Below, piece by piece: positions 1 through 64,000 of a DNA stretch of 64,000 nucleotides. The stretch is from Terriglobia bacterium (lineage in GTDB: Bacteria > Acidobacteriota > Terriglobia > Terriglobales > Acidobacteriaceae). Below the pieces are notes generated by a model, which saw nothing but the letters and a program-made list of their open reading frames with translations, made no database searches and was not told the DNA's origin. The translations under genes were made by a program, and so were the position numbers. The stretch spans positions 1 to 64,000 of the forward strand of contig JAJPJE010000055.1 of assembly GCA_021324365.1 (NCBI GenBank), in the 5' to 3' direction. Every line of letters starts with the position of its first letter. Position 1 is the first letter of the stretch.

Positions 1-136
1 CAAAGTGTTGGACATCGACTCCAAAAATATCCGCCATGCGTCGCATATGCGCCTCGTGCGGCCGGAAGCAGAGCACTTCTCCATAGTCCAGAATCACGCC
101 TCGGATTTTCGCTGAATGATTGCCTGATTTCACCAT
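1..136 (-). CDS. HAD-superfamily hydrolase, N-terminal fragment (cut by window edge)
   Basis: The reverse strand reads 45 codons from an ATG at 136 to the window edge without a stop. Residues 14-22 carry the HAD motif I form ILDYGEVLC, where the Asp is the expected nucleophile; the DYGxVL form is typical of subfamily IA phosphatases and dehalogenases. The following FRPHEAHMRRMADIFG looks like the start of the helical cap. The rest lies outside the window, so the substrate cannot be inferred. It is divergent from the gene at 323. The Shine-Dalgarno is weak, so the start could instead be the in-frame GTG directly after the ATG. Confidence 0.7.
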   Translation of the reverse strand, partial: MVKSGNHSAKIRGVILDYGEVLCFRPHEAHMRRMADIFGVDVQHF

Positions 137-322
137 CGAAACCTATGATCAGCCTCTATTTTTATTTCGTCCAATGATTTCAATTCATAAACTCATCTCG
201 AATTTCGTTGAATCCCACGTTCTGACACCGTCACATTGCCGAGATTTTCCCCAACAAAATCCTGGGCAAGCTTGCGCCAACTTGTTGCTTAGCGCCGGCA
301 TCTTTGCACCGAGGAGGCTGAC

Positions 323-745
323 ATGGCATTAATGCAACGGGGAGTGGCCGCCGCGACCGACCATTTACCGAACGTAATCTCGCCCACGGCACACGCAATC
401 CTTGACTACATCACCGTAGGAGGGTTTTTCGCTTTGGCGATTGCTTTCTGGCGGAGGAACAAGCGGGCAGCGATTGGATCTCTGGTGTGCGGCTCGGCAG
501 AACTAGCGACCGCACTGATCACCGATTTCCCCGGAGGAGTGGCCAAGGTAATCGACCTTCCTACACACCTGCGCATCGACATGGGACTCGCTGCCACTGC
601 GGCAACGTTGCCGGACACCATGGGCTTTCGTGACGACCCGGAAGCGAAGTGGATGCGCATAATGGGTATCAATATCACTGCGAATGCAGGTTTAACGAAT
701 CCCGAGACAGGAAAGCTTCGAAGAAGAGAAAAAAGAGCAGCGTAG
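323..745 (+). CDS. Small hypothetical membrane protein
   Basis: A 140-residue protein with no family I can name. A good Shine-Dalgarno (GAGGAGG) sits 7-8 bases before the ATG. Residues about 25-45 (TAHAILDYITVGGFFALAIAF) and about 50-68 are hydrophobic enough for two membrane helices; the remainder is soluble and ends in a very basic tail (KLRRREKRAA). It is transcribed divergently from the HAD gene and convergently with the exported protein at 826-1533. Function unknown; an integral inner-membrane location is an inference from hydrophobicity only. Confidence 0.6.
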   Translation: MALMQRGVAAATDHLPNVISPTAHAILDYITVGGFFALAIAFWRRNKRAAIGSLVCGSAELATALITDFPGGVAKVIDLPTHLRIDMGLAATAATLPDTMGFRDDPEAKWMRIMGINITANAGLTNPETGKLRRREKRAA

Positions 746-825
746 GTTTCACGTTTAGGGGCGCGGACTAGGAAGGGTTGGGTATCATTCCTGTCCTTTT
801 GATCTGCGCCTTTCCCCGATCGTAA

Positions 826-1533
826 CTACCGTCCCGCCGAAACCTGGCGATCGACCCCTAAGGCGCGTTCGCCACCAAATTCACGGACCAGGTTCAATGC
901 TGCGCTTACCCCTAGCTTAATGCCGTAGCGCGTCATCGTGTCGCTGAAAGTGATGCTGTCGCGCGGATACCACGCATTCGAGAGCGCGGTTGACATTCCG
1001 AACCCAAGCAGTCCGGAACTGTTGAATGTTGTCCGGCCCGAGTCGCTGCGCGTCACGCCCTCTGATTCAATCGCGTAAAGCATGCGCCCGAGAATTGATC
1101 CACGACCTTTACGGAAATATCGGGGATCCTGGTGAAAGAGTGAGGGCAGCAAGGCGTCGGTAAAGAAGCTGGAACTGGCGATGCTGCCAGCATACGACCC
1201 AAACCGCTCGGCAGCCGGACCCCAGCCTTGACCATAGTGTGGCGAATAATTGATGGATTGCGAGAATCCGCCAAACATGGCAGCTTCGACCGGAAGAGAT
1301 ATATCGAAGGTCCGGCGCTTGAAGATCCAGAACTTCTGCCTGGTAGTCAGGGGAGGCAATATGGCATCCGGGTTCTTCACCGTATCAACGCCGGGAAACA
1401 GCAAAAGAGTACGGGAAAACGTAATCGGAGCAGTTGGAAGGGTCGGATCGATTTTTCCCTGAGCTAGCGAAGGCAGACTCCAGAAAAAGGCGAAGCCGAA
1501 GACACAAATCAGAATCTTGGTTTTCCCACACAC
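826..1533 (-). CDS. Exported hypothetical protein
   Basis: A 235-residue protein with a clear signal peptide (hydrophobic core about residues 7-20, cleavage after SLAQ). The mature part is rich in Gly, Ser and Phe and contains stretches such as LLPSLFHQDPRYFRKG and NAWYPRDSITFSDT. I recall this style from conserved exported proteins of Acidobacteria, but I cannot name a domain. The start is a GTG at 1533; no better start lies downstream of the signal core. It stands alone, convergent with the small membrane protein at 323-745. The outer membrane or periplasm is likely; no enzymatic motif is visible. Confidence 0.6.
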   Translation of the reverse strand: MCGKTKILICVFGFAFFWSLPSLAQGKIDPTLPTAPITFSRTLLLFPGVDTVKNPDAILPPLTTRQKFWIFKRRTFDISLPVEAAMFGGFSQSINYSPHYGQGWGPAAERFGSYAGSIASSSFFTDALLPSLFHQDPRYFRKGRGSILGRMLYAIESEGVTRSDSGRTTFNSSGLLGFGMSTALSNAWYPRDSITFSDTMTRYGIKLGVSAALNLVREFGGERALGVDRQVSAGR

Positions 1534-1692
1534 CTTATGGTGATACTACCATTTTCCCGCATGAACGAACCGTGAACGGTCGATGACAACTGTGTTGTTC
1601 CTCTGGTTACGTTTTGTGTTGCTTTTGTTGACCCTTCGCCGAATTGAGTCCTACGATTGCAATCGGAGTCGTAAGGCTTCGTTAGGTGAGGG

Positions 1693-2346
1693 TTGATAAG
1701 AGCGGTCCAAGTGCTGGGCGCAGTAGGACTCTTGTGTTGCCAGTTATTCGCAAATGGCGGCTCGGCGCTGCTTTACGCAGGACCTGGGGTAACAGTGAAT
1801 GGATTTCCTGCAGTCGCGCAGGAAGTTCTCCCCGGAGACAAGCTACGCATTCCCGCCAAGTCTGTTGTGCACCTCAAGAATGGAACTGATTCTGTGACCG
1901 TTGGCAGCGAGTCGGAGGCTGAGTACGACGCACAATCAATAACCTTGATCGCGGGAACGGCGACCGTCGAAACCAAAACCGGCGTTGTTACCAGGGTCCG
2001 CCACTTCACGATTTCTCCCACCTCCGCCGAGACGAAGTATGAGGTGACCTGGCACGATCTAAAGGGACAGGCCACAGTCCTCGAAGGCAGCATCAACGTC
2101 ACCGGAGGCACGAAGGACGTTGCTGCGGTGAAAGGCCAGACCGTTATACTCGACGAAAGACATGACAAGCCTCTTGCCTATTTGCAGACTGGAAGAATTC
2201 CGAAAGCCGTCTATTATGCCGCGGGCGGCGGCGGTGCTGCCGCAATTCTCGGACTAGTTGCCGGTCGTAGCGGCTCAAAATGCAATGCAGCAAACCCTTC
2301 GTCGAGTCCCGACGGAAGTTGCGGATCCTCTACGGGTAGCCACTAA
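1693..2346 (+). CDS. FecR-like exported protein
   Basis: A 217-residue protein with a hydrophobic N-terminus and a beta-rich middle (residues about 30-165). The pattern of short strands, including LPGDKLRIPAKSVVHLKNG and VLEGSINVTGG, resembles the FecR domain, which usually binds or senses at the cell surface. Residues about 178-195 form a Gly/Ala-rich hydrophobic segment that could be a second membrane helix. The tail is Ser/Gly/Cys rich. The open frame starts with a TTG at 1693; a GTG at 1711 is an alternative, so the start is uncertain. No sigma factor is adjacent, so a classical FecI/FecR pair is not supported. Confidence 0.55.
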   Translation: MIRAVQVLGAVGLLCCQLFANGGSALLYAGPGVTVNGFPAVAQEVLPGDKLRIPAKSVVHLKNGTDSVTVGSESEAEYDAQSITLIAGTATVETKTGVVTRVRHFTISPTSAETKYEVTWHDLKGQATVLEGSINVTGGTKDVAAVKGQTVILDERHDKPLAYLQTGRIPKAVYYAAGGGGAAAILGLVAGRSGSKCNAANPSSSPDGSCGSSTGSH

Positions 2347-2418
2347 ATCATCCTGACAGCTAGTGTTTCGGCAGCATAAAGGCATTGAAAAATAATTCGA
2401 ACGAAGCTTCTTGGAAGG

Positions 2419-2438
2419 GGCGTGGCTTCAGCCACGCC
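2419..2438. repeat. Palindromic REP-like element
   Basis: GGCGTGGC-TTCA-GCCACGCC is a perfect 8-bp inverted repeat with a 4-nt loop, 73 bases past the stop of the FecR-like gene. A second, imperfect GC-rich palindrome follows at 2481-2504. Such short elements after genes often act as 3'-end hairpins or dispersed repeats. Confidence 0.5.
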
Positions 2439-2646
2439 GAAGCAAGTTGTTGCTTCTCGTGAATGTGGAAACGGGAACTCGTTGCGGGCGAGGTGCCCGC
2501 CAACGCTGAAAGTTTCGCTGAAAAGGGAAAGACCGCGACATTGGTTACGTTCCAGTCGCCAACTCCTGCGAGAGAGTCAATGACGTGGATGCGTGCACCG
2601 TCGCGGTCCTTGATGTGATTACTGCTTTCGCAGTGCCTGACCCCGG

Positions 2647-2674
2647 CGACTCCTCGCAGAGGCGTCGGTTTTTT
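2647..2674 (+). terminator. Rho-independent terminator-like hairpin
   Basis: CGACTCCTC and GAGGCGTCG pair at 8 of 9 positions around a 3-nt loop, followed after one G by six Ts on the plus strand. It is oriented to end rightward transcription. No gene stops immediately before it. Confidence 0.5.
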
Positions 2675-3019
2675 CGGGTCTGGCCGCTAGGCAAGTCACC
2701 TTGCCTTCGCGATCACTCAGCCTACTTCGGATCGGCAACTATTTTTGACGCCAACCCTTTCAGCCGTCGACGGTAACAAGATTAAATCATGATTAAAAAG
2801 TGTCAACGCCCAGAAATGGTGCAATCAGTCATTTTCTGTGCATTTCCCCATCATGCGAAAGTGCCCGGCAACAAAGCCCTTTTGCCGAAATTCCACAAGC
2901 GCTGTTGAGAAGCTCCTCTTCGTCTGTGCAAATCGCGGCTGATTCAGCCAACAAAAGGAACCACGAATACATCTTGACGGCACGGATAGTTCTCGCGCAT
3001 GGTGCTGCTAGGAAGTGAA

Positions 3020-3427
3020 ATGCCCCAGCTTGTAGCGTATGTAGACGGCAGCTCCCATGGAAACCCTGGACCATCCGGTATTGGCGTTGTTGTTGAGAAG
3101 CCCGAAGGTGGCCGGATCCGCATCTGCAAATGGATTGGCTGGCAGGATAACAACGTCGCCGAATACGTGGCTCTGTTGGAAGCTCTGCAATGCGCCTTGG
3201 CACTCAGGGCGCGATCCCTTCGCGTTTATTCGGACTCAGAAGTGGTCGTGAGACAAATGCGCGGCGAATACGTCTGCCGCAGCGCCAAGCTGTATTCCCT
3301 GAACTGGATCTGCCGCAAACTGGCGCGCAGCATGGAGTTTGCTATCACCCGTATTCCTCGCGAGCACAATGCCGAAGCCAATCACCTGGCAAATCGCGCC
3401 GCGCGATCCTCAAGAGTTCCTCAATAA
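3020..3427 (+). CDS. RNase HI-like protein (reverse-transcriptase-like RNase H fold)
   Basis: The 135-residue protein has the RNase H fold motifs: D9 in YVDGSSHGNPG, E48 in NNVAEYVALLEAL and D72 in YSDSEVV. The usual fourth acidic residue, in the HNxxADxLA motif, is Asn here (HNAEANHLA, N121). Family members cut the RNA strand of RNA-DNA hybrids or act as short RNase H-like nucleases. The ATG at 3020 is preferred over the in-frame ATG at 2999, because AGGAAG lies 5 bases upstream of it. The next gene, ubiX, is convergent. Activity is likely but not certain given the N121 change. Confidence 0.8.
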   Translation: MPQLVAYVDGSSHGNPGPSGIGVVVEKPEGGRIRICKWIGWQDNNVAEYVALLEALQCALALRARSLRVYSDSEVVVRQMRGEYVCRSAKLYSLNWICRKLARSMEFAITRIPREHNAEANHLANRAARSSRVPQ

Positions 3428-3450
3428 GCGGCGGCGGCCTCTCGCCCCAT

Positions 3451-4062
3451 CTATTTCTTGTTCGCTGCTTTCCAGCGAAATGCGTCCGGCTGTTCCAATC
3501 CAATATGAGCCAATACCCGGCAGGCGAACTGTCGTGCGATTTCTTCGATCGAATCCGGCCGGTTATAGAGTGCTGGGATGAGCGGGAAAATGGTGGCACC
3601 TGCGTCGGCAGCCCGGTACATGTTCCGAATGTGGATTTTATTCAGAGGCGTTTCGCGAACGCAGAGCACCAGCGGGCGCTTTTCTTTCAAGCAGACGTCA
3701 GCAGCGCGCTCAATCAGATGGGTCGCCAAGCCGGTGGCGATCTTTGCCAGTGTGCCCATGGAGCAGGGCAATACGATCATTGCGCTGGTCGGGTAAGATC
3801 CGCTGGCTACGTTAGCTCCGATATCGGCATTGCTTTGCAATTCGATCTTCGACGATTTCGTTCCCAGTATCTGTTCAACCAGATTGCTTCGCCCTGAAAG
3901 CCCAAGTTCCTCCGCCATAACCCGAAGGGCATTGTCCGAAGGAATAAAGTTCAGTTTGCGGATCCGTTCATCGCGTTCGCAGGTAAGTAGCAGTTGTTTC
4001 AGGAAGATAGAACCGCTTGCCCCGGTTGTGGCAAGGGTCAAATCCCGCTGGTCTGAAGTCAT
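3451..4062 (-). CDS. ubiX: UbiX-type flavin prenyltransferase
   Basis: Members of this family join dimethylallyl phosphate to FMN, producing the prenyl-FMN cofactor of UbiD-type decarboxylases. The N-terminal TLATTGASGS is the flavin/phosphate loop, and residues about 90-115 hold the conserved GSYPTSAMIVLPCSMGTLAKIA. The region LVLCVRETPLNKIHIRNM near residue 145 matches the conserved RExPL segment. Length (203) is normal. The open frame extends to a TTG at 4086; ATGs at 4074 and 4062 are better by family length, and 4062 is chosen. No UbiD gene is in the window. It converges with the RNase H-like gene and diverges from the ChaN-like gene. Confidence 0.85.
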   Translation of the reverse strand: MTSDQRDLTLATTGASGSIFLKQLLLTCERDERIRKLNFIPSDNALRVMAEELGLSGRSNLVEQILGTKSSKIELQSNADIGANVASGSYPTSAMIVLPCSMGTLAKIATGLATHLIERAADVCLKEKRPLVLCVRETPLNKIHIRNMYRAADAGATIFPLIPALYNRPDSIEEIARQFACRVLAHIGLEQPDAFRWKAANKK

Positions 4063-4190
4063 CAGTTTTGGCATCCAACTAAGCAAACGATCGTCCGAAA
4101 CTACCGGACGGGTGAGGATAGGTACGCGGCTGCCTGCAAGTCAAGGTCAGGAGTTGAGCGTGCCCGGGTGGGCTCCACTCTACTTAAACC

Positions 4191-5681
4191 ATGGCCAGGA
4201 ATTCGGCGCGACAGTTTCGCCGCAGTGCTGCACAACTCCATGCCCTTGCCAGCGTGGAACGTACCATCTCAGCAGCGGACACCGTCTCCCGATGCCGTTA
4301 TCTCAAGGAGTACTCAGAAGCCTTCCAGACTTACGAATCGGTACTCATGCCCGGAGAACTGGATGACGACCTCCGCCCCGCCGACATCATCCTAATCGGC
4401 GATTATCATGCTCTTTCCGCCGCTCAGGCCTATGCAGCGTCAATTCTCGATCGGCTTTCTCACATGTCGAGCCGACCCGTTCTGTTCTGCCTGGAGGCCG
4501 TTCTTGCACGCGATCAGAGGATTCTGGATGAATGGTTTCGAAACGAAATCGAGATCGAAGAGCTGAGGGAGCGCATTCGCTTCGATCAGGACTGGGGTTA
4601 CGATTGGCGGCCATATCGTGAGCTGCTGGAATCCGCCCGCAAGGTGGCTGCCGGAGTGTTTGGGATCGATTGCCCGCCCCGCAGTGATATGCGTACTATT
4701 GCGCGCCGTGACCGGCATGCTTCGTTGAAGATCGCACAGTTGCGCGAGCAGTATCCGGAAGCAGTGATTGTCGTGCTCTTTGGCGAATCGCATCTCGCGC
4801 CCAATCACCTTCCCGCATTGCTGCGCAATGCCCGGCCAGCGGACCGGGTCCTGACAATTCTCCAGAACGTCGACTCACTCTACTGGCAAGCGGCTGGCGA
4901 GCCCGGCGAAAGTGTCGGAGCCGTTCGCGTCGGAGACGGTGTGGTCTGCGCCTTCACTTCCACCCCGCTGGAAAAATATGAGAATTACCGGCTGTATATC
5001 GAGCAATGGCAACGCGAACGCCCCAGTGCGCCGGATATGGCTCCTAGCTTCTACAATCTTATAGAGAGCCTTACTCGTTTCTTGAACTTTCCGGTGTCAG
5101 GCATTCAGTCTTTGCAGAGCCTTCCTGAAGTAAGCTGCACAAGGAACCACCGGCTTATTCGTAATCGGCTCGCACGCGTTGGGATGAGCACTGTCGAGAG
5201 CGATTCAGTATTAAGCTCTTTGCGGTTCCGTGGCAGTTGCTACGTTGCCGAGGTACGAACCATTTTTGCGTTCCGGTTTCTTATGCCAGAGGCCGCCGAG
5301 GAGGCGGCGCGATTCGTCCACCACGCGTGCCAGACCGATAGCGCCTCGTTCTCGGATGGGAGGGAAAGATCTGCCGAAGACGAATTCTACGTTCAGGTGA
5401 TCGATGAAGCGGTTGCTTACCTCGGATCCAAGATTCTTTGTCCCGGTCGCGTCGTGACTTGTGTGCCTAACGCAGCTTTGCGGCTGGGGCAGATGCTGGC
5501 TACGCGCATCTACCTGGCGTACGTGGCGGGGAAAATCAGTAAGCGGTTCCTGCGTTCAGTCTTTTGCACACCCATTCGGCGCCCGGGAGCAGCGAGAGTT
5601 CTGTACTTCTCTGCGGTATCGATACTGAACGGAGAGCGCAAGAGATCGAGCGCCACCCAGGCAGCGCAAATGGTAAGCTGA
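4191..5681 (+). CDS. ChaN-like (Tiki/TraB-fold) haem-binding-related protein
   Basis: The 496-residue protein contains the two signature stretches of the ChaN/DUF399 family: [22 protein letters not shown] near residue 65 and [16 protein letters not shown] near residue 192. ChaN proteins are known as iron-regulated haem-binding lipoproteins of the Tiki superfamily. This one is atypical: it has no signal peptide or lipobox, and residues about 300-496 form an extra region I cannot assign. It starts the plus-strand run with larB (11-nt gap) and a GNAT gene. The role is uncertain; a cytoplasmic location is inferred from the missing signal. No good Shine-Dalgarno is visible. Confidence 0.65.
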
Positions 5682-5692
5682 ACATCGGCCGA

Positions 5693-6439
5693 ATGAAGCC
5701 TGAGCAGATCAAGCAGTTATTTGAAGAGGTACGCGAGGGCAAAGTCTCGCCTGACGAGGCAGTCCAGCGCATGCATCACCTGCCTTTCGAAGACCTTGGA
5801 TTTGCCAAGGTTGACCATCACCGTCTCCTTCGCAATGGAATGCCGGAAGTGATTTTCGGGCAGGGAAAATCTCCGGCACAGGTTTTCGGAATCTTTCAAA
5901 AGCTCGCCGAGCGAGGAACGAATGTACTCGTCACCCGGGCTACTCGCGAGCACTGGGAAGCCGTGAACAGTCAGTTTCCGTCAGCGCTCTTCCATGAACA
6001 GGCGCGCGCGATTGTGCTTCGCCAGGACGACACGAACAGTGGCAAAGGGCGAATCGCAGTGGTCTCCGCCGGAACCAGCGATATTCCCGTCGCTGAAGAG
6101 GCAGTGATTACCGCCGAAACCATGGGCAATGAAGTCGATCGCCTCTATGACGTCGGTGTAGCTGGTATCCATCGGCTGCTCTCAAATCGCGAGGTACTGC
6201 AGAATGCCCGCGTTGTCATCGTGTGTGCCGGCATGGAAGGCGCCCTTCCCAGCGTTGTCGGCGGCCTGGTGGGGATTCCGGTCATTGCCGTTCCGACCAG
6301 CATCGGGTATGGTGCTTCCTTCCAGGGACTGGCCGCACTGCTCGGAATGCTGAATTCGTGCGCGTCGAACGTGAGCGTCGTCAACATCGACAATGGTTTC
6401 GGAGCCGCTTATGTTGCGTCGATCATCAACCGCCTTTAA
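5693..6439 (+). CDS. larB: LarB, pyridinium-3,5-biscarboxylic acid mononucleotide synthase
   Basis: LarB carboxylates and hydrolyses nicotinic acid adenine dinucleotide, the first step of the nickel-pincer nucleotide cofactor used by lactate racemase and related enzymes. The C-terminal half is PurE-like: [51 protein letters not shown] and the final [12 protein letters not shown] are hallmarks. The N-terminal [24 protein letters not shown] is also typical. Length of 248 is normal. The open frame runs further upstream, but the ATG at 5693 fits the family and lies 11 nt after the ChaN-like stop. Neither larC nor larE is in the window. Confidence 0.88.
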
Positions 6440-7016
6440 TCTCGCACGACAAAAGCTGCTCGACTGGAGCTTGCCCAGCGTTCCTCTGCTGGAAACGAAG
6501 CGGCTCCTCCTTCGCCAGCTTCGTGCCTCCGACCTGAAGGATATTTTCGAGTACGCCTCCGACCCCGAGGTCTCGCGCTATACGCTTTGGGATACACATA
6601 CCACCATCGACGAGACCCGAGTGTTTCTCAGCTACATTCTCGACCAGCACCGGCACGGCGAAGGGATGGTTTGGGCGGTCACCCTGCGCAGTACCGGGAA
6701 AATGGTCGGCACCTGCGGCTTCGGTTCTTTGAAGATTCGCGACTCCCGTGCCGAACTGGGTTTCGCTCTCTCTCGCAAGTTCTGGAACCAGGGATTGACG
6801 ACGGAAGCTGTTGCCGCTGTGCTGCATTTCATTTTTGCGGACTTGAAACTGAATCGCGTGGAGGCGCGTTGCGACGTGGATAATGTGGCTTCGGCACGGG
6901 TGCTGGAAAAGTCGGGGATGAGGTTCGAAGGAATCCTACGCCAGCACGCCCGTATCAAGGGCCAGTTTCGCAACCTGCGGCTCTACTCCATTTTATCCAG
7001 CGAATACCGTCGGTGA
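6411..7016 (+). CDS. GNAT-family N-acetyltransferase (RimJ/RimL type)
   Basis: A 201-residue acetyltransferase of the RimJ/RimL-like group, which transfers acetyl from acetyl-CoA to amino groups of proteins, antibiotics or amino acids. The start of the domain ([31 protein letters not shown]) and the acetyl-CoA-binding stretch ([19 protein letters not shown]) are plain, as is [14 protein letters not shown]-like text near residue 160. The ATG at 6411 is chosen over 6393 because GGAG lies 6 bases before it. It overlaps larB by 29 nt in another frame, suggesting co-transcription. The true substrate is unknown. Confidence 0.85.
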
Positions 7017-7024
7017 CGCGAATG

Positions 7025-7052
7025 AAAAAAGCCGGTCCACTTGGGGCCGGCT
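7025..7052 (-). terminator. Rho-independent terminator for the 7080-7751 gene
   Basis: On the minus strand AGCCGG...CCGGCT forms a hairpin followed by six Ts, 28 bases after the stop of the gene at 7080-7751. The plus-strand GNAT gene ends just before it, so it may also act in the other direction, but the plus side lacks a T-run. Confidence 0.75.
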
Positions 7053-7079
7053 AATTAAAGCGAAATTCTCAAAGCCGAA

Positions 7080-7751
7080 TTAATCGAGTGCCTCGAGTTT
7101 CCAGCCATTTTCTCCGCGGATCAGGAACACCGATTCCTTCTTTGGGTCAGGATGATAGAAGTCGGAGCCATACTGCTGGATCAGTTTGCCACGATCCCAG
7201 GTGTTGAACTTCTGGACCAGGTCGCCGGAGGCATCAAAGATTTGCCCGAGGCGATTCGGATCCCATTGCCAGGTGTAATCCACTTTCGCCCGGCTCGGTC
7301 CGGTCATTGTGATGGCATCGATGCTTACCAATTTGCGCACCGCGAGCGGTACTTCGTATTGGATGGTACCATCCGACGCTTTCCAATCTTTTTCGCCAGG
7401 AATGTTCTTGATCAGGCTCTCACCCGCGTCGGTAAGTTTAACCACTTCACCGCCCCCGACCGCGTTAGCAAGGGTTACCAGGCCAGCCTTTTGCAGCAAT
7501 TGGTAATGTGGATCCTTTGGCTTTTCATCGATGCTTGGCATCACCGTACCGGTGCGGAAGCGCGTCTTCGGTGACTTCGCTTTCAGCATGTCGGTGATAA
7601 CCCCCGAAGCTTCCTGCTGCGAAAGGCCCTTTTTCATCTGATAAACGTAGTATCCGATTCCGCCGACGATAAGCCCGATGAGTACAATAACCAGGAGCAG
7701 CGGACCCCAACTGCCTCTACCTTTTTCCAGTTCCAGTTCTTGTTCAAACAT
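7080..7751 (-). CDS. Hypothetical membrane-anchored protein
   Basis: A 223-residue protein. Residues about 15-37 form a strong single membrane helix (WGPLLLVIVLIGLIVGGIGYYVY) preceded by an acidic N-terminus, so the C-terminal part probably faces the periplasm. The soluble part contains VVKLTDAGESLIKNI and ends with FLIRGENGWKLEALD, which looks like a small mixed alpha/beta domain; I cannot name it. The ATG at 7751 has a good Shine-Dalgarno (GGAGG) and is preferred over the longer frame. It is separated from tolC by a terminator and a large inverted repeat, so it has its own promoter. Confidence 0.65.
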   Translation of the reverse strand: MFEQELELEKGRGSWGPLLLVIVLIGLIVGGIGYYVYQMKKGLSQQEASGVITDMLKAKSPKTRFRTGTVMPSIDEKPKDPHYQLLQKAGLVTLANAVGGGEVVKLTDAGESLIKNIPGEKDWKASDGTIQYEVPLAVRKLVSIDAITMTGPSRAKVDYTWQWDPNRLGQIFDASGDLVQKFNTWDRGKLIQQYGSDFYHPDPKKESVFLIRGENGWKLEALD

Positions 7752-7855
7752 GCGGCACCCCTCCGAGAAGTGTCGTGGCGCGACCGCGCAGGTCTGATCA
7801 ACCGTCAACCATGCTAGGTCGCAATGGAAGGGAAGTCGCTGCTACGCATCACATC

Positions 7856-7895
7856 GGCTTGTGACGTATGTGACTGGCAGGGTACGTCACAAGCC
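7856..7895. repeat. 13-bp perfect inverted repeat (operator-like or hairpin)
   Basis: GGCTTGTGACGTA (7856-7868) is repeated exactly inverted as TACGTCACAAGCC (7883-7895) with a 14-nt centre. It lies 104 bases upstream of the ATG at 7751 and just downstream of the tolC terminator. There is no T-run, so it is not a normal terminator; a regulator binding site is possible. Confidence 0.6.
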
Positions 7896-7907
7896 TGGCG
7901 AGAGCAC

Positions 7908-7939
7908 AAAAAAGGCGCATCCCGTGGCGAGATGCGCCT
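7908..7939 (-). terminator. Rho-independent terminator of the efflux operon
   Basis: On the minus strand a perfect 9-bp stem (AGGCGCATC/GATGCGCCT) with a 9-nt loop is followed by six Ts, 20 bases after the TolC-like stop codon. It ends the adaptor-pump-channel transcript. Confidence 0.85.
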
Positions 7940-7959
7940 GAGCCGAACTTCTCTGATGA

Positions 7960-9486
7960 TCAGTGATTACCCAACTCATAGCGCAATCGCTCTTCAGACA
8001 TCTTGTAGTCGTATTGCGCTGCCGTGTAATCGATCTCCGCTTGCGTGCGTTGCAGTTCAGCCTGCGTGAACTCGACGATATTGCCGAGCCCGAGGTTGTA
8101 ACGAGTCTGAGCCAGATCAAGCGCGAGGTTCGCCTGCTGCAGTTCCTGCTTGGTGACACTTACGCGCTGATAGGTTCGGTTTTCGTCCAGCCAGGCCGTG
8201 CGAACGTCACGCGAGATGGCATTCGCCAGATCTCGCGTGCGCTGGTCAGCCGCTCGCGCCCGCAGATCCGCTTCCTGCGCCCGCGCGCTGAAGAGGAAGC
8301 CGTTGAACACCGGTATGCTGACGTTCACGCCAACGGCTACGTACCAAGGTTCGAGGTGACCGGTATCAAACGGAACCGATCCCAGCGTTCCCAATGCACT
8401 GACCGTCGGACGCATGAGGTCACGCTCGGCATTTCGGAATTTCTCGGAAGATTGGTAGGAATACTGCAATGCCGCCAGATCGGGGCGGTTCGATTCTGCA
8501 TATCGAATCAAGGATTCCACATCCGGCTCCGGTGGCTTGAGTTCCTCCGCCGTGTCGACTAATTCGAAATTCTGCAGGTTCGGATAGCCCAGAATCGCCG
8601 ACAACGCCGCCAACGAAGCATTGTAGTTATTCTGAGCTTCCAGTTGCAGAAGCTTTGACTGTGCGAGGTCCACGTTAGCGAAGGAAAGATCGAGGTCAGA
8701 CTTCAACTTCGCCTTGGTGAGCGCGCTCACGCGATCCACGACGATTTGCCGCTCGGCGACGGTCTCATCCGCTACCTTGAGCAATGCGAAATTCTGCAGC
8801 GCTCCGTAGAACGCGGCGTCCACTGCCAGCGTGATCTCTTGCACCGTGGCGATCGACGTTTCGTCTTCGGCCTTCGCAGCCAGCCGCGAACTGGAAAGCA
8901 AGTTCGTCGTGCGTCCAAAATCCGTCAGGAGCTGCTGAAACGTGATCCCAGCGGCACCGCGGTCGTAGAGAACCGGATTGTTCAACGCGCCGGCTCCGAT
9001 GCGCGAATTCTCTTGTGCATCGACGCCTGTCAGATCGACATAGGACGTGGGGAGCAAGCCGGAACGCGTTTCGCGCGTTACCTGATGCGAAGCCAGCGCA
9101 CTCAACCTTGCCACCGTGATTCGTGGGTTGTTCTTGATCGCGAGGGTTTCCGCATCTTTCACCGTGAGCTTCTGCATAGTTCCCGGCGGAGGTGGAGCGG
9201 GTGCTTGCCCGGCAGGGGGCGTTTGTCCCGGAACCGTCTGTTGCCCCGGAACAGCCGGTGCGGTTTGGGTTACCGGCGTCTGCGAAACAGGCGGGGTTTG
9301 CGGGCTAGGTGCAGTCGGCATTCCCGTGGTCGGTTGTGCCACCTGCGGCGCAGTTTGGTCGGGTGGCGCAGTCTGTGTCTGCGCCACCGTTCCCGTTGTT
9401 GTCTGTTGTTGTATTTGAGTTTTGTCTGCCGAGTACATCTGGCCGGCAAGCGCCAATGTGCCTATGACACAGGCGATCTTTCTCAT
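7960..9486 (-). CDS. TolC-family outer membrane efflux protein
   Basis: The outer-membrane channel of the tripartite pump encoded with the two preceding genes. Residues 1-20 are a signal peptide. Residues about 22-105 are an unusual Pro/Thr/Gln-rich low-complexity stretch. From about 108 the two outer-membrane efflux repeats follow (KLTVKDAETLAIKNNPRITVAR..., later RNAERDLMRPTVSALGTLG and the final YKMSEERLRYELG). The start codon overlaps the pump gene's stop by 4 nt (ATGA), so translation is coupled. A terminator follows. The fold and role are clear; the substrates are unknown. Confidence 0.92.
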   Translation of the reverse strand: MRKIACVIGTLALAGQMYSADKTQIQQQTTTGTVAQTQTAPPDQTAPQVAQPTTGMPTAPSPQTPPVSQTPVTQTAPAVPGQQTVPGQTPPAGQAPAPPPPGTMQKLTVKDAETLAIKNNPRITVARLSALASHQVTRETRSGLLPTSYVDLTGVDAQENSRIGAGALNNPVLYDRGAAGITFQQLLTDFGRTTNLLSSSRLAAKAEDETSIATVQEITLAVDAAFYGALQNFALLKVADETVAERQIVVDRVSALTKAKLKSDLDLSFANVDLAQSKLLQLEAQNNYNASLAALSAILGYPNLQNFELVDTAEELKPPEPDVESLIRYAESNRPDLAALQYSYQSSEKFRNAERDLMRPTVSALGTLGSVPFDTGHLEPWYVAVGVNVSIPVFNGFLFSARAQEADLRARAADQRTRDLANAISRDVRTAWLDENRTYQRVSVTKQELQQANLALDLAQTRYNLGLGNIVEFTQAELQRTQAEIDYTAAQYDYKMSEERLRYELGNH

Positions 9487-12400
9487 GCTTGCGACCCCTC
9501 TTGCGGCAGACTCTGCTCCTCTTTTCTGTGGATTAACAGGTACGCTGCCGGAACAAGGAAGACTGTTACGACTACCGAGACCGTCAGGCCACCGATGATG
9601 GCGCGTGCTAGCGGGGCATACTGTTCGCTGCCCGCTTCAAGCGCCAGCGCCATCGGGATCATGCCCAGGATGGTTGCCAGAGAGGTCATCAGCACTGGAC
9701 GCAAACGCATCCGGCATGCCATGGCTACTGCTTCCTTGATGGGCTTTCCCTCGGCGCGCAGGGTTCGTGCGACGTCGACGATCAGAATACTGTTCGATAC
9801 CACGATGCCGGTCATCATGATCACGCCCATCAGCGACATGACATTCAATGTCGTGTGCGTAATCCAGAGGATGATGAGCACGCCGGTGATCCCGGGCGGT
9901 ACTGCCAACAGAATGATGAACGGATCGATAAAGGATGCGAACTGCGCCATCAGGATCAGGTACACCAGAATGATCGACAGGATCAGCCCGATGCCGAAGC
10001 TCTTGAACGACTGCCGCATGCCGAGCACCGATCCGCGCAGGTCCACGGTTACGTTCTCCGGCAGCTTGGTTTGCTTTACGATTTTGTCCACCTTGCTCGC
10101 AAGACCGCCGAGATCCTGTCCCGAAGGCGCTACGTAAACGTCGATCACGCGCCGCAGTTGATAGTGATCCACCTCCGTTGGCGTGTTGATCGGCGTTACG
10201 CTGGATACGGCTTCCAATGCGGCCGTGTTGACATTACTGTTGGATCGAAGTGGAATTTCCTTCAAGTCTGTAATCGAGTTCACCTGCGTTTCCGGATACT
10301 GAACCGTCAGCAGGTAGTTGTTGCCGTTCTTCGGATCCACCCAGTAACTGGGGGCGATCATGCCATTTGACGTGAGTGCCGTAATCACGTTATCGACTAC
10401 TTCCTGGGAACTTAGTCCCAGACGTGCCGCCATTTCGCGGTTAACGTTCAGTTCAATGCCTGGATAGTCCAGGTCTTGAGGAATCAGTACGTCGCTGACA
10501 CCTTTCAGCGCGCGTACTTTTTCTGCAATTGATGAAGCGGTCTGATATGCGGCGTGCATATCGTTCCCCCCCACCTGAATGTCGATGGGTGCCGGCAATC
10601 CCATGTTCACGACGGAATCGACGAGACCGCCTGCCTGAAAATATGTACTCAGTTCTGGCAAATCATCTGCCAATTTCTGGCGAACCTTGCGCATGTATCC
10701 ATAGCTGCCGACCTTGTTTCCTTCCTTCAAGCTCACCTGTACGAACGCGGTGTGCTGTCCGGAGTTGGGCGTGTAGATGGCAGAGAAATCAGGCGTAATG
10801 CCGATATTCGACACGATCATGCCCAGATCGCTCGGGGGTACAACCTCACGAATATCGTCTTCCACTCGTTTGATGTATTGATCCGTCAATTCAATCCGCG
10901 TGCCGGTCGGAGCTTTCACATTGATCACGAACTGACCGGGGTCCGTGCGTGGGAAGAATGAAAGACCCAGCAGTGGATACAGACCAAGGCTGAAAACAAA
11001 AATGCCCATGCAGCCAATCACTGTTGCCGCCGGACGCAGAAGCGACTTGCGTACAGCGATGTCGTACTTGCCGAGCATCTGCTCGTAGCGACGGTTGAAT
11101 TCGTGCACAAATCGCCCAAAGAACGAGAGCCGCTTGTCATGGCCTTCTTCCTCATCCGCTTCCACCTTGTGGATGAAGCGTGCACAAAAGAGCGGGACCA
11201 CTGTCATGGCGACCAGGTATGACGCAAACAGGGAGAAAACCACCGCCGCTGCCAGCGCCGTGAAAAGGAAGCGGCTGACGCCGTACAGGAACACGACAGG
11301 GAAGAACACGATTGCCGTCGTGAACGTTGCAGCCAGCACCGGCAGAGCGACTTCCTTTCCGCCGACTTCTGCGGCGACTACTGGGTCTTCGCCTAACTCC
11401 AGGTGGCGGAAGATGTTCTCCAGCACCACTACCGAGTTATCGATCAGACGTGAAAACGCCAGCGCCAGTCCACCCAGCACCATCGTATTGATCGTTCCGC
11501 CTGTTGCATTAATGCAAAGAAATGCGGCCAGTGCTGAGAGCGGAATCGACAACATCACGGCGAAGGTCGCGCGCGCGCTACCCAGGAAAATCAGAATCAT
11601 CAGCGCAGTCAGTACCAGGCCGATGCCGCCTTCGTTCCCCAGGTTCTTGATCGCCGTTTTCACGAACACGGACTGATCGAACACCACCTTTGTCCTTAGC
11701 GTTTTGGGGACGTCGAGCAAGTGTTGGATCGCTTCCTTGATGCCGTTCACCACCGCGATCGTATTCGAGTCGCCACCCTGCTTCAGAATCGGCAGGTACA
11801 CCGACTTCTGCCCGTCCACGCGCACGATGTTGGTCTGAATCGCGCTCGCGTCTTTTGCATATCCCACATCAGCCACCATCACCTCGCCATTGCCTTCAGC
11901 TTTCAGCGGAAGATGGTCGATCTGCTGCGTGTTGGGAATCTGGCTATTGGTGTAGATGTTGAAGTCTTTGGGACCAATCTTCACGTCACCAGCGGGAAGA
12001 ATGGCATTTGCCTGATTGACTGTGCGAACAACATCCATCAGGCTGAGCTGGTGAGCTTCCAGCTTCACCGGATCCACGTAAACCTGGATCTGTCGATACT
12101 TGCCACCGAACGGCTGCGGTACCGATGCGCCGGGTACGTTCGCGATCTGGTTACGGACGGTGAACTGTCCCAGGTCGTGTAGTTCCGTTTCGTTCAGGCC
12201 TTGGCCTTTGAGCGTGATCAGGCAGACCGGCAAACTCGACGCGTCCATCTTGAGCACGACTGGGGGCAACGTCCCCGGTGGAAGGCGCCGCAGTTGCGCC
12301 ATAGCCAGATTTGAGATTGTACTTACCGCAGCATCTGGATTTGTTCCCGGTTGGAAGTACACCTTCACCAGGCTCACACCGGTCAAAGACCGTGACTCGA

Positions 12401-12632
12401 TGTGATCGATACCCCTGCCCAGAGCAAAGAATCGTTCGAACGGGTTAGTAATATTCGCTTCAATCTGCTCAGGCGGCATGCCGTTGTAGAACGTCGCCAC
12501 TACCACCACAGGAATATTGATTCCCGGGAAGAGGTCGACCGGCATCCGCGCCACAGTCGTGATACCCACGACCGCAATCAGCAGACACAACATGATGATG
12601 AAGAATGGATACTTGATCGCAAATCCCGACAT
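9483..12632 (-). CDS. RND-family efflux pump, inner membrane permease
   Basis: The 1049-residue length and pattern match AcrB/MexB-type proton-driven pumps. The protein starts with a first helix (YPFFIIMLCLLIAVVGI), has the conserved PVDLFPGINIPVV, a large periplasmic loop, and a helix group around residues 330-500 with AFSRLIDNSVVVLENIFRHLE. The second half repeats the design with VNVMSLMGVIMMTGIVVSNSILIVD near residue 940. The usual Asp pair in the central helix region appears partly altered (AFSRLIDNSVVVLEN keeps one Asp), which should be checked by alignment. It overlaps the adaptor gene by 1 nt and the TolC-like gene by 4 nt. Confidence 0.93.
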   Translation of the reverse strand: MSGFAIKYPFFIIMLCLLIAVVGITTVARMPVDLFPGINIPVVVVATFYNGMPPEQIEANITNPFERFFALGRGIDHIESRSLTGVSLVKVYFQPGTNPDAAVSTISNLAMAQLRRLPPGTLPPVVLKMDASSLPVCLITLKGQGLNETELHDLGQFTVRNQIANVPGASVPQPFGGKYRQIQVYVDPVKLEAHQLSLMDVVRTVNQANAILPAGDVKIGPKDFNIYTNSQIPNTQQIDHLPLKAEGNGEVMVADVGYAKDASAIQTNIVRVDGQKSVYLPILKQGGDSNTIAVVNGIKEAIQHLLDVPKTLRTKVVFDQSVFVKTAIKNLGNEGGIGLVLTALMILIFLGSARATFAVMLSIPLSALAAFLCINATGGTINTMVLGGLALAFSRLIDNSVVVLENIFRHLELGEDPVVAAEVGGKEVALPVLAATFTTAIVFFPVVFLYGVSRFLFTALAAAVVFSLFASYLVAMTVVPLFCARFIHKVEADEEEGHDKRLSFFGRFVHEFNRRYEQMLGKYDIAVRKSLLRPAATVIGCMGIFVFSLGLYPLLGLSFFPRTDPGQFVINVKAPTGTRIELTDQYIKRVEDDIREVVPPSDLGMIVSNIGITPDFSAIYTPNSGQHTAFVQVSLKEGNKVGSYGYMRKVRQKLADDLPELSTYFQAGGLVDSVVNMGLPAPIDIQVGGNDMHAAYQTASSIAEKVRALKGVSDVLIPQDLDYPGIELNVNREMAARLGLSSQEVVDNVITALTSNGMIAPSYWVDPKNGNNYLLTVQYPETQVNSITDLKEIPLRSNSNVNTAALEAVSSVTPINTPTEVDHYQLRRVIDVYVAPSGQDLGGLASKVDKIVKQTKLPENVTVDLRGSVLGMRQSFKSFGIGLILSIILVYLILMAQFASFIDPFIILLAVPPGITGVLIILWITHTTLNVMSLMGVIMMTGIVVSNSILIVDVARTLRAEGKPIKEAVAMACRMRLRPVLMTSLATILGMIPMALALEAGSEQYAPLARAIIGGLTVSVVVTVFLVPAAYLLIHRKEEQSLPQEGSQA

Positions 12633-13888
12633 TACTGCTCGCCTCCAATGCCGGGAACCTGCGCGTCGGCCATGTGGCTAAGTTTAGGACTCACCACCTG
12701 GCCCGAATGATAAGAACTCAAGTTACCTATAATGACCTTGTCGCCATCGTTCAGTCCCGCAACAACTTCCACCCGGGAAGGCTCCTGGATGCCCGTTTGA
12801 ATCTCGCGGTGTTCGAGACGGTTCTGTCCGTCAACCATCCATACGAATGACTTATTGTTCTCATTCATGACGGCCTGCACCGGAATGGTCAGGGCGTCAG
12901 GTTTGTTCTGCACCTGCAGCGTGACATCCGCATACATACCCGGGGACAGGTGATAATCCTTGTTGGCGAGATCGATTTCCACCTGTTCGGTTCGGGTAGT
13001 GCGATCCAGTGAGTCGGTGCGGCGCGTAACCGTGCCCTTCAGATGCTCGCGTGTACCCTGAATCACAATGTCGGCTTTCGAACCGTCGTGAACGTATTGC
13101 GCAATCGAATCAGGGACAGGCAGACGAAGCCGGAGCACATTGACTTGGGCCAGTTTCACGACAGGTTGTGCTGCTGCCGCGGAAGTACCTGCCTGCACCA
13201 GGGCTCCTGTATCGGAATACCGCCAGGTCACGACGCCGTCGAAAGGCGCGGTGATATGCGTGTAGTCCCACATCGCCGAGTACTGCGACTGAGTAGCCTT
13301 TGCAACGTCCAGTTGTTCCTGCGCTGCCGCTAACGCCGACTTGGCCGCTTCCACCTGGGCTTCCGATGCCAGGTCCTTGGCTACCGCATCATCGATTTCC
13401 TGCTGTGCTACCAGGCCTGGCCGCGCTGCTGCGGCTTGCTGAAGACGCCGCGCCTCCGCGTGCAAGGCTGCGTGATTGGCTTCGTCGCGTGTAACTTCGT
13501 TTTTGGCCCGAGTGATCTCCTCCGAGCTATGCCGTACTGCCGCCTGGGTGCCCTGAACCTGAGCGCTCAGTTCTGGAACCTCGAGAATTGCGAGGGTTTG
13601 CCCTTCATGGACACGGTCTCCAATGTCGACAAAAATTTTCTTGATGTAACCAGCTACCTTGGCGTGAATCTCAACATCCTGGTATGGGTCGAGCTCTCCC
13701 GCTACGGAAAAAGTGGTTCCCACGTTCCGGCGCTGGACCATAGCCACTGCCGCACGCGGGATAGACAAGCTTGCGGAGTCGTCCTTGGAAGCATGCGCAT
13801 TGCGAACTCGGCTGCCCACGGCAATACCGGCAACGCACACGAGGATCCCCGCCAACACAATAAATGCGTGTTTCAAGCGAACTCTCAT
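12632..13888 (-). CDS. RND efflux periplasmic adaptor (membrane fusion protein)
   Basis: A 418-residue adaptor bridging the pump and the TolC-like channel. It begins with a hydrophobic anchor (FIVLAGILVCVAGIAVG) without a clear lipobox. The biotinyl-lipoyl-like half is DPYQDVEIHAKVAGYIKKIFVDIGDRVHEGQTLAILEVPEL at about 68-108, followed by a long alpha-helical hairpin (about 110-200) and the second lipoyl half THITAPFDGVVTWRYSDTGALVQAG near 215. The beta-barrel and C-terminal domains complete it. It is the first clearly functional gene of the operon. A small membrane-protein gene lies 77 nt upstream and may belong to the same transcript. Confidence 0.92.
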   Translation of the reverse strand: MRVRLKHAFIVLAGILVCVAGIAVGSRVRNAHASKDDSASLSIPRAAVAMVQRRNVGTTFSVAGELDPYQDVEIHAKVAGYIKKIFVDIGDRVHEGQTLAILEVPELSAQVQGTQAAVRHSSEEITRAKNEVTRDEANHAALHAEARRLQQAAAARPGLVAQQEIDDAVAKDLASEAQVEAAKSALAAAQEQLDVAKATQSQYSAMWDYTHITAPFDGVVTWRYSDTGALVQAGTSAAAAQPVVKLAQVNVLRLRLPVPDSIAQYVHDGSKADIVIQGTREHLKGTVTRRTDSLDRTTRTEQVEIDLANKDYHLSPGMYADVTLQVQNKPDALTIPVQAVMNENNKSFVWMVDGQNRLEHREIQTGIQEPSRVEVVAGLNDGDKVIIGNLSSYHSGQVVSPKLSHMADAQVPGIGGEQ

Positions 13889-13965
13889 TTTCTCCTCGCT
13901 TACGAGGGGCTTTACGTATTAATCCACCAAACGTCCAAGATAATGGCGATGCGAAGACTCTTTAG

Positions 13966-14307
13966 TTATCGAACTGGAGGCGGCCGAATAAAGAGACTAC
14001 GATCGAAACCACAGGCCTGTGGAGGACGACTTTGATAGAACGGAAGAAGTGAGAGGGTTACTGGAACACAAACAAAAAAAAGACAAGCGAGCAGCAAACC
14101 GGACATAAGCACATTGTGCGCGCCCGGCAAATCCATCTTTTGGTCGCCCATCCAGAGCTTTCCTGCGGTTGTCGGGGTCGCTGTGGTCGCCCCCGGTTGA
14201 TACAGAGAAAGTTTTGCTTGCAAACCGAACAGAAACACGCACAGGCATACGCAAAGTATGGCCAGTTGCCAGATGCTGACTCGGCTGTTCGTGCGATGGG
14301 TTTGCAT
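13966..14307 (-). CDS. Small hypothetical membrane protein upstream of the efflux operon
   Basis: A 113-residue protein with two predicted helices: residues about 10-30 (SIWQLAILCVCLCVFLFGLQA) and about 66-90 (NVLMSGLLLACLFFVCVPVTLSLLPF). Between them lies a Thr/Ala-rich periplasmic stretch. The ATG at 14307 is preferred because GAGAGAAG precedes it. I do not recognise the family. The same strand and 77-nt spacing suggest it may be co-transcribed with the adaptor gene, but nothing in the sequence shows a functional link. An overlapping frame at 13997-14368 is rejected for its unnatural composition. Confidence 0.5.
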   Translation of the reverse strand: MQTHRTNSRVSIWQLAILCVCLCVFLFGLQAKLSLYQPGATTATPTTAGKLWMGDQKMDLPGAHNVLMSGLLLACLFFVCVPVTLSLLPFYQSRPPQACGFDRSLFIRPPPVR

Positions 14308-14770
14308 TAACACTTCTCTCAATCGTACCCGACCGCAAGCTGCTGCGCAATGCGGCTGGAGGTGACAAACTCAGTATTTACCGCATGTTAATGAGGGCCG
14401 TACAGATACCTAACGTCACAAACGCCCCGGCACCTCCGGGCAGCTAAGGGCTGCTCGCGGGATCCTAAAATCTCAAATCTGCAACTTCATGAATGGGGTC
14501 TATCGAGATGCCCCGTAAAAGTAAACACCGGAATTCATACAAAGTGTCGGCAGGAATACAGTGTCTCGAACATAGCAGCTCATGCCAAGGAATTCTCGAA
14601 TAAGGCGGTGGTCTAAAACCGTAGAAATCCACGCGAAACTCCAGACTGAGTGTAGGCGTGGGAAATATTATTGGCAGAAAGTGGAACAACTGGCGGTCGG
14701 CTTATTTACCAATCTGATTCATGGATGCCGTCGGCACCAACTCCCGAGACGCGCTCAAAAGGCAGCCTAA
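14308..14770. other. Gene-free stretch between divergent genes
   Basis: These 463 bases separate the small membrane protein (leftward) from the SDR gene (rightward). They probably hold both promoters. I see a small GC-rich hairpin near 14438-14455 (GGGCAGC...GCTGCTC) without a T-run, and a 62-codon open frame ending just before the SDR start, with no ribosome binding site or natural composition. Confidence 0.5.
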
Positions 14771-15628
14771 ATGATCCTGTCCATGAAGCCAGAAAGGCAA
14801 CAGCCATCACAGACTCCGGCGAAGTATGCTCAATGTAACGTGCCGAAACAAACACGAACACCCACCAAATACGGCGTTTACCCAAGTCTCCGCAGTCGAG
14901 TTGTCATCGTCACAGGCGGCGCCAGCGGCATTGGTGAAAGGATGGTGGAGGCATTCGCCGAGCAGGGCTCGCGCGTAGTTTTCCTGGACATCCAGTCTGA
15001 ACCCGCGGAGCGACTCGCCCGGAAAATCAAGAAACGTCACCTGGAGGAACCGTATTTTGTCCAGTGCGACCTGACCGACACGGCAGCGCTCCGAGCTTCG
15101 ATTGAACAAATCATCTCCAAATTCACGACTGTCGATGTGCTGGTCAACAATGCCGGAAACGACGCTCGTCACACCGTGGACGAGGTTACCTCCGAATACT
15201 GGGATCAGGCGATCGCCGCCAATCTCAAGCACCAATTTTTTGCTGCTCAAGCCGTGATTCCGGCCATGAAACGGGCACGGCGTGGGTCAATCGTGAACAT
15301 GAGTTCGATCAGTTGGATCATTCCATCCACACGCCTGCCCGTGTACGTTACGGCAAAGGCTGGAATCGTAGGTATGACTCGCACGCTCGCCCACGAACTG
15401 GGGGCCGATAACATACGGGTTAATTGCGTGCTTCCGGGTGCAATTCTTACCGAACGCCAAAAGCAATTATGGTTCACAAAAGAATACGAAGCTGAAGTTC
15501 TTCGCAATCAGGCGCTCAAACGGATGATCGTGCCGGAGGAAGTTGCCCGACTGGTGCTGTTTCTTGCCGCCGATGACAGCAGCGCTATCACCAGCCAGAG
15601 TTGCGTGATCGATGCCGGTTGGGTCTGA
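14771..15628 (+). CDS. Short-chain dehydrogenase/reductase (SDR)
   Basis: The classical SDR layout is complete: the cofactor loop TGGASGIG at 48-55, NNAG at 126-129, catalytic Ser179, and YVTAK with Tyr192 and Lys196. The sequence ends in the usual DDSSAITSQSCVIDAGWV, close to the common TG.. and DGG ending. D73 after the second strand (FLDI) suggests NAD rather than NADP, which is an inference from the usual rule. Length is 285 because of about 40 extra residues at the N-terminus, rich in Gln, Lys and Thr; an internal start at Met5 is possible. A hairpin terminator follows. The substrate is unknown. Confidence 0.88.
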   Translation: MILSMKPERQQPSQTPAKYAQCNVPKQTRTPTKYGVYPSLRSRVVIVTGGASGIGERMVEAFAEQGSRVVFLDIQSEPAERLARKIKKRHLEEPYFVQCDLTDTAALRASIEQIISKFTTVDVLVNNAGNDARHTVDEVTSEYWDQAIAANLKHQFFAAQAVIPAMKRARRGSIVNMSSISWIIPSTRLPVYVTAKAGIVGMTRTLAHELGADNIRVNCVLPGAILTERQKQLWFTKEYEAEVLRNQALKRMIVPEEVARLVLFLAADDSSAITSQSCVIDAGWV

Positions 15629-15647
15629 GCATCTCCGTGAAAAAAAA

Positions 15648-15680
15648 TGGCGGAGACCCGATGAGAGCCCCGCCAAAGTT
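15648..15680 (+). terminator. Terminator-like hairpin after the SDR gene
   Basis: TGGCGG...CCGCCA forms a 6-bp stem beginning 20 bases after the SDR stop, followed by AAAGTTTTT. An A-run precedes the stem, so it could work on both strands. Confidence 0.6.
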
Positions 15681-16412
15681 TTTCAGGTTGGGTTTAGTTG
15701 TGCCGGGTTGAAAACCTCGCATTCGCCGATAAACCCGGAGTAAGCTCGGCGAACCCTCGCGCAGGCAAAGCCCAGCGCAGAGCTTGATCAAACTTCAAAG
15801 CAGCTTTTTGGATCGGGGACATGTAACGCCATCTGTCAACCTGCAATCCCTCGCAAAAACTCGCGTCTGGTGCCTCGTTTCTCATCTCTAAAACTGTTTC
15901 GTAACCTTCTAAAGAAACGTTTTAGACGAGCCTCAGAGCGCATCTAGGACGTGTTGCGGATGATCGCAGCGTTCCGGAGACTTGTCAAACCAAAAGTGCA
16001 AATCGTCGGATCAGGGATCTGTTCACCCCCACAACTTTCTGGGAAGCGAAAAGTGCTGCCGGTGCAGCCACCAGAGGTGAGTTTTCGGGCAGTTTCCGTT
16101 CTTGGAACACATCACCGAATAAAACGATTAAGCGGAGCACGACAGGTATATTCGTCACGGGATAAACCGAGCCTCTATTGCGATTTGCCGATGGAATTAA
16201 CCGGATGGAGCAACTGAGAGGTAAAGCAGAGCTACAAAATTGCGGGGTGAAACTGAAATGGCGATCGTAGGCCCGTCACTTTTGAGGAAAGCTGATCACC
16301 AGGGGAGAATCAAGCAAATAACTCTGGGATCGAGTGGATGATCGAACGCTTGTGACCGTAGCAGTCCTTTTACGGGGTCAATTGCTGGTGGAGATACGGA
16401 CTTCGCACAAGA
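15681..16412. other. Long stretch without a clear gene
   Basis: About 730 bases between the SDR terminator and the tRNA gene. The only candidate is a weak reverse-strand frame at 15694-15885, listed separately. The rest is AT-richer than its surroundings in places and shows no ribosome binding sites with plausible frames. It may hold promoters or decayed sequence. Confidence 0.45.
15694..15885 (-). pseudogene. Possible remnant or small ORF of unknown function
   Basis: A 63-codon frame starting with an ATG at 15885. The middle part, VDRWRYMSPIQKAALKFDQAL, resembles the short helical phrase found in some small hypothetical proteins of environmental bacteria (RYRxMTPAxKL-type), but the following residues lose any natural look. 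I read this as either a decayed copy of such a gene or chance. There is no convincing Shine-Dalgarno, and the function cannot be guessed. Confidence 0.2.
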
Positions 16413-16488
16413 TGGAGCCGACGATCGGACTTGAACCGATGACCTGTCGATTACGAATCGACTGCTCTACCAACTGAGCTACGTCGGC
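16413..16488 (-). tRNA. tRNA-Thr (anticodon CGT)
   Basis: The reverse strand folds into a full cloverleaf: a 7-bp acceptor GCCGACG/CGTCGGC, TA at positions 8-9, a D-arm GCTC/GAGC, an anticodon stem GTCGA/TCGAC with loop TTCGTAA, a variable AGGTC, and a T-arm ATCGG/CCGAT with TTCAAGT. The anticodon CGT reads ACG, giving threonine. The discriminator is T and the CCA end is encoded (16413-16415). A T-run does not follow closely. Confidence 0.95.
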
Positions 16489-16673
16489 TTTTTGTCTTTC
16501 CTGACATTTTACATGAACGGCAATGTAGTTTTTCCAACCCGTCACTCTAGGGGCGAAAGTCCCTCCAGAGCGGGCCAGTAAATTCACATTCGCCAAACAC
16601 ACGGTAGCTGGGTCGTCTGCTCCTGACCTGGAAATGTGCGTCTCTATCGTTTACGGATGTACTCTCTTCGCCG

Positions 16674-17753
16674 ATGAAACCGCTCTGTTCTTTGATACTC
16701 TCGCTGTTGACGCTTGTTTCTGTCAGCTTTTTCGCGCAGCAAGTCCCCGCTCCCGCCGAAGGCGATTTTGTCATCCACAATTTTCAATTCAAAAACGGTG
16801 AGTCGCTGCCTGAATTGAATTTGCACTACTCCACATACGGCAGCCCGGTGCGGGATGCGCAAGGGCGCGTAACCAATGCAGTGCTTGTGTTGCATGGAAC
16901 GGGCGGCACCGGACACCAGTTCGTGAAAGAGAGTTTTGCCGGCGTGCTCTTCGGTCCCGGACAGCTACTCGATGCGAATCGCTATTTCATCATCTTGCCC
17001 GACTCCATCGGCCATGGGAAATCCAGCAAGCCGAGCGACGGCCTGCATGCTCATTTTCCGCATTATGACTATGACGACATGGTTCGCGCTCAACACCTGC
17101 TTCTTACGGACGGCTTGAAGGTCAATCATCTTCGCGTGGTGATGGGTACCTCCATGGGCTGCATGCATTCCTGGATCTGGCTGGAAACTTATCCCGACTT
17201 CGTGGACGCCGCCATGCCGCTCGCCTGTTTACCAGTGCAGATTGCCGGCCGCAACCGTATGTTTCGCGAGCGAATCATGGATGCCATTCGCCAAAGCCCT
17301 GACTGGAACAATGGCGACTACACACAACAGCCGCGCGGGCTGGCCGAGGCCTTGAACATCGAGCTGATCATGGGAAGTTCGCCTTTACAGATGGAGAAGC
17401 AATATCCGACGCGCGATCAGGCCGATGCCTACCTGCACGAATTCATCAAGACGCGAATGGCGACGACTGATGCTAATGATCTGCTGTATGCATTCGATGC
17501 ATCGCGAAACTACGATCCATCGCCGAAGCTTGGCACCATCAAGGCCCCGGTGATGTTCGTCAATTCCGCGGACGACCAGATTAATCCGCCCGAACTCGGG
17601 ATTGCTGAACGAGAAATCAAGCTGGTGAAGAGGGGCCGGTTCGTCCTGCTGCCCATTACCGATCAAACGCGCGGGCACAGCACGCATACCCTTGCTGCGG
17701 TCTGGAAGCAGTATTTGCAACAACTTCTGCAGGAGAGCGAGCCGGGCCGGTAA
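16674..17753 (+). CDS. Exported alpha/beta hydrolase of the homoserine O-acetyltransferase (MetX) fold
   Basis: The 359-residue protein carries a signal peptide (residues 1-22, cleavage near FAQQ), then a MetX-like hydrolase core: nucleophile Ser160 in GTSMG, acid at Asp300/301 in NSADDQINPPE, and His335 in RGHSTHT. The oxyanion region is VLVLHGTGGTGHQF. Cytoplasmic MetX acylates homoserine, which makes little sense for an exported protein, so an esterase or acyl hydrolase acting in the periplasm is more likely (inference). It is a single gene after tRNA-Thr. The signal peptide is the main argument against naming it metX. Confidence 0.82.
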   Translation: MKPLCSLILSLLTLVSVSFFAQQVPAPAEGDFVIHNFQFKNGESLPELNLHYSTYGSPVRDAQGRVTNAVLVLHGTGGTGHQFVKESFAGVLFGPGQLLDANRYFIILPDSIGHGKSSKPSDGLHAHFPHYDYDDMVRAQHLLLTDGLKVNHLRVVMGTSMGCMHSWIWLETYPDFVDAAMPLACLPVQIAGRNRMFRERIMDAIRQSPDWNNGDYTQQPRGLAEALNIELIMGSSPLQMEKQYPTRDQADAYLHEFIKTRMATTDANDLLYAFDASRNYDPSPKLGTIKAPVMFVNSADDQINPPELGIAEREIKLVKRGRFVLLPITDQTRGHSTHTLAAVWKQYLQQLLQESEPGR

Positions 17754-18070
17754 CAAGCGGCTATTCATGTGCGATTCGCAGTTGTCACACAGCAGGGCTG
17801 TTCACTGATGGAAATGACTCGCGTCGAAACACTTTTTTGAAATCAATCCTGGCGTCGCGGACGCACGGCGCAGCACTGCCGAAAGTGTGTAATCTGCATC
17901 AGAAAGTGACACAATTCGATACCGCCCGCGACTCCGCAGTTCTGTCCGTGCGCTTGCGTCTGAGCACTGCGATTTTGGCCCGCCACACGACAACAGCTTC
18001 CAGCGCCCGCTTCATCCCACAGTCAGCTTAAGACAGCTACAAGATCAGGTATTGCAGGCGAGGGTTCGTC
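17754..18070. other. Intergenic stretch before the phosphoesterase gene
   Basis: These 317 bases carry no plausible gene. The end contains GAGGG 8 bases before the ATG at 18071, a usable ribosome binding site. I see no clear terminator for the upstream hydrolase gene. Confidence 0.5.
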
Positions 18071-19462
18071 ATGTGGACTCGTTATTCCGCCTTGGCGCTC
18101 TGTGTGGCGCTGCTGGCGTTGTGTTCGTGCGTGGGACTGACCAGAACTGGTGGTGGGAGTGAAGCCGGTTCCGAGCAGGTACTCCAGCATATTGTGTTCA
18201 TGGTGCAGGAGAACCGCAGCTTCGATCACTACTTCGGGCAGCTCGGCGCCTATCGCGCAGCCAATGGCTTCGGGGCGGCTACCGACGTCGACGGACTTCC
18301 GGCGAACACTTCGAATCCAGGCTACACCGGCGGCTCCATCAACTCTTTTCATCTAACTACTACTTGCTTGGAAGAATTGAGCGGCGACTGGTTTGAAAGC
18401 CATGCCGATATGAATTACGAGAATCCTGGATCAACTACGGCACTGATGGACGGCTTCGCCCGCATTGCGGGTGGCTACGCCCAATTCTTTGGCGAACTAA
18501 ATCTCTCCGGAAGCAGAGCGATGGGTTATTACGATCAGGACGAGCTTCCGTATTACTACTGGATGGCGTCGCAGTATGCGACGTCCGACCGGTGGTTTTC
18601 GCCGGTGCTTTCCGAGAGCATTCCCAACCGACTTTACCTCATGGCGGCGACATCAGCCGGTCATGCGCATGCGCCAACCGATCAATACCCCTGCTGCGAG
18701 CAGCAGAATCTACCGACAATCTTCCATCTCCTGCAGGCCGCGAACGTCACATGGAAGATCTACTACACGGATACTCTGCCGAACGGGCAGCCGCTCACGG
18801 ATATTAACCAGTACTGGCCCAGCTTTGCTGCACAGCATGCTGCCAATATTGTTTCAGTCAGCCAGTACTTCACCGATCTTGCGAACAACGCCCTCCCCGC
18901 TGTGGCTTTCATCCAGGCAGGCCTAGGTTCGGGTCGCGATGAGCATCCCGGCGGTCAGACAACGACCGGTGAAGGAGGCAACGACATCCAGAAGGGTGCA
19001 CTGTACGTTTCCAGTCTCATCAATGCTTTGATGAGCAGCTCTTCCTGGAGCAGTTCAGCGTTCATTCTCAGCTTCGACGAAGCGGGTGGCTTCTACGATC
19101 ACGTGCCGCCGCAATCCGCAGCGCAGCCCGATGGCATCAAGCCAATGGATCTGATTTCGACGGATGCGAATCTCAATCCTCAGCCTGATTTCAATCAAAC
19201 CGGATTCCGTATTCCCATGATTGTCGTCTCGCCATTCGCAAAGAGTCACTACGTTTCCCACACCGTTGCCGACAACACCGCGATCCTCAAATTCATTGAG
19301 ATACGATTTGGCCTACCATCATTGACTAAGCGCGATGCTTCGGAAATGGACATGTCGGAATTCTTCGACTTCACCGGGGCGCCATCTAGCAACGTTGGAG
19401 TGCCGCCGGCTCAACCTGTCGCAGGTCTGTGCAATCCGGCGAATGTTCCCGCCGCCCCGTAG
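18071..19462 (+). CDS. Exported phospholipase C / acid phosphatase-like phosphoesterase
   Basis: This 463-residue protein belongs to the phosphoesterase family of bacterial phospholipases C and AcpA-like acid phosphatases. Early motif IVFMVQENRSFDHYFGQLG (residues about 40-58) carries the conserved ENRSFDHYFG, with Glu and Asn metal ligands. Later LSFDEAGGFYDHVPPQ near 335 and MIVVSPFAKSHYVSH near 380 are also conserved in the family. The N-terminus is hydrophobic with LCSC at 17-20, a possible lipobox, so it may be a lipoprotein. It would hydrolyse phosphodiesters or phosphomonoesters outside the cytoplasm. A strong terminator follows. Confidence 0.9.
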   Translation: MWTRYSALALCVALLALCSCVGLTRTGGGSEAGSEQVLQHIVFMVQENRSFDHYFGQLGAYRAANGFGAATDVDGLPANTSNPGYTGGSINSFHLTTTCLEELSGDWFESHADMNYENPGSTTALMDGFARIAGGYAQFFGELNLSGSRAMGYYDQDELPYYYWMASQYATSDRWFSPVLSESIPNRLYLMAATSAGHAHAPTDQYPCCEQQNLPTIFHLLQAANVTWKIYYTDTLPNGQPLTDINQYWPSFAAQHAANIVSVSQYFTDLANNALPAVAFIQAGLGSGRDEHPGGQTTTGEGGNDIQKGALYVSSLINALMSSSSWSSSAFILSFDEAGGFYDHVPPQSAAQPDGIKPMDLISTDANLNPQPDFNQTGFRIPMIVVSPFAKSHYVSHTVADNTAILKFIEIRFGLPSLTKRDASEMDMSEFFDFTGAPSSNVGVPPAQPVAGLCNPANVPAAP

Positions 19463-19490
19463 TCGGCCAAAATTTTTGCTGAAAGGAAAA

Positions 19491-19520
19491 GGCCGCCCGG
19501 CAACTCAGGCGGCCTTTTCT
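19491..19520 (+). terminator. Rho-independent terminator after the phosphoesterase gene
   Basis: A perfect 7-bp stem GGCCGCC/GGCGGCC with a 10-nt loop is followed by TTTTCT, 29 bases after the phosphoesterase stop. The stretch from here to 19795 holds no gene that I can support. Confidence 0.85.
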
Positions 19521-19795
19521 CAAGGGAGAATAGTTCCAATCAGCGGCGACGAACCGACAATCAGAACTTGATGCCGAAATGTTATTGACCTCACAGAATA
19601 AGTGTCAAGGAAATTTTCCGGATTAAATGTCTTTGTTTTCAACAAGTTGCATTTATGTCCCCGAAATTTTTCGTTCGTTCGCAAATCTGCACTCCGCCTC
19701 GGAAATGGCTTAACCCGTCATTTTTGAGCGGCTTACGGGTAAACAATGACGTTTGTCCCACTTTGATACAGGAGCAAAGATGCGAAACCAGCTGG

Positions 19796-20863
19796 TTACT
19801 TGCGGAGATCCAAGCGAATAATCTCGACATCCTGCGTCCGATCAAATACGCGATCGGGGAAGAATTTCTTCGCGAGAATTCTTACTCCGCCGAATGCGAT
19901 TCCCGCCGCAATGGAAATCCCAAGCAGAACACTGGTAAGGAGAACGACGTTCACCAGCAAGCTGCCAAGATTGTTGCCCTTGGTGAGGTGTGTTGCCTGA
20001 TTCCAGGTGACGTCAGCCTCGTAGTTCACCGAGGCCAGCAGCGATTGCGCTTCTGCTGGTGAAATCGCTCCGCTTACGATTGCCACCAACGGGCCAGTTC
20101 GCTTGGTGTAGTACGCCGGTTTGCCTTGTGTAGAACTTGGAATAGCTGCGTCGATCTTCCGCAACTGTGAGCCAGCAATTGCAGGCGTGGGATAAGAAAC
20201 CAGAGTCAGCTTGGCGACACCTTCTTCACTGGTGTAGTCCGCCGACATCAATTCCGCGCCAGCCGCAAAATCTACCAGGTCCGCCGGAATCGGCTCGCTG
20301 ATCTTCGACATGCCGACCGGACCGACAATGTATTTCTTGTCATCCTTCAATCCTTGCGTTGGCAGGTAGTTTGGCAGCGAAGGCAGGTTTCCTGCGTTCC
20401 CACCGGGATGCGGGAGATCGCCGGCGAGTTCACGAAGTTCACCCGCAGACATTGGCGTGACGCGGTCGAAAGTCGCATCGACCAGAATATTGGCGCGATA
20501 GAAGACCACTCGAGTGCCATTGGAAAATGCATCATCGCCGATAGTCTCTGCGGGAAGCTCCGGCGTGCAGTAGAAAAGGAAAGATCCATACGCACCGCTC
20601 GCGTCCGCAAACCGCGCGGCTTTGATCGAGAGCTTGCGTCCCTCCTTGGTGTAGGTCGCAGAATCCAATTCGGCGAAGCCGAACTCCTTTAGCAGAGAAC
20701 CATTGACAGGGTCGGCTTCATTTGGGTCGGTGCTCACATGGCCCGGAGCAATCTTCACCCACCCCGCAAATATCTTGGGCAGGAAATCAGATTTCCCCTG
20801 CTGTGCGAGCCCAGGCAAGGCAGCTGCAATAATCAAGAAAATAACAATAAGCAAACGCTTCAT
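19796..20863 (-). CDS. DUF6599-like exported, membrane-anchored protein
   Basis: A 355-residue protein with a signal peptide (LLIVIFLIIAAALPGLAQ), a soluble periplasmic part and a C-terminal helix at about 304-330 (LLVNVVLLTSVLLGISIAAGIAFGG) followed by a basic cytoplasmic tail. The pattern LPKIFAGW near the start, DASGAYGSFLFY near 90 and the paired later block (GPLVAIVSGAISPAEAQSLLASV) match what I recall as DUF6599 in Acidobacteria. The function is unknown. It is a single gene downstream of the amidase/transglycosylase pair on the same strand, separated by 162 bases. Confidence 0.7.
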   Translation of the reverse strand: MKRLLIVIFLIIAAALPGLAQQGKSDFLPKIFAGWVKIAPGHVSTDPNEADPVNGSLLKEFGFAELDSATYTKEGRKLSIKAARFADASGAYGSFLFYCTPELPAETIGDDAFSNGTRVVFYRANILVDATFDRVTPMSAGELRELAGDLPHPGGNAGNLPSLPNYLPTQGLKDDKKYIVGPVGMSKISEPIPADLVDFAAGAELMSADYTSEEGVAKLTLVSYPTPAIAGSQLRKIDAAIPSSTQGKPAYYTKRTGPLVAIVSGAISPAEAQSLLASVNYEADVTWNQATHLTKGNNLGSLLVNVVLLTSVLLGISIAAGIAFGGVRILAKKFFPDRVFDRTQDVEIIRLDLRK

Positions 20864-21025
20864 GCGTAGAAAACAGGCCTCTTCATTAGACTACAGGCCA
20901 GAAGCGAAAGTTCCAACCGCATCAACGGCCAAGCGAGCTTTGAGCCGCATGATGCTGCCGCTCCACGAAGTCGAAGACTGATCGCCGGCGGGCAGGTTCT
21001 ACGCACGCGCGCCTTGCTTAGTTTG

Positions 21026-23446
21026 CTATTGTGCTGCTTTGTCAGGAAGCTTTGCCGCGACCTTAACTCCGCTTAATCCGTTCACGTATTTGGCTACGCC
21101 GCGGTAAAGCGACTCGGCAATCTTCTGTCGGTACTCGGGAGTTTCCAGGCGATGCTCATCGCCGGGGTTGGAGATGAAGGAGATTTCCGCCAGGATGGAA
21201 GGCATGTTAGCGCCAATGAGGACGATGAACGGCGCCTTTTTCACGCCGCGATCACGCAGCGAAGAGTTGCGGCTGGGTGCGAGTCCCGAGTAAAGCGACT
21301 GCTGGACGTCGACAGCAAACTCTCGGGACTCCTCGATCTTATCTTTCAACGCGATTTTCTTTACTAGATCTTGCAATTCGTGGATCGACTTATCCGACAC
21401 TGCATTTTCGCGCGCTGCCACTTCCAGGGCGTCACGAGAAGAGGTGAAATTCAGATAGTAGGTCTCCACGCCTCGTGCAGCGGCATCGCGGCTGGAGTTC
21501 GCGTGGATCGAAATGAACAGGTCCGCCTGCTGCTGGTTGGCGATGGCCGTTCGGGTCTCGAGCGGAACGAACGTGTCGTCATCGCGCGTGTAAACCACAT
21601 CGGCGCCCATTCGCGACTGCAGCAGTTTGCCGAGCCGCAACGCCACATCGAGCACGACGTCCTTTTCCCGAACTCCGTCTGGCCCAATGGTGCCGGTATC
21701 GTGCCCGCCGTGTCCGGCATCCACGACGATGCGCCCAATCTTGAGACCGAGCGCGCGAATCAGAGAACGATCCCCGTCCATCGTCGGTTTTGCTTCGCGG
21801 ACCGACGGCATATCGGCTGCAGCGCGGCGGCTTCGGGAGCGGGCGGGCTTGCTGGTGGGGGCATCGGAGAGCAGGGAATCGTTCAGGTTCGAGGTGGTAA
21901 CGCCCGCTGTTAGAAGCGGTTTGGCTGGCTTTATGCTTCCGGATAGCTTTGCCGGTTCCGGCGCGTCGTTATCGTCCACCACAATACGCGTGGGAAGTTC
22001 AGCCGTGCTCTTGGACGAGGCCGCTCCTCCCGAGAGCGCTGTCACTTTGCGGGCGGTTTCCTTTTCCAGGTTCAGGCGGTCGCGTTCCGACGGGTGCACA
22101 TCGCCGGAGCGCTTCACCTGCGCAGCGCCTGCAGGCGCATCGATGACGACTTTAGCGGGCGTGACCTTCGTAACTGTGCTTTCGGACACCGCCGGCGTAA
22201 GAGCCAGCTTCGGCGAGAGGGTCGCGGCTTCCTTGCCCGCGTCTTCTGATACCGGAGCTGCGGCCGCGGGCTTTTTCATTACTCCGTCTGCTACGGGAGG
22301 CTCAGCTGCTTTTGCTTGCAGTTGCGTGGGCTTACGGCCATGTATGTCGATGATCAGGCGTGAGGGATTCGGCAACAGGAACGACGAGTAGTCGTACGAA
22401 TCGTCAACTTCCAGAACGATTCGCGTCTCTTCCGGACGAAACTGCGCGACGCGGATCTTCTTCAAGAAACCGTCGCCCACTTCGAAACTTTTTCCGACTA
22501 GGACCGATGCCAGACGGGTGTCCTTCAGATCGAAGTAAATGCGATCCGGATGATCGATCCGTTCCGAGGTGTACTCAACGCCGTCCTCGAGGTCCACCGC
22601 AACGCGCGTGTAATCGGGCGTTGACCAGTGTCGGACACCCGTTACAAGGACACGACGGCCCGTATGGTGCCCGGCTTCGCTGGTCTGATCGTTCTGATTT
22701 TCGGCAACGACGGTGAGCTTCTGCTCGGCCTCAAGAGGAGGGTGCGAATTGTTTTCGCGCTTGGAAGCAGTCAGGCGGTTCTTCTCAGTTTTGGAATTCT
22801 TCGCCGACTGGGCCGCTTGCTTTTTCGAACTTTCGGCTGCCTCTGCCTCTTCATCAATATCGCGCAGCGCCTGCCGCGCATCGCCAGCATTGTCGGAATT
22901 CGGATAGTGCTTCAGGAAATCGTCGAAAGTGAGCTTGGCGTTTGCATTGTCGTTCAGATCCTCGCGATAGATCTGCCCGATCGTGAACAGCGCGTCTACC
23001 CGGTACTTGCTGCCCGGATATTCACGACGTAAGAACTCGTATTGGCCAATGGCATCGTGCAGCGACTTCTCGTCTTTGAAGGTGCGTCCTTGCTCGGCCA
23101 GCAGTTCGGCCACCGCCACGACCGCAGCGTCCGCGCGATTCGATGTCGCTGCAACGTAGTACACACGCCGGAAGGCATCCATCACCTTCTGATAGTCGCG
23201 TTTTGTCCTTTCGCGGATTGGCTTTCCATTGAGCTCTTCGCGAAGTTCTTTGGCCTTCTCGAATTGGCCGCGAGCGATCTGTTTCTTTTGCTGGACGGTG
23301 GCGCTGAAACCGGGAACCGCCAGGACGGCGACAAGGGCGAGCAAAATTGCAGAACAATGCCAATTCCCGAAACCTCTGCGGAGAACTGTAGTTCGATTGG
23401 ACTGATCCGACGAATCCGTTACCACCCTGATCGACCGCTTCTTCAT
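21026..23446 (-). CDS. N-acetylmuramoyl-L-alanine amidase with TPR and AMIN domains
   Basis: This 806-residue enzyme cleaves the amide between MurNAc and the stem peptide of peptidoglycan. The order is: basic N-terminus with a hydrophobic export segment (about 30-48), a TPR-like region (about 115-190), a charged linker, an AMIN domain (about 265-375) thought to bind the wall or its partners, a long Ala/Pro/Ser/Thr-rich linker, and an Amidase_3 catalytic domain from about 568. Zinc-site motifs [27 protein letters not shown] and [10 protein letters not shown] are all intact. It starts inside the stop of the transglycosylase gene (4-nt overlap), so the two are coupled. Confidence 0.92.
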
Positions 23447-24312
23447 TCTGTGTTCGTAAACTTCACGACCCCATTCGCATCACGTTCTACCCGGATAGGC
23501 GCGTAGGTCTGTGTAAAGGGCCCGCCACCATACAGGTTCGTGATTTTTCGTACATAGTTCCGGGTTTCCGCATAAGGCGGAATGCCGTTGTTGCGCGCCA
23601 CCGCTCCCTCACCGGCGTTATACGCGGCCAGTGAAAGCTCCACATTGCCGCCATAATTCGTAAGCAGCTGCTTTAGATGCCGCACCCCCGCGTCCACGTT
23701 TTGCCGAGGATCGAAGGGGTTCTTGACGCTAAGCCCGCGAGCGGTTTGTGGCATCAATTGCATCAGTCCCATCGCTCCGGTTCGCGAGACCGCGTTATTG
23801 TTGTAGTTCGACTCCACCTTAATGACGGCTCGTACCAGGTTCGGGTCGACATTGTGCCGCTCCGCTGCTTCATTGATCGCCTTGTCGATCTCTTCCGCAG
23901 TCACCTGGCGTCCTAACGCGAACCTCCGGTAGTTCGGGTTCATGTGCGCCGGGCTCGACCGGACAATCGGCTGCGCCTCCACGTACTTCGAAACCTCGGC
24001 GAATGCGGTCCGTGCAGCTGTATAAGCCGAGCGAGTCGGCACCGGCACGGGTTTCCAGGTGTGCTCGGTGTTGCTCCAGTACACGAGGCCGGACGAGTGC
24101 TTTGCGTGTGGTTCCTCCTGCAGTTTCGCCTTCTGCTCCGCCGGGCTGTCATCGTTGACATAGACAGTCCTGCCGTTCTCGGATACAGCTACGATCCGGT
24201 CCGCCGCAACAGCCGAAGTTGTTGCCAACGCTATGCAGGTCGCAGTCAAGATCAGGTGCTTAATGGAGGTAGACAGTCGGGTATTCGGTTGTGGCCAATA
24301 AGACATCCTCAT
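23443..24312 (-). CDS. Exported lytic transglycosylase (SLT domain)
   Basis: The 289-residue enzyme would cut the glycan strand of peptidoglycan. After an export segment ([17 protein letters not shown]) there is a short N-terminal domain, [17 protein letters not shown], of the DUF4124-like kind. The SLT domain runs from about 140 to 265. It has the catalytic Glu in VIKVESNYN (near 167), [26 protein letters not shown] and [13 protein letters not shown]. The ATG at 24312 has AGAGG four bases upstream; Met3 is a near-equal alternative. Pairing with an amidase suggests joint cell-wall remodelling. Confidence 0.92.
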
Positions 24313-24688
24313 CAGACCTCTTTTTGGCGCACGGACCTGGGTACGGTGCGCAACTTAACAACCCGACCACACGGAGACTAACCAGAGTATGTGGATTATA
24401 GGTCGGCTCGGGAGGGGGCATCAATTAGCCAACTGCCGGGGAATCTGCAAAGTGAATGGGCGGAAACACATGAAAAAACAGGAGAAAACGGACAATCTCG
24501 GCACTTCGTCCCGCCGAAGGTCATGGACGAAGGTGCCCGATTCGCCTCGCCAACTCTATCGCGCATAGTCGGCATACGCTCGTAATTTGACGCAAACGCA
24601 ACACGAACTTACAGTTGCGTGATGCAGACACGGCGTCCACAGATGTCCGAAGTAGCCGGGTTTCTCCAAGGTGGCTGCGCTGGCGCGA

Positions 24689-24886
24689 CTAGCGACCGTC
24701 TGCCGCGAGTCGGTGATGTGAAAGACAAGCACCCCACAACTGCGGAGCGACAAAGCCCCAGATTGCTCTGGGGCTTCCGCGCGCAGACGCGAGTTTCTTA
24801 GAGGCAGGTACGCCCAGCGCTGCCCGCAACCGGCTCAGTGCCACCAAGAAAAATGTGAAAGATAACAACACCCCAAGTCGCTGCAT
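24689..24886 (-). CDS. Possible small membrane protein
   Basis: A 65-codon frame starting with an ATG at 24886 and preceded by GGAGG and GAGG, a strong ribosome binding region. Residues 1-22 (MQRLGVLLSFTFFLVALSRL) form one likely membrane helix. The C-terminal half looks less natural and contains the 10-bp hairpin at 24753-24776, so the real product might be shorter or the frame chance. Function unknown. It is included because the ribosome binding site is better than for most spurious frames here. Confidence 0.3.
   Translation of the reverse strand: MQRLGVLLSFTFFLVALSRLRAALGVPASKKLASARGSPRAIWGFVAPQLWGACLSHHRLAADGR
24753..24776. repeat. 10-bp perfect hairpin
   Basis: AAGCCCCAGA-TTGC-TCTGGGGCTT is a perfect inverted repeat with a 4-nt loop. 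On the minus strand it is followed by TTGTCG, only a weak T-run, so a terminator is possible but not typical. Confidence 0.55.
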
Positions 24887-24973
24887 TACCTCGTTCCTCC
24901 GCGCCGAGACAAATACTGAGACTGATGTGCAAATGGCCGCAAAGTCATATCAGTACACAAATCGGTGCGCCGG

Positions 24974-25231
24974 TTAACGCGGATTCGCGGGTGTGCTTTG
25001 AACTGATTGCCTGCTCTTGAACAGCAATCGGAACAAGAAGAACAGAGCGGAAATCACAACGGCCCAGAAGACGTAAAACACCCAGTCGGACGGACCGGAA
25101 TGCCCGGCGAGTTCCGTGTGCAGCACCGGTTCGAGCCTCCACAACAGAGGTGTTGCGGCCATGCACAGCACCCATCCCACGGGGAGGCCAAAAAACACCG
25201 CCAGCGAGATGGAAATCAGATTTCGTCTCAT
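24974..25231 (-). CDS. Small hypothetical membrane protein next to alaS
   Basis: An 85-residue protein with two predicted membrane helices: about 5-27 (LISISLAVFFGLPVGWVLCMAA) and about 48-68 (WVFYVFWAVVISALFFLFRLLF). It ends in a short polar tail. No family is recognised. It starts 20 bases after the alaS stop on the same strand and is probably read with alaS. Nothing links it functionally to tRNA charging. Confidence 0.6.
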   Translation of the reverse strand: MRRNLISISLAVFFGLPVGWVLCMAATPLLWRLEPVLHTELAGHSGPSDWVFYVFWAVVISALFFLFRLLFKSRQSVQSTPANPR

Positions 25232-25251
25232 ACTTACGCGCTCACGCGAAG

Positions 25252-27984
25252 TTAACCGAGGAGAGACTCTACGACTTCATAGGTCGATCCGAGTGCCGCG
25301 TCGAGTGCGGAGGCGTCCTTGCCTCCGGCTTCGGCGAGATCGGGTCGCCCCCCACCCTTGCCGCCGACCTTCTGTGCGATCGGCGCGATTACCTTTCCGG
25401 CCTGCACTCGGTTGGTCAGATCCTTGGTGACTCCAGCGATCAGGGCTACATTCCCGTCCGAGGCGGAGCCGAGCACAACCACGCCGGATCCAATCTTCTG
25501 TCGAAGATTGTCGACCAGCGTGCGCATCTGTGGACGCTCCAGATTGTCCGCGCGATGTGTCAGCACTTTTACGCCATGGATAATGCGCACCTTATCTTCG
25601 ATGGCCGCCATGCTCGACGCCGCCGACTTCATCCGCGACTGCTCCAGTTCTTTGCGCAGCCGCTTGATCTCGTCCTCTCGTGACTCAATCTCTTTTCGTA
25701 ACGCCGTTGCCAGCGATCCTTCAGCTTCATCCATGCGCACCAGTTTTCGCGCCACTCCTTCCAACTGGTGGTCGGTCCGGAAGTGGTGTAGAGAGCTTTC
25801 TCCAGCAACGGCTTCCACGCGGCGGACACCGGCGCTGACAGATCCCTCGTCGAGTATTTTGATGAGCCCGATTTCGCCGGTCGCCCGCGTATGCGTGCCG
25901 CCGCAAAGTTCGGTAGAAAAATCGCCGACTTTGATCACGCGGACTTTATCGCCATATTTTTCGCCGAACAGGGCCATCGCGTGATACTCGTTCACCGCCA
26001 CGTCGATCGGCACGTCTTCAATGATGTCGACTTTCTGGTTGGCGAGAACTTCCTTATTGATGATGTCTTCGATGTCCTGCAGTTCCTCATCTTCGACAGC
26101 GGTGAAGTGCGAGAAGTCGAAGCGCAGGCGCCCGGGGGAGACCAGCGATCCGGCTTGCTTCACATGCTTGCCCAATACCTCGCGCAATCCTGCGTGAAGC
26201 AAGTGCGTTGCGGTGTGATGGCGCATGGTCGCCTGGCGAGTGTCGAGCGAGACCACAGCATCCACCTTGTCTCCGACGTGCAAATCTTCGCGCGCAACGA
26301 CTTTATGCGAGCGCACACCCTGCACCGGGTAGTACGTTCCCTCGACTTCAGCGACGACGATATTGTGATCGTCATCGTAGAGCAGACCGCGATCGCCGAC
26401 CTGCCCGCCGGCTTCGGCGTAAAACGGCGTGTGATCGAGGATGACTTCACCCTGTTCGCCGCGCTTCAGTTCCTTCACGCCTTGGTTGTTGCGCATCAGC
26501 GCAAGGATCTCGCAGCCGCTCGATTCCGTCTGCCGATACCCCTCGAACACCGTAGGCGGCAATTTCTGGTACGCAGGGTTTGCCGTCTGCTTCGCCGCGC
26601 CTTTCCAGGAAGCCTGTGCGCGGGCGCGCTGTTCGGACATGGCCCGATCGAAACCAGTCTGATCGAAGCCGATCCCGGCATCGCGAGCAGCGTCGATCAT
26701 GAAATCGAGCGGAAGACCGAAGGTGTCGTAGAGCTTGAAGGCTTTTTCTCCGGAATACATTGCACGTGCGTCTGCATGAGCCTGCTTCACGGCAATAAGC
26801 GGAGCCAGGTCGTCATCCAACCGCTTGAGGCCCTCGCTCAGGGTGCGTGCAAAACGTGTTTCTTCGATCTCGATGACTTTCGATACGCGCTCGGCGGTCT
26901 CGATCAGTTCCGGATACGCATCCTTTATCTGATCGCGGACGGCGAATACCATCTTGTAAAGAAAAGGCTTGTCCTGCCCAAGCAGACGGCCATGACGAAT
27001 TCCGCGGCGAACAATCTTGCGGAGGACGTAGCCGCGTCCTTCGTTTGCAGGTACCACGCCATCTGAGATTAGGAACGTTGCGGCCCTGGCGTGGTCGGCA
27101 ATCACTCGCAACGAAGCCGTGTTGCTCCGTCCGCTGGCTTCGATCTTTTCTTCCTCGTCGAAATCCACACCGCACAGTTCCGCCGCGCGTTTCAGCAGAG
27201 GCACGAAGAGGTCCGTATCGTAATTTGATACTTTTCCCTGCAGCACCGCCGCCAGTCGTTCGAGACCAGCGCCCGTGTCGATGGAAGGCTTAGGAAGAGG
27301 ATTCAGCGTACCGCCCGCGTCGCGATCGAACTGCATGAAAACCAGATTCCAGATTTCAACATAGCGTCCGCAATCGCAGCCGAATTCGCAGTCGGTGTGC
27401 CCGAGCGAACTGGCGATCGGTCCCATGTCATAGTGAATCTCGCTGCAAGGACCGCATGGCCCGGTGTCGCCCATCTGCCAGAAATTGTCTTTCAGTCCGA
27501 ATTCGTAAATGCGTTCTTTGGGGACGTGCTGGTCCTCATGCCAGTGCCGGTATGCTTCTTCGTCACGCGGAACCCCACCCTCGCCTTTGAAGATGGTTAC
27601 GAACAACTTCTCTTTCGGAATGCCGAACCAGTGGGGTGAGGTGATCAATTCCCATGCGAAGCGGACCGCATCTTTCTTGAAATAATCACCGAAGGAAAAG
27701 TTTCCGAGCATCTCGAAGAACGTGTGATGGCGATTGGTGAAGCCAACGTTCTCCAGATCGTTATGCTTACCGCCAGCACGCACGCACTTCTGCGATGAGG
27801 TCGCGCGCCGGTAATCGCGTTTCTCCAGCCCGAGAAACACGTCTTTGAACTGGTTCATCCCGGCATTGGTGAACAACAGTGTGGGATCGTTCGCCGGGAC
27901 AAGCGAAGACGAATGAACCTCTTTATGTCCGTTTTGTATGAAGAAATCGAGGAATTTGCGGCGTATCTCGGAGCCAGTCAGCAT
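25252..27984 (-). CDS. alaS: Alanyl-tRNA synthetase
   Basis: Charges tRNA-Ala in the cytoplasm. The full 910 residues include the catalytic class II core at the N-terminus ([30 protein letters not shown], motif 2 [19 protein letters not shown]), the tRNA recognition region, and the editing domain with zinc ligands HTATHLLH near 590 and [10 protein letters not shown] near 695. The C-terminal coiled-coil and DHHA1-type domain end at [14 protein letters not shown]. All expected motifs are present. Order recX - hydrolase - alaS on one strand recalls the common recA-recX-alaS arrangement. The ATG at 27984 fits the family. Confidence 0.97.
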
Positions 27985-28294
27985 CAGGATTGCTCGTTGG
28001 TGAAACCCTCATTTTAACAGGGCGGGTTTGCATAGCGCGGAGTCAGTACGACGGCGCGCAAGTCCCGAAGGGGCCTTTGATAGTAGCGCAGAACGAAGGC
28101 CTGGGTGAGCTTTTAAGAAGTGGGTTCACCAAGTCCGGCAGGGATAGCCAGCACGACAGCATCCATTCAACCGTCCTCACGGACTTGTCGGGCGATCTTG
28201 GCGCGTGCCCCCATGACGGCGTCCTCGGCCACTTTCAAATGTCCGGTGCCGCAACTAAACGCAAGCGGGTTCGTCGGCAGATGAACGTCGCTTC
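27985..28294. other. Intergenic stretch between the hydrolase and alaS
   Basis: These 310 bases probably carry the alaS promoter. I see no terminator, RNA structure or gene. A T-box would not be expected in this phylum and none is seen. Confidence 0.45.
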
Positions 28295-30274
28295 TCAGTA
28301 CATCAAGCTCTTGTGCAAGAGATTCCAACTCACGATGAGCCACAGCCAGCCAAAGCATGCGAGTACGACGAATGTCTCGGTGATCCGTGCCCACCAGCGG
28401 TACTGATGTGTCAGCCATACTTGCGTGGCGTGGAGAGCCACGAACACCAGCCCAGCGATTCCGACCCACGCGAAGCCTTGTACCACGTGAACATAGTTGT
28501 CGGAGCGGCTACTCAAGAAAGAAAGGTGTTCGGCGCCATACAAGAAGAAGCCAAGCCATGCGGCGACTACCAACAAGTCAATAAGGCAGACTACCCGCGT
28601 TGCCGTTCGTGCAAACCTGGCCACACCAAAGAGCGGCAAAGACGACGAATAGTGCGACCGTACCAAAGCTGCGATAGGCCAAAGCAGAATCGTAAGGAAA
28701 AGAACCAGCAGGACTCCGCCGAGCACACCATAGTTGAAACTCTTCGACTGGTACCACGGTACCCGTTGATACACGACGGCGGGGAAGTCCGTGAGCATCT
28801 GCATGCGGCCGCTGAAATCCTGGCGAAACGCAATATGCCGTTTCGCATCTCGATCCTGATAGAAGAGGCTTCCAGTGTCGTACCAACGCCTTGGCTTGCC
28901 ATTCAGTCCTTTGCTCGAGTCCACCACGACCGTTCCGTCCGGACCCGGCGCCACGACATCCACACCGAGCCAATCGAATACTTTCAAGATCGTTGTCTGC
29001 GAGCGCCGGCTCGTGAGGTACGATCCGCTGGCAGCCTTGGCATCCTGTACTGCCGTGGGGACGTGCGGTAACCCAAGGGGCGGAACAGGGAAGTAGCGAT
29101 CCAAAAATTCCTGCCATAAAGCGCTGCGCGGGGGAGTATCTCCGCGCCCCAGGCTGTTGTAAGAAACGAAAAATCCAAGGTTTGCGTCCAGCATCAAATG
29201 CAGATCGCTGTGGAAATAAACCGTGTCGCCGCCGTGCCCGATAATGCGGTGACCGTTCTGTGTTTCTTCATAGAACCCGAGCGCCATTCCGTTCAATTGC
29301 GGATCCAGTCCAAACTGTCGTGAATGCATCAACTCGGCTGTTTCCGGCTTCAGGATCTGCTTGTCTTCAAAGCGGCCATTCTGCAGGTGCATGATCATGA
29401 AACGTGCAATATCGCCCGCCGAAGCGGATAGCGCTCCCGCCGGAGCAGGCTGCACAAATTCGAACGGCTTCGCGCCGTCGGACTCCAGCTTGAATCCCGA
29501 CGACATCATGGGCTTCAGCGAATCGGGGAGCGGTTGAGCGAAAGTCGAATGGGTCATGCGCAGAGGAGCGAAAATATTCTCCTCGATGTACTGCTCGAAC
29601 GGCTTGCCCGAAACGCGCTGCACGATATAACCAGCCAGTCCCGCGCCGTAATTCGAATATGCGGGAACCGTTCCCGGCGGAAAGATCCGCGCAGGCATAT
29701 GCGTGCTCAGATACGTTTGCAGCGGCATCATGTGGCTGGGGTTATCTGAAATCAAATCCTTGATTGCTTCTTCGAATCCCGGCGTGTGCGTCATCAAGTT
29801 ACGCAGCGTAATCGGTTTTCCAAAAGCCGGTGGGATTTTGAAGTCGAGATAATCGTTCACGTCCCGGTCGAGATCGAGTTTCCCTTGCTCGGCCAGTTGC
29901 ATCACCGCCGTCCATGTGAATAGCTTCGACACGGAGCCTGGGCGAAACAGCGTATCGTCGACGGATACCGGCTTCTTGCGATCTGCATCGGCATAACCAT
30001 AGCCGCGCGCATACAGAACGGTGCCATCCTTCACGACGATCACGACTGCCCCGGCGATATCGTCGCGTGCGATTTGAAGCGGAATCAAGCCATCAAAGAA
30101 CGCGTCAAGGTCAGCAGCAGTAAGCTCATGGACGCCTTGCGGCATGGAAGGACCGCTTTGCGGCGCGGCGGGTTGCGGCAGCGTGGGCTGAGGAACCTGC
30201 GCGGACGCTGTTGCAACGCCGAGCAGAAGAATCAGACACAACGAAATCAGTTTGTGAAGATTGCGCTTCAACAT
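28295..30274 (-). CDS. Membrane-anchored serine hydrolase, beta-lactamase/transpeptidase-like
   Basis: A 659-residue protein of the class C beta-lactamase/DD-peptidase fold. Export signal residues 1-25, then a catalytic domain with SVSK at 114-117 (Ser nucleophile and Lys), YSN at 206-208 and a HGG-type motif (GHGGDTVYF) near 350. The C-terminal part (about 510-655) has four membrane helices, so the enzyme is tethered facing outward. Members act as esterases, D-aminopeptidases or penicillin-binding-like enzymes. The ATG at 30274 gives a proper signal peptide and is preferred over the longer frame. It lies between recX and alaS on the same strand. Confidence 0.88.
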   Translation of the reverse strand: MLKRNLHKLISLCLILLLGVATASAQVPQPTLPQPAAPQSGPSMPQGVHELTAADLDAFFDGLIPLQIARDDIAGAVVIVVKDGTVLYARGYGYADADRKKPVSVDDTLFRPGSVSKLFTWTAVMQLAEQGKLDLDRDVNDYLDFKIPPAFGKPITLRNLMTHTPGFEEAIKDLISDNPSHMMPLQTYLSTHMPARIFPPGTVPAYSNYGAGLAGYIVQRVSGKPFEQYIEENIFAPLRMTHSTFAQPLPDSLKPMMSSGFKLESDGAKPFEFVQPAPAGALSASAGDIARFMIMHLQNGRFEDKQILKPETAELMHSRQFGLDPQLNGMALGFYEETQNGHRIIGHGGDTVYFHSDLHLMLDANLGFFVSYNSLGRGDTPPRSALWQEFLDRYFPVPPLGLPHVPTAVQDAKAASGSYLTSRRSQTTILKVFDWLGVDVVAPGPDGTVVVDSSKGLNGKPRRWYDTGSLFYQDRDAKRHIAFRQDFSGRMQMLTDFPAVVYQRVPWYQSKSFNYGVLGGVLLVLFLTILLWPIAALVRSHYSSSLPLFGVARFARTATRVVCLIDLLVVAAWLGFFLYGAEHLSFLSSRSDNYVHVVQGFAWVGIAGLVFVALHATQVWLTHQYRWWARITETFVVLACFGWLWLIVSWNLLHKSLMY

Positions 30275-30348
30275 GAATTCCGACCCTGTGCAGATGACCG
30301 CGTAACACGTGCCGCGCACAGGCCAGCATTCTACAAGGTCAAGTGTGA

Positions 30349-30900
30349 TTATTCGGAATCTGTTTCCAGCACCGACAGGATTTCGTCGTCAATATCCCAC
30401 TTTTTCAAAATCGCGAGAATCGTACGAGTGCTGAAGCCTGCGCGAACGAGCATGCGAAATACTCGAGCGGTATCTTTTTCAGATGAAGGCTTTTTCAATC
30501 TCTTCCGAGCCAGAAAGGCTCGCGCCAGTTGCTCTTCGTTGGTGCCAGCGTAAATGGCCGAAACTGTCTTGTCGATGATCTCGTCGTGAACGCCGCGCTG
30601 CTTCAGTTCGGAGATGACGCGTCGGCGTCCGAAGCGGTCGTTTTCTTTTCGTAGCGAAGAATACGTCGCAGCGTAGCTTGTGTCGTTCAGGTAATGCTGC
30701 TCTTTCAATCGGGCGATTACCGTCTCGATCAGAAGATCGCCGAGCTCCGATTTTTCTACCTTCTGCCGCAACAACCTTTTGAGTTCAGCAACGCTTCGCA
30801 TACGGCGTCCCAGCGCCCCGATCGCATACTCGTAGAGCGAGGCTTCGTCGAATAACTTTGGCTTGGGTCTTCCGAATGCCACGCGCCTACGGTAGCGCAT
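30349..30900 (-). CDS. recX: RecX, regulator of RecA
   Basis: A 183-residue RecX protein, which binds RecA filaments and limits recombinase activity. It is made of helical repeats: YEYAIGALGRRMRSVAELKRLLRQKV, then VIARLKEQHYLNDTSYAATY, FGRRRVISELKQRGV and a C-terminal repeat ending ILAILKKWDIDDEIL. Basic N-terminus. The open frame extends to a TTG at 30933, but the ATG at 30900 fits better. recA is not in the window, so this recX is not in the usual recA-recX pair; alaS is nearby as in many genomes. Confidence 0.87.
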   Translation of the reverse strand: MRYRRRVAFGRPKPKLFDEASLYEYAIGALGRRMRSVAELKRLLRQKVEKSELGDLLIETVIARLKEQHYLNDTSYAATYSSLRKENDRFGRRRVISELKQRGVHDEIIDKTVSAIYAGTNEEQLARAFLARKRLKKPSSEKDTARVFRMLVRAGFSTRTILAILKKWDIDDEILSVLETDSE

Positions 30901-31075
30901 TCGCACGACGGAAAGATAGGACGTCGCGCACAAAATTGATGGACGGTGCCCCAGATCTGACTCTTTGAGGAGCGCGTAAGGTTCCCTGTCTCACAGTTCG
31001 AGATGCGGAATTCGTTTATTTATCGCTTATCCTTATCGGATAGCAAGCTGAACGTACCGTTTACCTCTTCCACTT

Positions 31076-31461
31076 CTACATGGGCTTGGCCATCGCCAAG
31101 CTTGCCCCGTAACACTCGACCGAAATGCGTTCTGTGTGGCGCCCACCGATCACGAAGAATTGCATGGTGTTGAAGGTGCAGTGAAGACCTACAGCGAACC
31201 ACAACGTCCCGGTTCGCAGGACGGAATAGCTCGTTAACATGCTTAGCGGTATAAAGCAAGGCAAACGATGAAGTTTCGGAATCCATTGAGCGCGAGATTG
31301 CCGGCGGTCAGCCCGGGACTGAGTTGCAGCCGCGAAGCGATGAGTGCAGTCGGTCTTTCCAGCAGCGGGTAGATGACATACGTGCCTGCTACAAAAAACA
31401 GCGCTGCTCGCCAAACCGGCCGGAGTTTGCCATCAGATCCGACGAACGGGTGTTTTGGCAT
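31076..31461 (-). pseudogene. Degraded CPBP-family intramembrane protease
   Basis: Two pieces in different frames match the two ends of a CPBP (CAAX protease-like) membrane protein. The N-terminal piece (31243-31461) has the basic start and first helix LRPVWRAALFFVAGTYVIYPLLERP. The C-terminal piece, in a shifted frame, carries RTGTLWFAVGLHCTFNTMQFFVIGG, the usual last-helix motif of this family. The central region with the catalytic EExxxR is missing altogether, so this is an internal deletion plus frameshift. It lies just downstream of pilT on the same strand. It should make no active protein. Confidence 0.6.
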
Positions 31462-31583
31462 GGCGGCGAAGCGTCACAGCATGACGGCAAGACGTTGAAC
31501 GCGGGCAAAGGTGAGCGAATTGAATTACCCGTGGTGCCCATATCTCCCCTCTTTTGGGAGATGTGGGTTAGGCCTGGTATGAC

Positions 31584-32750
31584 CTACTTCGAAAGCCCGC
31601 TCGTCCCGAATCCGCTGCCCATACCCGCCGCCAGGGAAGCGCCTTGCATCTCTTCGCGAGCAGCGTCCGCGGTGCTGGAGATACCGGCCACGCGCAGTTT
31701 AAAGTCATCAGGATTGCTGGCGTTCTCCAGCGCAACTTCGTAGGAGATCAGGCCCTGTGTAAACAGGTCATACAACGACTGATCGAACGTTTGCATGCCG
31801 TACTGAGACGTTCCGGCGGCCAATGCCTCACGGATGCCGCGGGTCTTTTCCGGTGTGATCAGGCACTCCTTGACGTATGGAGTGGTAATCAGCACCTCGA
31901 CTGCGGGGACACGCCCCGCTCCATCCGCGCGCTCCACCAACCGCTGGCTGACAACAGCTTTGAGCGTCGCCGCGAGTTGCAACCGAATCTGCTTCTGCTC
32001 GGGTGGCGGGAACACGGCGATAATACGGTTGATGGTTTCCACGGCGTCCAAGGTGTGCAGGGTAGAAAATACCATGTGGCCGGTTTCGGCCGCATGCAGA
32101 GCGGTACTGATCGTCTCCAGATCGCGCATTTCGCCGACCAGAATGACATCGGGATCCTGACGCAAACTGGCGCGTAGAGCCGACCCGAACGAAGGGGTAT
32201 CCACTTCCACTTCGCGCTGGTTCACGAAGCCTTTTTTGTCGCGATGAAGGAATTCGATCGGATCTTCGATTGTGATGATGTGTTCCGCGCGCGTCGAGTT
32301 GATGCGGTCGATCATGGCCGCCAGCGTGGTTGATTTACCTGAACCGGTGACGCCAGTCACCAGGCAGAGGCCGCGGGCTTCATCGCAAATCTTTTCAGCA
32401 ATCTTTGGAAGATACAACTCGTCGATAGGCTTGATCTTAGTCGGAATCACGCGTAGCACGAGTCCCACGTTTCCGCGCTGCTGAAACACGTTCACACGGA
32501 AGCGGCCCAGGCCGGCGACGCCATACGCCAAGTCGAGTTCGGCATTTTCTTTGAATTTTTGCTTCTGACGATTCGTCATCATGCTGAAGGCCATGTTCAG
32601 CATGTCTTCAGCAGTGACGCGTGGCTGATCTGTCAGCGGGATGAGGTCGCCATCTACCCGTATGTGCGGATAGTTACCGACCTTCAGGTGAAGGTCGGAT
32701 GCCTTGCGCTCCATCGCAATGCGCAGCAGATCATCAATGTTCATCGACAT
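31584..32750 (-). CDS. pilT: PilT, type IV pilus retraction ATPase
   Basis: PilT is the hexameric ATPase that depolymerises type IV pili, driving twitching. Walker A GVTGSGKSTT (about 131-140), the Asp box IITIEDPIEFLH, Walker B VILVGEMRDLETI and the His box HMVFSTLHTLDAV are all present. The PilT-specific AIRNLIRE-type C-terminal helix is replaced by a Gly/Ser-rich tail (GMGSGFGTSG). Length of 388 from the ATG at 32750 is slightly above the usual 340-370. The gene is flanked by two protease remnants, and no other pilus gene is in the window. Confidence 0.93.
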   Translation of the reverse strand: MSMNIDDLLRIAMERKASDLHLKVGNYPHIRVDGDLIPLTDQPRVTAEDMLNMAFSMMTNRQKQKFKENAELDLAYGVAGLGRFRVNVFQQRGNVGLVLRVIPTKIKPIDELYLPKIAEKICDEARGLCLVTGVTGSGKSTTLAAMIDRINSTRAEHIITIEDPIEFLHRDKKGFVNQREVEVDTPSFGSALRASLRQDPDVILVGEMRDLETISTALHAAETGHMVFSTLHTLDAVETINRIIAVFPPPEQKQIRLQLAATLKAVVSQRLVERADGAGRVPAVEVLITTPYVKECLITPEKTRGIREALAAGTSQYGMQTFDQSLYDLFTQGLISYEVALENASNPDDFKLRVAGISSTADAAREEMQGASLAAGMGSGFGTSGLSK

Positions 32751-32864
32751 GGTTGAGTTCCGTAACTGATTCGTAACGTGGCCTGAAAGTAACACGGACC
32801 TATGGCAGGCGCAATTCACGATGGGGTGCGGGCAGCTACAACAGCACGTACCGGAAGATGACCT

Positions 32865-33125
32865 TTAGTAACCGGAGGCGGTCGGAGTTTCTCGCGCTTC
32901 GCGCAGCGCACGTTCCAGCACTTCATCTTTTCCGGCCGCAATTCCGGCACGAGTTGGCGAAACTGGAATCGTCGGCCGTATGCCCACGCCGTGGTGGAGA
33001 GAACCGTCTTGCTTCAGTACCTTCATGCCCGTCCAGGTCATCCGATAGCCCCCGGGAAGAAGATATTGATCCACATTGCCATTGGTACCGGCTGTTTCGG
33101 AACCGAGAATCTCGAAACCCGATAC
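32865..33125 (-). pseudogene. C-terminal fragment of an S41-type (C-terminal processing) peptidase
   Basis: An 86-codon reverse frame, closed upstream by a TGA at 33126-33128, reads ILGSETAGTNGNVDQY, then LPGGYRMTWTGMKVL and GSLHHGVGIRPTIPVSP, and ends with a normal C-terminus. This is the last part of S41 peptidases such as those of Acidobacteria, after the catalytic Ser-Lys region. The N-terminal export signal, PDZ domain and catalytic Ser are absent and no start codon is near. I read it as the 5'-truncated remains of a lost protease gene. Confidence 0.7.
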
Positions 33126-33240
33126 TCAGGTTTGAGCAAGGCTACGTCTGAGACTCGGCTTTTTCTAGCGCCTGCTTTGATGTGAACGTGTCAGGGGCGG
33201 TGGTTCACAGGTAAGTTGCCTATCCGAGAAAACAAAAAGC

Positions 33241-33258
33241 GCGGACAGGAATGTCCGC
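33241..33258. repeat. Palindromic element, copy 1
   Basis: GCGGACA-GGAA-TGTCCGC is a perfect 7-bp palindrome with a GGAA loop, followed by GCCACAC. The same 18 bases plus nearly the same flank occur at 51611-51628. This copy lies 38 bases after the ilvE stop, so it may also act as a 3'-end hairpin. Confidence 0.8.
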
Positions 33259-33296
33259 GCCACACAAACTAACCGCCATTTGATTCTTTCGGCTGC

Positions 33297-34247
33297 TTAT
33301 ACCCCTACCGGCTGCTTGGCTTCGACCGGTACAGGCGTGAACCACTTGTGCCGATCAGGCAGCATGCCCTCGACGATGCCGAAAAACTCCTTCTGAATTG
33401 CCTTCGTGATTGGCCCAACCTTCCCGTTGTTACCAACCTTAATCTTGTCGACGGATCCGATTGGCGTCACTTCAGCGGCAGTTCCGGTGAAGAAAACTTC
33501 GTCGGCAATGTAGAGCATCTCGCGCGGGATCATCTGTTCGACAACTTCGATCTTCAGGTCGCGAGCGATCTGGATGATTGAATCGCGCGTGATACCCGGC
33601 AGCACCGAGTTCGCGATCGGCGCCGTCAGAAGCTTGCCTTTGTGCACGAGGAACAGGTTCTCTCCCGAACCTTCGCTCACGAAGCCATTGGCGTCCAGGG
33701 CGATTCCTTCAACGTAGCCGTTGGCAATGGCCTCCATCTTTATGAGCTGCGAATTCATGTAGTTCGCGCCTGCCTTGGCCATTGCCGGCAGCGTATTCGG
33801 AGCGATGCGCGTCCAGGAGGAGACGCAGACATCCACGCCCTCGTCGCCGCCCTTGCTCAGGTACTTGCCCCAGGGGAAATTAATAATGTAAACCTCCACC
33901 GGACAGTGGATTGGGTTCACGCCGGCTTCGCCGTAGCCGCGGAAGACGATCGGCCGAACATACCCGGGCCACACCCCATTCGTGGCCACAAGATCAACCA
34001 TGGCTTGTGCGAGCTGTTCTTGCGAATACGGGAGTTCCATCCTGTAAATCTTTGCCGAATCGACGAGCCGCTGCATGTGCTCGGAAGCACGAAAGATTGC
34101 GGGGCCAGATTTGGTCTCATAGCAGCGGATGCCCTCAAACACCGAGGAGCCGTAATGAACGACGTGGGACATCACATGGATGGTGGCATCTTCCCACTTG
34201 ATAAATTTGCCGTTGTGCCAGATCTTCTCTGTCTTCTCAATTGCCAT
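33297..34247 (-). CDS. ilvE: Branched-chain amino acid aminotransferase
   Basis: IlvE transfers the amino group between glutamate and the keto acids of Val, Leu and Ile, the last step of their synthesis. The 316-residue fold IV PLP enzyme shows HYGSSVFEGIRCYET, GYVRPIVFRGYG, the PLP Lys near 159 in AMAKAGANYMNS, EGSGENLFLV and ADEVFFTGTAAEVTPI. All motifs and the length are normal. The gene stands alone; the rest of the ilv pathway is not in the window. A palindromic element follows the stop. Confidence 0.95.
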   Translation of the reverse strand: MAIEKTEKIWHNGKFIKWEDATIHVMSHVVHYGSSVFEGIRCYETKSGPAIFRASEHMQRLVDSAKIYRMELPYSQEQLAQAMVDLVATNGVWPGYVRPIVFRGYGEAGVNPIHCPVEVYIINFPWGKYLSKGGDEGVDVCVSSWTRIAPNTLPAMAKAGANYMNSQLIKMEAIANGYVEGIALDANGFVSEGSGENLFLVHKGKLLTAPIANSVLPGITRDSIIQIARDLKIEVVEQMIPREMLYIADEVFFTGTAAEVTPIGSVDKIKVGNNGKVGPITKAIQKEFFGIVEGMLPDRHKWFTPVPVEAKQPVGV

Positions 34248-34401
34248 TCCGGCCCTCCTGCGCAGGCATCACCCCTCGACTGAAAAACGGTCACAGAAAG
34301 CAATGCACTCATCTCATTATACGATAGCTTATAGCAGAGGATTTTGCGGGAAAGCCGCTAAGCAGAATCGGAAATCTCTATTCGGGAAGCCACAGAAGAA
34401 C

Positions 34402-34427
34402 GGCGCGGACCCGCTCGAGCCCGCGCC
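34402..34427 (-). terminator. GC-rich hairpin after the glycoside hydrolase-like gene
   Basis: GGCGCGG...CCGCGCC forms a perfect 7-bp stem with a 12-nt loop, beginning 8 bases after the minus-strand stop at 34436. Only a loose T-rich stretch follows on the minus strand, so termination is likely but weak. Confidence 0.5.
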
Positions 34428-34435
34428 TTGAAAAA

Positions 34436-35950
34436 CTAATTTGTGCCAGCAGGGCCGGTTGAAGTTTCTGGAGCAGATTTCTCTACCGCCGGTTTCACCG
34501 TGGCGCCGGGTTGGGCCGAATTGTCACTCTTCCCGGCTGCGCTTTCGACATGGAAATACGCGGCCGGCTTCGCTGCCATTTCCGGCATGGCTACATACGG
34601 CTTGCCGTAGTCGTTGCGCGCATTCCAGAAGAGAAAACCATCGCCGCCGTGCTCATGCGCGGTTGCAACCTGTACGCGGATATAGTCTGGCGAGTAAGTC
34701 TTGGTTCGCCACGCGAAAGCCTGCAGCCAGGGACGAATCACCACTCCGGAGCCCGCAGTGATCTTGAGGAAGCGATCCATCGATTCCGCAATGAAGTGTT
34801 CTGGTGCATCACCCGGATTCGCATAGCCGTCCATACCAAAGAAATGCGAAGGATAGATCATCGGCGAAAGCACGTCGCAGTACTTCGCCATTCCCACGAT
34901 GTCCTGACCGGTGTGCGAGAGATCCACCGGACGCTGCCACGCCATTACACCGAACACATCCAGCGACAACAATACGCCGCTGGGGTGGATCTGTTCGTAG
35001 GCACGCGAAAGGAAGTTCGTGATCACATCCGAACGCTTCCAGTCCGGGTGAGTTTTCTCGAAGTGGAAGCTCGCATCCTTCTGGTCTCCTTCGGCAGGGA
35101 AACGCACATAGTCAAATTGAACTTCATCCACTCCGCCGGCAATTGCTGCTTTGGCCAATGAGATGTTGTAGTCCTGGACGGCAGGGTTGCTGGGATCGGT
35201 CCAGACCAGCTTGCCGTTTTCACGCCACGGTTGCCCGGTTGCGCGAGACTTCACCGCAAGTTCCGGATGATGGGTGACCAGCAACTCGTCCCGGAATATC
35301 GCGATACGAGCGATCGCATGCAGGTTCTGCGAGTGCAGCCAGTGCGTGTATTTGGGCAGGTTGCGTATGTACGGCTTTCGCCCCTGGGGCGCCAGCGGGT
35401 TGTCCGAAGCGATGCTCAGGCTTCCGTCGCTATCCTTGATGTCGAAAACAACAGAGTTGCCGCCCGCCTTCTTCCACTCGCGAACAATGTTAATGCCCTT
35501 ATCGCTTCCCGCCATCAGGCCGGTGAGGTACACGGCCTTTACTTCGAAATCCTTGGGGACAAGGACCGCATTCTCGCTGTGAATCGGATTATCCATTCCG
35601 GGGATGATCAAGTTCGCACCCGGCTTCAGGAAAGCGCCTTTGAAGTCGCCATTGCGTTCGCGAACGGCGCTCTCAAAGTCGGAAATCGTCATGTAGGAGC
35701 TGTCAGCGAAGTACAAGCGCACCAGCGTCGCCATGGTTTCGCCCTTCTTGGCAACATGAAGGACGGTTCCAGGAGGTGCCACTATTGCATCTGTGGAAGT
35801 GACTGGCGGCGTTGTCGCCGAAGCAATCGCAGACGTTGTCTTGTCAGGCGCGGAGGCGCTCGAGCGGCGAGTCGCTGCAGCAAGAATTCCTGCAATCAGA
35901 ACTGCGCCGAGGACACTGCCGAGGAGAAGGAACCGGATGCTACGGGGCAT
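34436..35950 (-). CDS. LysM-like plus DUF4015-type putative glycoside hydrolase
   Basis: A 504-residue exported protein. The N-terminal helix (LLLGSVLGAVLIAGILAAA) is a signal or anchor. Residues about 60-118 resemble a LysM wall-binding domain (GTVLHVAKKGETMATLVRLYF...LKPGANLIIPG). The main domain (about 135-445) looks like the DUF4015/GH-type TIM barrel: VKAVYLTGLMAG, DEVQFDYVRFPAEGD near 280, LLSLDVFGVMAW and VVIRPWLQAFAWR. The D and E-bearing strand ends suggest a glycosidase on a wall or exopolysaccharide substrate. The tail is Ala/Pro/Ser rich. No activity is proven for most family members. Confidence 0.8.
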   Translation of the reverse strand: MPRSIRFLLLGSVLGAVLIAGILAAATRRSSASAPDKTTSAIASATTPPVTSTDAIVAPPGTVLHVAKKGETMATLVRLYFADSSYMTISDFESAVRERNGDFKGAFLKPGANLIIPGMDNPIHSENAVLVPKDFEVKAVYLTGLMAGSDKGINIVREWKKAGGNSVVFDIKDSDGSLSIASDNPLAPQGRKPYIRNLPKYTHWLHSQNLHAIARIAIFRDELLVTHHPELAVKSRATGQPWRENGKLVWTDPSNPAVQDYNISLAKAAIAGGVDEVQFDYVRFPAEGDQKDASFHFEKTHPDWKRSDVITNFLSRAYEQIHPSGVLLSLDVFGVMAWQRPVDLSHTGQDIVGMAKYCDVLSPMIYPSHFFGMDGYANPGDAPEHFIAESMDRFLKITAGSGVVIRPWLQAFAWRTKTYSPDYIRVQVATAHEHGGDGFLFWNARNDYGKPYVAMPEMAAKPAAYFHVESAAGKSDNSAQPGATVKPAVEKSAPETSTGPAGTN

Positions 35951-36312
35951 TTTATTGTGACCTGTCCTGAAGTTCGGGCAAATCGTAGCATTTCCAGAGT
36001 TCCTGAATGTTGAACTTTCCTCAAAAGAGCAACTCGAAAGTACAGTGTCGTTCGCTCATTCGGTTGTTCAGCGTGCTGCGTGCGTCGTTCAGGTACAAAC
36101 CTCAATGAATATAGATGACAAAAGCCAGACAAGACTCACATGTCTTTTCGGAAGATTCTGCATCTAAGGTGAAAGAGTGGGGTGAGAAAAGCCAGGCATT
36201 ACGGAGCGGCCGCGGCATCGTGACTACTTAGTAATAGCAACTTCCAGACAAGCTGCTCACATCCCACGTTGATTATTGCGGGCAATAGCCTGCTCCCAGG
36301 TTCGTGGGGAAT
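35951..36312. other. Promoter-bearing gap between divergent genes
   Basis: These 362 bases separate the leftward glycoside hydrolase-like gene from the rightward AAA+ gene. I see no gene. The right end carries GGGGA a few bases before the ATG at 36313. No clear operator was found. Confidence 0.45.
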
Positions 36313-37470
36313 ATGAAAACCGGTATAAACGCTGTTCTTGATCCTTCACGCCGCAGCGGCGATGCAACCGAATTCGAAAAAGCTCTTCGCCGGAGAATCG
36401 TCGGCCAAGATGCCGCAATCGAGAAAGTCACAGAAATTTACCAGATGTTTCTGGCAGGCCTGAATCCGCCCCACCGCCCCGTTGGCAATCTTATATTTCT
36501 TGGTCCGACGGGGTCCGGCAAGACCCGCGTAGTCGAGGCGGTTGCGGAAGCACTTTTTGGCGATGCCCGGGCTTGCATCAAGATCGATTGCGCGGAGTTT
36601 CAGCACTCCCACGAGATCGCAAAGCTGATTGGCTCGCCTCCGGGCTATCTGGGCCACCGCGAAACCCATCCACTGCTCACGCAGGAAGCACTGAATCAGT
36701 GGCACACGGAAAAACTGAAGCTCTCCATCGTGCTCTTTGATGAGATCGAAAAAGCTTCCGACGCGCTCTGGCAGTTGCTGCTTGGCATCCTTGACAAGGC
36801 AACGCTCACGCTTGGCGACAATCGCCGAGTTGATCTGTCTCAGTGCCTGATCGTCATGACTTCCAATCTGGGTGCTGCGGAAATGTCCGAACTGGTGGAT
36901 GGCGGCATGGGATTCGGTCCCAAAGCAGTCTTTACGGATAACCGTCTCGATGACAAGATGACCCGCACCGCTCAGGAGGCTGCTCGCCGCAAATTCTCGC
37001 CAGAATTCATGAACCGCATCGACAAAGTGGTTGTCTTCAAGACGCTGCGGCCCGAACACCTGCAACAGATCCTCGAGATCGAACTGGGCATGGTGCAACA
37101 GCGGATTCTTCAGGCAACCGGCAATAATCAGTTCGTCTTCAGCTGCACGCCTGGGGTGAAGGAGTACCTGCTGCGCGAAGGAACGGATGCCAAGTATGGA
37201 GCGCGGCACCTGAAACGCGCGATCGAGCGGCACATTGTGTTTCCCCTGGCGAACCTGGTCGCAACCGGACAGGTCAAACTCGGCGACTTCGTGCGCATCG
37301 ATATGACTTCCACCGGTGAACTGAAGTTTGTCAAAGAAGCCGAGGGAGCGCTGGTTCCAGTACTGTTAGAGAAATATGGACCAGAATTTGCCACCCCTCC
37401 TGCGGCCAAAGCGGCCCGCAGCGCCGTGGGCCGAAGGGAACTGGGAGCTAACTCTATCGATCACAAGTAA
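36313..37470 (+). CDS. Single-module AAA+ ATPase, ClpB/ClpA D2-like
   Basis: The 385-residue protein equals one AAA+ module of the Clp/Hsp100 D2 type. It has Walker A GPTGSGKT at 64-71, Walker B LFDE at 141-144, sensor 1 TSN at 183-185, an Arg finger in EFMNRID (about 235), and the small D2 C-terminal domain with YGARHLKRAIE near 300. GYLGHRETHPLL corresponds to the pore-loop region, with GYLG. It lacks the N-domain, the D1 module and the middle coiled coil of ClpB. Substrate unfolding is the family role; no protease partner with a Clp loop is adjacent. The ATG at 36313 is preferred over a GTG three codons earlier. Confidence 0.85.
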   Translation: MKTGINAVLDPSRRSGDATEFEKALRRRIVGQDAAIEKVTEIYQMFLAGLNPPHRPVGNLIFLGPTGSGKTRVVEAVAEALFGDARACIKIDCAEFQHSHEIAKLIGSPPGYLGHRETHPLLTQEALNQWHTEKLKLSIVLFDEIEKASDALWQLLLGILDKATLTLGDNRRVDLSQCLIVMTSNLGAAEMSELVDGGMGFGPKAVFTDNRLDDKMTRTAQEAARRKFSPEFMNRIDKVVVFKTLRPEHLQQILEIELGMVQQRILQATGNNQFVFSCTPGVKEYLLREGTDAKYGARHLKRAIERHIVFPLANLVATGQVKLGDFVRIDMTSTGELKFVKEAEGALVPVLLEKYGPEFATPPAAKAARSAVGRRELGANSIDHK

Positions 37471-37612
37471 TTGCGAATAGTGGCGCTCGCTTCGCAAACC
37501 CCTCGCAGTCTTCGCAACTCCCTGGTGCGTTTTCTCTACGATTCCGCCTTAATCCGCGCAGCATCCAATCGAGATTAGGGTTCTTCCTATATATTGCTCC
37601 CGAACGGAAACC

Positions 37613-38986
37613 ATGAAAGACCGCACTCTCAAACGCTACGTTGCCACACTGATGCTGGCGCTCCTCGTTGTGCCGCAACTGTTTGGTGTGGCAGAGGTAC
37701 CACTTCCGGCCGTTACAGGTTGGGACATGTTCTCTCCCGAGCAGGACATCCAGCTTGGGCAACAAAACGCTGCGGAAGTCCGCAAGCAGATGCCGATTCT
37801 GCCGGATTCCAATCCTGTCAGCCAGTACGTGCAACAACTCGGCGCAAAACTCGTTGCCACCATGCCCAAACCGACGTGGCCGTATAAGTTTCACGTCGTG
37901 CAGCAGAAAGATATAAATGCCTTTGCTCTTCCTGGCGGGAACGTCTTCGTGAACCTCGGAACGATTCAAGCCGCCCAGAATGAAGCGCAACTCGCCGGCG
38001 TGATGGCGCATGAAATGTCGCACGTCTACGAACGGCATTCCACGAAGCAGGCCTCGAAGCAAATGGCTGCACAGATTCCGCTCGGCGTGCTTGGTGCACT
38101 GCTCGGAGGAGGTGTTGCCGGAAGCTTGGCCCGCGCCGGGCTGCAGTTCGGTGCTGGCTCCATCTTCCTGAAATACTCGCGCGATATGGAATCGCAAGCC
38201 GATGCAGTCGGCGCCCGGATTATGTACAACGCGGGCTACGATCCGGTGCAACTGGCGAACTTCTTCCAGATGCTCGAGAAGCAGGGAGGTGCACAGACAT
38301 CGCAGTTCTTCAGCGATCACCCCAATCCCGGTAATCGTGAAGAGGCCATCAAGAAGGAAATTGCGGATTTTCCGCCGAAGAACTTCATTGAAAACAGCCC
38401 CGCATTTGAAAAGGCCCATCAGGAAGCCATGGGCATTAAGGCCTATTCCGCGCAGCAAATCCAGCAGCATGCCTGGGGAGCCCAGTCGACTGGCGACAAT
38501 GGAATCAGCGCGGCTGTCCCCGCTGCCAGCAGCGCGTTCACAACTTTGAATCACAGCGCCTTCGACATTTCCTACCCGGAAGATTGGCACGTTTACGGCG
38601 ATACGAATTCTGCCGTTACCATCGCACCCCAGGGAGGCGTCAGTCAGAACGCTGTGGCATATGGAGTCATCATCAATGGCTCCGACTCGCAGAACGGAAA
38701 TTCGCTCGATCAGTCCACTCAACAACTTGTTTCATCTCTGGAACAGTCAAACCCCGGACTGAAGCAGATCAGCGACAGCAACATCACCGTAAATGGAGTG
38801 AAAGGCAAGTCGATTGATCTGGCGGGCAACTCACCTATCCAAGGTCAGCGCGAACGCGATTGGCTGGTAGCGTTGCCGCGTTCGGATGGCAGTTTGCTGT
38901 ACGCGGTGTTCATCGCCCCCGACAAAGACTTTCCGCAGTTGCGTCCCACCTACGAACGCATGCTGAGGAGCTGGAAGATTAAGTAG
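37613..38986 (+). CDS. Exported M48-family metallopeptidase with extra C-terminal domain
   Basis: Residues 1-25 form a signal peptide. Zinc site HEMSH at 133-137, third ligand Glu193 in RDMESQADAVG and a second downstream His in HPNPGNREEAI are typical of periplasmic BepA/LoiP-like M48 proteases, which handle outer-membrane proteins. A hydrophobic Gly-rich segment at about 155-185 precedes the third ligand. Residues about 300-457 form an extra beta-rich domain (SYPEDWHVYGDTNSAVTIAPQGG...VALPRSDGSLLYAVFIAPDKDF...LRSWKIK) resembling the PsbP/DUF1795 fold. It follows the AAA+ gene by 142 bases; a joint role is possible but unproven. Confidence 0.9.
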   Translation: MKDRTLKRYVATLMLALLVVPQLFGVAEVPLPAVTGWDMFSPEQDIQLGQQNAAEVRKQMPILPDSNPVSQYVQQLGAKLVATMPKPTWPYKFHVVQQKDINAFALPGGNVFVNLGTIQAAQNEAQLAGVMAHEMSHVYERHSTKQASKQMAAQIPLGVLGALLGGGVAGSLARAGLQFGAGSIFLKYSRDMESQADAVGARIMYNAGYDPVQLANFFQMLEKQGGAQTSQFFSDHPNPGNREEAIKKEIADFPPKNFIENSPAFEKAHQEAMGIKAYSAQQIQQHAWGAQSTGDNGISAAVPAASSAFTTLNHSAFDISYPEDWHVYGDTNSAVTIAPQGGVSQNAVAYGVIINGSDSQNGNSLDQSTQQLVSSLEQSNPGLKQISDSNITVNGVKGKSIDLAGNSPIQGQRERDWLVALPRSDGSLLYAVFIAPDKDFPQLRPTYERMLRSWKIK

Positions 38987-39058
38987 TCTCTCGGGGCAGA
39001 ACAAAAGATAGACTCAGCAATTGAAGACTAAAGAACTAAAAAAAGAAAAACTAACTGC

Positions 39059-39643
39059 CTAGCCCTTCTTCAGCTCGGTCAAAACCTGTCGCGCGACTTC
39101 CTTCAGAGTCTCAAACACCCCTGTGCCCTGAAATGCTACCGCTTCAAACACCGGTTCATCTTTTCGGATCAGTTGGCGCTTCAAATCGTCGGCTGTCATG
39201 GCACTGGGGAGGTCACGTTTGTTGAGCTGAAGAACGTAAGGAATCTTTCCCAAATCGTAACCGTGCTCTTTCAGGTTTTCCTGCAGGTTATCGAGCGCTT
39301 CCAGGTTGGCATCCATGCGCTCCTCCTGAGAGTCGGCTACGAAAACCACGCCGTCTACCCCGCGTAGGATCAGCTTTCGGCTAGCATCGTAGAAAACCTG
39401 CCCGGGTACGGTGTACAGGTGAAAGCGGGTTCGAAAGCCACGAACCGTCCCGAGGTCCAAGGGTAGGAAGTCGAAAAACAGGGTTCGGTCGGTTTCTGTG
39501 GCCAGCGAGATCATCTTGCCCTTCTGCTTCTCGCCAGTCTTGTCGTAAACGTATTGAAGATTGGTGGTTTTGCCCCCGAGGCCGGGGCCGTAATAGACAA
39601 TTTTGCAATTTATTTCGCGGGCGGCGAAGTTTATGAAACTCAA
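39059..39643 (-). CDS. mglA: MglA-type Ras-like GTPase
   Basis: MglA sets the polarity of pilus and gliding machineries in Myxococcus and relatives. The 194-residue protein keeps [10 protein letters not shown] (P-loop, about 19-28), the family's TVPGQVFY in place of the Ras DxxGQ, the switch region and NKRDLP near 137. No MglB (roadblock) gene is adjacent, though it usually lies beside mglA. It converges with the M48 gene and is 6 kb from pilT, whose retraction ATPase could be its downstream system. The ATG at 39643 fits the family start. Confidence 0.9.
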
Positions 39644-39907
39644 GGCCCTGCCTCGTTCTAATCGCAGCTCGCCTGTGGCGGACTGCTGTTTCTCCTGGGG
39701 GAGTGCACTTGTTTTATATCACAGGGTATTGACGTTCGAGCACACATCCGCGGCTGGAAAGACACTAAAGTCATGGTACGGAAGGCATTTCGCGCTTGCA
39801 AAATGGCACTGCAGAGCCGCCAGGCTGCGCCTTGAGCGGCTGCCGGCTAGTGGCCAGAAAGGCAGTAGCCAAGACAGTGTCAGTGGTTAGCCAGCAGTCA
39901 CTTATGG

Positions 39908-41239
39908 CTACTGGCTAGAGCCTTTAGCTGCTGGTGGCAGAGGATAGTACCCGGGCTTCGCGATAACCTGCAGGCCAGGGCGTTTCACGCGGACCTCAAT
40001 CTCACGGTATGCGCCCGTGACCGCGGCCGTCGTCGTGTATCCGAGGGTGTACTGGTTGCGCGCGACGACGGTAAGGCGCTGATAGGCGCCCTCAATCGCA
40101 TCGGCGCTCATTTCCGGAAAAACTTGTCCGCCCGTCGCTGCCGCATACCTCGGTAAGATATCGCCATACGCCTGTCCAGGCAGATGGATTTTCTGCAGCT
40201 GCCGATAGCCTGGGATGCTACCGCCCCCTACCGCGACGGCATAGACCAGAATCTGATAGGTCTGCAGGACTTTAAGCACGTCGCGATAGCTCGCGTTGCT
40301 GTTCAACTCCTGGCCATCACTAATCACGAGAATTACCTTCCGGCGAAGCGATCCGCGCTTCGCCAGATCAAGCGCAGCTGCGAGGATTGCGTCGTTCAGT
40401 ACGTGCGGTTCTGGCTGATAGGTGCGGGCTTGCGGAGGCGGTGCACCCGGATCGAGCGAACGCCCGTTCACGCTGGGCCCGGACGCCATGGGCCCGCTCG
40501 TAACGGGCACGCCGCTCGGCCTGCCCGTTGCTTCAACCCGAACTCGATTCATCACCTGCGCGAATTTGTCGGATGCGCCACCCACGAAATCCAGCACCTT
40601 CTGCACGCTGCTGCCATACGTAAACAAACTCACTTCGTCATACTGACTGAATGCGCCCACCAATGCAGGCAGAGTCTGGTTTACTTTACTCACAATGTTG
40701 TCAGGCAGGCTCAAATCGAGAACGATCGCCGTCGACAGAGCAAAAGGGTCGCTAGTGAAGTAGCGAATGGTTTGCGGTTTGTTGTCCTCCAGGATGGAAA
40801 AGTCCTTTTGCAGCAAACCCGGAACCAGGTGACCGCTGGAATCCCGAACCGTAACCGGCACGACCACAAAGTTGGTGTTCACCACGAACTTGTAGAGCTC
40901 TTCCTGGGTACTGTTCGTAGGCGGCGGAGCGCTGCCCGGCGGAATTGTTTTCACCGGAGGCATCGGCGGCGGGGGCGTGTTCACCGGAACTTCCGTCGGA
41001 CCCTGGGTTTTGTTTTGTGCGGGGATTTCTCCGACATCCTGGGTATTCGCCGGAGCAGGTGGCGGAGCTCCCGGTGAAACTTGCCCGCTTGGAAATGGGT
41101 TGTTAGGGGCAGGGGCGTCCGGCAGGTTTTGGCTGAATTTCCGATTCCCAGAGTTCTGATCTGCCGAGCTTTGGGCAGCGGCGAAAACTGGAACCGCTAG
41201 AAGAACCGCGAGTATCAGGACCGTTATCGATAAGCGCAT
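39908..41239 (-). CDS. VWFA-related acidobacterial exported protein, A
   Basis: A 443-residue protein with a signal peptide (1-22), a long Pro-rich linker (about 38-110) and a von Willebrand A domain of the acidobacterial TIGR03436 kind: VVVPVTVRDSSGHLVPGLLQKDFSILEDNKPQ, then VLDLSLPDN and the closing VARNQYTLGYTTTAAV...VRVKRPGLQVIAKPGYYP. The MIDAS motif DxSxS is DLSLP here (175-179), so one metal ligand is replaced by Pro. The Pro/Gly/Ser-rich linker inside the A domain is also unusual. It is divergent from protein B. Binding of an unknown outer-surface ligand is the family-level guess. Confidence 0.85.
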   Translation of the reverse strand: MRLSITVLILAVLLAVPVFAAAQSSADQNSGNRKFSQNLPDAPAPNNPFPSGQVSPGAPPPAPANTQDVGEIPAQNKTQGPTEVPVNTPPPPMPPVKTIPPGSAPPPTNSTQEELYKFVVNTNFVVVPVTVRDSSGHLVPGLLQKDFSILEDNKPQTIRYFTSDPFALSTAIVLDLSLPDNIVSKVNQTLPALVGAFSQYDEVSLFTYGSSVQKVLDFVGGASDKFAQVMNRVRVEATGRPSGVPVTSGPMASGPSVNGRSLDPGAPPPQARTYQPEPHVLNDAILAAALDLAKRGSLRRKVILVISDGQELNSNASYRDVLKVLQTYQILVYAVAVGGGSIPGYRQLQKIHLPGQAYGDILPRYAAATGGQVFPEMSADAIEGAYQRLTVVARNQYTLGYTTTAAVTGAYREIEVRVKRPGLQVIAKPGYYPLPPAAKGSSQ

Positions 41240-41361
41240 GATGTTGTATTCCGCTGGCTCTGCATACGACGCACAGCCTACAGCTTCGAGAACAGCTAAA
41301 GTGCGAGTAGTCGAAGCTGATTTAGAATTACTGTAGTTCAGTCCAGGGACCCTGAAAAGCC

Positions 41362-42423
41362 ATGTTGTCTCGAACCCTTTTATTCCGCCGAGTTGCGGTA
41401 TGTCTCACACTGCTTCTGTTTCTGCTACCCGTGGGCCTTCAGGCCCAATCGTCATCGCCGCCAAGCGGACAGGATCAGGACCAACCCGCCAATCCCGACC
41501 AGAATGTGCCGACCTTCAAGTCGCAAGTCAACGTCGTCAACCTATTCTTTAACGTCAAAGACAAACATGGCGCCCTGGTTCCGAACCTGGCCAAAGCCGA
41601 CTTTCAGGTTTTCGAAGACGGCAAGCCTCAAACCATCAAATACTTCTCCAAGGATTCCGAAGAGCCTTTGACCCTGGGCATATTGATTGACAGCAGTGCC
41701 AGTCAGACTCGAGTTCTTGACATGGAAAAAGAAGTCGGGGCCAATTTTCTGCGCGAGGTGCTGCGCCCGAAGGATCTAGCCTTTGTTATCAGCTTCGACG
41801 TCGAGGTCGATCTGCTCCAGGATTACACCAATGAAGCTCGCCTCCTTCGCACCGCGCTCAACAAAGCAAAAATCAACGCGGGTACTCCCTGCACGGGTGT
41901 TCCAGGTATCGGCGGAGGCCCATTCCCCGGCTCCTGCTCTCCGAAAGGCACTCTACTCTATGATGCGGTTTACCTCGCCTCTAATGACAAATTGGCCAAA
42001 GAGGTAGGCCGCAAGGCGATGATTCTGCTCACCGATGGCGAAGATCAGGGATCCCAGGAACGCATTCAGGATGCCATTGAAGCAGCCCAGAAATCCGACA
42101 GCATTGTTTACGTGTTGCTCATTGCCGATCGCGGTTTTTACGGTTTCGGCGGATACTCAGGTGATCGCGAAATGAAGAAGATGACCTCCGACACTGGAGG
42201 CCGCGTAATTGAAGTTGGCAATAAGCGCGAGAAGCTGCAGGAGGCCTTCGACGAGATTGCCAAGGAACTGCGCACACAGTACAACATCGGCTATACCCCC
42301 ACGAATGAGAAGCTCGACGGAAGTTTCCGCAAAGTAGAAATCCACACCAACGACAAGAATCTGAGAGTCCAGGCCAGGAGCGGCTACTATGCCATCCGTC
42401 ACGATGCCGAAGCCGGCGACTGA
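41362..42423 (+). CDS. VWFA-related acidobacterial exported protein, B
   Basis: A 353-residue member of the same group. The signal peptide ends near LQAQ; a VVNLFFNVKDKHGALVPNLAKADFQVFEDGKPQ block precedes the A domain. MIDAS is intact as DSSAS (about 109-113), with later T and D ligands plausible in ILLTDGEDQGS. The end IGYTPTNEKLDGSFRKVEIHTNDKNLRVQARSGYYAI is diagnostic of TIGR03436. An insertion with a Cys pair (PCTGVPGIGGGPFPGSC) lies near 176-195. It is divergent from protein A and upstream of the ABC exporter operon. The ligand is unknown. Confidence 0.87.
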   Translation: MLSRTLLFRRVAVCLTLLLFLLPVGLQAQSSSPPSGQDQDQPANPDQNVPTFKSQVNVVNLFFNVKDKHGALVPNLAKADFQVFEDGKPQTIKYFSKDSEEPLTLGILIDSSASQTRVLDMEKEVGANFLREVLRPKDLAFVISFDVEVDLLQDYTNEARLLRTALNKAKINAGTPCTGVPGIGGGPFPGSCSPKGTLLYDAVYLASNDKLAKEVGRKAMILLTDGEDQGSQERIQDAIEAAQKSDSIVYVLLIADRGFYGFGGYSGDREMKKMTSDTGGRVIEVGNKREKLQEAFDEIAKELRTQYNIGYTPTNEKLDGSFRKVEIHTNDKNLRVQARSGYYAIRHDAEAGD

Positions 42424-42602
42424 GGATTCGCATTCAGCCGATGGCCGAAGGCATAGCATGAGTCCGCCGCGCGGTTTGGTTTGTACGATCGGTCGAGGAT
42501 GCAGAGCTGGTCTGTCGCCCCGCCGGGTCTGTGAGATTTCACACTGACATATCCCACAACTGGCACCGCTCCGCGGCTTTGGCCCTTCAGTACAAAGGCT
42601 CT

Positions 42603-42791
42603 GTGACAAGGCTCTCCAGGAAGAGAGGGGGGAGGGGTGCAGTTGGTGTCCCGCAAAAGAAAGGAGTTATCCCCGGGAAGAAAAGCGCGTGGCGCATTCT
42701 AAAAGACTTCATCCCGGCGTCCCGCAAAACAATGCAGTTGGGCGTGCTTGTTGGCGCGAGCGTTGCTTTTTCTTTCCTATTTCTATTGTGA
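42603..42791 (+). CDS. Possible small basic tail-anchored membrane protein
   Basis: A 62-codon frame from a GTG at 42603. The N-terminal 40 residues are strongly basic (RKRGGRG, KKG, GKKSAW) and the C-terminus is one hydrophobic helix (MQLGVLVGASVAFSFLFLL). AAAGG lies near the start. It sits in a 596-base gap between VWFA protein B and the TetR/ABC operon; I see no other gene there. The composition is plausible for a small membrane protein, but nothing proves it is expressed. Confidence 0.3.
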   Translation: MTRLSRKRGGRGAVGVPQKKGVIPGKKSAWRILKDFIPASRKTMQLGVLVGASVAFSFLFLL

Positions 42792-42960
42792 CAAATTTGG
42801 GGCAACTAACCGGACACTTCCGCGAAATTTATTTCTCGTTTCGGATGAGCAGGTTGGCGGGAATTTCATGATTTTCGGGACTTGACAGCGATTTGGTGCC
42901 GTCCTGCGCGCAAAATTCGCGGCAAGCCTATGGTCCCGCGCAAAAGCCGGCAAACCTAGG

Positions 42961-42989
42961 TTGACAAACTAAACTAAACCGTTCAGTAT
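42961..42989 (+). promoter_or_regulatory. Promoter with TetR-type operator for the ABC exporter operon
   Basis: A consensus -35 TTGACA (42961-42966) is followed after 17 bases by CAGTAT (42984-42989) as a possible -10. Overlapping both spacer and -10 is the near-palindrome ACTAAACCGTTCAGT (42973-42987; arms 6 of 7 matched around a central C). Its place before a self-contained operon ending in tetR suggests autoregulation. Confidence 0.6.
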
Positions 42990-43019
42990 TGTTTCTCCGA
43001 CTTCTCCGCGAGGTGCCCT

Positions 43020-43805
43020 TTGATCCAAGTCGACAACCTCACCAAGACCTTCGGACAGTTCACCGCCGTGAAAGGCATTTCCTTTCAGGTTCGCCAGGGC
43101 GAGATTTTCGCCTTTCTCGGACCAAACGGCGCAGGCAAGACCACGACAATCAAAATGCTCACGACGCTGTTGCGGCCTAACACCGGAACTGTCCTGCTCG
43201 ACGGATTTAACCCCTGGGTGAATCAGAAGGAAGCGCGCCAGAGCTTTGGCATTGTCTTTCAGGACCCAAGCCTCGATAACGAGCAGACCGCATACGAAAA
43301 CATGGAATTGCACGGCATTCTGTATCACGTGCCAGGCAAGGTTCGTGGGCGGCGCATTGAAGAGTTGATGAAGACCTTCGAGCTTTGGGAAAAACGCAAC
43401 GACTACGTCAAGACGTTCTCCGGCGGCATGCGGCGCCGTCTGGAAATCGCACGCGGGTTTCTGCATACGCCGAAAATCCTGTTTCTCGACGAACCGACTC
43501 TGGGGCTCGATCCGCAGAGCCGCAACCAACTCTGGACACATGTAAAGAACATCAACCGGTCTGAAAAGACTACTGTGTTCCTGACCACTCATTACATGGA
43601 CGAGGCGGACCGTGTCGCCGATCGCATTGCGATCATCGATCACGGCGCCATCGTGGCGCAGGGAACATCGGCAGAACTCAAAGCGCGTACCGGCAGCGAC
43701 TCGCTGGAAGGCGCATTTCTCGCTCTCACCGGCACATCGCTTCGCGAGGATGGAGCCGACTCCAAAGACCAAATGCGGCGCTTTGCGCAGATGTGGAGGA
43801 GATAA
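43020..43805 (+). CDS. ABC-2 type exporter, ATP-binding protein (DrrA-like)
   Basis: A 261-residue ATPase: Walker A GPNGAGKT at 34-41, Q-loop region VFQDPSLDNE, signature FSGGMRRRLEIARG near 136, Walker B ILFLDEPTLGLDP near 155 and the switch His in LTTHYMDEADRVADR. It drives the adjacent permease, probably exporting a drug, lipid or polysaccharide. The start is a TTG at 43020 with GAGG 6 bases earlier; no ATG fits the family N-terminus. The next gene starts one base after its stop, so expression is tightly coupled. Promoter and operator lie 30-60 bases upstream. Confidence 0.92.
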   Translation: MIQVDNLTKTFGQFTAVKGISFQVRQGEIFAFLGPNGAGKTTTIKMLTTLLRPNTGTVLLDGFNPWVNQKEARQSFGIVFQDPSLDNEQTAYENMELHGILYHVPGKVRGRRIEELMKTFELWEKRNDYVKTFSGGMRRRLEIARGFLHTPKILFLDEPTLGLDPQSRNQLWTHVKNINRSEKTTVFLTTHYMDEADRVADRIAIIDHGAIVAQGTSAELKARTGSDSLEGAFLALTGTSLREDGADSKDQMRRFAQMWRR

Positions 43806-43806
43806 C

Positions 43807-44553
43807 GTGGGTGTCATTTACATTTTGTGGCTGCGTGAACTGAAACGCTATGTCCGTTCCAAGGTGCAGATTGTCGTCTCCCTTGGCCAGCCTGCTCTCT
43901 ATTTGCTCGCGCTGGGCTTCGGCTTTGGTCCGGTGTTTGCGAAGGCAGGCAAGGGCAGCTATCTGCAATTCATGGCGCCGGGCGTGATCGGAATGACGGT
44001 GCTCTTCAGTTCCGTTTTCTCCGGCATCGCGATGTTGTTCGACCGCCAGTTTGGCTTCCTGAAAGAAACCCTCGTCGCACCGGTTTCGCGGCTGCAGATC
44101 ATGATTGGCCGTACCCTTGGAGGCGCGACGGTGGCGATCATTCAGGGATGCCTGATTCTGGCGGTCTGTCTGATTGCTGGATTCCGTCCGGCACATTGGA
44201 TCGCCATACCGCTGTCGTTTTTGTTTGTGGGCCTAATCGCGGTAGTCTTTGCGGCGATGGGTACCTCGCTAGGCTCCGTCATTCAGGACATGCAGGGATT
44301 CCAGCTTGTCATGAATTTCCTAGTGTTGCCGATCTTCTTTCTCTCGGGCGCGCTCTACCCGCTCAGCAATCTACCGCGCGTACTCACCTGGATCACGCAT
44401 GGTGATCCGCTCTCCTACGGCGTGGATGGTCTGCGCGGAGTGCTGATCGGCTCGTGGCAATTCAACTTTTCACTCGATCTGCTGTTGCTTGGATTGCTGG
44501 CTGCGGCGTTCCTCGGCACCGGCGCATATCTTTTTTCGAGGATTCAGTTGTAG
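43807..44553 (+). CDS. ABC-2 type exporter, permease
   Basis: A 248-residue membrane protein with about six helices: LGQPALYLLALGFGFG, APGVIGMTVLFSSVFSG, VAIIQGCLILAVCLIAG, IAIPLSFLFVGLIAVVFAAMG, FLVLPIFFLSGALYPL and LLLLGLLAAAFLGTGAYLF. The FLSGALYPLSNLPRVLTWITHGDPLSYGVDGLR stretch is the common ABC-2 signature. The GTG at 43807 is chosen because GGAGG lies 7 bases before it and the frame upstream is not membrane-like. It starts one base after the ATPase stop and is followed 3 bases later by tetR. Confidence 0.92.
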   Translation: MGVIYILWLRELKRYVRSKVQIVVSLGQPALYLLALGFGFGPVFAKAGKGSYLQFMAPGVIGMTVLFSSVFSGIAMLFDRQFGFLKETLVAPVSRLQIMIGRTLGGATVAIIQGCLILAVCLIAGFRPAHWIAIPLSFLFVGLIAVVFAAMGTSLGSVIQDMQGFQLVMNFLVLPIFFLSGALYPLSNLPRVLTWITHGDPLSYGVDGLRGVLIGSWQFNFSLDLLLLGLLAAAFLGTGAYLFSRIQL

Positions 44554-44556
44554 ACA

Positions 44557-45171
44557 ATGGTCAGACCACGCAGCGCGGCAGCACACCGGAAAGTCGTGGA
44601 AGCCGCTATTCAGTTATTCGCAAAAGAGGGCATCGATGCCACCAGCATGGATGCCATCGCCACCGCTTCCGGCGTGAGTAAGGCCACCATCTATAAGCAC
44701 TGGGCCGATAAAGATGCTCTGGCGCTGGAGGCGGTTTCTTATCTTTTCGGTTTTCATGAAGATTTTCCGGACTTTGCTTCCGGCGACCTGCGCACGGACC
44801 TGATTGATTGCCTCAGCTACGAATCACCGCACATGCCCGAGTTGCGCGAGCGAATGATGCCGCACCTGATGGCCTACTCGGTCCGGAACCAGGCATTCGG
44901 ACGTGCCTGGCGCGAACGTGTGATCAACCGCCGTCGTTCCGCGCTGGCGAAGCTTTATCAGAGAGGCGTTGCGGAAGGCATGTTGCCCCGGCACCTCGAT
45001 CCGGAGATATCGACCGCGCTGCTTTTCGGCCCTATTCTGTACCGTCACATTTTTGATAACTATGTCGGCGGAAAGCGCTCACCAAGCGGCCCGCCACGAA
45101 CGTTTGTCGAGCAGGTGGTTGATTCGTTCCTGAGATCGTTTGGCACTGAAACGAAACGCTTGTGTCAGTGA
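44557..45171 (+). CDS. TetR/AcrR-family transcriptional regulator
   Basis: A 204-residue repressor. The N-terminal helix-turn-helix (HRKVVEAAIQLFAKEGIDATSMDAIATASGVSKATIYKHWADKDALALEAV, about 10-60) is standard; the C-terminal ligand-binding part is helical with LFGPILYRHIF near 150. It is the third gene of the exporter operon, 3 bases after the permease, and probably represses the promoter at 42961 by binding the near-palindrome there. Its ligand is likely the exported compound, as in related systems (inference). Confidence 0.92.
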   Translation: MVRPRSAAAHRKVVEAAIQLFAKEGIDATSMDAIATASGVSKATIYKHWADKDALALEAVSYLFGFHEDFPDFASGDLRTDLIDCLSYESPHMPELRERMMPHLMAYSVRNQAFGRAWRERVINRRRSALAKLYQRGVAEGMLPRHLDPEISTALLFGPILYRHIFDNYVGGKRSPSGPPRTFVEQVVDSFLRSFGTETKRLCQ

Positions 45172-45365
45172 TTCTGCGCCTCTTGGTGTTCGCCGACAAT
45201 TACGGCCTGGAAGTTTGCGCCGACCGGGGTTCCGTCTTTGAGCTTCGCGTTCAAGCGGACCTGGATCTTGTCGCCGGGCTTTGGTGGGCCGTAGAGATTC
45301 AGGCGTGCCAGGCCGCGCAGAAACTCCGTGCGCGGTACCTCGACCACGATTCTGCCCTTACCCAT
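45165..45365 (-). CDS. Small hypothetical protein
   Basis: A 66-residue product that looks natural (RIVVEVPRTEFLRGLARLNLYG...GDKIQVRLNAKLKDGTPVGANFQAVIVGE), mostly beta-strand by appearance. Its 3' end overlaps the tetR stop by 7 bases, tail to tail. The frame stays open about 17 codons further upstream without another ATG or GTG, and there is no good Shine-Dalgarno, so the start is uncertain or this may be the end of a decayed gene. No family recognised. Confidence 0.4.
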   Translation of the reverse strand: MGKGRIVVEVPRTEFLRGLARLNLYGPPKPGDKIQVRLNAKLKDGTPVGANFQAVIVGEHQEAQNH

Positions 45366-45520
45366 CTTGCGGGCAGGTGTCGTCGTATTCGGTTCGATGA
45401 GCCAGCGCCATTCTTATCCGTTCTGCGAGAAAGTGAGCAGGACGTAATTGCTTGCAGAAGCAGCGGCTGCGCGGATTCATGGACGGGGGCGCAGAGTAAT
45501 GGAACCCAAACGATCTGTGG

Positions 45521-46561
45521 CTACGGTTTCGGTGCGAAGTATCCTTTGCGTGCGCGGACCTGCAGGCCCTTGCGATCGGCAGCGATGATATTGATGCTGC
45601 GGAAGTGTCCGTCGGCGGTGAAGTCGGCGGGCTTATAAGCGAGCATGTACTGGCTGCGCAGTTCGTCCTGAATTTCCGAAAATGCATTCGAGACATCCTG
45701 AATCCGGAAGGGGAAGAAAGCGCGTCCACCGGTGGCTTCCGCCATGCGCTCCAGGACTTTGTCGCCGCGCATTTTTACTCCACTGACGTTGGTACTAATG
45801 GTGTAGATGATCACTTCGGCGCGCTGCGCCATTTCGATGGCTTCTTCGCGAGTGACGCGGCTCTGGTTATCCTCGCCATCGCTCAGCAGAATGATGGCTC
45901 TTCGGGTCGGCCCCGTCTGCGGCGCTTTCATCAGTTTGTCGCGGCACGCAAAGTAGACAGCATCGTAAAGAGCCGTTCCTCCGCCAGGGCGGAGTGCGCG
46001 TACGCCCCTGGCCAAAGCGCCGCTGTCGTCAGTGAAATCCTGTGTCACCTCGGGAGTCGTATCGAACCCGATGACGAATGCGCGATCGTCGCGCGGTCGG
46101 ATAATTTCGTTGAGAAATTCGATAGCGGCCTCCTGCTCGAATCGGAAGCGGTCGCGGATCGAATTGCTGGCATCTATCAACAGCCCTACTCGCAGGGGAA
46201 GATTCGTCTCACTGCTGAAGTTCACAATCTGCGTCGGTGGCTTGTTGTCATCCAGGACCTTGAAGTCATTCTCCTTCAGATCTTTTACAAAGTGGCCGTG
46301 CTTATCGGAGACGGTGAAAACAACATTCACTTCCTGGACAGTGTGAATGATCGTCGTTGCAGGCTCGTCGTCGTTAACGGCTCCGTTTTTGTTCGTCGTC
46401 GCATTTGCCTTTCCGGTTGGGGCGTCGGCGTGATTGGCCGCTGTCGCTGGAGCCGCGGAGTTTCCGGCGGTCGTGTTTGGAGCCACAGCTTGAGGCGTAG
46501 ATTGGGCTAGCCCGATGGCGGCCGCCAGAAATAAGAGGTACGAGACTATAAGAGTACGCAT
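45521..46561 (-). CDS. VWFA-related acidobacterial exported protein, C
   Basis: The third TIGR03436-type protein: signal peptide to about residue 20, an Ala/Thr/Asn-rich linker to about 70, a leading VNVVFTVSDKHGHFVKDLKENDFKVLDDNKPP block, then an A domain with an intact MIDAS DASNS (about 128-132), ILLSDGEDNQS and the closing LAYKPADFTADGHFRSINIIAADRKGLQVRARKGYFAP. Length 346. It lies 0.4 kb beyond tetR on the opposite strand. Function unknown; paralogy with A and B is clear from the shared blocks. Confidence 0.87.
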   Translation of the reverse strand: MRTLIVSYLLFLAAAIGLAQSTPQAVAPNTTAGNSAAPATAANHADAPTGKANATTNKNGAVNDDEPATTIIHTVQEVNVVFTVSDKHGHFVKDLKENDFKVLDDNKPPTQIVNFSSETNLPLRVGLLIDASNSIRDRFRFEQEAAIEFLNEIIRPRDDRAFVIGFDTTPEVTQDFTDDSGALARGVRALRPGGGTALYDAVYFACRDKLMKAPQTGPTRRAIILLSDGEDNQSRVTREEAIEMAQRAEVIIYTISTNVSGVKMRGDKVLERMAEATGGRAFFPFRIQDVSNAFSEIQDELRSQYMLAYKPADFTADGHFRSINIIAADRKGLQVRARKGYFAPKP

Positions 46562-46643
46562 CCGATTACACCAATTATATCCACCCTGAAGCTTTTCGTA
46601 GTTTCAGGAGCTACCTTCAACTAAGAATCCGGCCCGCGCGCAA

Positions 46644-47657
46644 TCAGTGGCCCGTGCTACTCCGCAATTGTTCCAGAAAGGTTTGAAGTTCCATGGGGAG
46701 GGAACGGGAAAATGCGAGTTCACTGCCCGTTTTGGGCTGTTCAAAACGTATCTCTGCGGAATGTAGAAAATTACGGCCCAATTTCAGACTTGGAGCGATA
46801 TCCGGACGTTTGCTGCTTGCCGCAGGCGGGTTGATTTCACCCGTCGCTCCATAAAGCGTATCGCCTACGACCGGATGCCCGAGAGAAGCCATGTGCACAC
46901 GAATCTGGTGGGTGCGGCCCGTCTCGATTTTCACCTCGAGGAGAGAGAACTTGCCGTACGCGCTCTCGAACTGCTCGACGACGCGGTAATGCGATACCGC
47001 CTCGCGGCCTCCGGAGAGCTTTGTCGTCATTCGGGTGCGGCGAATACGGTCGCGGCTGATCGGACTGGAAATCGTTCCGCTGCGCTGCTTCAACCAACCC
47101 TGGACGAGCGCAATATAGGTTTTGTGAACACGCCGTGAGGCGAACGCGTTCGCAAGCTTGCGATGCGCAATGTCGTTCTTGGCGACGATCATCAGTCCGC
47201 TCGTCTGGCGGTCGAGACGGTGTACGATGCCCGGCCGAAGATCGCCTCCCACGCCGGACAGATTTCCGAAGCGATGTAGCAAGGCATTGACCAGGGTGCC
47301 GCGATTGCGCGCGTCCTCGGTGGCACCGGCGCCGGCATGGACCATCATGCCGGCCGGCTTGTTGATTACAACGAGGTCGTCGTCTTCATAGACAATTTCC
47401 AGGGGGATTTCTTCAGCGATAGCGCGTAGGGGAGCAGGTTGAACGTCTCCGAGGATCTCGATGCGCTCGCCCCCGCGCAACTTTAGCGACGGCTTCGCAG
47501 GCTTTCCGTCGACCTGAACCTTCTGTTGGCCGATGAGTTGCTGTACACGCGCTCGGCTGACGTCGGGAATGTGGCTTACGAGAAACTGATCGAGGCGCTT
47601 GCCTGCGTCTTCGGCGGTCGCTGTGATGTATTGAATCGCAGATTCGTGCTGCGCCAT
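46644..47657 (-). CDS. RluA-family 23S rRNA pseudouridine synthase (RluD-like)
   Basis: The 337-residue enzyme converts uridine to pseudouridine, in RluD at 23S positions 1911, 1915 and 1917. An S4 RNA-binding domain (KRLDQFLVSHIPDVSRARVQQLIGQQKVQVDG) occupies about 17-75. The catalytic motif HRLDRQTSGLMIVAK is at about 145-160, with the active Asp. GRTHQIRVHMASLGHPVVGD near 250 is also conserved. Length is normal. It lies head-to-tail with the STAS gene, 31 bases apart. Which RluA member it is cannot be settled by eye. Confidence 0.9.
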   Translation of the reverse strand: MAQHESAIQYITATAEDAGKRLDQFLVSHIPDVSRARVQQLIGQQKVQVDGKPAKPSLKLRGGERIEILGDVQPAPLRAIAEEIPLEIVYEDDDLVVINKPAGMMVHAGAGATEDARNRGTLVNALLHRFGNLSGVGGDLRPGIVHRLDRQTSGLMIVAKNDIAHRKLANAFASRRVHKTYIALVQGWLKQRSGTISSPISRDRIRRTRMTTKLSGGREAVSHYRVVEQFESAYGKFSLLEVKIETGRTHQIRVHMASLGHPVVGDTLYGATGEINPPAASSKRPDIAPSLKLGRNFLHSAEIRFEQPKTGSELAFSRSLPMELQTFLEQLRSSTGH

Positions 47658-47688
47658 TCAGTGCGATTGTAAATGCACAGGAAGCTCG

Positions 47689-48045
47689 TCAGGGTATGCG
47701 CGCGCTATGTTCCGCGCACTTCTCGAAAATTCGCAAGAGATTCGTCAGGCCGAGCAACTCGCGCACACGCTGGTTGAAATTAATCAGCGAGAGCGCACAG
47801 CCCGAAGTGCGTCCTGTGACGTAGAGCTTGACGATGGTGCCAAGGCCGGAGCTATCCATCAGCCGTCTGCCTGTGAGGTCGAGAACGACAGTCTTTCTGT
47901 CGGGAATCAGAGGCTTTACCTCATTCCGTAACAGGCCGGCAACTTCCGCGGTGAGATCACCCTGGCAGTAAACAGTGGCCGCATCGTAATTTTTGACGAT
48001 GCGCAGGCGGAGGGTACGATTCGGAGCTGCGGAAGAGTCAGGCAT
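47689..48045 (-). CDS. STAS-domain protein (anti-sigma factor antagonist-like)
   Basis: A 118-residue single STAS domain. Conserved VVLDLTGRRLMDSSGLGTIVKLY near 53-75 includes the Ser pair 65-66, one of which is the usual phosphorylation site in SpoIIAA/RsbV-type proteins. Early strand YDAATVYCQGDLTAEVAG is also typical. Such proteins bind an anti-sigma kinase and release a sigma factor, but no kinase or sigma gene is nearby, so the partner is elsewhere. It lies between lgt and the pseudouridine synthase gene on the same strand. Confidence 0.87.
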   Translation of the reverse strand: MPDSSAAPNRTLRLRIVKNYDAATVYCQGDLTAEVAGLLRNEVKPLIPDRKTVVLDLTGRRLMDSSGLGTIVKLYVTGRTSGCALSLINFNQRVRELLGLTNLLRIFEKCAEHSARIP

Positions 48046-48171
48046 GCGAGCCTCACCGAGAGTTGTTGGACAATCATACCGGGAATGAACAGAAGAATCC
48101 TCATGTAAACGCGGGATTGAACGATACTCGTTGAGCAGTCGAAGGAGGCTGCCCCCACGCGAACGAACGAG

Positions 48172-48981
48172 CTATGTGCGCGCAGTCTTCGCGAGGGCCG
48201 GTATGCGCAGGGGAGCGCGGCGCATCCATAAAAGGCCGCCGGCGACCACCATCAGGATCGCGATGAACTGTGTTCCGGTCATAGCGCCGCCGAACATGGA
48301 ACCGCGTTCAGGATCGCCGCGCAGGAATTCCATGAAATAGCGGGCGAATCCATACAGGAACAGATAGGACCCGATCACCTGGCCTTCGAATTTCTTATTT
48401 TTGATCAGCCAGTACAGGATGAAGAAGTTGGCTAGCTCAACCGCTGATTCCAAAAGCTGTGTTGGTTCGAGCGGCACGCCCAGCGGCGTTCCGGCACGCT
48501 CGTGGGCGAAGGCGCTGGTGAAAGTCACGCCCCACAAGTGCGAGGTCGGCTTGCCGTAGCAGCACCCCGCCGCAAAGCATCCGAGACGGCCTATCGCATG
48601 GCCAAGTGCAAGGCCGGGAGCAAAGGTGTCACAGGTTCGCAGCACCGGCATGTGATGTGCGCGGATGTACCAAACCGAAACGATAATGGCCGCGATCACG
48701 CCTCCGAAGAACACACCACCCGCCTGCAGGGTAGACAGGCTGAAGAATTCTGCCGGATGTGCGCTGTAGTAGCTCCAGTCGTTCACGAAGAGCAACAGCT
48801 TGGCGCCAACGATCGCTGCCAGGATCGCAAGCACACCGAGGTTCCAATTCTTTTCAGGGTCAAGATTCTGCGAGCGCGAAAGCTTGGCGGTTACTGCCAA
48901 GCCCGTGATTACACCGATCGCGACGAGCAGGCCGTAGGTCGGCAGGAAGAAGTCGCCAATGTGAAATAGCTGCGGGAACAC
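48172..48981 (-). CDS. lgt: Prolipoprotein diacylglyceryl transferase
   Basis: Lgt transfers diacylglycerol from phosphatidylglycerol to the lipobox Cys of prolipoproteins in the inner membrane. The 269-residue protein has about seven helices, and the signature HAIGRLGCFAAGCCYGKP near 127-144. The N-terminus has FPQLFHIGDFFLPTYGLLVAIGV and the C-terminus FLYGFARYFMEFLRGDPERG. All agree with the family. The gene is alone between the STAS gene and the zapA region on the minus strand. Confidence 0.95.
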   Translation of the reverse strand: MFPQLFHIGDFFLPTYGLLVAIGVITGLAVTAKLSRSQNLDPEKNWNLGVLAILAAIVGAKLLLFVNDWSYYSAHPAEFFSLSTLQAGGVFFGGVIAAIIVSVWYIRAHHMPVLRTCDTFAPGLALGHAIGRLGCFAAGCCYGKPTSHLWGVTFTSAFAHERAGTPLGVPLEPTQLLESAVELANFFILYWLIKNKKFEGQVIGSYLFLYGFARYFMEFLRGDPERGSMFGGAMTGTQFIAILMVVAGGLLWMRRAPLRIPALAKTART

Positions 48982-49129
48982 TGGTTATCTGATGATACAG
49001 AAGATCTTCGGACGAAAATTCGAACTATTCAAGTCTAACACTGGAATAGTGGGAGAGTCGCGACGGCGTCCGTTTTGTGTGATTTTGCGGAGTGCTGATT
49101 GCTGAAGCGCAGAATGCTGAAAATAAGCC

Positions 49130-49300
49130 GACCCGCTAGGCCGTGCGGTGGGCCGTCAATGAACCTAGCCTAGCTAGTGTGGGACCCCGCCGTGATCCAT
49201 TAGGCATTTCCGTACTGGCGGAACCTTGCACACCGGATCATTATCCTACGAGTCGAGACCCCGTTCATTGAGGTGTTGGTTCAAAAATACGGTTGCCACC
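49130..49300 (-). ncRNA. Possible 6S-like structured RNA next to zapA
   Basis: The minus strand can fold into a rod with a large central bubble. Closing stem: TCAATGAAC/GTTCATTGA (9 bp; plus-strand arms 49156-49164 and 49263-49271). Inner stem: TGATCC/GGATCA (49193-49198 and 49235-49240). Terminal hairpin: TTCCG/CGGAA (49208-49212 and 49219-49223). The 22-nt and 28-nt bubble sides and the place beside zapA recall 6S RNA. Ends are approximate; the strand is inferred. Confidence 0.35.
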
Positions 49301-49427
49301 AATCACCAACGTTGCAGGCCGGCTTACTCGAACGATGCTAGGGGAGGGAACAGAAGGAACGCAAGTAGCCGGGCCGAAATAGTTGGAACTTTGAGTGCAC
49401 GGTTCAACGCGCAAAAGGGATCTTGAC

Positions 49428-49451
49428 AAAAAAGCACGGCCGAAGCCGTGC
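49428..49451 (-). terminator. Rho-independent terminator of zapA
   Basis: On the minus strand a perfect 7-bp stem GCACGGC/GCCGTGC with a 4-nt loop is followed by six Ts, 68 bases after the zapA stop. The 537-base gap 48982-49518 otherwise holds only the 6S-like structure. Confidence 0.9.
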
Positions 49452-49518
49452 AAAGTATTTCCGGAGAAAACTCTTGTGGTGCCCCCTTATCTGCCTTTTG
49501 CGGGCAGATGTGGGAGAT

Positions 49519-49857
49519 CTACCCAGCCTTACGCGCGCTCTCCTGCAGCACTTCGTCAAGCGCACCGGAAAGATGGCTGGCGCGCGAATTGATTTCCGAC
49601 GCGATCACATCGTACTTGCGCTTGAGGATGTGGTATTCATCGGCGATGTTGAGTGCGGCCAAAACTGCAAGCCGAAGCGTGTCAATCGTGGATGTCTGCG
49701 CGGAGACAGCGCGCATCTTCGAATCGACGAACGCTGCCAACTTCTGGATGTATTCCGCATCGGTTCCGCGAAGGCTATAGGACTGATCGAAGATCTCGAC
49801 GCGCACGCTGCCGTTTGGGGTGCCGTTGCCGTTTCCGTTGCTGCTGGGTTGGCTCAC
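49519..49857 (-). CDS. zapA: Cell division protein ZapA
   Basis: ZapA binds FtsZ and bundles its filaments at the division ring. The 112-residue protein begins with a Ser/Asn/Gly-rich leader, then the ZapA core VRVEIFDQSYSLRGTDAEYIQKLAAFVDSKMR (about 18-50) and the coiled-coil tail LRLAVLAALNIADEYHILKRKY. Length is normal. A second coiled-coil gene is 48 bases upstream in the same orientation and is probably in the same operon. A strong terminator follows. Confidence 0.92.
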   Translation of the reverse strand: MSQPSSNGNGNGTPNGSVRVEIFDQSYSLRGTDAEYIQKLAAFVDSKMRAVSAQTSTIDTLRLAVLAALNIADEYHILKRKYDVIASEINSRASHLSGALDEVLQESARKAG

Positions 49858-49905
49858 GCCAAATTCCTCCCTTGAGTTGTCGCTGTAGCACTGATTATCC
49901 GCTAT

Positions 49906-50187
49906 TTACTCAGCCGTCAACTCATCAATTTGGCGCACCATCTTTTCTACTCGGGTACGTACCTCCTCGCGTTCCTTGCGCAGGCTGATCACTTCCTTGC
50001 GCAGACTGTCCGCCTCTTCCTCGCGCAACTCAAGTTGTTCGCGCAGGCGCGTCACATCGCGCTCGGCTGCAGCTTTTGCGTCGCGCGCAGCCTTCAGCAG
50101 TTCAATGGTCTGGTAAACCTTTGCTTCAAGAGAGTGGAACTCGTCGGCGGAAATTTCGGGGGAGATGGCAACTGTGTTCGCAGACAC
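49906..50187 (-). CDS. Coiled-coil protein upstream of zapA (ZapB-like layout)
   Basis: A 93-residue protein, almost wholly coiled coil from about residue 15 to 90: heptads of Leu, Val and charged residues in DVTRLREQLELREEEADSLRKEVISLRKERE. It resembles ZapB in size and structure, but coiled coils are poor evidence of kinship. The GTG at 50187 is chosen because GAGG lies 10 bases before it and the frame upstream (to 50376) is not protein-like. It is 48 bases before zapA, so a division-ring partner is a fair guess. Confidence 0.55.
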   Translation of the reverse strand: MSANTVAISPEISADEFHSLEAKVYQTIELLKAARDAKAAAERDVTRLREQLELREEEADSLRKEVISLRKEREEVRTRVEKMVRQIDELTAE

Positions 50188-50308
50188 CTGGGCAAGTCCT
50201 CGCTTGTGAATTGAAGAGCAGCGCGAGCGCAGTATAACGCAGATGAACCATGGAGAAATCCACAGTTTCAGAGCAGTCAGTCGCCGGGAGTCAGTATTGA
50301 GCCAGATC

Positions 50309-51481
50309 TCAAGTGAACCAGCGACTCGACTCGTAGATCGGCTCACCTGGTAAGAACGCAGCCTTCGCGGTCGCAAAGCGATCCCATGCTTTCCAGAACG
50401 CAGTCATCTCCTCCGGCCTTCCAAACGAGACACGGAGCTTCGTTTCATAGGGCGGAAAGGGCCGTCCAATCCGAATGCCCTGCTGCTCGAAATACCCAAT
50501 TACCTGCTTTACCGGCCGATTCGTCTCGAACATGGCGAAGTTGGTGTAGGTTGGGATAATCTTCAAGCCCCGGGCATGCGCCTGCTTCATAAACTCGTCA
50601 CGGTCGGCGGCATTGCGGGCGACCGCCGCACGCATGGCATCATCATCATTGAGCGCGACTGTGCCGCATTCGGCTACGGCGATATTCACGTTGTCGTGGC
50701 ACTGATACGTCCGTAGACGCTTGCAGGTATCAATGGTGCTGACGGCATATCCCAGACGCATGCCTGCGAGCGCATAGACTTTCGAAAACGTACGCGCCAC
50801 GATCACCCGCGAACTCTTGCCGTCGAGGAACGAGCGATACTGTGGCGCGTCCATGGCGAAGTGATGATAAGCCTCGTCAATCAGCACTATGACATTCGGC
50901 GGGAGATTATTGACGAATTCCTGGATCTTTGCGGCCGGCGTGAGCGATGCGGTCGGGTTGTTGGGATTGCAAATGTAAATGAGAGCTCCAGCCTTTGGAG
51001 CTTTTCCGGCCATCGTCTCAAGATCGTGCGCGTAATCGGATGTGAGCGGCACCTTGATCACTTGGGCCCCATTCTTTTCTGCGTAGAAGCCAATAGCCTC
51101 AAAGGTCGGATCGGCAATGATCACTGGGCGGTCGGCGTCTGTGAAGGCGTCGGCCGCCATCTTGAGGATTTCGGTCGACCCGGTTCCAAGCACAACTTGC
51201 GCTGGATCGACCGAGTTGTAGCTGCCAATCCGGTTCACCAGTTCGCGGTACTGGTGATCGGGATAACGATTCGCCTTGTGCAGCGCCTTTTCCATGGCCG
51301 CCTGCACGCTGGGGAACGGACCGTAAGGGTTCTCGTTCGAGTTCAAAAGAATCGGTCCGGTTACGAGAACCGAACTCGCGGCCGCAGCGGTTGCGGTTTC
51401 GAACAGAGAGGGAACCAGGGCTGCTGTTGCGGCTACTCCTGCCGGAACTCGGCCGAGAAAGTGACGACGGGAAAGGGGCAT
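50309..51481 (-). CDS. Tat-exported histidinol-phosphate aminotransferase-like PLP enzyme
   Basis: A 390-residue fold-type I aminotransferase closest in look to HisC: LLNSNENPYGPFPSVQAAM, VVLGTGSTEILKMAADAF, YICNPNNPTAS, IDEAYHHFAM and the PLP Lys near 233 in ARTFSKVYALAGMRLGYA. The C-terminal Arg motif is KLRVSFGRPEEM. The N-terminus has a twin-arginine signal, SRRHFLG plus a hydrophobic Ala-rich segment, so it would be exported folded with its cofactor. That is unusual for HisC, so a periplasmic amino acid or phosphonate role is possible. It is a lone gene, 121 bases upstream of the coiled-coil gene. Confidence 0.85.
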   Translation of the reverse strand: MPLSRRHFLGRVPAGVAATAALVPSLFETATAAAASSVLVTGPILLNSNENPYGPFPSVQAAMEKALHKANRYPDHQYRELVNRIGSYNSVDPAQVVLGTGSTEILKMAADAFTDADRPVIIADPTFEAIGFYAEKNGAQVIKVPLTSDYAHDLETMAGKAPKAGALIYICNPNNPTASLTPAAKIQEFVNNLPPNVIVLIDEAYHHFAMDAPQYRSFLDGKSSRVIVARTFSKVYALAGMRLGYAVSTIDTCKRLRTYQCHDNVNIAVAECGTVALNDDDAMRAAVARNAADRDEFMKQAHARGLKIIPTYTNFAMFETNRPVKQVIGYFEQQGIRIGRPFPPYETKLRVSFGRPEEMTAFWKAWDRFATAKAAFLPGEPIYESSRWFT

Positions 51482-51608
51482 GACGAACCTCGTGATCGGT
51501 CATTGTACGAGAGGTCCGTGTGGCGCGGACATTCTTCTCGGCGTATTTTCAAAACCAGGGGTGCACAGCCGGACTCAATTCTTTAATTGCTGAAAGCTTC
51601 AGGACAGT

Positions 51609-51630
51609 GGGCGGACAGGAATGTCCGCCC
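51609..51630. repeat. Palindromic element, copy 2
   Basis: The same 18-base palindrome as at 33241, GCGGACA-GGAA-TGTCCGC, here extended to a 9-bp stem by flanking GG and CC and followed by CACAC. It begins 9 bases after the pheT stop and so may mark the end of the pheST transcript. Confidence 0.8.
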
Positions 51631-51638
51631 CACACTCG

Positions 51639-53795
51639 CTACGCGCGTTGCACGCCGCCGAGGGCTTCCAGTGCTTTTACAATCTGCGTAGCCCAGCCTT
51701 GCACTTCGTCATCACGCAGGGTGCGTTCAGCGGACTGAAACTCTGCGCGGAGCAGGACTGAGTACTTTCCGTCTGGAACATTCCCACCACGGAAAATTTC
51801 GACCGGGACAAACCTTCGTAGCTCGGTAATCGTCAGCGCTTCGATGGTCTGCTGAATGCGCTCGAAGGTTACGTCGTCGGCGAACAGGAACGAAAAATCC
51901 CGGTCTACCGCGGGGTAGCGCGGAATCGGCGTGTAATGCAGCTCGCGCAGGCCATGCTTGAACAGGCGCTCCAGGTCGAGCTCGGCCACAAAGATATCCT
52001 GGCGCAGCTTGCGTTCGGCCGCAATGCGCGGGTGAATCTGCCCGAACTGGCCGATGGTGGTGCCATCCACGACAATGCGCGCCGAACGGCCGGGATGATA
52101 GTAGTCCGCCGTATGTGCATCGTAATAGGCAGAGTTGTACTGGAAACCGGTGAGCAGAGTTTCGAGGTCGCCCTTCAGGTCGAAGAATGTATAGGTACGT
52201 GCATGCTGATGGACGCTGGCTTCGATAGCTACTCCCGTGGCACCCATCGCCAACCGTCGATATTCGCCGGTGCTGGTGCCCAGCTTCTCGTATACCTTTC
52301 CCGGCTCGAACAGCCGCACATCATTGACCCCTCGATTCAGGTTATGCGCGAGCATGTTCAGTATTCCCGGAATCATAGACGTTCGCATCACCGAAGCTTC
52401 TTCGCTCAGCGGATTAGCAATTTCGACTGGCTCCATCGTGGAGAAAGCCTTCGCATCCTCATGCGAGATGAAGGCCAGCGACATGGCTTCGTTGTAGCCG
52501 AGCGCCAGCACGCGGCTGCGCAGTTCGTTCTCCTTCGATTCGTCGGGGAGGGTAATGGCGCCACCTGTGAATCCTGGCAGCGTATTGGGGAACTTATCGT
52601 AGCCGTAAATACGCGCGATCTCTTCGATCAGGTCGATCTCGCGTTCAACGTCGAGGCGCCACGTGGGAACCTGTACGGCAAAGTCGGCAACTTTTTCAGC
52701 GACCGCCGCGTGTGTGCCGCCCGAAACTGCCGGAATGACAGAAGTACGTGAGCTGGCGGCATGCAGGCGTCCGGGAGTTACACCGAAACCGAGTCGCTTC
52801 AGAATGCGGGTGATATCGATCTCGCCGATGTCCTGTCCGAGAATGCGTTCCACTTCGCGGCGGTGCAGTTCGAGCTTGGGACGCTCGATCTTCCGGCCAA
52901 TCGTATCAATGAGATCGCCTTCGACGTGCCCCCCGGCTGTTTCCACAATGAGCTGAGCGACACGATTAGCTGCAGTGGGTGTAATGCCGTAGTCTGCGCC
53001 GCGCTCGAAGCGGTGCGAGGCGTCTGTGTGCATGCCGAGCCTTCGTGCCGTGCGGCGCACAGTTGCCGGATCAAACCAAGCGGACTCGATGAGCACGTTC
53101 TTCGTCTTCTCGGTGATCATCGTGTCGAAGCCGCCCATGATGCCGGCGATAGCGACGGGCTTTACCGCATCGGCGATCACAAGATCCTGCGGGGTCAGCT
53201 TTCGTTCGACGCCGTCGAGCGTCTTCAGCGCTTCCTTTTCGCGAGCGAACCGCACCACGATCTTTGAGCCTTCCAGCAGGTCGAGATCGAAGGCGTGCGT
53301 CGGCTGCCCAAGTTCCCAAAGCGCGTAGTTGGTCGCGTCGGCAGCGTTATTGATCGAACGCGAGCCGAGAAGTGTCAGGCGGCGCGCGATGTACTCGGGT
53401 GACTGCCGAATAGTAACGCCGCGCACGATGCGCGCGGAGTAACGCGCGCACTCGTCAGGAGCCTGTATATAGATACGGAAAGAGGATGCGCCTTCGGCGC
53501 GTTTTAGGTTCTTCGACTCGGGCGCCCCGGAAATTCGTCCGACGCCCTCGTTCAGAATGACAGGAGAGATTCTTTTCAGGTCGACGTCGTAAATAGCGGC
53601 GCACTCGCGCGCAACGCCGTAGTGGTTCATCGCGTCGACGCGATTGGTGGTGATATCGACTTCGTAGATGCTGTAGCCGTCGTGCTCGTCGATGCCTTCA
53701 ACGGAGATGCCGGCCATCGAGAGGTCGTCAGCGAGTTGATGGTCGTCGACGTCTAGTTCAACGAAGTCGCGTATCCATGAGGGAAGAAGTTTCAT
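51639..53795 (-). CDS. pheT: Phenylalanyl-tRNA synthetase beta subunit, short form
   Basis: The beta subunit of the heterotetrameric enzyme charging tRNA-Phe. After the first 35 residues (SWIRDFVELDVDDHQLADDLSMAGISVEGI) the chain passes straight to DITTNRVDAMNHYGVARECAAIY. The usual tRNA-binding OB domain of about 110 residues between these points is missing. The B3/B4 editing region, catalytic-like core and the C-terminal anticodon-binding FDX domain (YPAVDRDFSFLF) are present. About 30 Ala/Ser-rich residues (near 342-370) are inserted before the WRLDVEREIDLIEEIARIYGYD motif. Total 718 against about 800 normally. Confidence 0.95.
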   Translation of the reverse strand: MKLLPSWIRDFVELDVDDHQLADDLSMAGISVEGIDEHDGYSIYEVDITTNRVDAMNHYGVARECAAIYDVDLKRISPVILNEGVGRISGAPESKNLKRAEGASSFRIYIQAPDECARYSARIVRGVTIRQSPEYIARRLTLLGSRSINNAADATNYALWELGQPTHAFDLDLLEGSKIVVRFAREKEALKTLDGVERKLTPQDLVIADAVKPVAIAGIMGGFDTMITEKTKNVLIESAWFDPATVRRTARRLGMHTDASHRFERGADYGITPTAANRVAQLIVETAGGHVEGDLIDTIGRKIERPKLELHRREVERILGQDIGEIDITRILKRLGFGVTPGRLHAASSRTSVIPAVSGGTHAAVAEKVADFAVQVPTWRLDVEREIDLIEEIARIYGYDKFPNTLPGFTGGAITLPDESKENELRSRVLALGYNEAMSLAFISHEDAKAFSTMEPVEIANPLSEEASVMRTSMIPGILNMLAHNLNRGVNDVRLFEPGKVYEKLGTSTGEYRRLAMGATGVAIEASVHQHARTYTFFDLKGDLETLLTGFQYNSAYYDAHTADYYHPGRSARIVVDGTTIGQFGQIHPRIAAERKLRQDIFVAELDLERLFKHGLRELHYTPIPRYPAVDRDFSFLFADDVTFERIQQTIEALTITELRRFVPVEIFRGGNVPDGKYSVLLRAEFQSAERTLRDDEVQGWATQIVKALEALGGVQRA

Positions 53796-53849
53796 TAGTC
53801 GTTAGTCGTACGTCGTTGAAAGCAGATGCCGTCCGCGCCACAGAGTCGT

Positions 53850-54944
53850 TTATGCGAACTGGCGCAAGAACCGTACATCGCCTTCGAAATAGAGCTGGAT
53901 ATCGTCCACGCCGTACTTCATCGCTGCCAGCCGGTCGACGCCCATGCCGAAGGCGAAGCCGCTGACCTTGGCCGGGTCGTAATCCACAAAACCGTATAGT
54001 GCCGGGTCGACCATGCCCGAGCCCAGCATCTCGATCCATCCACTCTGTTTGCACACGCGGCATCCCTTTTGCCCGCAGAATGGGCAACTGATCATGACTT
54101 CGGCGCTCGGCTCGGTGAAAGGGAAGAACGACGGCTTGAAGCGCGTCTTCACGCTCGATCCGAACAGCGACTTCATTGCGTGATCGAGCGTGCCCTTTAG
54201 GTCGCAGAAGGTAATGTTCGTGTCGACGGCAAGTCCTTCCACCTGGTGGAACATCGGCGAGTGCGTCGCGTCGGGCGCGTCGTTGCGGTACACGCGGCCG
54301 GGGATCACGATGCGCACTGGCGGCTTCTGCTTCTCCATCGTGCGGATCTGCACTGGTGAAGTGTGCGTGCGCAGCAGCAGGCGATCGCGTTGCGCTTTAT
54401 GTTCCTGACCAGCAAGGAAGATCGTGTCCTGCATGTCGCGCGCAGGATGATTCGGGGGGAAGTTCAGGGACTCGAAGTTGTAGTAGTCCGTCTCGATCTC
54501 TGGGCCGGTGCCGATCGAGTAGCCCATCGCCTTGAACACCGAGACGATCTCGTTCATCGTGCGGATGACGGGATGCTCAGCCCCAAGTTCACGGCGAATA
54601 CCGGGCAGAGTAACGTCGACTCGCTCGGCGGCGATAGCTTTGTCGGCTGTTGCTCCAGCGATCGATTCGTGTGCCGATTCAACTTTCTGCTCGACGCTTG
54701 CCTTCAGTTCGTTTACACGCTTGCCGACTTCACGCTTCTGTGGGCCGGGTGCTGCTTTCAGCCATGCGTCATTGACCTGTGTGAGGACGCCATTTTTGCG
54801 TGCCATCCAACGGTCGCGGAATTCCTTCCACTGACTCTCGTCGGCGATTGAGTGGGATTCTTCTTCAAGCGCTGCGATGAGATCGGCCACCGCACGATCA
54901 AGCGCTTCCGGCGAGTAGTCTTCGAGTTCGGGAACCGTGTACAT
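53850..54944 (-). CDS. pheS: Phenylalanyl-tRNA synthetase alpha subunit
   Basis: The catalytic alpha subunit. A coiled-coil N-terminus (about 1-90) is followed by the class II core: HPVIRTMNEIVSVFKAMGYSIGTGPEIETDYYNFESLNFPPNHPARDMQDTIF, motif 2 region RVYRNDAPDATHSPMFHQVEGL and motif 3 GMGVDRLAAMKYGVDD. FPFTEPSAEVMISCPFCGQKGCRVCKQSGWIEMLGSG is also typical and holds two Cys pairs. Length of 364 is normal. It is followed 54 bases later by pheT and preceded by rplT, as in many bacteria. Confidence 0.96.
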   Translation of the reverse strand: MYTVPELEDYSPEALDRAVADLIAALEEESHSIADESQWKEFRDRWMARKNGVLTQVNDAWLKAAPGPQKREVGKRVNELKASVEQKVESAHESIAGATADKAIAAERVDVTLPGIRRELGAEHPVIRTMNEIVSVFKAMGYSIGTGPEIETDYYNFESLNFPPNHPARDMQDTIFLAGQEHKAQRDRLLLRTHTSPVQIRTMEKQKPPVRIVIPGRVYRNDAPDATHSPMFHQVEGLAVDTNITFCDLKGTLDHAMKSLFGSSVKTRFKPSFFPFTEPSAEVMISCPFCGQKGCRVCKQSGWIEMLGSGMVDPALYGFVDYDPAKVSGFAFGMGVDRLAAMKYGVDDIQLYFEGDVRFLRQFA

Positions 54945-55040
54945 TTCGTTGTTGGTCGTTTGTCATTAGTCGTTAGCCAGAATCCAATTCGCCGCCACAT
55001 GGCGAACGACTAACGACCATCGACTCACGACTGAAACAAA

Positions 55041-55063
55041 GGCCGAAGGAATTACCTCCGGCC
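55041..55063 (-). terminator. Hairpin between rplT and pheS
   Basis: GGCCGaAGG/CCTcCGGCC is a nearly perfect stem followed on the minus strand by TTTGTTTC, 36 bases after the rplT stop. It may end part of the infC-rpmI-rplT transcripts before pheST. Confidence 0.6.
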
Positions 55064-55099
55064 TCGTCTGAATGCTGACTACTGAGTGCTGAATGCTAC

Positions 55100-55456
55100 C
55101 TACGCCAGCGCGGACTTGGCCTGTTCGGCGAGGGCCTTAAACCCGGCGCTGTCGTTCACGGCGAGGTCGGCCAGGATCTTGCGGTCCAGTTCGACGCCGG
55201 CCTTCTTCAGGCCGCTAATGAACTTGCTGTAGCTGAGGCCGTTCTCGTTCGCGGCGGCACCGATGCGCACGATCCACAGTGAACGGAACTGACGCTTCTT
55301 CTGGCGGCGTCCGGCATAGGCGAACTTCAGTCCGCGTTCGACCGACTCTTTCGCTGAGCGGTACAGTTTTGACTTTGTTAAGAAATAGCCACTTGCGCGA
55401 TCTAATATCTTTTTGCGCTTGGCGCGACGTTTGGTTCCACGTTTTACGCGGGGCAT
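55100..55456 (-). CDS. rplT: 50S ribosomal protein L20
   Basis: L20 binds 23S rRNA early in large-subunit assembly. The 118 residues match the family throughout: [22 protein letters not shown], the central [34 protein letters not shown] and [17 protein letters not shown] at the end. It is third in the infC-rpmI-rplT cluster. In other bacteria L20 represses its own operon by binding its leader mRNA. Whether the spacer before it holds such a site is unknown; it contains an inverted repeat. Confidence 0.97.
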
Positions 55457-55534
55457 TGCTTCTCCTTTTTTGTGTTTCGGTTTGCGGCTGGAGGCAGGAG
55501 TTGAGGCCGCCTCTTCACTCGCTTGTCAGTCGTT

Positions 55535-55640
55535 AGTCTTTGGTCGTTTGTCGTTAGCAAAACCAAAGCAAGATGCTCGACCGACTTCCAGTTCAGTTGA
55601 TGGTCCGGATCGCTGCCGAATTGGCTAGCGACCAAAGACT
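55535..55640. repeat. Inverted 12-bp repeat in the rpmI-rplT spacer
   Basis: AGTCTTTGGTCG (55535-55546) is repeated inverted as CGACCAAAGACT (55629-55640), 82 bases apart, among TAGTCGTT-like repeats. Similar units occur in the rplT-pheS spacer (54969-54976 with 55010-55017) and before pheS's downstream neighbour. Confidence 0.6.
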
Positions 55641-55652
55641 ACCGACCATCGA

Positions 55653-55847
55653 CTAGTACGGAATCATCCGAAGGACCTTGCGTTCGTCGGCCTTGGCAAG
55701 CATGACATCCTTGTCCAGGTGACGCTTTTTCTTGGTGTCCTTCGACGTTAGAATGTGGCGCGCGAAAGCGTGACCGCGCTTTACCTTGCCGGTCCCGGTC
55801 TTCTTGAAGCGCTTGGCGGCGCCACTATGTGTTTTCAGTTTCGGCAT
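55653..55847 (-). CDS. rpmI: 50S ribosomal protein L35
   Basis: A 64-residue, strongly basic protein of the large subunit. [34 protein letters not shown] is the family signature. The gap to infC is 107 bases and to rplT 196 bases, longer than in compact operons. The start ATG at 55847 fits the family. Co-transcription with infC is expected, as in most bacteria. Confidence 0.97.
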
Positions 55848-55954
55848 AACTTCCCTTCTAGTTCATGATCGCAGAACTTCACCGTTGCGATCAAATTCTT
55901 AGCGCTTTTTGGTCGTGAAGCCCGCTCGCCCGGAGCAGGCTTAGCTGACTTACG

Positions 55955-56617
55955 CTATTGATTCGCTGCGCCGGATCCAGCCGTACCAGCCGCCGACTGG
56001 GGCGCGCTCGCGGCGTGGCCACCCGGCTTCGCCTGCTGAGGCTTCTGACCCGCAGCACTGGGCGCCTGTTTCGGTGCACCGCCACCACCCTTGCCGCTCT
56101 TTTCTGTCTTAGGCGGAGCAAGGATCGCGTGCAGGGTGTTGCCTTCCTGCCGGGGCATGTTCTCGACGATCGCACGATTCCCGATATCTTTGATCAGCCG
56201 CTGCAACAGTTCGCGTCCAAGGCCGGTTCGCGTCATCTCGCGACCGCGGAAAAAGATCGTCGCCTTGACCTTATCGCCCTCTTCCAGGAAGCGAAGCGCA
56301 TGGTTCTTCTTGGTCTCGTAATCGTGGTCGTCCACGTTAATACGAAACTTCACTTCCTTGACGGTGATGATTTTCTGATGCTTTTTGGCTTCGCGTTCTC
56401 TCTTTTCCTGCTGGTAGAGGTACTTGCCGAAGTCCATGATGCGGCAGACAGGAGGTTGCGCCGTAGGCGAAACCTCAACTAAATCCATGTTGCGTTCCCG
56501 GGCGATTCTGAGCGCCTCCTGCGGGGTCATGATGCCAAGCTGATTGCTTTCATCGTCGATCACGCGGATTTCGCGTACGCGAATGCGCTCGTTGGTGCGA
56601 ATAAATCTCTTGTCGAT
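55955..56617 (-). CDS. infC: Translation initiation factor IF-3 with C-terminal extension, AUC start
   Basis: IF-3 checks the start codon on the small ribosomal subunit. The family N-terminus (FIRTNERIRVREIRVIDDESNQLGIM) is only complete when read from an ATC at 56617, placed 5 bases after GGAGG; the first ATG in frame is 18 codons later and would cut into the domain. Rare AUU/AUC starts are known for infC and allow self-control. The N-domain, linker (YQQEKREREAKKHQK) and C-domain (VKEVKFRINVDDHDYETKKNHALRFLEEGDKVKATIFFRGRE) are normal. About 50 extra residues from about 169 on are Gly/Ala/Pro/Gln/Lys rich. Confidence 0.93.
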   Translation of the reverse strand: MDKRFIRTNERIRVREIRVIDDESNQLGIMTPQEALRIARERNMDLVEVSPTAQPPVCRIMDFGKYLYQQEKREREAKKHQKIITVKEVKFRINVDDHDYETKKNHALRFLEEGDKVKATIFFRGREMTRTGLGRELLQRLIKDIGNRAIVENMPRQEGNTLHAILAPPKTEKSGKGGGGAPKQAPSAAGQKPQQAKPGGHAASAPQSAAGTAGSGAANQ

Positions 56618-56627
56618 ACAGGCCTCC
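56615..56627 (-). promoter_or_regulatory. Ribosome binding site and AUC start of infC
   Basis: On the minus strand GGAGG-CCTGT-ATC gives an ideal Shine-Dalgarno spacing to an ATC start codon. No ATG or GTG lies in frame at a better place. It fits the known autoregulation of infC through non-AUG starts. Confidence 0.75.
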
Positions 56628-56736
56628 GAAAATAGTAAAGCTTTGAAATTATAACATCTTAGGCGAATATGACGAGGGCGTAATGTCGCGTGTTCCGCGA
56701 TATCAATGGTGTGCTGCCGTCGTGGGACTTTCTTCG

Positions 56737-58104
56737 TTAGTCGTTCGCGAAGGTGCCTGAATCCGATCTGGTTCCTACCAGCGAATCCTTCTCAACCTGT
56801 TCGACGCGTGCCCGCGCCCACTGGTTTGGTTCGTGTTGCCCCTCAAGCCACAGCTTTTGATAGTTGTCCGTGAGGCATTCGGTATGACTTCCGTTGAAGG
56901 TAGTTAACGTGATGGCTTCCAGTTCCCGGCCAATGAAACGCTCTTGGAATTCACGCTTCTTTGCTGCCGCCAGTTCACGGAGTATGCGGTTGCGTCGGCG
57001 GGTGACAGGTCCAGGGACATGGTTTGGCATCACTGCTGCCGGTGTCCCGGGCCGTGGCGAATAAGTAAAAACGTGCAAATACGTGAACGGCAGCTCATCG
57101 ATTAACATGCGCGTTTTTTCAAAATCGGCGTCAGTCTCGCCGGGGAACCCAACCATCACGTCCGCTCCGATAGCGGCCGTGGGCATCGCCGCACGAATTT
57201 TCCGGATCTTCTCCGCATAATGCCATGGGCGATACTTGCGGTGCATAAGCCGCAGAATACGGTCGCTGCCCGACTGCATGGGGACATGAGCGTGCTTGGC
57301 AATCCGGCCCGACGACGACACGAGTTCGATAACTTCGTCAGTCCAATCCATAGGTTCCACCGAGCTGATCCGTAACCGCTCCAAATCCGTTTGCTCGAGA
57401 ATCGCCCGGAGCAACGCAGCGAATGTGTCTGACCGGCGCAGGTCACGTCCCCAGCGACCCAAGTTAATCCCCGAAATCACCAGTTCGCGATAACCCTGGG
57501 TGACGAGTGCGTTAACTTCGCGAACTACTTCGTCCAGAGCCAAAGACCGGCTTCGGCCGCGCACGCTGGGGATAATGCAGAACGAGCACCGGTTATTACA
57601 GCCGTCCTGAACCTTCAGGTTGGGCCGGGTTTTTTCTGAAGCCGTGTCGGCCTCGAACACCGGTGCGGCCATCAGTTCGGTGTGGGCGAAGATATCGCCG
57701 ACCAGGATCTGACCCGAAACGCTCGCGATTGAGTCCAGTCCCACAAAACCGACGGACGAACTTCCGCAGGCCACCTCTCCGATCGCGTGCTTATGCGAAT
57801 TGCCGACGACCCAGGTCACACCCGGTATTGCCGCTATCTCTTCGGGCGCACGCTGGGCATAGCAGCCGGTAACCATAATCTGGCACTCGGGATTCTCACG
57901 ACGAATGCGCCGGATGGAGCTGCGAACGTCCTGGTCCGCTGAAGCCGTTACCGTACAGGTGTTCAATACGACAAGTTGCGCCTGAGATGCTGCTTCCGCG
58001 CGCGCCAGTCCGCGTTCGAGCATTTGACGCTCGATGGCGGCGCCGTCAGCCTGCGTAGCCCGGCATCCGAAATTTTCCACAAAAAACCTGGACACGGAAT
58101 TCAT
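56737..58104 (-). CDS. mtaB: MtaB-type tRNA methylthiotransferase
   Basis: This 455-residue radical-SAM enzyme would add a methylthio group to t6A37 of tRNA reading ANN codons. An N-terminal UPF0004 domain (about 1-125) keeps Cys residues for the auxiliary cluster (NFGCRATQAD, VLNTCTVT, VTGCYAQRAPEE). The radical-SAM motif DGCNNRCSFCIIPSVRG with CxxxCxxC is at about 166-180. A TRAM domain follows (REFQERFIGRELEAI onwards). The MtaB assignment rests on order and length against MiaB and RimO; it is likely but not certain. It is the last leftward gene before the response regulator. Confidence 0.85.
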   Translation of the reverse strand: MNSVSRFFVENFGCRATQADGAAIERQMLERGLARAEAASQAQLVVLNTCTVTASADQDVRSSIRRIRRENPECQIMVTGCYAQRAPEEIAAIPGVTWVVGNSHKHAIGEVACGSSSVGFVGLDSIASVSGQILVGDIFAHTELMAAPVFEADTASEKTRPNLKVQDGCNNRCSFCIIPSVRGRSRSLALDEVVREVNALVTQGYRELVISGINLGRWGRDLRRSDTFAALLRAILEQTDLERLRISSVEPMDWTDEVIELVSSSGRIAKHAHVPMQSGSDRILRLMHRKYRPWHYAEKIRKIRAAMPTAAIGADVMVGFPGETDADFEKTRMLIDELPFTYLHVFTYSPRPGTPAAVMPNHVPGPVTRRRNRILRELAAAKKREFQERFIGRELEAITLTTFNGSHTECLTDNYQKLWLEGQHEPNQWARARVEQVEKDSLVGTRSDSGTFAND

Positions 58105-58231
58105 TATACTGAGCGGAGCATCGGGGACATTTTGCGGTAAGGGTAATTTCGAGTCACCACATCCAACTACTCAGCTTGGGGTCGCATCCAAGTTGAATCG
58201 TTCGCATCTGTCCCGATTCCCGGAGGACCCA

Positions 58232-58678
58232 ATGAAACGTCGTATGCTTGTGGTTGACGACGAACTCGCGATTTTGCTCACGCTCCGAGCTATCCTGGAA
58301 ATGAATGGCTTCGAGGTGGAAACGGCCTCATCAGCGGCCGAAGCCGAACAGAAACTTTCTTCCAGCACTTTCCATATGGTCATCACCGACATGCGCATGG
58401 AAAGCGAAACCTCCGGCTACGATGTCATCCGCTCGGCGCGCAAGCAAAAATACAATCCGGCGACCGCGATTCTGACCGCATACCCTTCTCTCGGCTCCGA
58501 ATGGCACAGCCATGGAGCGGAGTCATTGCTGGTGAAACCGATGAATGCCAATGATTTGCTCAGGCAGATTGAGGCCTTGCTGGTACAGCATGAGGACCAG
58601 AAACACGAACACACCACAGCGCTCAGAGCGACCGCTGCGTCGCGCGAATCAGCAACGCGCGCCAAGAAGGTCGTATAG
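58232..58678 (+). CDS. Single-domain CheY-like response regulator
   Basis: A 148-residue receiver domain with Asp9/Asp10, phospho-acceptor Asp53 in ITDMRM, Thr82 in LTAYP and Lys102 in VKPMN. After about residue 120 there is a short tail rich in His, Ala and Arg, with no DNA-binding or output domain. It would pass a signal from an unknown kinase by protein contact. The ATG at 58232 has GGAGG 6 bases upstream; the frame upstream is not coding-like. It is alone, divergent from mtaB. Confidence 0.9.
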   Translation: MKRRMLVVDDELAILLTLRAILEMNGFEVETASSAAEAEQKLSSSTFHMVITDMRMESETSGYDVIRSARKQKYNPATAILTAYPSLGSEWHSHGAESLLVKPMNANDLLRQIEALLVQHEDQKHEHTTALRATAASRESATRAKKVV

Positions 58679-58829
58679 ATACACGTTTTTCGGCTGAGGC
58701 CTACCTGGAGGGGTCCGTCGAACGCAGAACCTGGGAACCTGGCCCTTGGAACCTCGTTGGGAAGAGGTCTCCGTCCCACCAGTTGAGCTCTTTCGCACTA
58801 ACGTTCAACTCAGAACAGACGTAGCAAAG

Positions 58830-59138
58830 TCAGGCGGTTGCTGCAGTCGTTCTGCGTTGCTGGAAGCACTCGCGACAAAAAACGGGGCGCCCCTGAGTGG
58901 GTTTGAAGGGAACCGTAGTCTCTTTGCCGCACTGCGAGCAGTTGGTCCGGGTCTCCGTCTTGCTGTAATTGCCGGGAGCAGCAATTCCGAGAGAACTAGC
59001 ACGTTTCGCTTTGCAATTCTTGCAACGCTTGGGTTCGTTCTTGAACTGCTTGTCGTGAAAGAACAGTTGTTCGCCGGCCGTGAAGATGAAGTCCGCGCCG
59101 CAGTCCACGCACTTCAACACCTTGTCCTGGAATTCCAT
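58830..59138 (-). CDS. Zinc-ribbon protein with CxxC-x17-CxxC domain
   Basis: A 102-residue protein with two zinc sites. The first is LKCVDCGADFIFTAGEQ...KRCKNCKAKR, the common zinc-ribbon found with this family. The second, CSQCGKE...FCRECFQQR, matches the CxxC-x17-CxxC spacing exactly (17 residues between pairs). Such small proteins are frequent in Acidobacteria, but I know no proven role; nucleic acid binding is possible. It lies between a response regulator (convergent) and rpsU (same strand). A short gap suggests its own promoter. Confidence 0.85.
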   Translation of the reverse strand: MEFQDKVLKCVDCGADFIFTAGEQLFFHDKQFKNEPKRCKNCKAKRASSLGIAAPGNYSKTETRTNCSQCGKETTVPFKPTQGRPVFCRECFQQRRTTAATA

Positions 59139-59351
59139 GGTAAAGCTCCCTTCAACCCCGCGCCCCTGCGGCCCAATTGCAAACCAACGCTGGAAGACGA
59201 CGGCACTGCTTTCGGCACCGCCGAGGTTTCAGGATCTCTTGCTAGTACGCGCGCTCCTTCCACGAGAGCGCGACGAATGATGCCCCTATAAATGAACTGC
59301 GGATGATGAGTGCCCCAGAACGCGGGCGGCAAAATCAAATGAGAAACTGAA

Positions 59352-59384
59352 GGGGCCGCCACGAGGAAGCAAACAGGCGGCCCC
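59352..59384 (-). terminator. GC-rich hairpin after rpsU
   Basis: GGGGCCGCC/GGCGGCCCC is a perfect 9-bp stem with a 15-nt loop, 9 bases after the rpsU stop on the minus strand. It is followed by TTCAGTTTCTC, a loose T-rich stretch. Confidence 0.7.
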
Positions 59385-59392
59385 GATCTTAC

Positions 59393-59593
59393 TTAGCTAT
59401 CTTGTTCCTTGCGAGCCTTTTTTCGGCTGCGCTTACGCGCTACAGCTTCCTTAGCGCGCTTTTTCTCGCCCGGTTTCAGATAAAAGGAGTGACGCTTCAC
59501 TTCCTTAATAATGTCTTCTTGCTGAACCTTGCGCTTAAAACGACGCAGGGCGTTCTCCAACGACTCGCCCTCTTGAATGCGAACTTCCGCCAA
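59393..59593 (-). CDS. rpsU: 30S ribosomal protein S21
   Basis: S21 is a small basic protein of the small subunit, involved in early mRNA binding. The 66 residues match it fully: RIQEGESLENALRRFKRKVQQEDIIKEVKRHSFYLKPGEKK, then a very basic tail (RSRKKARKEQ). A strong hairpin follows the stop. It lies between the zinc-ribbon gene and the large TonB receptor. Length and motifs are normal. Confidence 0.96.
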   Translation of the reverse strand: MAEVRIQEGESLENALRRFKRKVQQEDIIKEVKRHSFYLKPGEKKRAKEAVARKRSRKKARKEQDS

Positions 59594-59728
59594 ACGCGTA
59601 CACCCCCAAACCAGCCCGGGTCGGGCAGCCTCTAGGTTGTCAGGCGTTGGCAGCTAAGTCAAGCGGAAGAATGGCGAAATCTCACTTTGGAACAGGAAAA
59701 TTCGGGGCTGAACCGGTGCCAGAGGACA

Positions 59729-62700
59729 TTAAAAGGCGAAACGCGCCCCCAATTGTACCTGCCGCGGAGCGTAGGCACTGTTCGGAACGAGAAACGACGA
59801 GGTGCTCTGATAGTAGGCGGGATACTGTTTCCCATTCACAACCGTGCTATAAGGCACGAATACGCCCGCCGCATTTACGAAGCCGTCGTCGGTGATGGTG
59901 ACACGTTTATTGTCGCGATTGGTGACGTTGAATGCCTCTGCGAGCAGTTCCATCTTGAATCGATCGGAAATTGGAAACTGGCGTGAAATGCGAAAGTCGG
60001 TGGTGAAATAGTCAGGTCCGATGTACGAGTTGCGGCGCACACCCGGCAGCCTGTCGTTCATGTCATTGCCGTCACCATTTGCGTCGCCGCTGATCGTGGC
60101 ATTGATCGGACGGCCGCTTCCATAAGTGGTAACGCCCGAGAATTTCCAATCATTCAGCAAGTTTCGCAATACCGCATGTTCACGATGAAACGGACGCGGC
60201 GTAGCTACGAACGAAAACACGAATCGGCTCCGCTGATCCGTTACGCTAGGCCCCCGTTCGGCACTGGGTGCATACGAATTCTGTACCGTCGCTGGCCGTC
60301 CCACTACCAGGGCATCCTGTCCATCGTCGATGGCTTTAGCCCACGTATAGCCAAGCCGAAAGTAGAAGCCATCGTGAAATCGCCGGCGCGCCGCAAAAGA
60401 CAAACCGTGATAAACACTCGATGCTGCGCTCTCGAAGACTGTGATGCTACCCAACTGAGGGATTGGGCGCGATACCTCTCCCATGCAAGGCGGAAACGGG
60501 CAATCGAGCGTTCGCTGCGTTTGGAAATTCGCGAATGAGTCCACCGTGTAATACCCGGTAACATTTGCGCCGCTTGCGTCGAAAACCGGATACGTTACCG
60601 GCACGGGTTGGGGAAGATTCACGTCGCGCGCCCGAATCAGATGCTCCCCATGGACATACAGATAAGAGCCGCTCATCGAGATGTTCTGAACAGTTTCACG
60701 CTCCACGCTCATGCTGGCCTGCTGCACGAATGGTGTCCGGAAATTGTGTGCGAAGGCGGAAATTTCGGTTGTGAGCGAACCGGCGACACCGGCCGGCGGC
60801 TCGCAGGAGAAACTTCCCGCAGGACAGGAGACCAGAGGATTCGGATAGCTTGGAAACACGTGCTGATCGTAAAAATCCGTGTTGGTCAGGAACAAGTGCT
60901 GTGTGTTCAGCCCGTTTTCCAGTTGAACCTCAGATGTGTAGATCGAAGGGATGCGAGTGTAAAACAGTCCGTATCCGCCGCGAAATACCGTGGGCTTCCG
61001 ATCGCCGATTGTGTACGCAAAACCGGCGCGTGGACCGACGTTGTTTGTGTCGTAGGGAACGCGACCTGAATCGGGCCAGAGCGTGTTTGAAACCAGATCT
61101 TTCGTGCGGAAGGTCTGCAGGTCATAGCGCACACCAAGGCTGAGAGCGAAGTGGCCCGTGATGCGCATCGTGTCCTGGAGAAAAGCTGAGTACTCGTTCG
61201 TGTCCGGATAGGTAAGCGCCGAACCAAAATCCTGCATGTAGTATTTCGGTACATCATGCGCGTAGGCGCGCAGAGGCGTGAGTTGCAGACCGGCAATCTG
61301 CGGAGTGAACGTAAACGGGTTCACCTTGATGTCGTCGAAGATATATTCGCCGCCGAATTGCGAAGGGAAGAAGTTGGACAGATGCTCAATCATCATGTCG
61401 CCGCCGATCTTCCACGAATGACGGTGCTGCTCGATGTTTACGGTTTCTGCGAGATGCATTTTCAGTTCGCGCGTTCGTCGCGGCAGGATCAGTGAACGTC
61501 CGAAGCCATTGATTACATTTGTGATCTTGGTGAGTGAGTAGTACGAGTTTGGCGAACTTTCCTGCAGGTCACGCGAGAGCTGCACGCGGAAATGGCTGGC
61601 GATGCGGTTCGTCAGCGTGCTCGTCAGCGAGAGCATACCCGTCTCTGTATGCACATTCTCCCGGCCATTTTCGCTGATTGCATACATCGTCACCGGGCTG
61701 GAAGGATCGAAGTACACGTTGTTGTCCCCGTAATACCGCGAAGTGTTTACGCGTGCCGACAGCAGGTGGTGCGATGAAACAGTCCAGTCAAATTTTGCGA
61801 AGCGTGCGTCGCCGAGCAGACTCGAGCGATAGTTGCCGGCGAGCGATGAAAGAGAGGAAGCTGCAGCGTAGACGAGATCGCGGTCGGACAATTCGTAGTC
61901 GGCAGGCGCTGGCGTAAGTTGCGAGCTGCCATCCGCAAACCGCACGACGGCAGGAACATGGAATACGTGCTGGTCGTATCCGGCAAAGAAGAACAACTTG
62001 TTTTGCCTAATCGGGCCGCCAACTGTCGCCCCAAACTGCTGCTGACGATCGTCGGGTTTGAATCCTACGAAGGCGGGCTGTGCATTCAAGCTGCTGTCGC
62101 GGATGAAGTAGAACGCCTTGCCATGAAGTTCGTTGGAGCCAGACTTGGTGACAACATTCACCACCGCAGCCCCAGCGCGACCCGTTTCGGCGCCATAGGT
62201 GTTAGTGGAAACCCGAAACTCCTGCACTACTTCATTGCTGAACTGATACGGAGCGCGATAGCGCCCGCGCGCTTGCGAGAAGAATCCGTTATTGTTATCG
62301 GCGCCATCCACCAGGAAACTCGACTGAAATCCACGAATTCCTCCTGCGGCCAGATCGCCGTTCGAGCCCGAGGTCAAGCTGCGGGGATCTTGAGTAACGC
62401 CCGGCGTCAGCAGAGCCAGGTCGCTGAAGCGGCGTCCGTTCAGCGGCAGGTTTTCGATGCTGTGTTCGTCGATCACATTGGACACATCACTCGATCGCGT
62501 TTCCACCAACGGTGCATCGCCGGAAATGTCTAGCTGAGTGGTGCTTTGCGACAGCACCAGGCGGACATCCAACTCCACGAGTGCGCCGAGATCGACACGA
62601 ATCTTGCTCTGGCGGAAGGGAGCCATGCCGTTTGCGCTGACTGCAACCTCGTACTCTCCCGGCGCGAGTAGTTGGGCAACAAAGACACCGGTGTCATCCG

Positions 62701-62884
62701 TTATGAGCCCGTGCCTGAATCCAGTTTCGATGCTGGTCACGACAACGGCAGCTCCACTGATCCTTGCCTGAGTAGGATCGTGAACCGTGCCGCGGATTGC
62801 GCCAGTTGAGCCATCCTGCGCAATGGCAACGCTGAGAGAGAAGACACAAGAGCACAATAAGACGAGGTGAACAATCTGGCGCAT
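59729..62884 (-). CDS. Oar-like TonB-dependent outer-membrane receptor
   Basis: The 1051-residue protein has a signal peptide ending near SVAIAQ. A carboxypeptidase-regulatory-like domain follows (GAIRGTVHDPTQARISGAAVVV...GVFVAQLLAPGEYEVAVSANG). The plug is LVETRSSDVSNVIDEHSIENLPLNGRRFSDLALLTPGV, and IRGFQSSFLVDGADNNN plus the long beta-barrel complete it. This is the abundant SusC/Oar-like type of Acidobacteria and Myxobacteria, thought to import oligosaccharides or peptides. No SusD-like or substrate gene is adjacent. The open frame reaches a TTG at 62923; the ATG at 62884 gives a proper signal peptide. Confidence 0.93.
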   Translation of the reverse strand: MRQIVHLVLLCSCVFSLSVAIAQDGSTGAIRGTVHDPTQARISGAAVVVTSIETGFRHGLITDDTGVFVAQLLAPGEYEVAVSANGMAPFRQSKIRVDLGALVELDVRLVLSQSTTQLDISGDAPLVETRSSDVSNVIDEHSIENLPLNGRRFSDLALLTPGVTQDPRSLTSGSNGDLAAGGIRGFQSSFLVDGADNNNGFFSQARGRYRAPYQFSNEVVQEFRVSTNTYGAETGRAGAAVVNVVTKSGSNELHGKAFYFIRDSSLNAQPAFVGFKPDDRQQQFGATVGGPIRQNKLFFFAGYDQHVFHVPAVVRFADGSSQLTPAPADYELSDRDLVYAAASSLSSLAGNYRSSLLGDARFAKFDWTVSSHHLLSARVNTSRYYGDNNVYFDPSSPVTMYAISENGRENVHTETGMLSLTSTLTNRIASHFRVQLSRDLQESSPNSYYSLTKITNVINGFGRSLILPRRTRELKMHLAETVNIEQHRHSWKIGGDMMIEHLSNFFPSQFGGEYIFDDIKVNPFTFTPQIAGLQLTPLRAYAHDVPKYYMQDFGSALTYPDTNEYSAFLQDTMRITGHFALSLGVRYDLQTFRTKDLVSNTLWPDSGRVPYDTNNVGPRAGFAYTIGDRKPTVFRGGYGLFYTRIPSIYTSEVQLENGLNTQHLFLTNTDFYDQHVFPSYPNPLVSCPAGSFSCEPPAGVAGSLTTEISAFAHNFRTPFVQQASMSVERETVQNISMSGSYLYVHGEHLIRARDVNLPQPVPVTYPVFDASGANVTGYYTVDSFANFQTQRTLDCPFPPCMGEVSRPIPQLGSITVFESAASSVYHGLSFAARRRFHDGFYFRLGYTWAKAIDDGQDALVVGRPATVQNSYAPSAERGPSVTDQRSRFVFSFVATPRPFHREHAVLRNLLNDWKFSGVTTYGSGRPINATISGDANGDGNDMNDRLPGVRRNSYIGPDYFTTDFRISRQFPISDRFKMELLAEAFNVTNRDNKRVTITDDGFVNAAGVFVPYSTVVNGKQYPAYYQSTSSFLVPNSAYAPRQVQLGARFAF

Positions 62885-63306
62885 CGTGCGGTTGCTCGCG
62901 AATCGCTTCGGAACGTAGCGCAAGGCGAGTGCGGAATTCAGTTATGCACGACAAATCCGGAGAATTATCCGCGAGCTGCAATTCCCGAACGGAAACGCAC
63001 AGCACGGGAAAGACCAAAGCCGTGCGGTCTCTCGATGGCAGTCGATCACTTCGACTGGGTGGACTTTGCGCAGACGCTAATCCGTTCGGTGTGTTACTCA
63101 ACAGGCGGTTATTCATCTACTGAGAGGTTGACCGACTAAAAAACTAAATCCCTAAAAAATAAAAAAGAGGATCGACGGATTGACTAATTTTGCGCTTCGC
63201 TCACGTCATGTTATGTTCAATATTTCCCGGCACATCCGTGGAATATTCTGTGGTGCCCCAGGTTCGCGGCGCTTGTGGCCGTTAACCTGGGATATGCAAG
63301 AAGCCC
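62885..63306. other. Divergent promoter region between the TonB receptor and the carbonic anhydrase
   Basis: These 422 bases hold no gene I can support. An A-rich stretch at about 63136-63166 could be a promoter up-element. Both flanking genes point away from the gap. Confidence 0.5.
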
Positions 63307-63825
63307 ATGATCCGATCCTACAAAGGCATCAGCCCCAGGATTCCCGCCACCTGCTACGTGGATGAGTCGGCACAGGTCATCGGAGACGTAGAACTGGGCG
63401 AGAACGCCAGTATCTGGATGAACGCCGTCGTACGCGGAGATGTTCACTACATCCGTATCGGCGCGAATTCGAATATTCAGGACTGCTCGGTCATGCACGG
63501 CATGCTGAATGAGTGGCCAGTAGTGGTGGGTGACTGGGTAACGGTGGGACATTCCGTTACGCTGCATGGCTGCGTGGTGGAAGATCGCTGCCTGATCGGC
63601 ATGGGATCGATAATCCTGAATGGGGCGCGCATCGGAGCCGGATCGATTGTTGCGGCCGGAACGTTGATTCCAGAGGGCGTGCTGATCGAACCCGGATCGC
63701 TGGTCATGGGCAGCCCTGGTAAAGTCCGCCGCAAGCTGACCGAAGAAGATCAGGAATCCATCCTGCGGTATGCGAGGAATTATCTGGGATACAAAGAGCA
63801 GTATCTGGAAGAACTTAAGAAGTAA
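63307..63825 (+). CDS. Gamma-class carbonic anhydrase-like protein
   Basis: A 172-residue left-handed beta-helix protein. Hexapeptide repeats (VIGDVELGENASIWMNAVVRGDV...IRIGANSNIQDCSV) run through most of the length. Zinc ligands are His64, His82 and His87 (MHGM, VGHSVTLHG). The C-terminal helix is RKLTEEDQESILRYARNYLGYKEQYL. Gamma-type carbonic anhydrases hydrate CO2; many family members lack proven activity. It is alone, followed 142 bases later by hisS across a repeat-rich spacer. Confidence 0.9.
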   Translation: MIRSYKGISPRIPATCYVDESAQVIGDVELGENASIWMNAVVRGDVHYIRIGANSNIQDCSVMHGMLNEWPVVVGDWVTVGHSVTLHGCVVEDRCLIGMGSIILNGARIGAGSIVAAGTLIPEGVLIEPGSLVMGSPGKVRRKLTEEDQESILRYARNYLGYKEQYLEELKK

Positions 63826-63967
63826 GAAATACGAAGGAAGAAGTACGAAGTTCGGAGTAAGAAGCAGAAGGCGGAGTGAGTCAGTAGCCGTACACGATCC
63901 GCGAACTATTAATTGCTAATTAGCATCTGCCAATTACTGAAGGCTGAGTGCTAAATACTGAGCGCTA

Positions 63968-64000
63968 ATGATCAAAGCCATCCGAGGAACGCGCGACCTT
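63968..64000 (+). CDS. hisS: Histidyl-tRNA synthetase, first 11 codons (cut by window edge)
   Basis: From the ATG at 63968 the frame reads MIKAIRGTRDL, matching the highly conserved start of HisS (KAxRGTxDxLP). The rest of the gene is beyond the window. The fragment is short, but the motif is nearly diagnostic. No clear Shine-Dalgarno is seen; the spacer upstream is repeat-rich. Confidence 0.75.
   Translation, partial: MIKAIRGTRDL

Follow-up and report, generated by a model that had tools for sequence, protein, structure and literature searches.

A bacterial-type phenylalanyl-tRNA synthetase β subunit without the OB domain B2 in Acidobacteriota and other bacterial phyla

The window (the whole stretch of 64,000 nucleotides that was analysed) carries a pheT gene whose product has no OB domain, which raises the question of how the phenylalanyl-tRNA synthetase (PheRS) of this bacterium deals with tRNA-Phe. 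The gene is a single intact open reading frame (ORF) adjoining pheS, with no internal stops in the translation; its domains and neighbours are listed in Table 1. In the NCBIfam comparison the protein passes the bacterial-type model TIGR00472 (575.6 bits, cut-off 402.65) and fails the archaeal-type model TIGR00471 (122.4 bits, cut-off 282.65). A profile search of the window genome gave one B3_4 match, and no second PheT was seen. The protein shares with the bacterial β subunits (TIGR00472; structures 1pys/2iy5 from Thermus thermophilus, 3pco from Escherichia coli, and 7k98 from Mycobacterium tuberculosis) the order B1, B3/4, B5, CLM (B6–B7), and B8/FDX-ACB, as well as the pheS–pheT gene pair. 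Pfam places B5 at residues 309–399 and CLM at residues 403–608. The window protein differs from these bacterial β subunits in having no EMAPII-like B2 and in a 30-residue loop in B5. The CLM core is also common to the archaeal/eukaryotic-type β subunits, in which B8 is described as missing (PMC3275996); the window protein has this domain. The window protein is a bacterial-type PheRS β subunit without the EMAPII/tRNA_bind-type OB domain (B2).

Table 1. Location of pheT, its domains, and neighbouring genes in the window
Feature	Residues	Position	Strand	Basis
pheT, phenylalanyl-tRNA synthetase β subunit, OB-less	718 aa	51639..53795	minus	ORF and translation, TIGR00472, Pfam
B1 region, kept	1–72	53580..53795	minus	E. 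coli PheT alignment and N-terminal alignment; no Pfam match here
Junction at the OB/B2 site, predicted tight β-hairpin (E31–38/E41–47)	36–46	53658..53690	minus	alignment and model
B3/B4 editing domain, PF03483 B3_4	116–288	52932..53450	minus	Pfam
Ala/Ser-rich loop insertion in the B5 hairpin	342–371	52683..52772	minus	loop-length comparison and pLDDT
FDX-ACB (B8) anticodon-binding domain, PF03147, kept	625–711	51663..51923	minus	Pfam, 71.5 bits
pheS, α subunit, Phe_tRNA-synt_N and tRNA-synt_2d	364 aa	53850..54944	minus	ORF, Pfam, and NCBIfam
rplT, upstream of pheT/pheS		55100-55456	minus	named from reading the sequence, not by family search
rpmI, upstream of pheT/pheS		55653-55847	minus	named from reading the sequence, not by family search
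infC, upstream of pheT/pheS		55955-56563	minus	named from reading the sequence, not by family search

The Pfam scan of all 718 residues gave no match to the tRNA_bind OB domain (PF01588); the same scan of E. coli PheT, the positive control, returns tRNA_bind at residues 45–145. In the alignment, residue 39 of the window protein pairs with E. coli residue 39 and residue 40 with E. coli residue 154, and E. coli residues 40–153 (114 residues) have no counterpart. The stretch 36–46 consists of 11 residues, as compared to 122–154 in OB-bearing loci. These results agree with a preliminary description of the locus, which had reported the OB domain missing between ISVEGI and the DITTNRVDAM block and was right in its estimate of about 110 residues; it gave no strand for the gene, which lies on the minus strand. 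When the window protein and 55 aligned OB-less homologues were scanned with Pfam, tRNA_bind was found in none of the 56, and B3_4, B5, CLM, and FDX-ACB in all of them. OB-less PheT passes the TIGR00472 cut-off in 15 of 15 genomes, one of them after neighbouring pieces were added. B2 is typical of bacterial PheT, yet the cut-off is reachable without it.

An AlphaFold2 model of PheT was built from 56 aligned sequences (mean pLDDT 90.8, pTM 0.65). Given the pTM, the way in which the domains are placed relative to one another is predicted less reliably than each domain by itself. At the junction, the predicted strands E31–38 and E41–47 form a tight hairpin, with block-mean pLDDT of 96 and 93 over residues 31–50. 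The top solved matches of the model (Foldseek and VIA-align) are bacterial PheRS β chains with Z scores of 40 to 48, for example 1pys_B (Z 46.8, rmsd 6.0 over 658 residues). Where PheRS has an OB domain, this domain appears to sit between the two strands of the β-hairpin that links B1 to B3. In the OB-less protein, alignment and model show that these strands join directly and that the fold of the remaining subunit is preserved. As the OB domain would be an insert in a hairpin loop, its absence may be possible without disturbing the rest of the subunit.

The B3_4 profile was searched over 199 genomes of Acidobacteriota, and PheT was examined in a non-random choice of 87 of them: the window genome itself, the 30 best matches, 40 chosen by taxonomic place (many from the family of the window, otherwise mostly one per family), and 16 with weak or odd matches or an unlisted place. 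Bacterial PheT without the OB domain was found in 77 of these 87 genomes. Three carry an OB-bearing PheT (L057, L058, and L082), all from one family (f47), and five (G162, G064, G046, G003, and G008; loci L091–L095) give a match to the core only, as is typical of an archaeal-like PheT of about 600 residues; in two (G116 and G143) there was no match to the PheT core. Two of the archaeal-like proteins were typed (L092 and L095); both are TIGR00471 (468 bits), and neither matches the OB part of TIGR00472. The OB-less form is the usual PheT architecture among the Acidobacteriota examined, and the window protein is ordinary for its phylum. A separate feature was seen in OB-less proteins of family f23 (L087–L090) and of Holophagaceae/Geothrix (L112 and L134), where part of CLM also aligns poorly, with a gap at about residues 504–620 of the window protein.

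A search of genome contigs with a DNA pattern specifying the OB-less junction gave at least 118 loci. The first 80 (L107–L186) all match PheT across the junction. The alignment took in 106 of the at least 118 loci, 104 with the 11-residue junction, a constant length that follows from the search pattern itself, and 2 in which the best ORF lacks the N-terminus; 9 of the 12 outside the alignment are cut at the locus end. Judged by record titles, the loci beyond Acidobacteriota belong to at least seven other phylum-level groups, some represented by a single locus: Omnitrophota, Planctomycetota, Syntrophomonadaceae (Bacillota), SAR86 and other gammaproteobacteria, Elusimicrobia, Kiritimatiellae, Patescibacteria/Levybacteria, and TA06. 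Most of them are metagenome-assembled genomes, and at least one label is doubtful, since the TA06 locus (L202) and a proteobacterial one (L140) are near-copies on the tree.

The frequency within individual phyla was surveyed with the TIGR00472 profile. The OB state was classed by hand from the start of the match, and the phylum label is the record title of the survey centre. Each survey includes its own OB-less centre genome, and small OB-less counts are therefore biased upward. Omnitrophota are OB-less in 35 of 38 genomes, with none OB-bearing, one (G360) not classed, and two without PheT. Planctomycetota are mixed (26 of 59 OB-less, 17 OB-bearing, 14 with core-only or weak matches, 2 without PheT), and Bacillota are mostly OB-bearing (52 of 61, with 7 OB-less and 2 without PheT). 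In Verrucomicrobiota (1/39) and Pseudomonadota (1/80, with one further core-only match and one genome without PheT), the only OB-less genome is the chosen centre, from SAR86 in the latter case; OB-less PheT is rare in both phyla. The term lineage-specific used in the preliminary description holds in that the architecture is a trait of whole lineages, with the insertion narrower still; it is too narrow in that the same architecture occurs in several other phyla. No publication dedicated to OB-less bacterial PheT was found among the literature matches listed, as judged on titles and the starts of abstracts in a search that mostly left out the subscription literature.

To follow the OB state, a PheT tree was calculated from 83 chosen rows (63 OB-less, 20 OB-bearing) with the OB columns excluded. 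The tree was made by a quick method and is unrooted; 23 of its 80 inner branches are open, and many rows have an odd composition. The OB state requires seven changes on it, at least three of them forced by starred branches. A single clade of all OB-less forms was tried and rejected (p-AU 2.85e-06). The Syntrophomonadaceae nest inside OB-bearing Bacillota (set starred 97), and SAR86 and its kin lie beside OB-bearing Gammaproteobacteria (94). One genome of the class of the window (G187, locus L056) has an OB-less PheT that groups among OB-bearing forms of Planctomycetota (starred), apart from its own class. On this unrooted tree we infer losses of the OB domain in all three cases, in the last together with gene transfer. 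The OB-bearing PheT of f47, represented in the tree by two of the three loci, groups away from the other Acidobacteriota and was probably acquired through transfer, replacing an earlier form. Most of the Acidobacteriota examined lack B2, a state that recurs in several other phyla and has more than one origin. The archaeal-like PheT of some Acidobacteriota, together with the core-only or weak matches in 14 of 59 Planctomycetota, points to repeated replacement of PheRS.

When the tree is rooted on archaeal-like PheT, the deepest fork separates the f47 rows, which carry the OB domain, from all others, with many open forks and with long branches meeting. For the bulk of the Acidobacteriota, the OB domain may have been lost or may be primitively absent, and this rooting favours neither reading. 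We regard as unlikely the wider scenario in which some bacterial lineages would have a primitively OB-less PheT: a single insertion of the OB domain would have followed the divergence of the Acidobacteriota, and Syntrophomonadaceae, SAR86, and others would have lost the domain again afterwards. If the primitive reading were true, the bacterial PheRS kept by Acidobacteriota would date from before the OB insertion and would not be a reduced form.

The remaining domains of the enzyme suggest how tRNA-Phe may be handled. PheT contains FDX-ACB and PheS contains Phe_tRNA-synt_N, both detected with Pfam. The alignment shows that the equivalents of E. coli H265, G318, E334, T354, and A356, which we take to be editing-site positions, are conserved in the window protein. 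In an alignment of 217 PheT rows (OB-less and OB-bearing, with some fragments and a few duplicates), H and G are each present in 216 rows and E in 214. A His and a Glu are given as editing residues of the T. thermophilus enzyme in a review, whose account of the bacterial β domains also lists the EMAPII-like B2 and has B8 touching the anticodon loop (PMC3275996). A structure paper counts eight domains in the β subunit and describes complexes of M. tuberculosis PheRS with tRNA in which contacts are made by the N-terminal arm of α, by β6, and by β8, and in one complex by the β3/4 editing site; among the contacts described in the passages covered, none by β2 is named (PMC12447630). In the part of PMC4014445 covered, no mention of the OB domain was found. 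The OB fold of Trbp111 is described as binding the 3' CA end common to all mature tRNAs, and fused OB domains as raising the charging efficiency of other synthetases (PMC11286949), so the loss of the domain may cost something. Among the literature matches listed, no OB deletion assay was found.

Taking the kept domains and the published complexes together, charging of tRNA-Phe and proofreading most likely proceed in the usual manner in this enzyme. The coiled coil of PheS would lie on the corner of the tRNA and B8 on the anticodon, with B3/B4 serving for editing. The OB domain would be a non-essential, low-specificity aid to tRNA capture that was lost more than once; that it is dispensable is the most likely reading of its distribution. 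We give a probability of about 0.82 to this reading as a whole, that is, an OB-less bacterial-type PheRS with ordinary charging and proofreading, a dispensable aid lost repeatedly, and a loop in B5 that is probably functionless. Planctomycetota and Bacillota each include relatives with and without the OB domain, which makes the role of B2 directly testable. A search for tRNA-Phe in the window genome (95.4% complete), made with unusual identity elements in mind, found none by two anticodon-arm patterns and ARAGORN on 21 loci; as 14 of the 34 pattern matches lay outside the scan, this is not evidence of absence.

Three other explanations of the missing domain were weighed. That a frameshift, an assembly gap, or a wrong start conceals it has a probability close to nil. 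The protein has B1, which continues into B3 in the same reading frame, and the OB stretch is likewise missing in 76 other acidobacterial genomes and in the 80 loci preselected by the junction pattern. The intact frame and the independent genomes rule an artefact out, and no evidence in its support was found. Supply of the domain in trans, whether from a free OB protein or from MetRS through its own OB domain, is highly improbable. The missing domain belongs to the PF01588, or Trbp111-EMAPII, family (MetRS C-terminus, Trbp, CsaA, YtpR), of which only MetRS was found in the window genome: a search for a separate gene gave the C-terminus of MetRS as the sole PF01588 match in the 95.4% complete assembly, and the same search found matches in 14 of 14 control genomes. 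In favour of supply in trans, MetRS of the window genome carries an OB domain; no free-standing OB match was found there. In Planctomycetota and Omnitrophota, genomes with an OB-less PheT usually have a stand-alone OB gene as well, encoded by a short frame of, in most cases, about 110–170 residues. For Planctomycetota, a hand count gave a short-frame OB match in 23 of 26 OB-less genomes versus 0 of 17 OB-bearing ones, which would favour supply in trans; however, lineage is a confounder of this association, and the count was made with the PheT model rather than PF01588, so that other OB genes may be missed. Six regions with free OB genes were looked at, four as lists of ORFs and two with the protein typed. 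The typed proteins (L272:2706-3029 and L273:2686-3006), one from each of the two phyla, both score best with MetRS models; one passes metG_C_term (133 versus 116.65 bits), and the other falls just under (115) and has the full MetRS model as its best hit. They look like parts of MetRS rather than a replaced part of PheT.

The third explanation takes up the different way of holding tRNA-Phe that the preliminary description had suggested; other surfaces, such as the inserted loop or the long B1–B3 linker, would replace the OB domain. The domain is truly missing, and the window protein has two low-confidence segments (81–94 and 344–365) that are absent from E. coli PheT. Nevertheless, we consider the proposal very unlikely and unsupported by the data: the editing residues, FDX-ACB (kept in all 56 scanned proteins), and the N-terminal domain of PheS are all kept. 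The Ala/Ser-rich insertion of about 30 residues that had been reported along with it is real and lies in a variable loop of B5. The hairpin loop has 30 residues in the window protein and 5–7 (mode 6) in 160 of the 217 aligned rows. Only 8 of the 217 rows have a loop of 20 residues or more, too few for such a loop to be the general substitute for the OB domain. Residues 344–365 are predicted to be disordered by AlphaFold2 (pLDDT < 50). The insertion would have arisen recently as an unstructured loop and probably serves no function. A similar but shorter Ala-rich loop is present in another genus of the family of the window (L043); a second member of that genus (L044) has a much shorter B5 loop, and the Ala-rich loop is absent in L042 and others. 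Unrelated long B5 loops occur in L050, L081, L086, L197, and L224, and the insertion looks like ordinary loop turnover.
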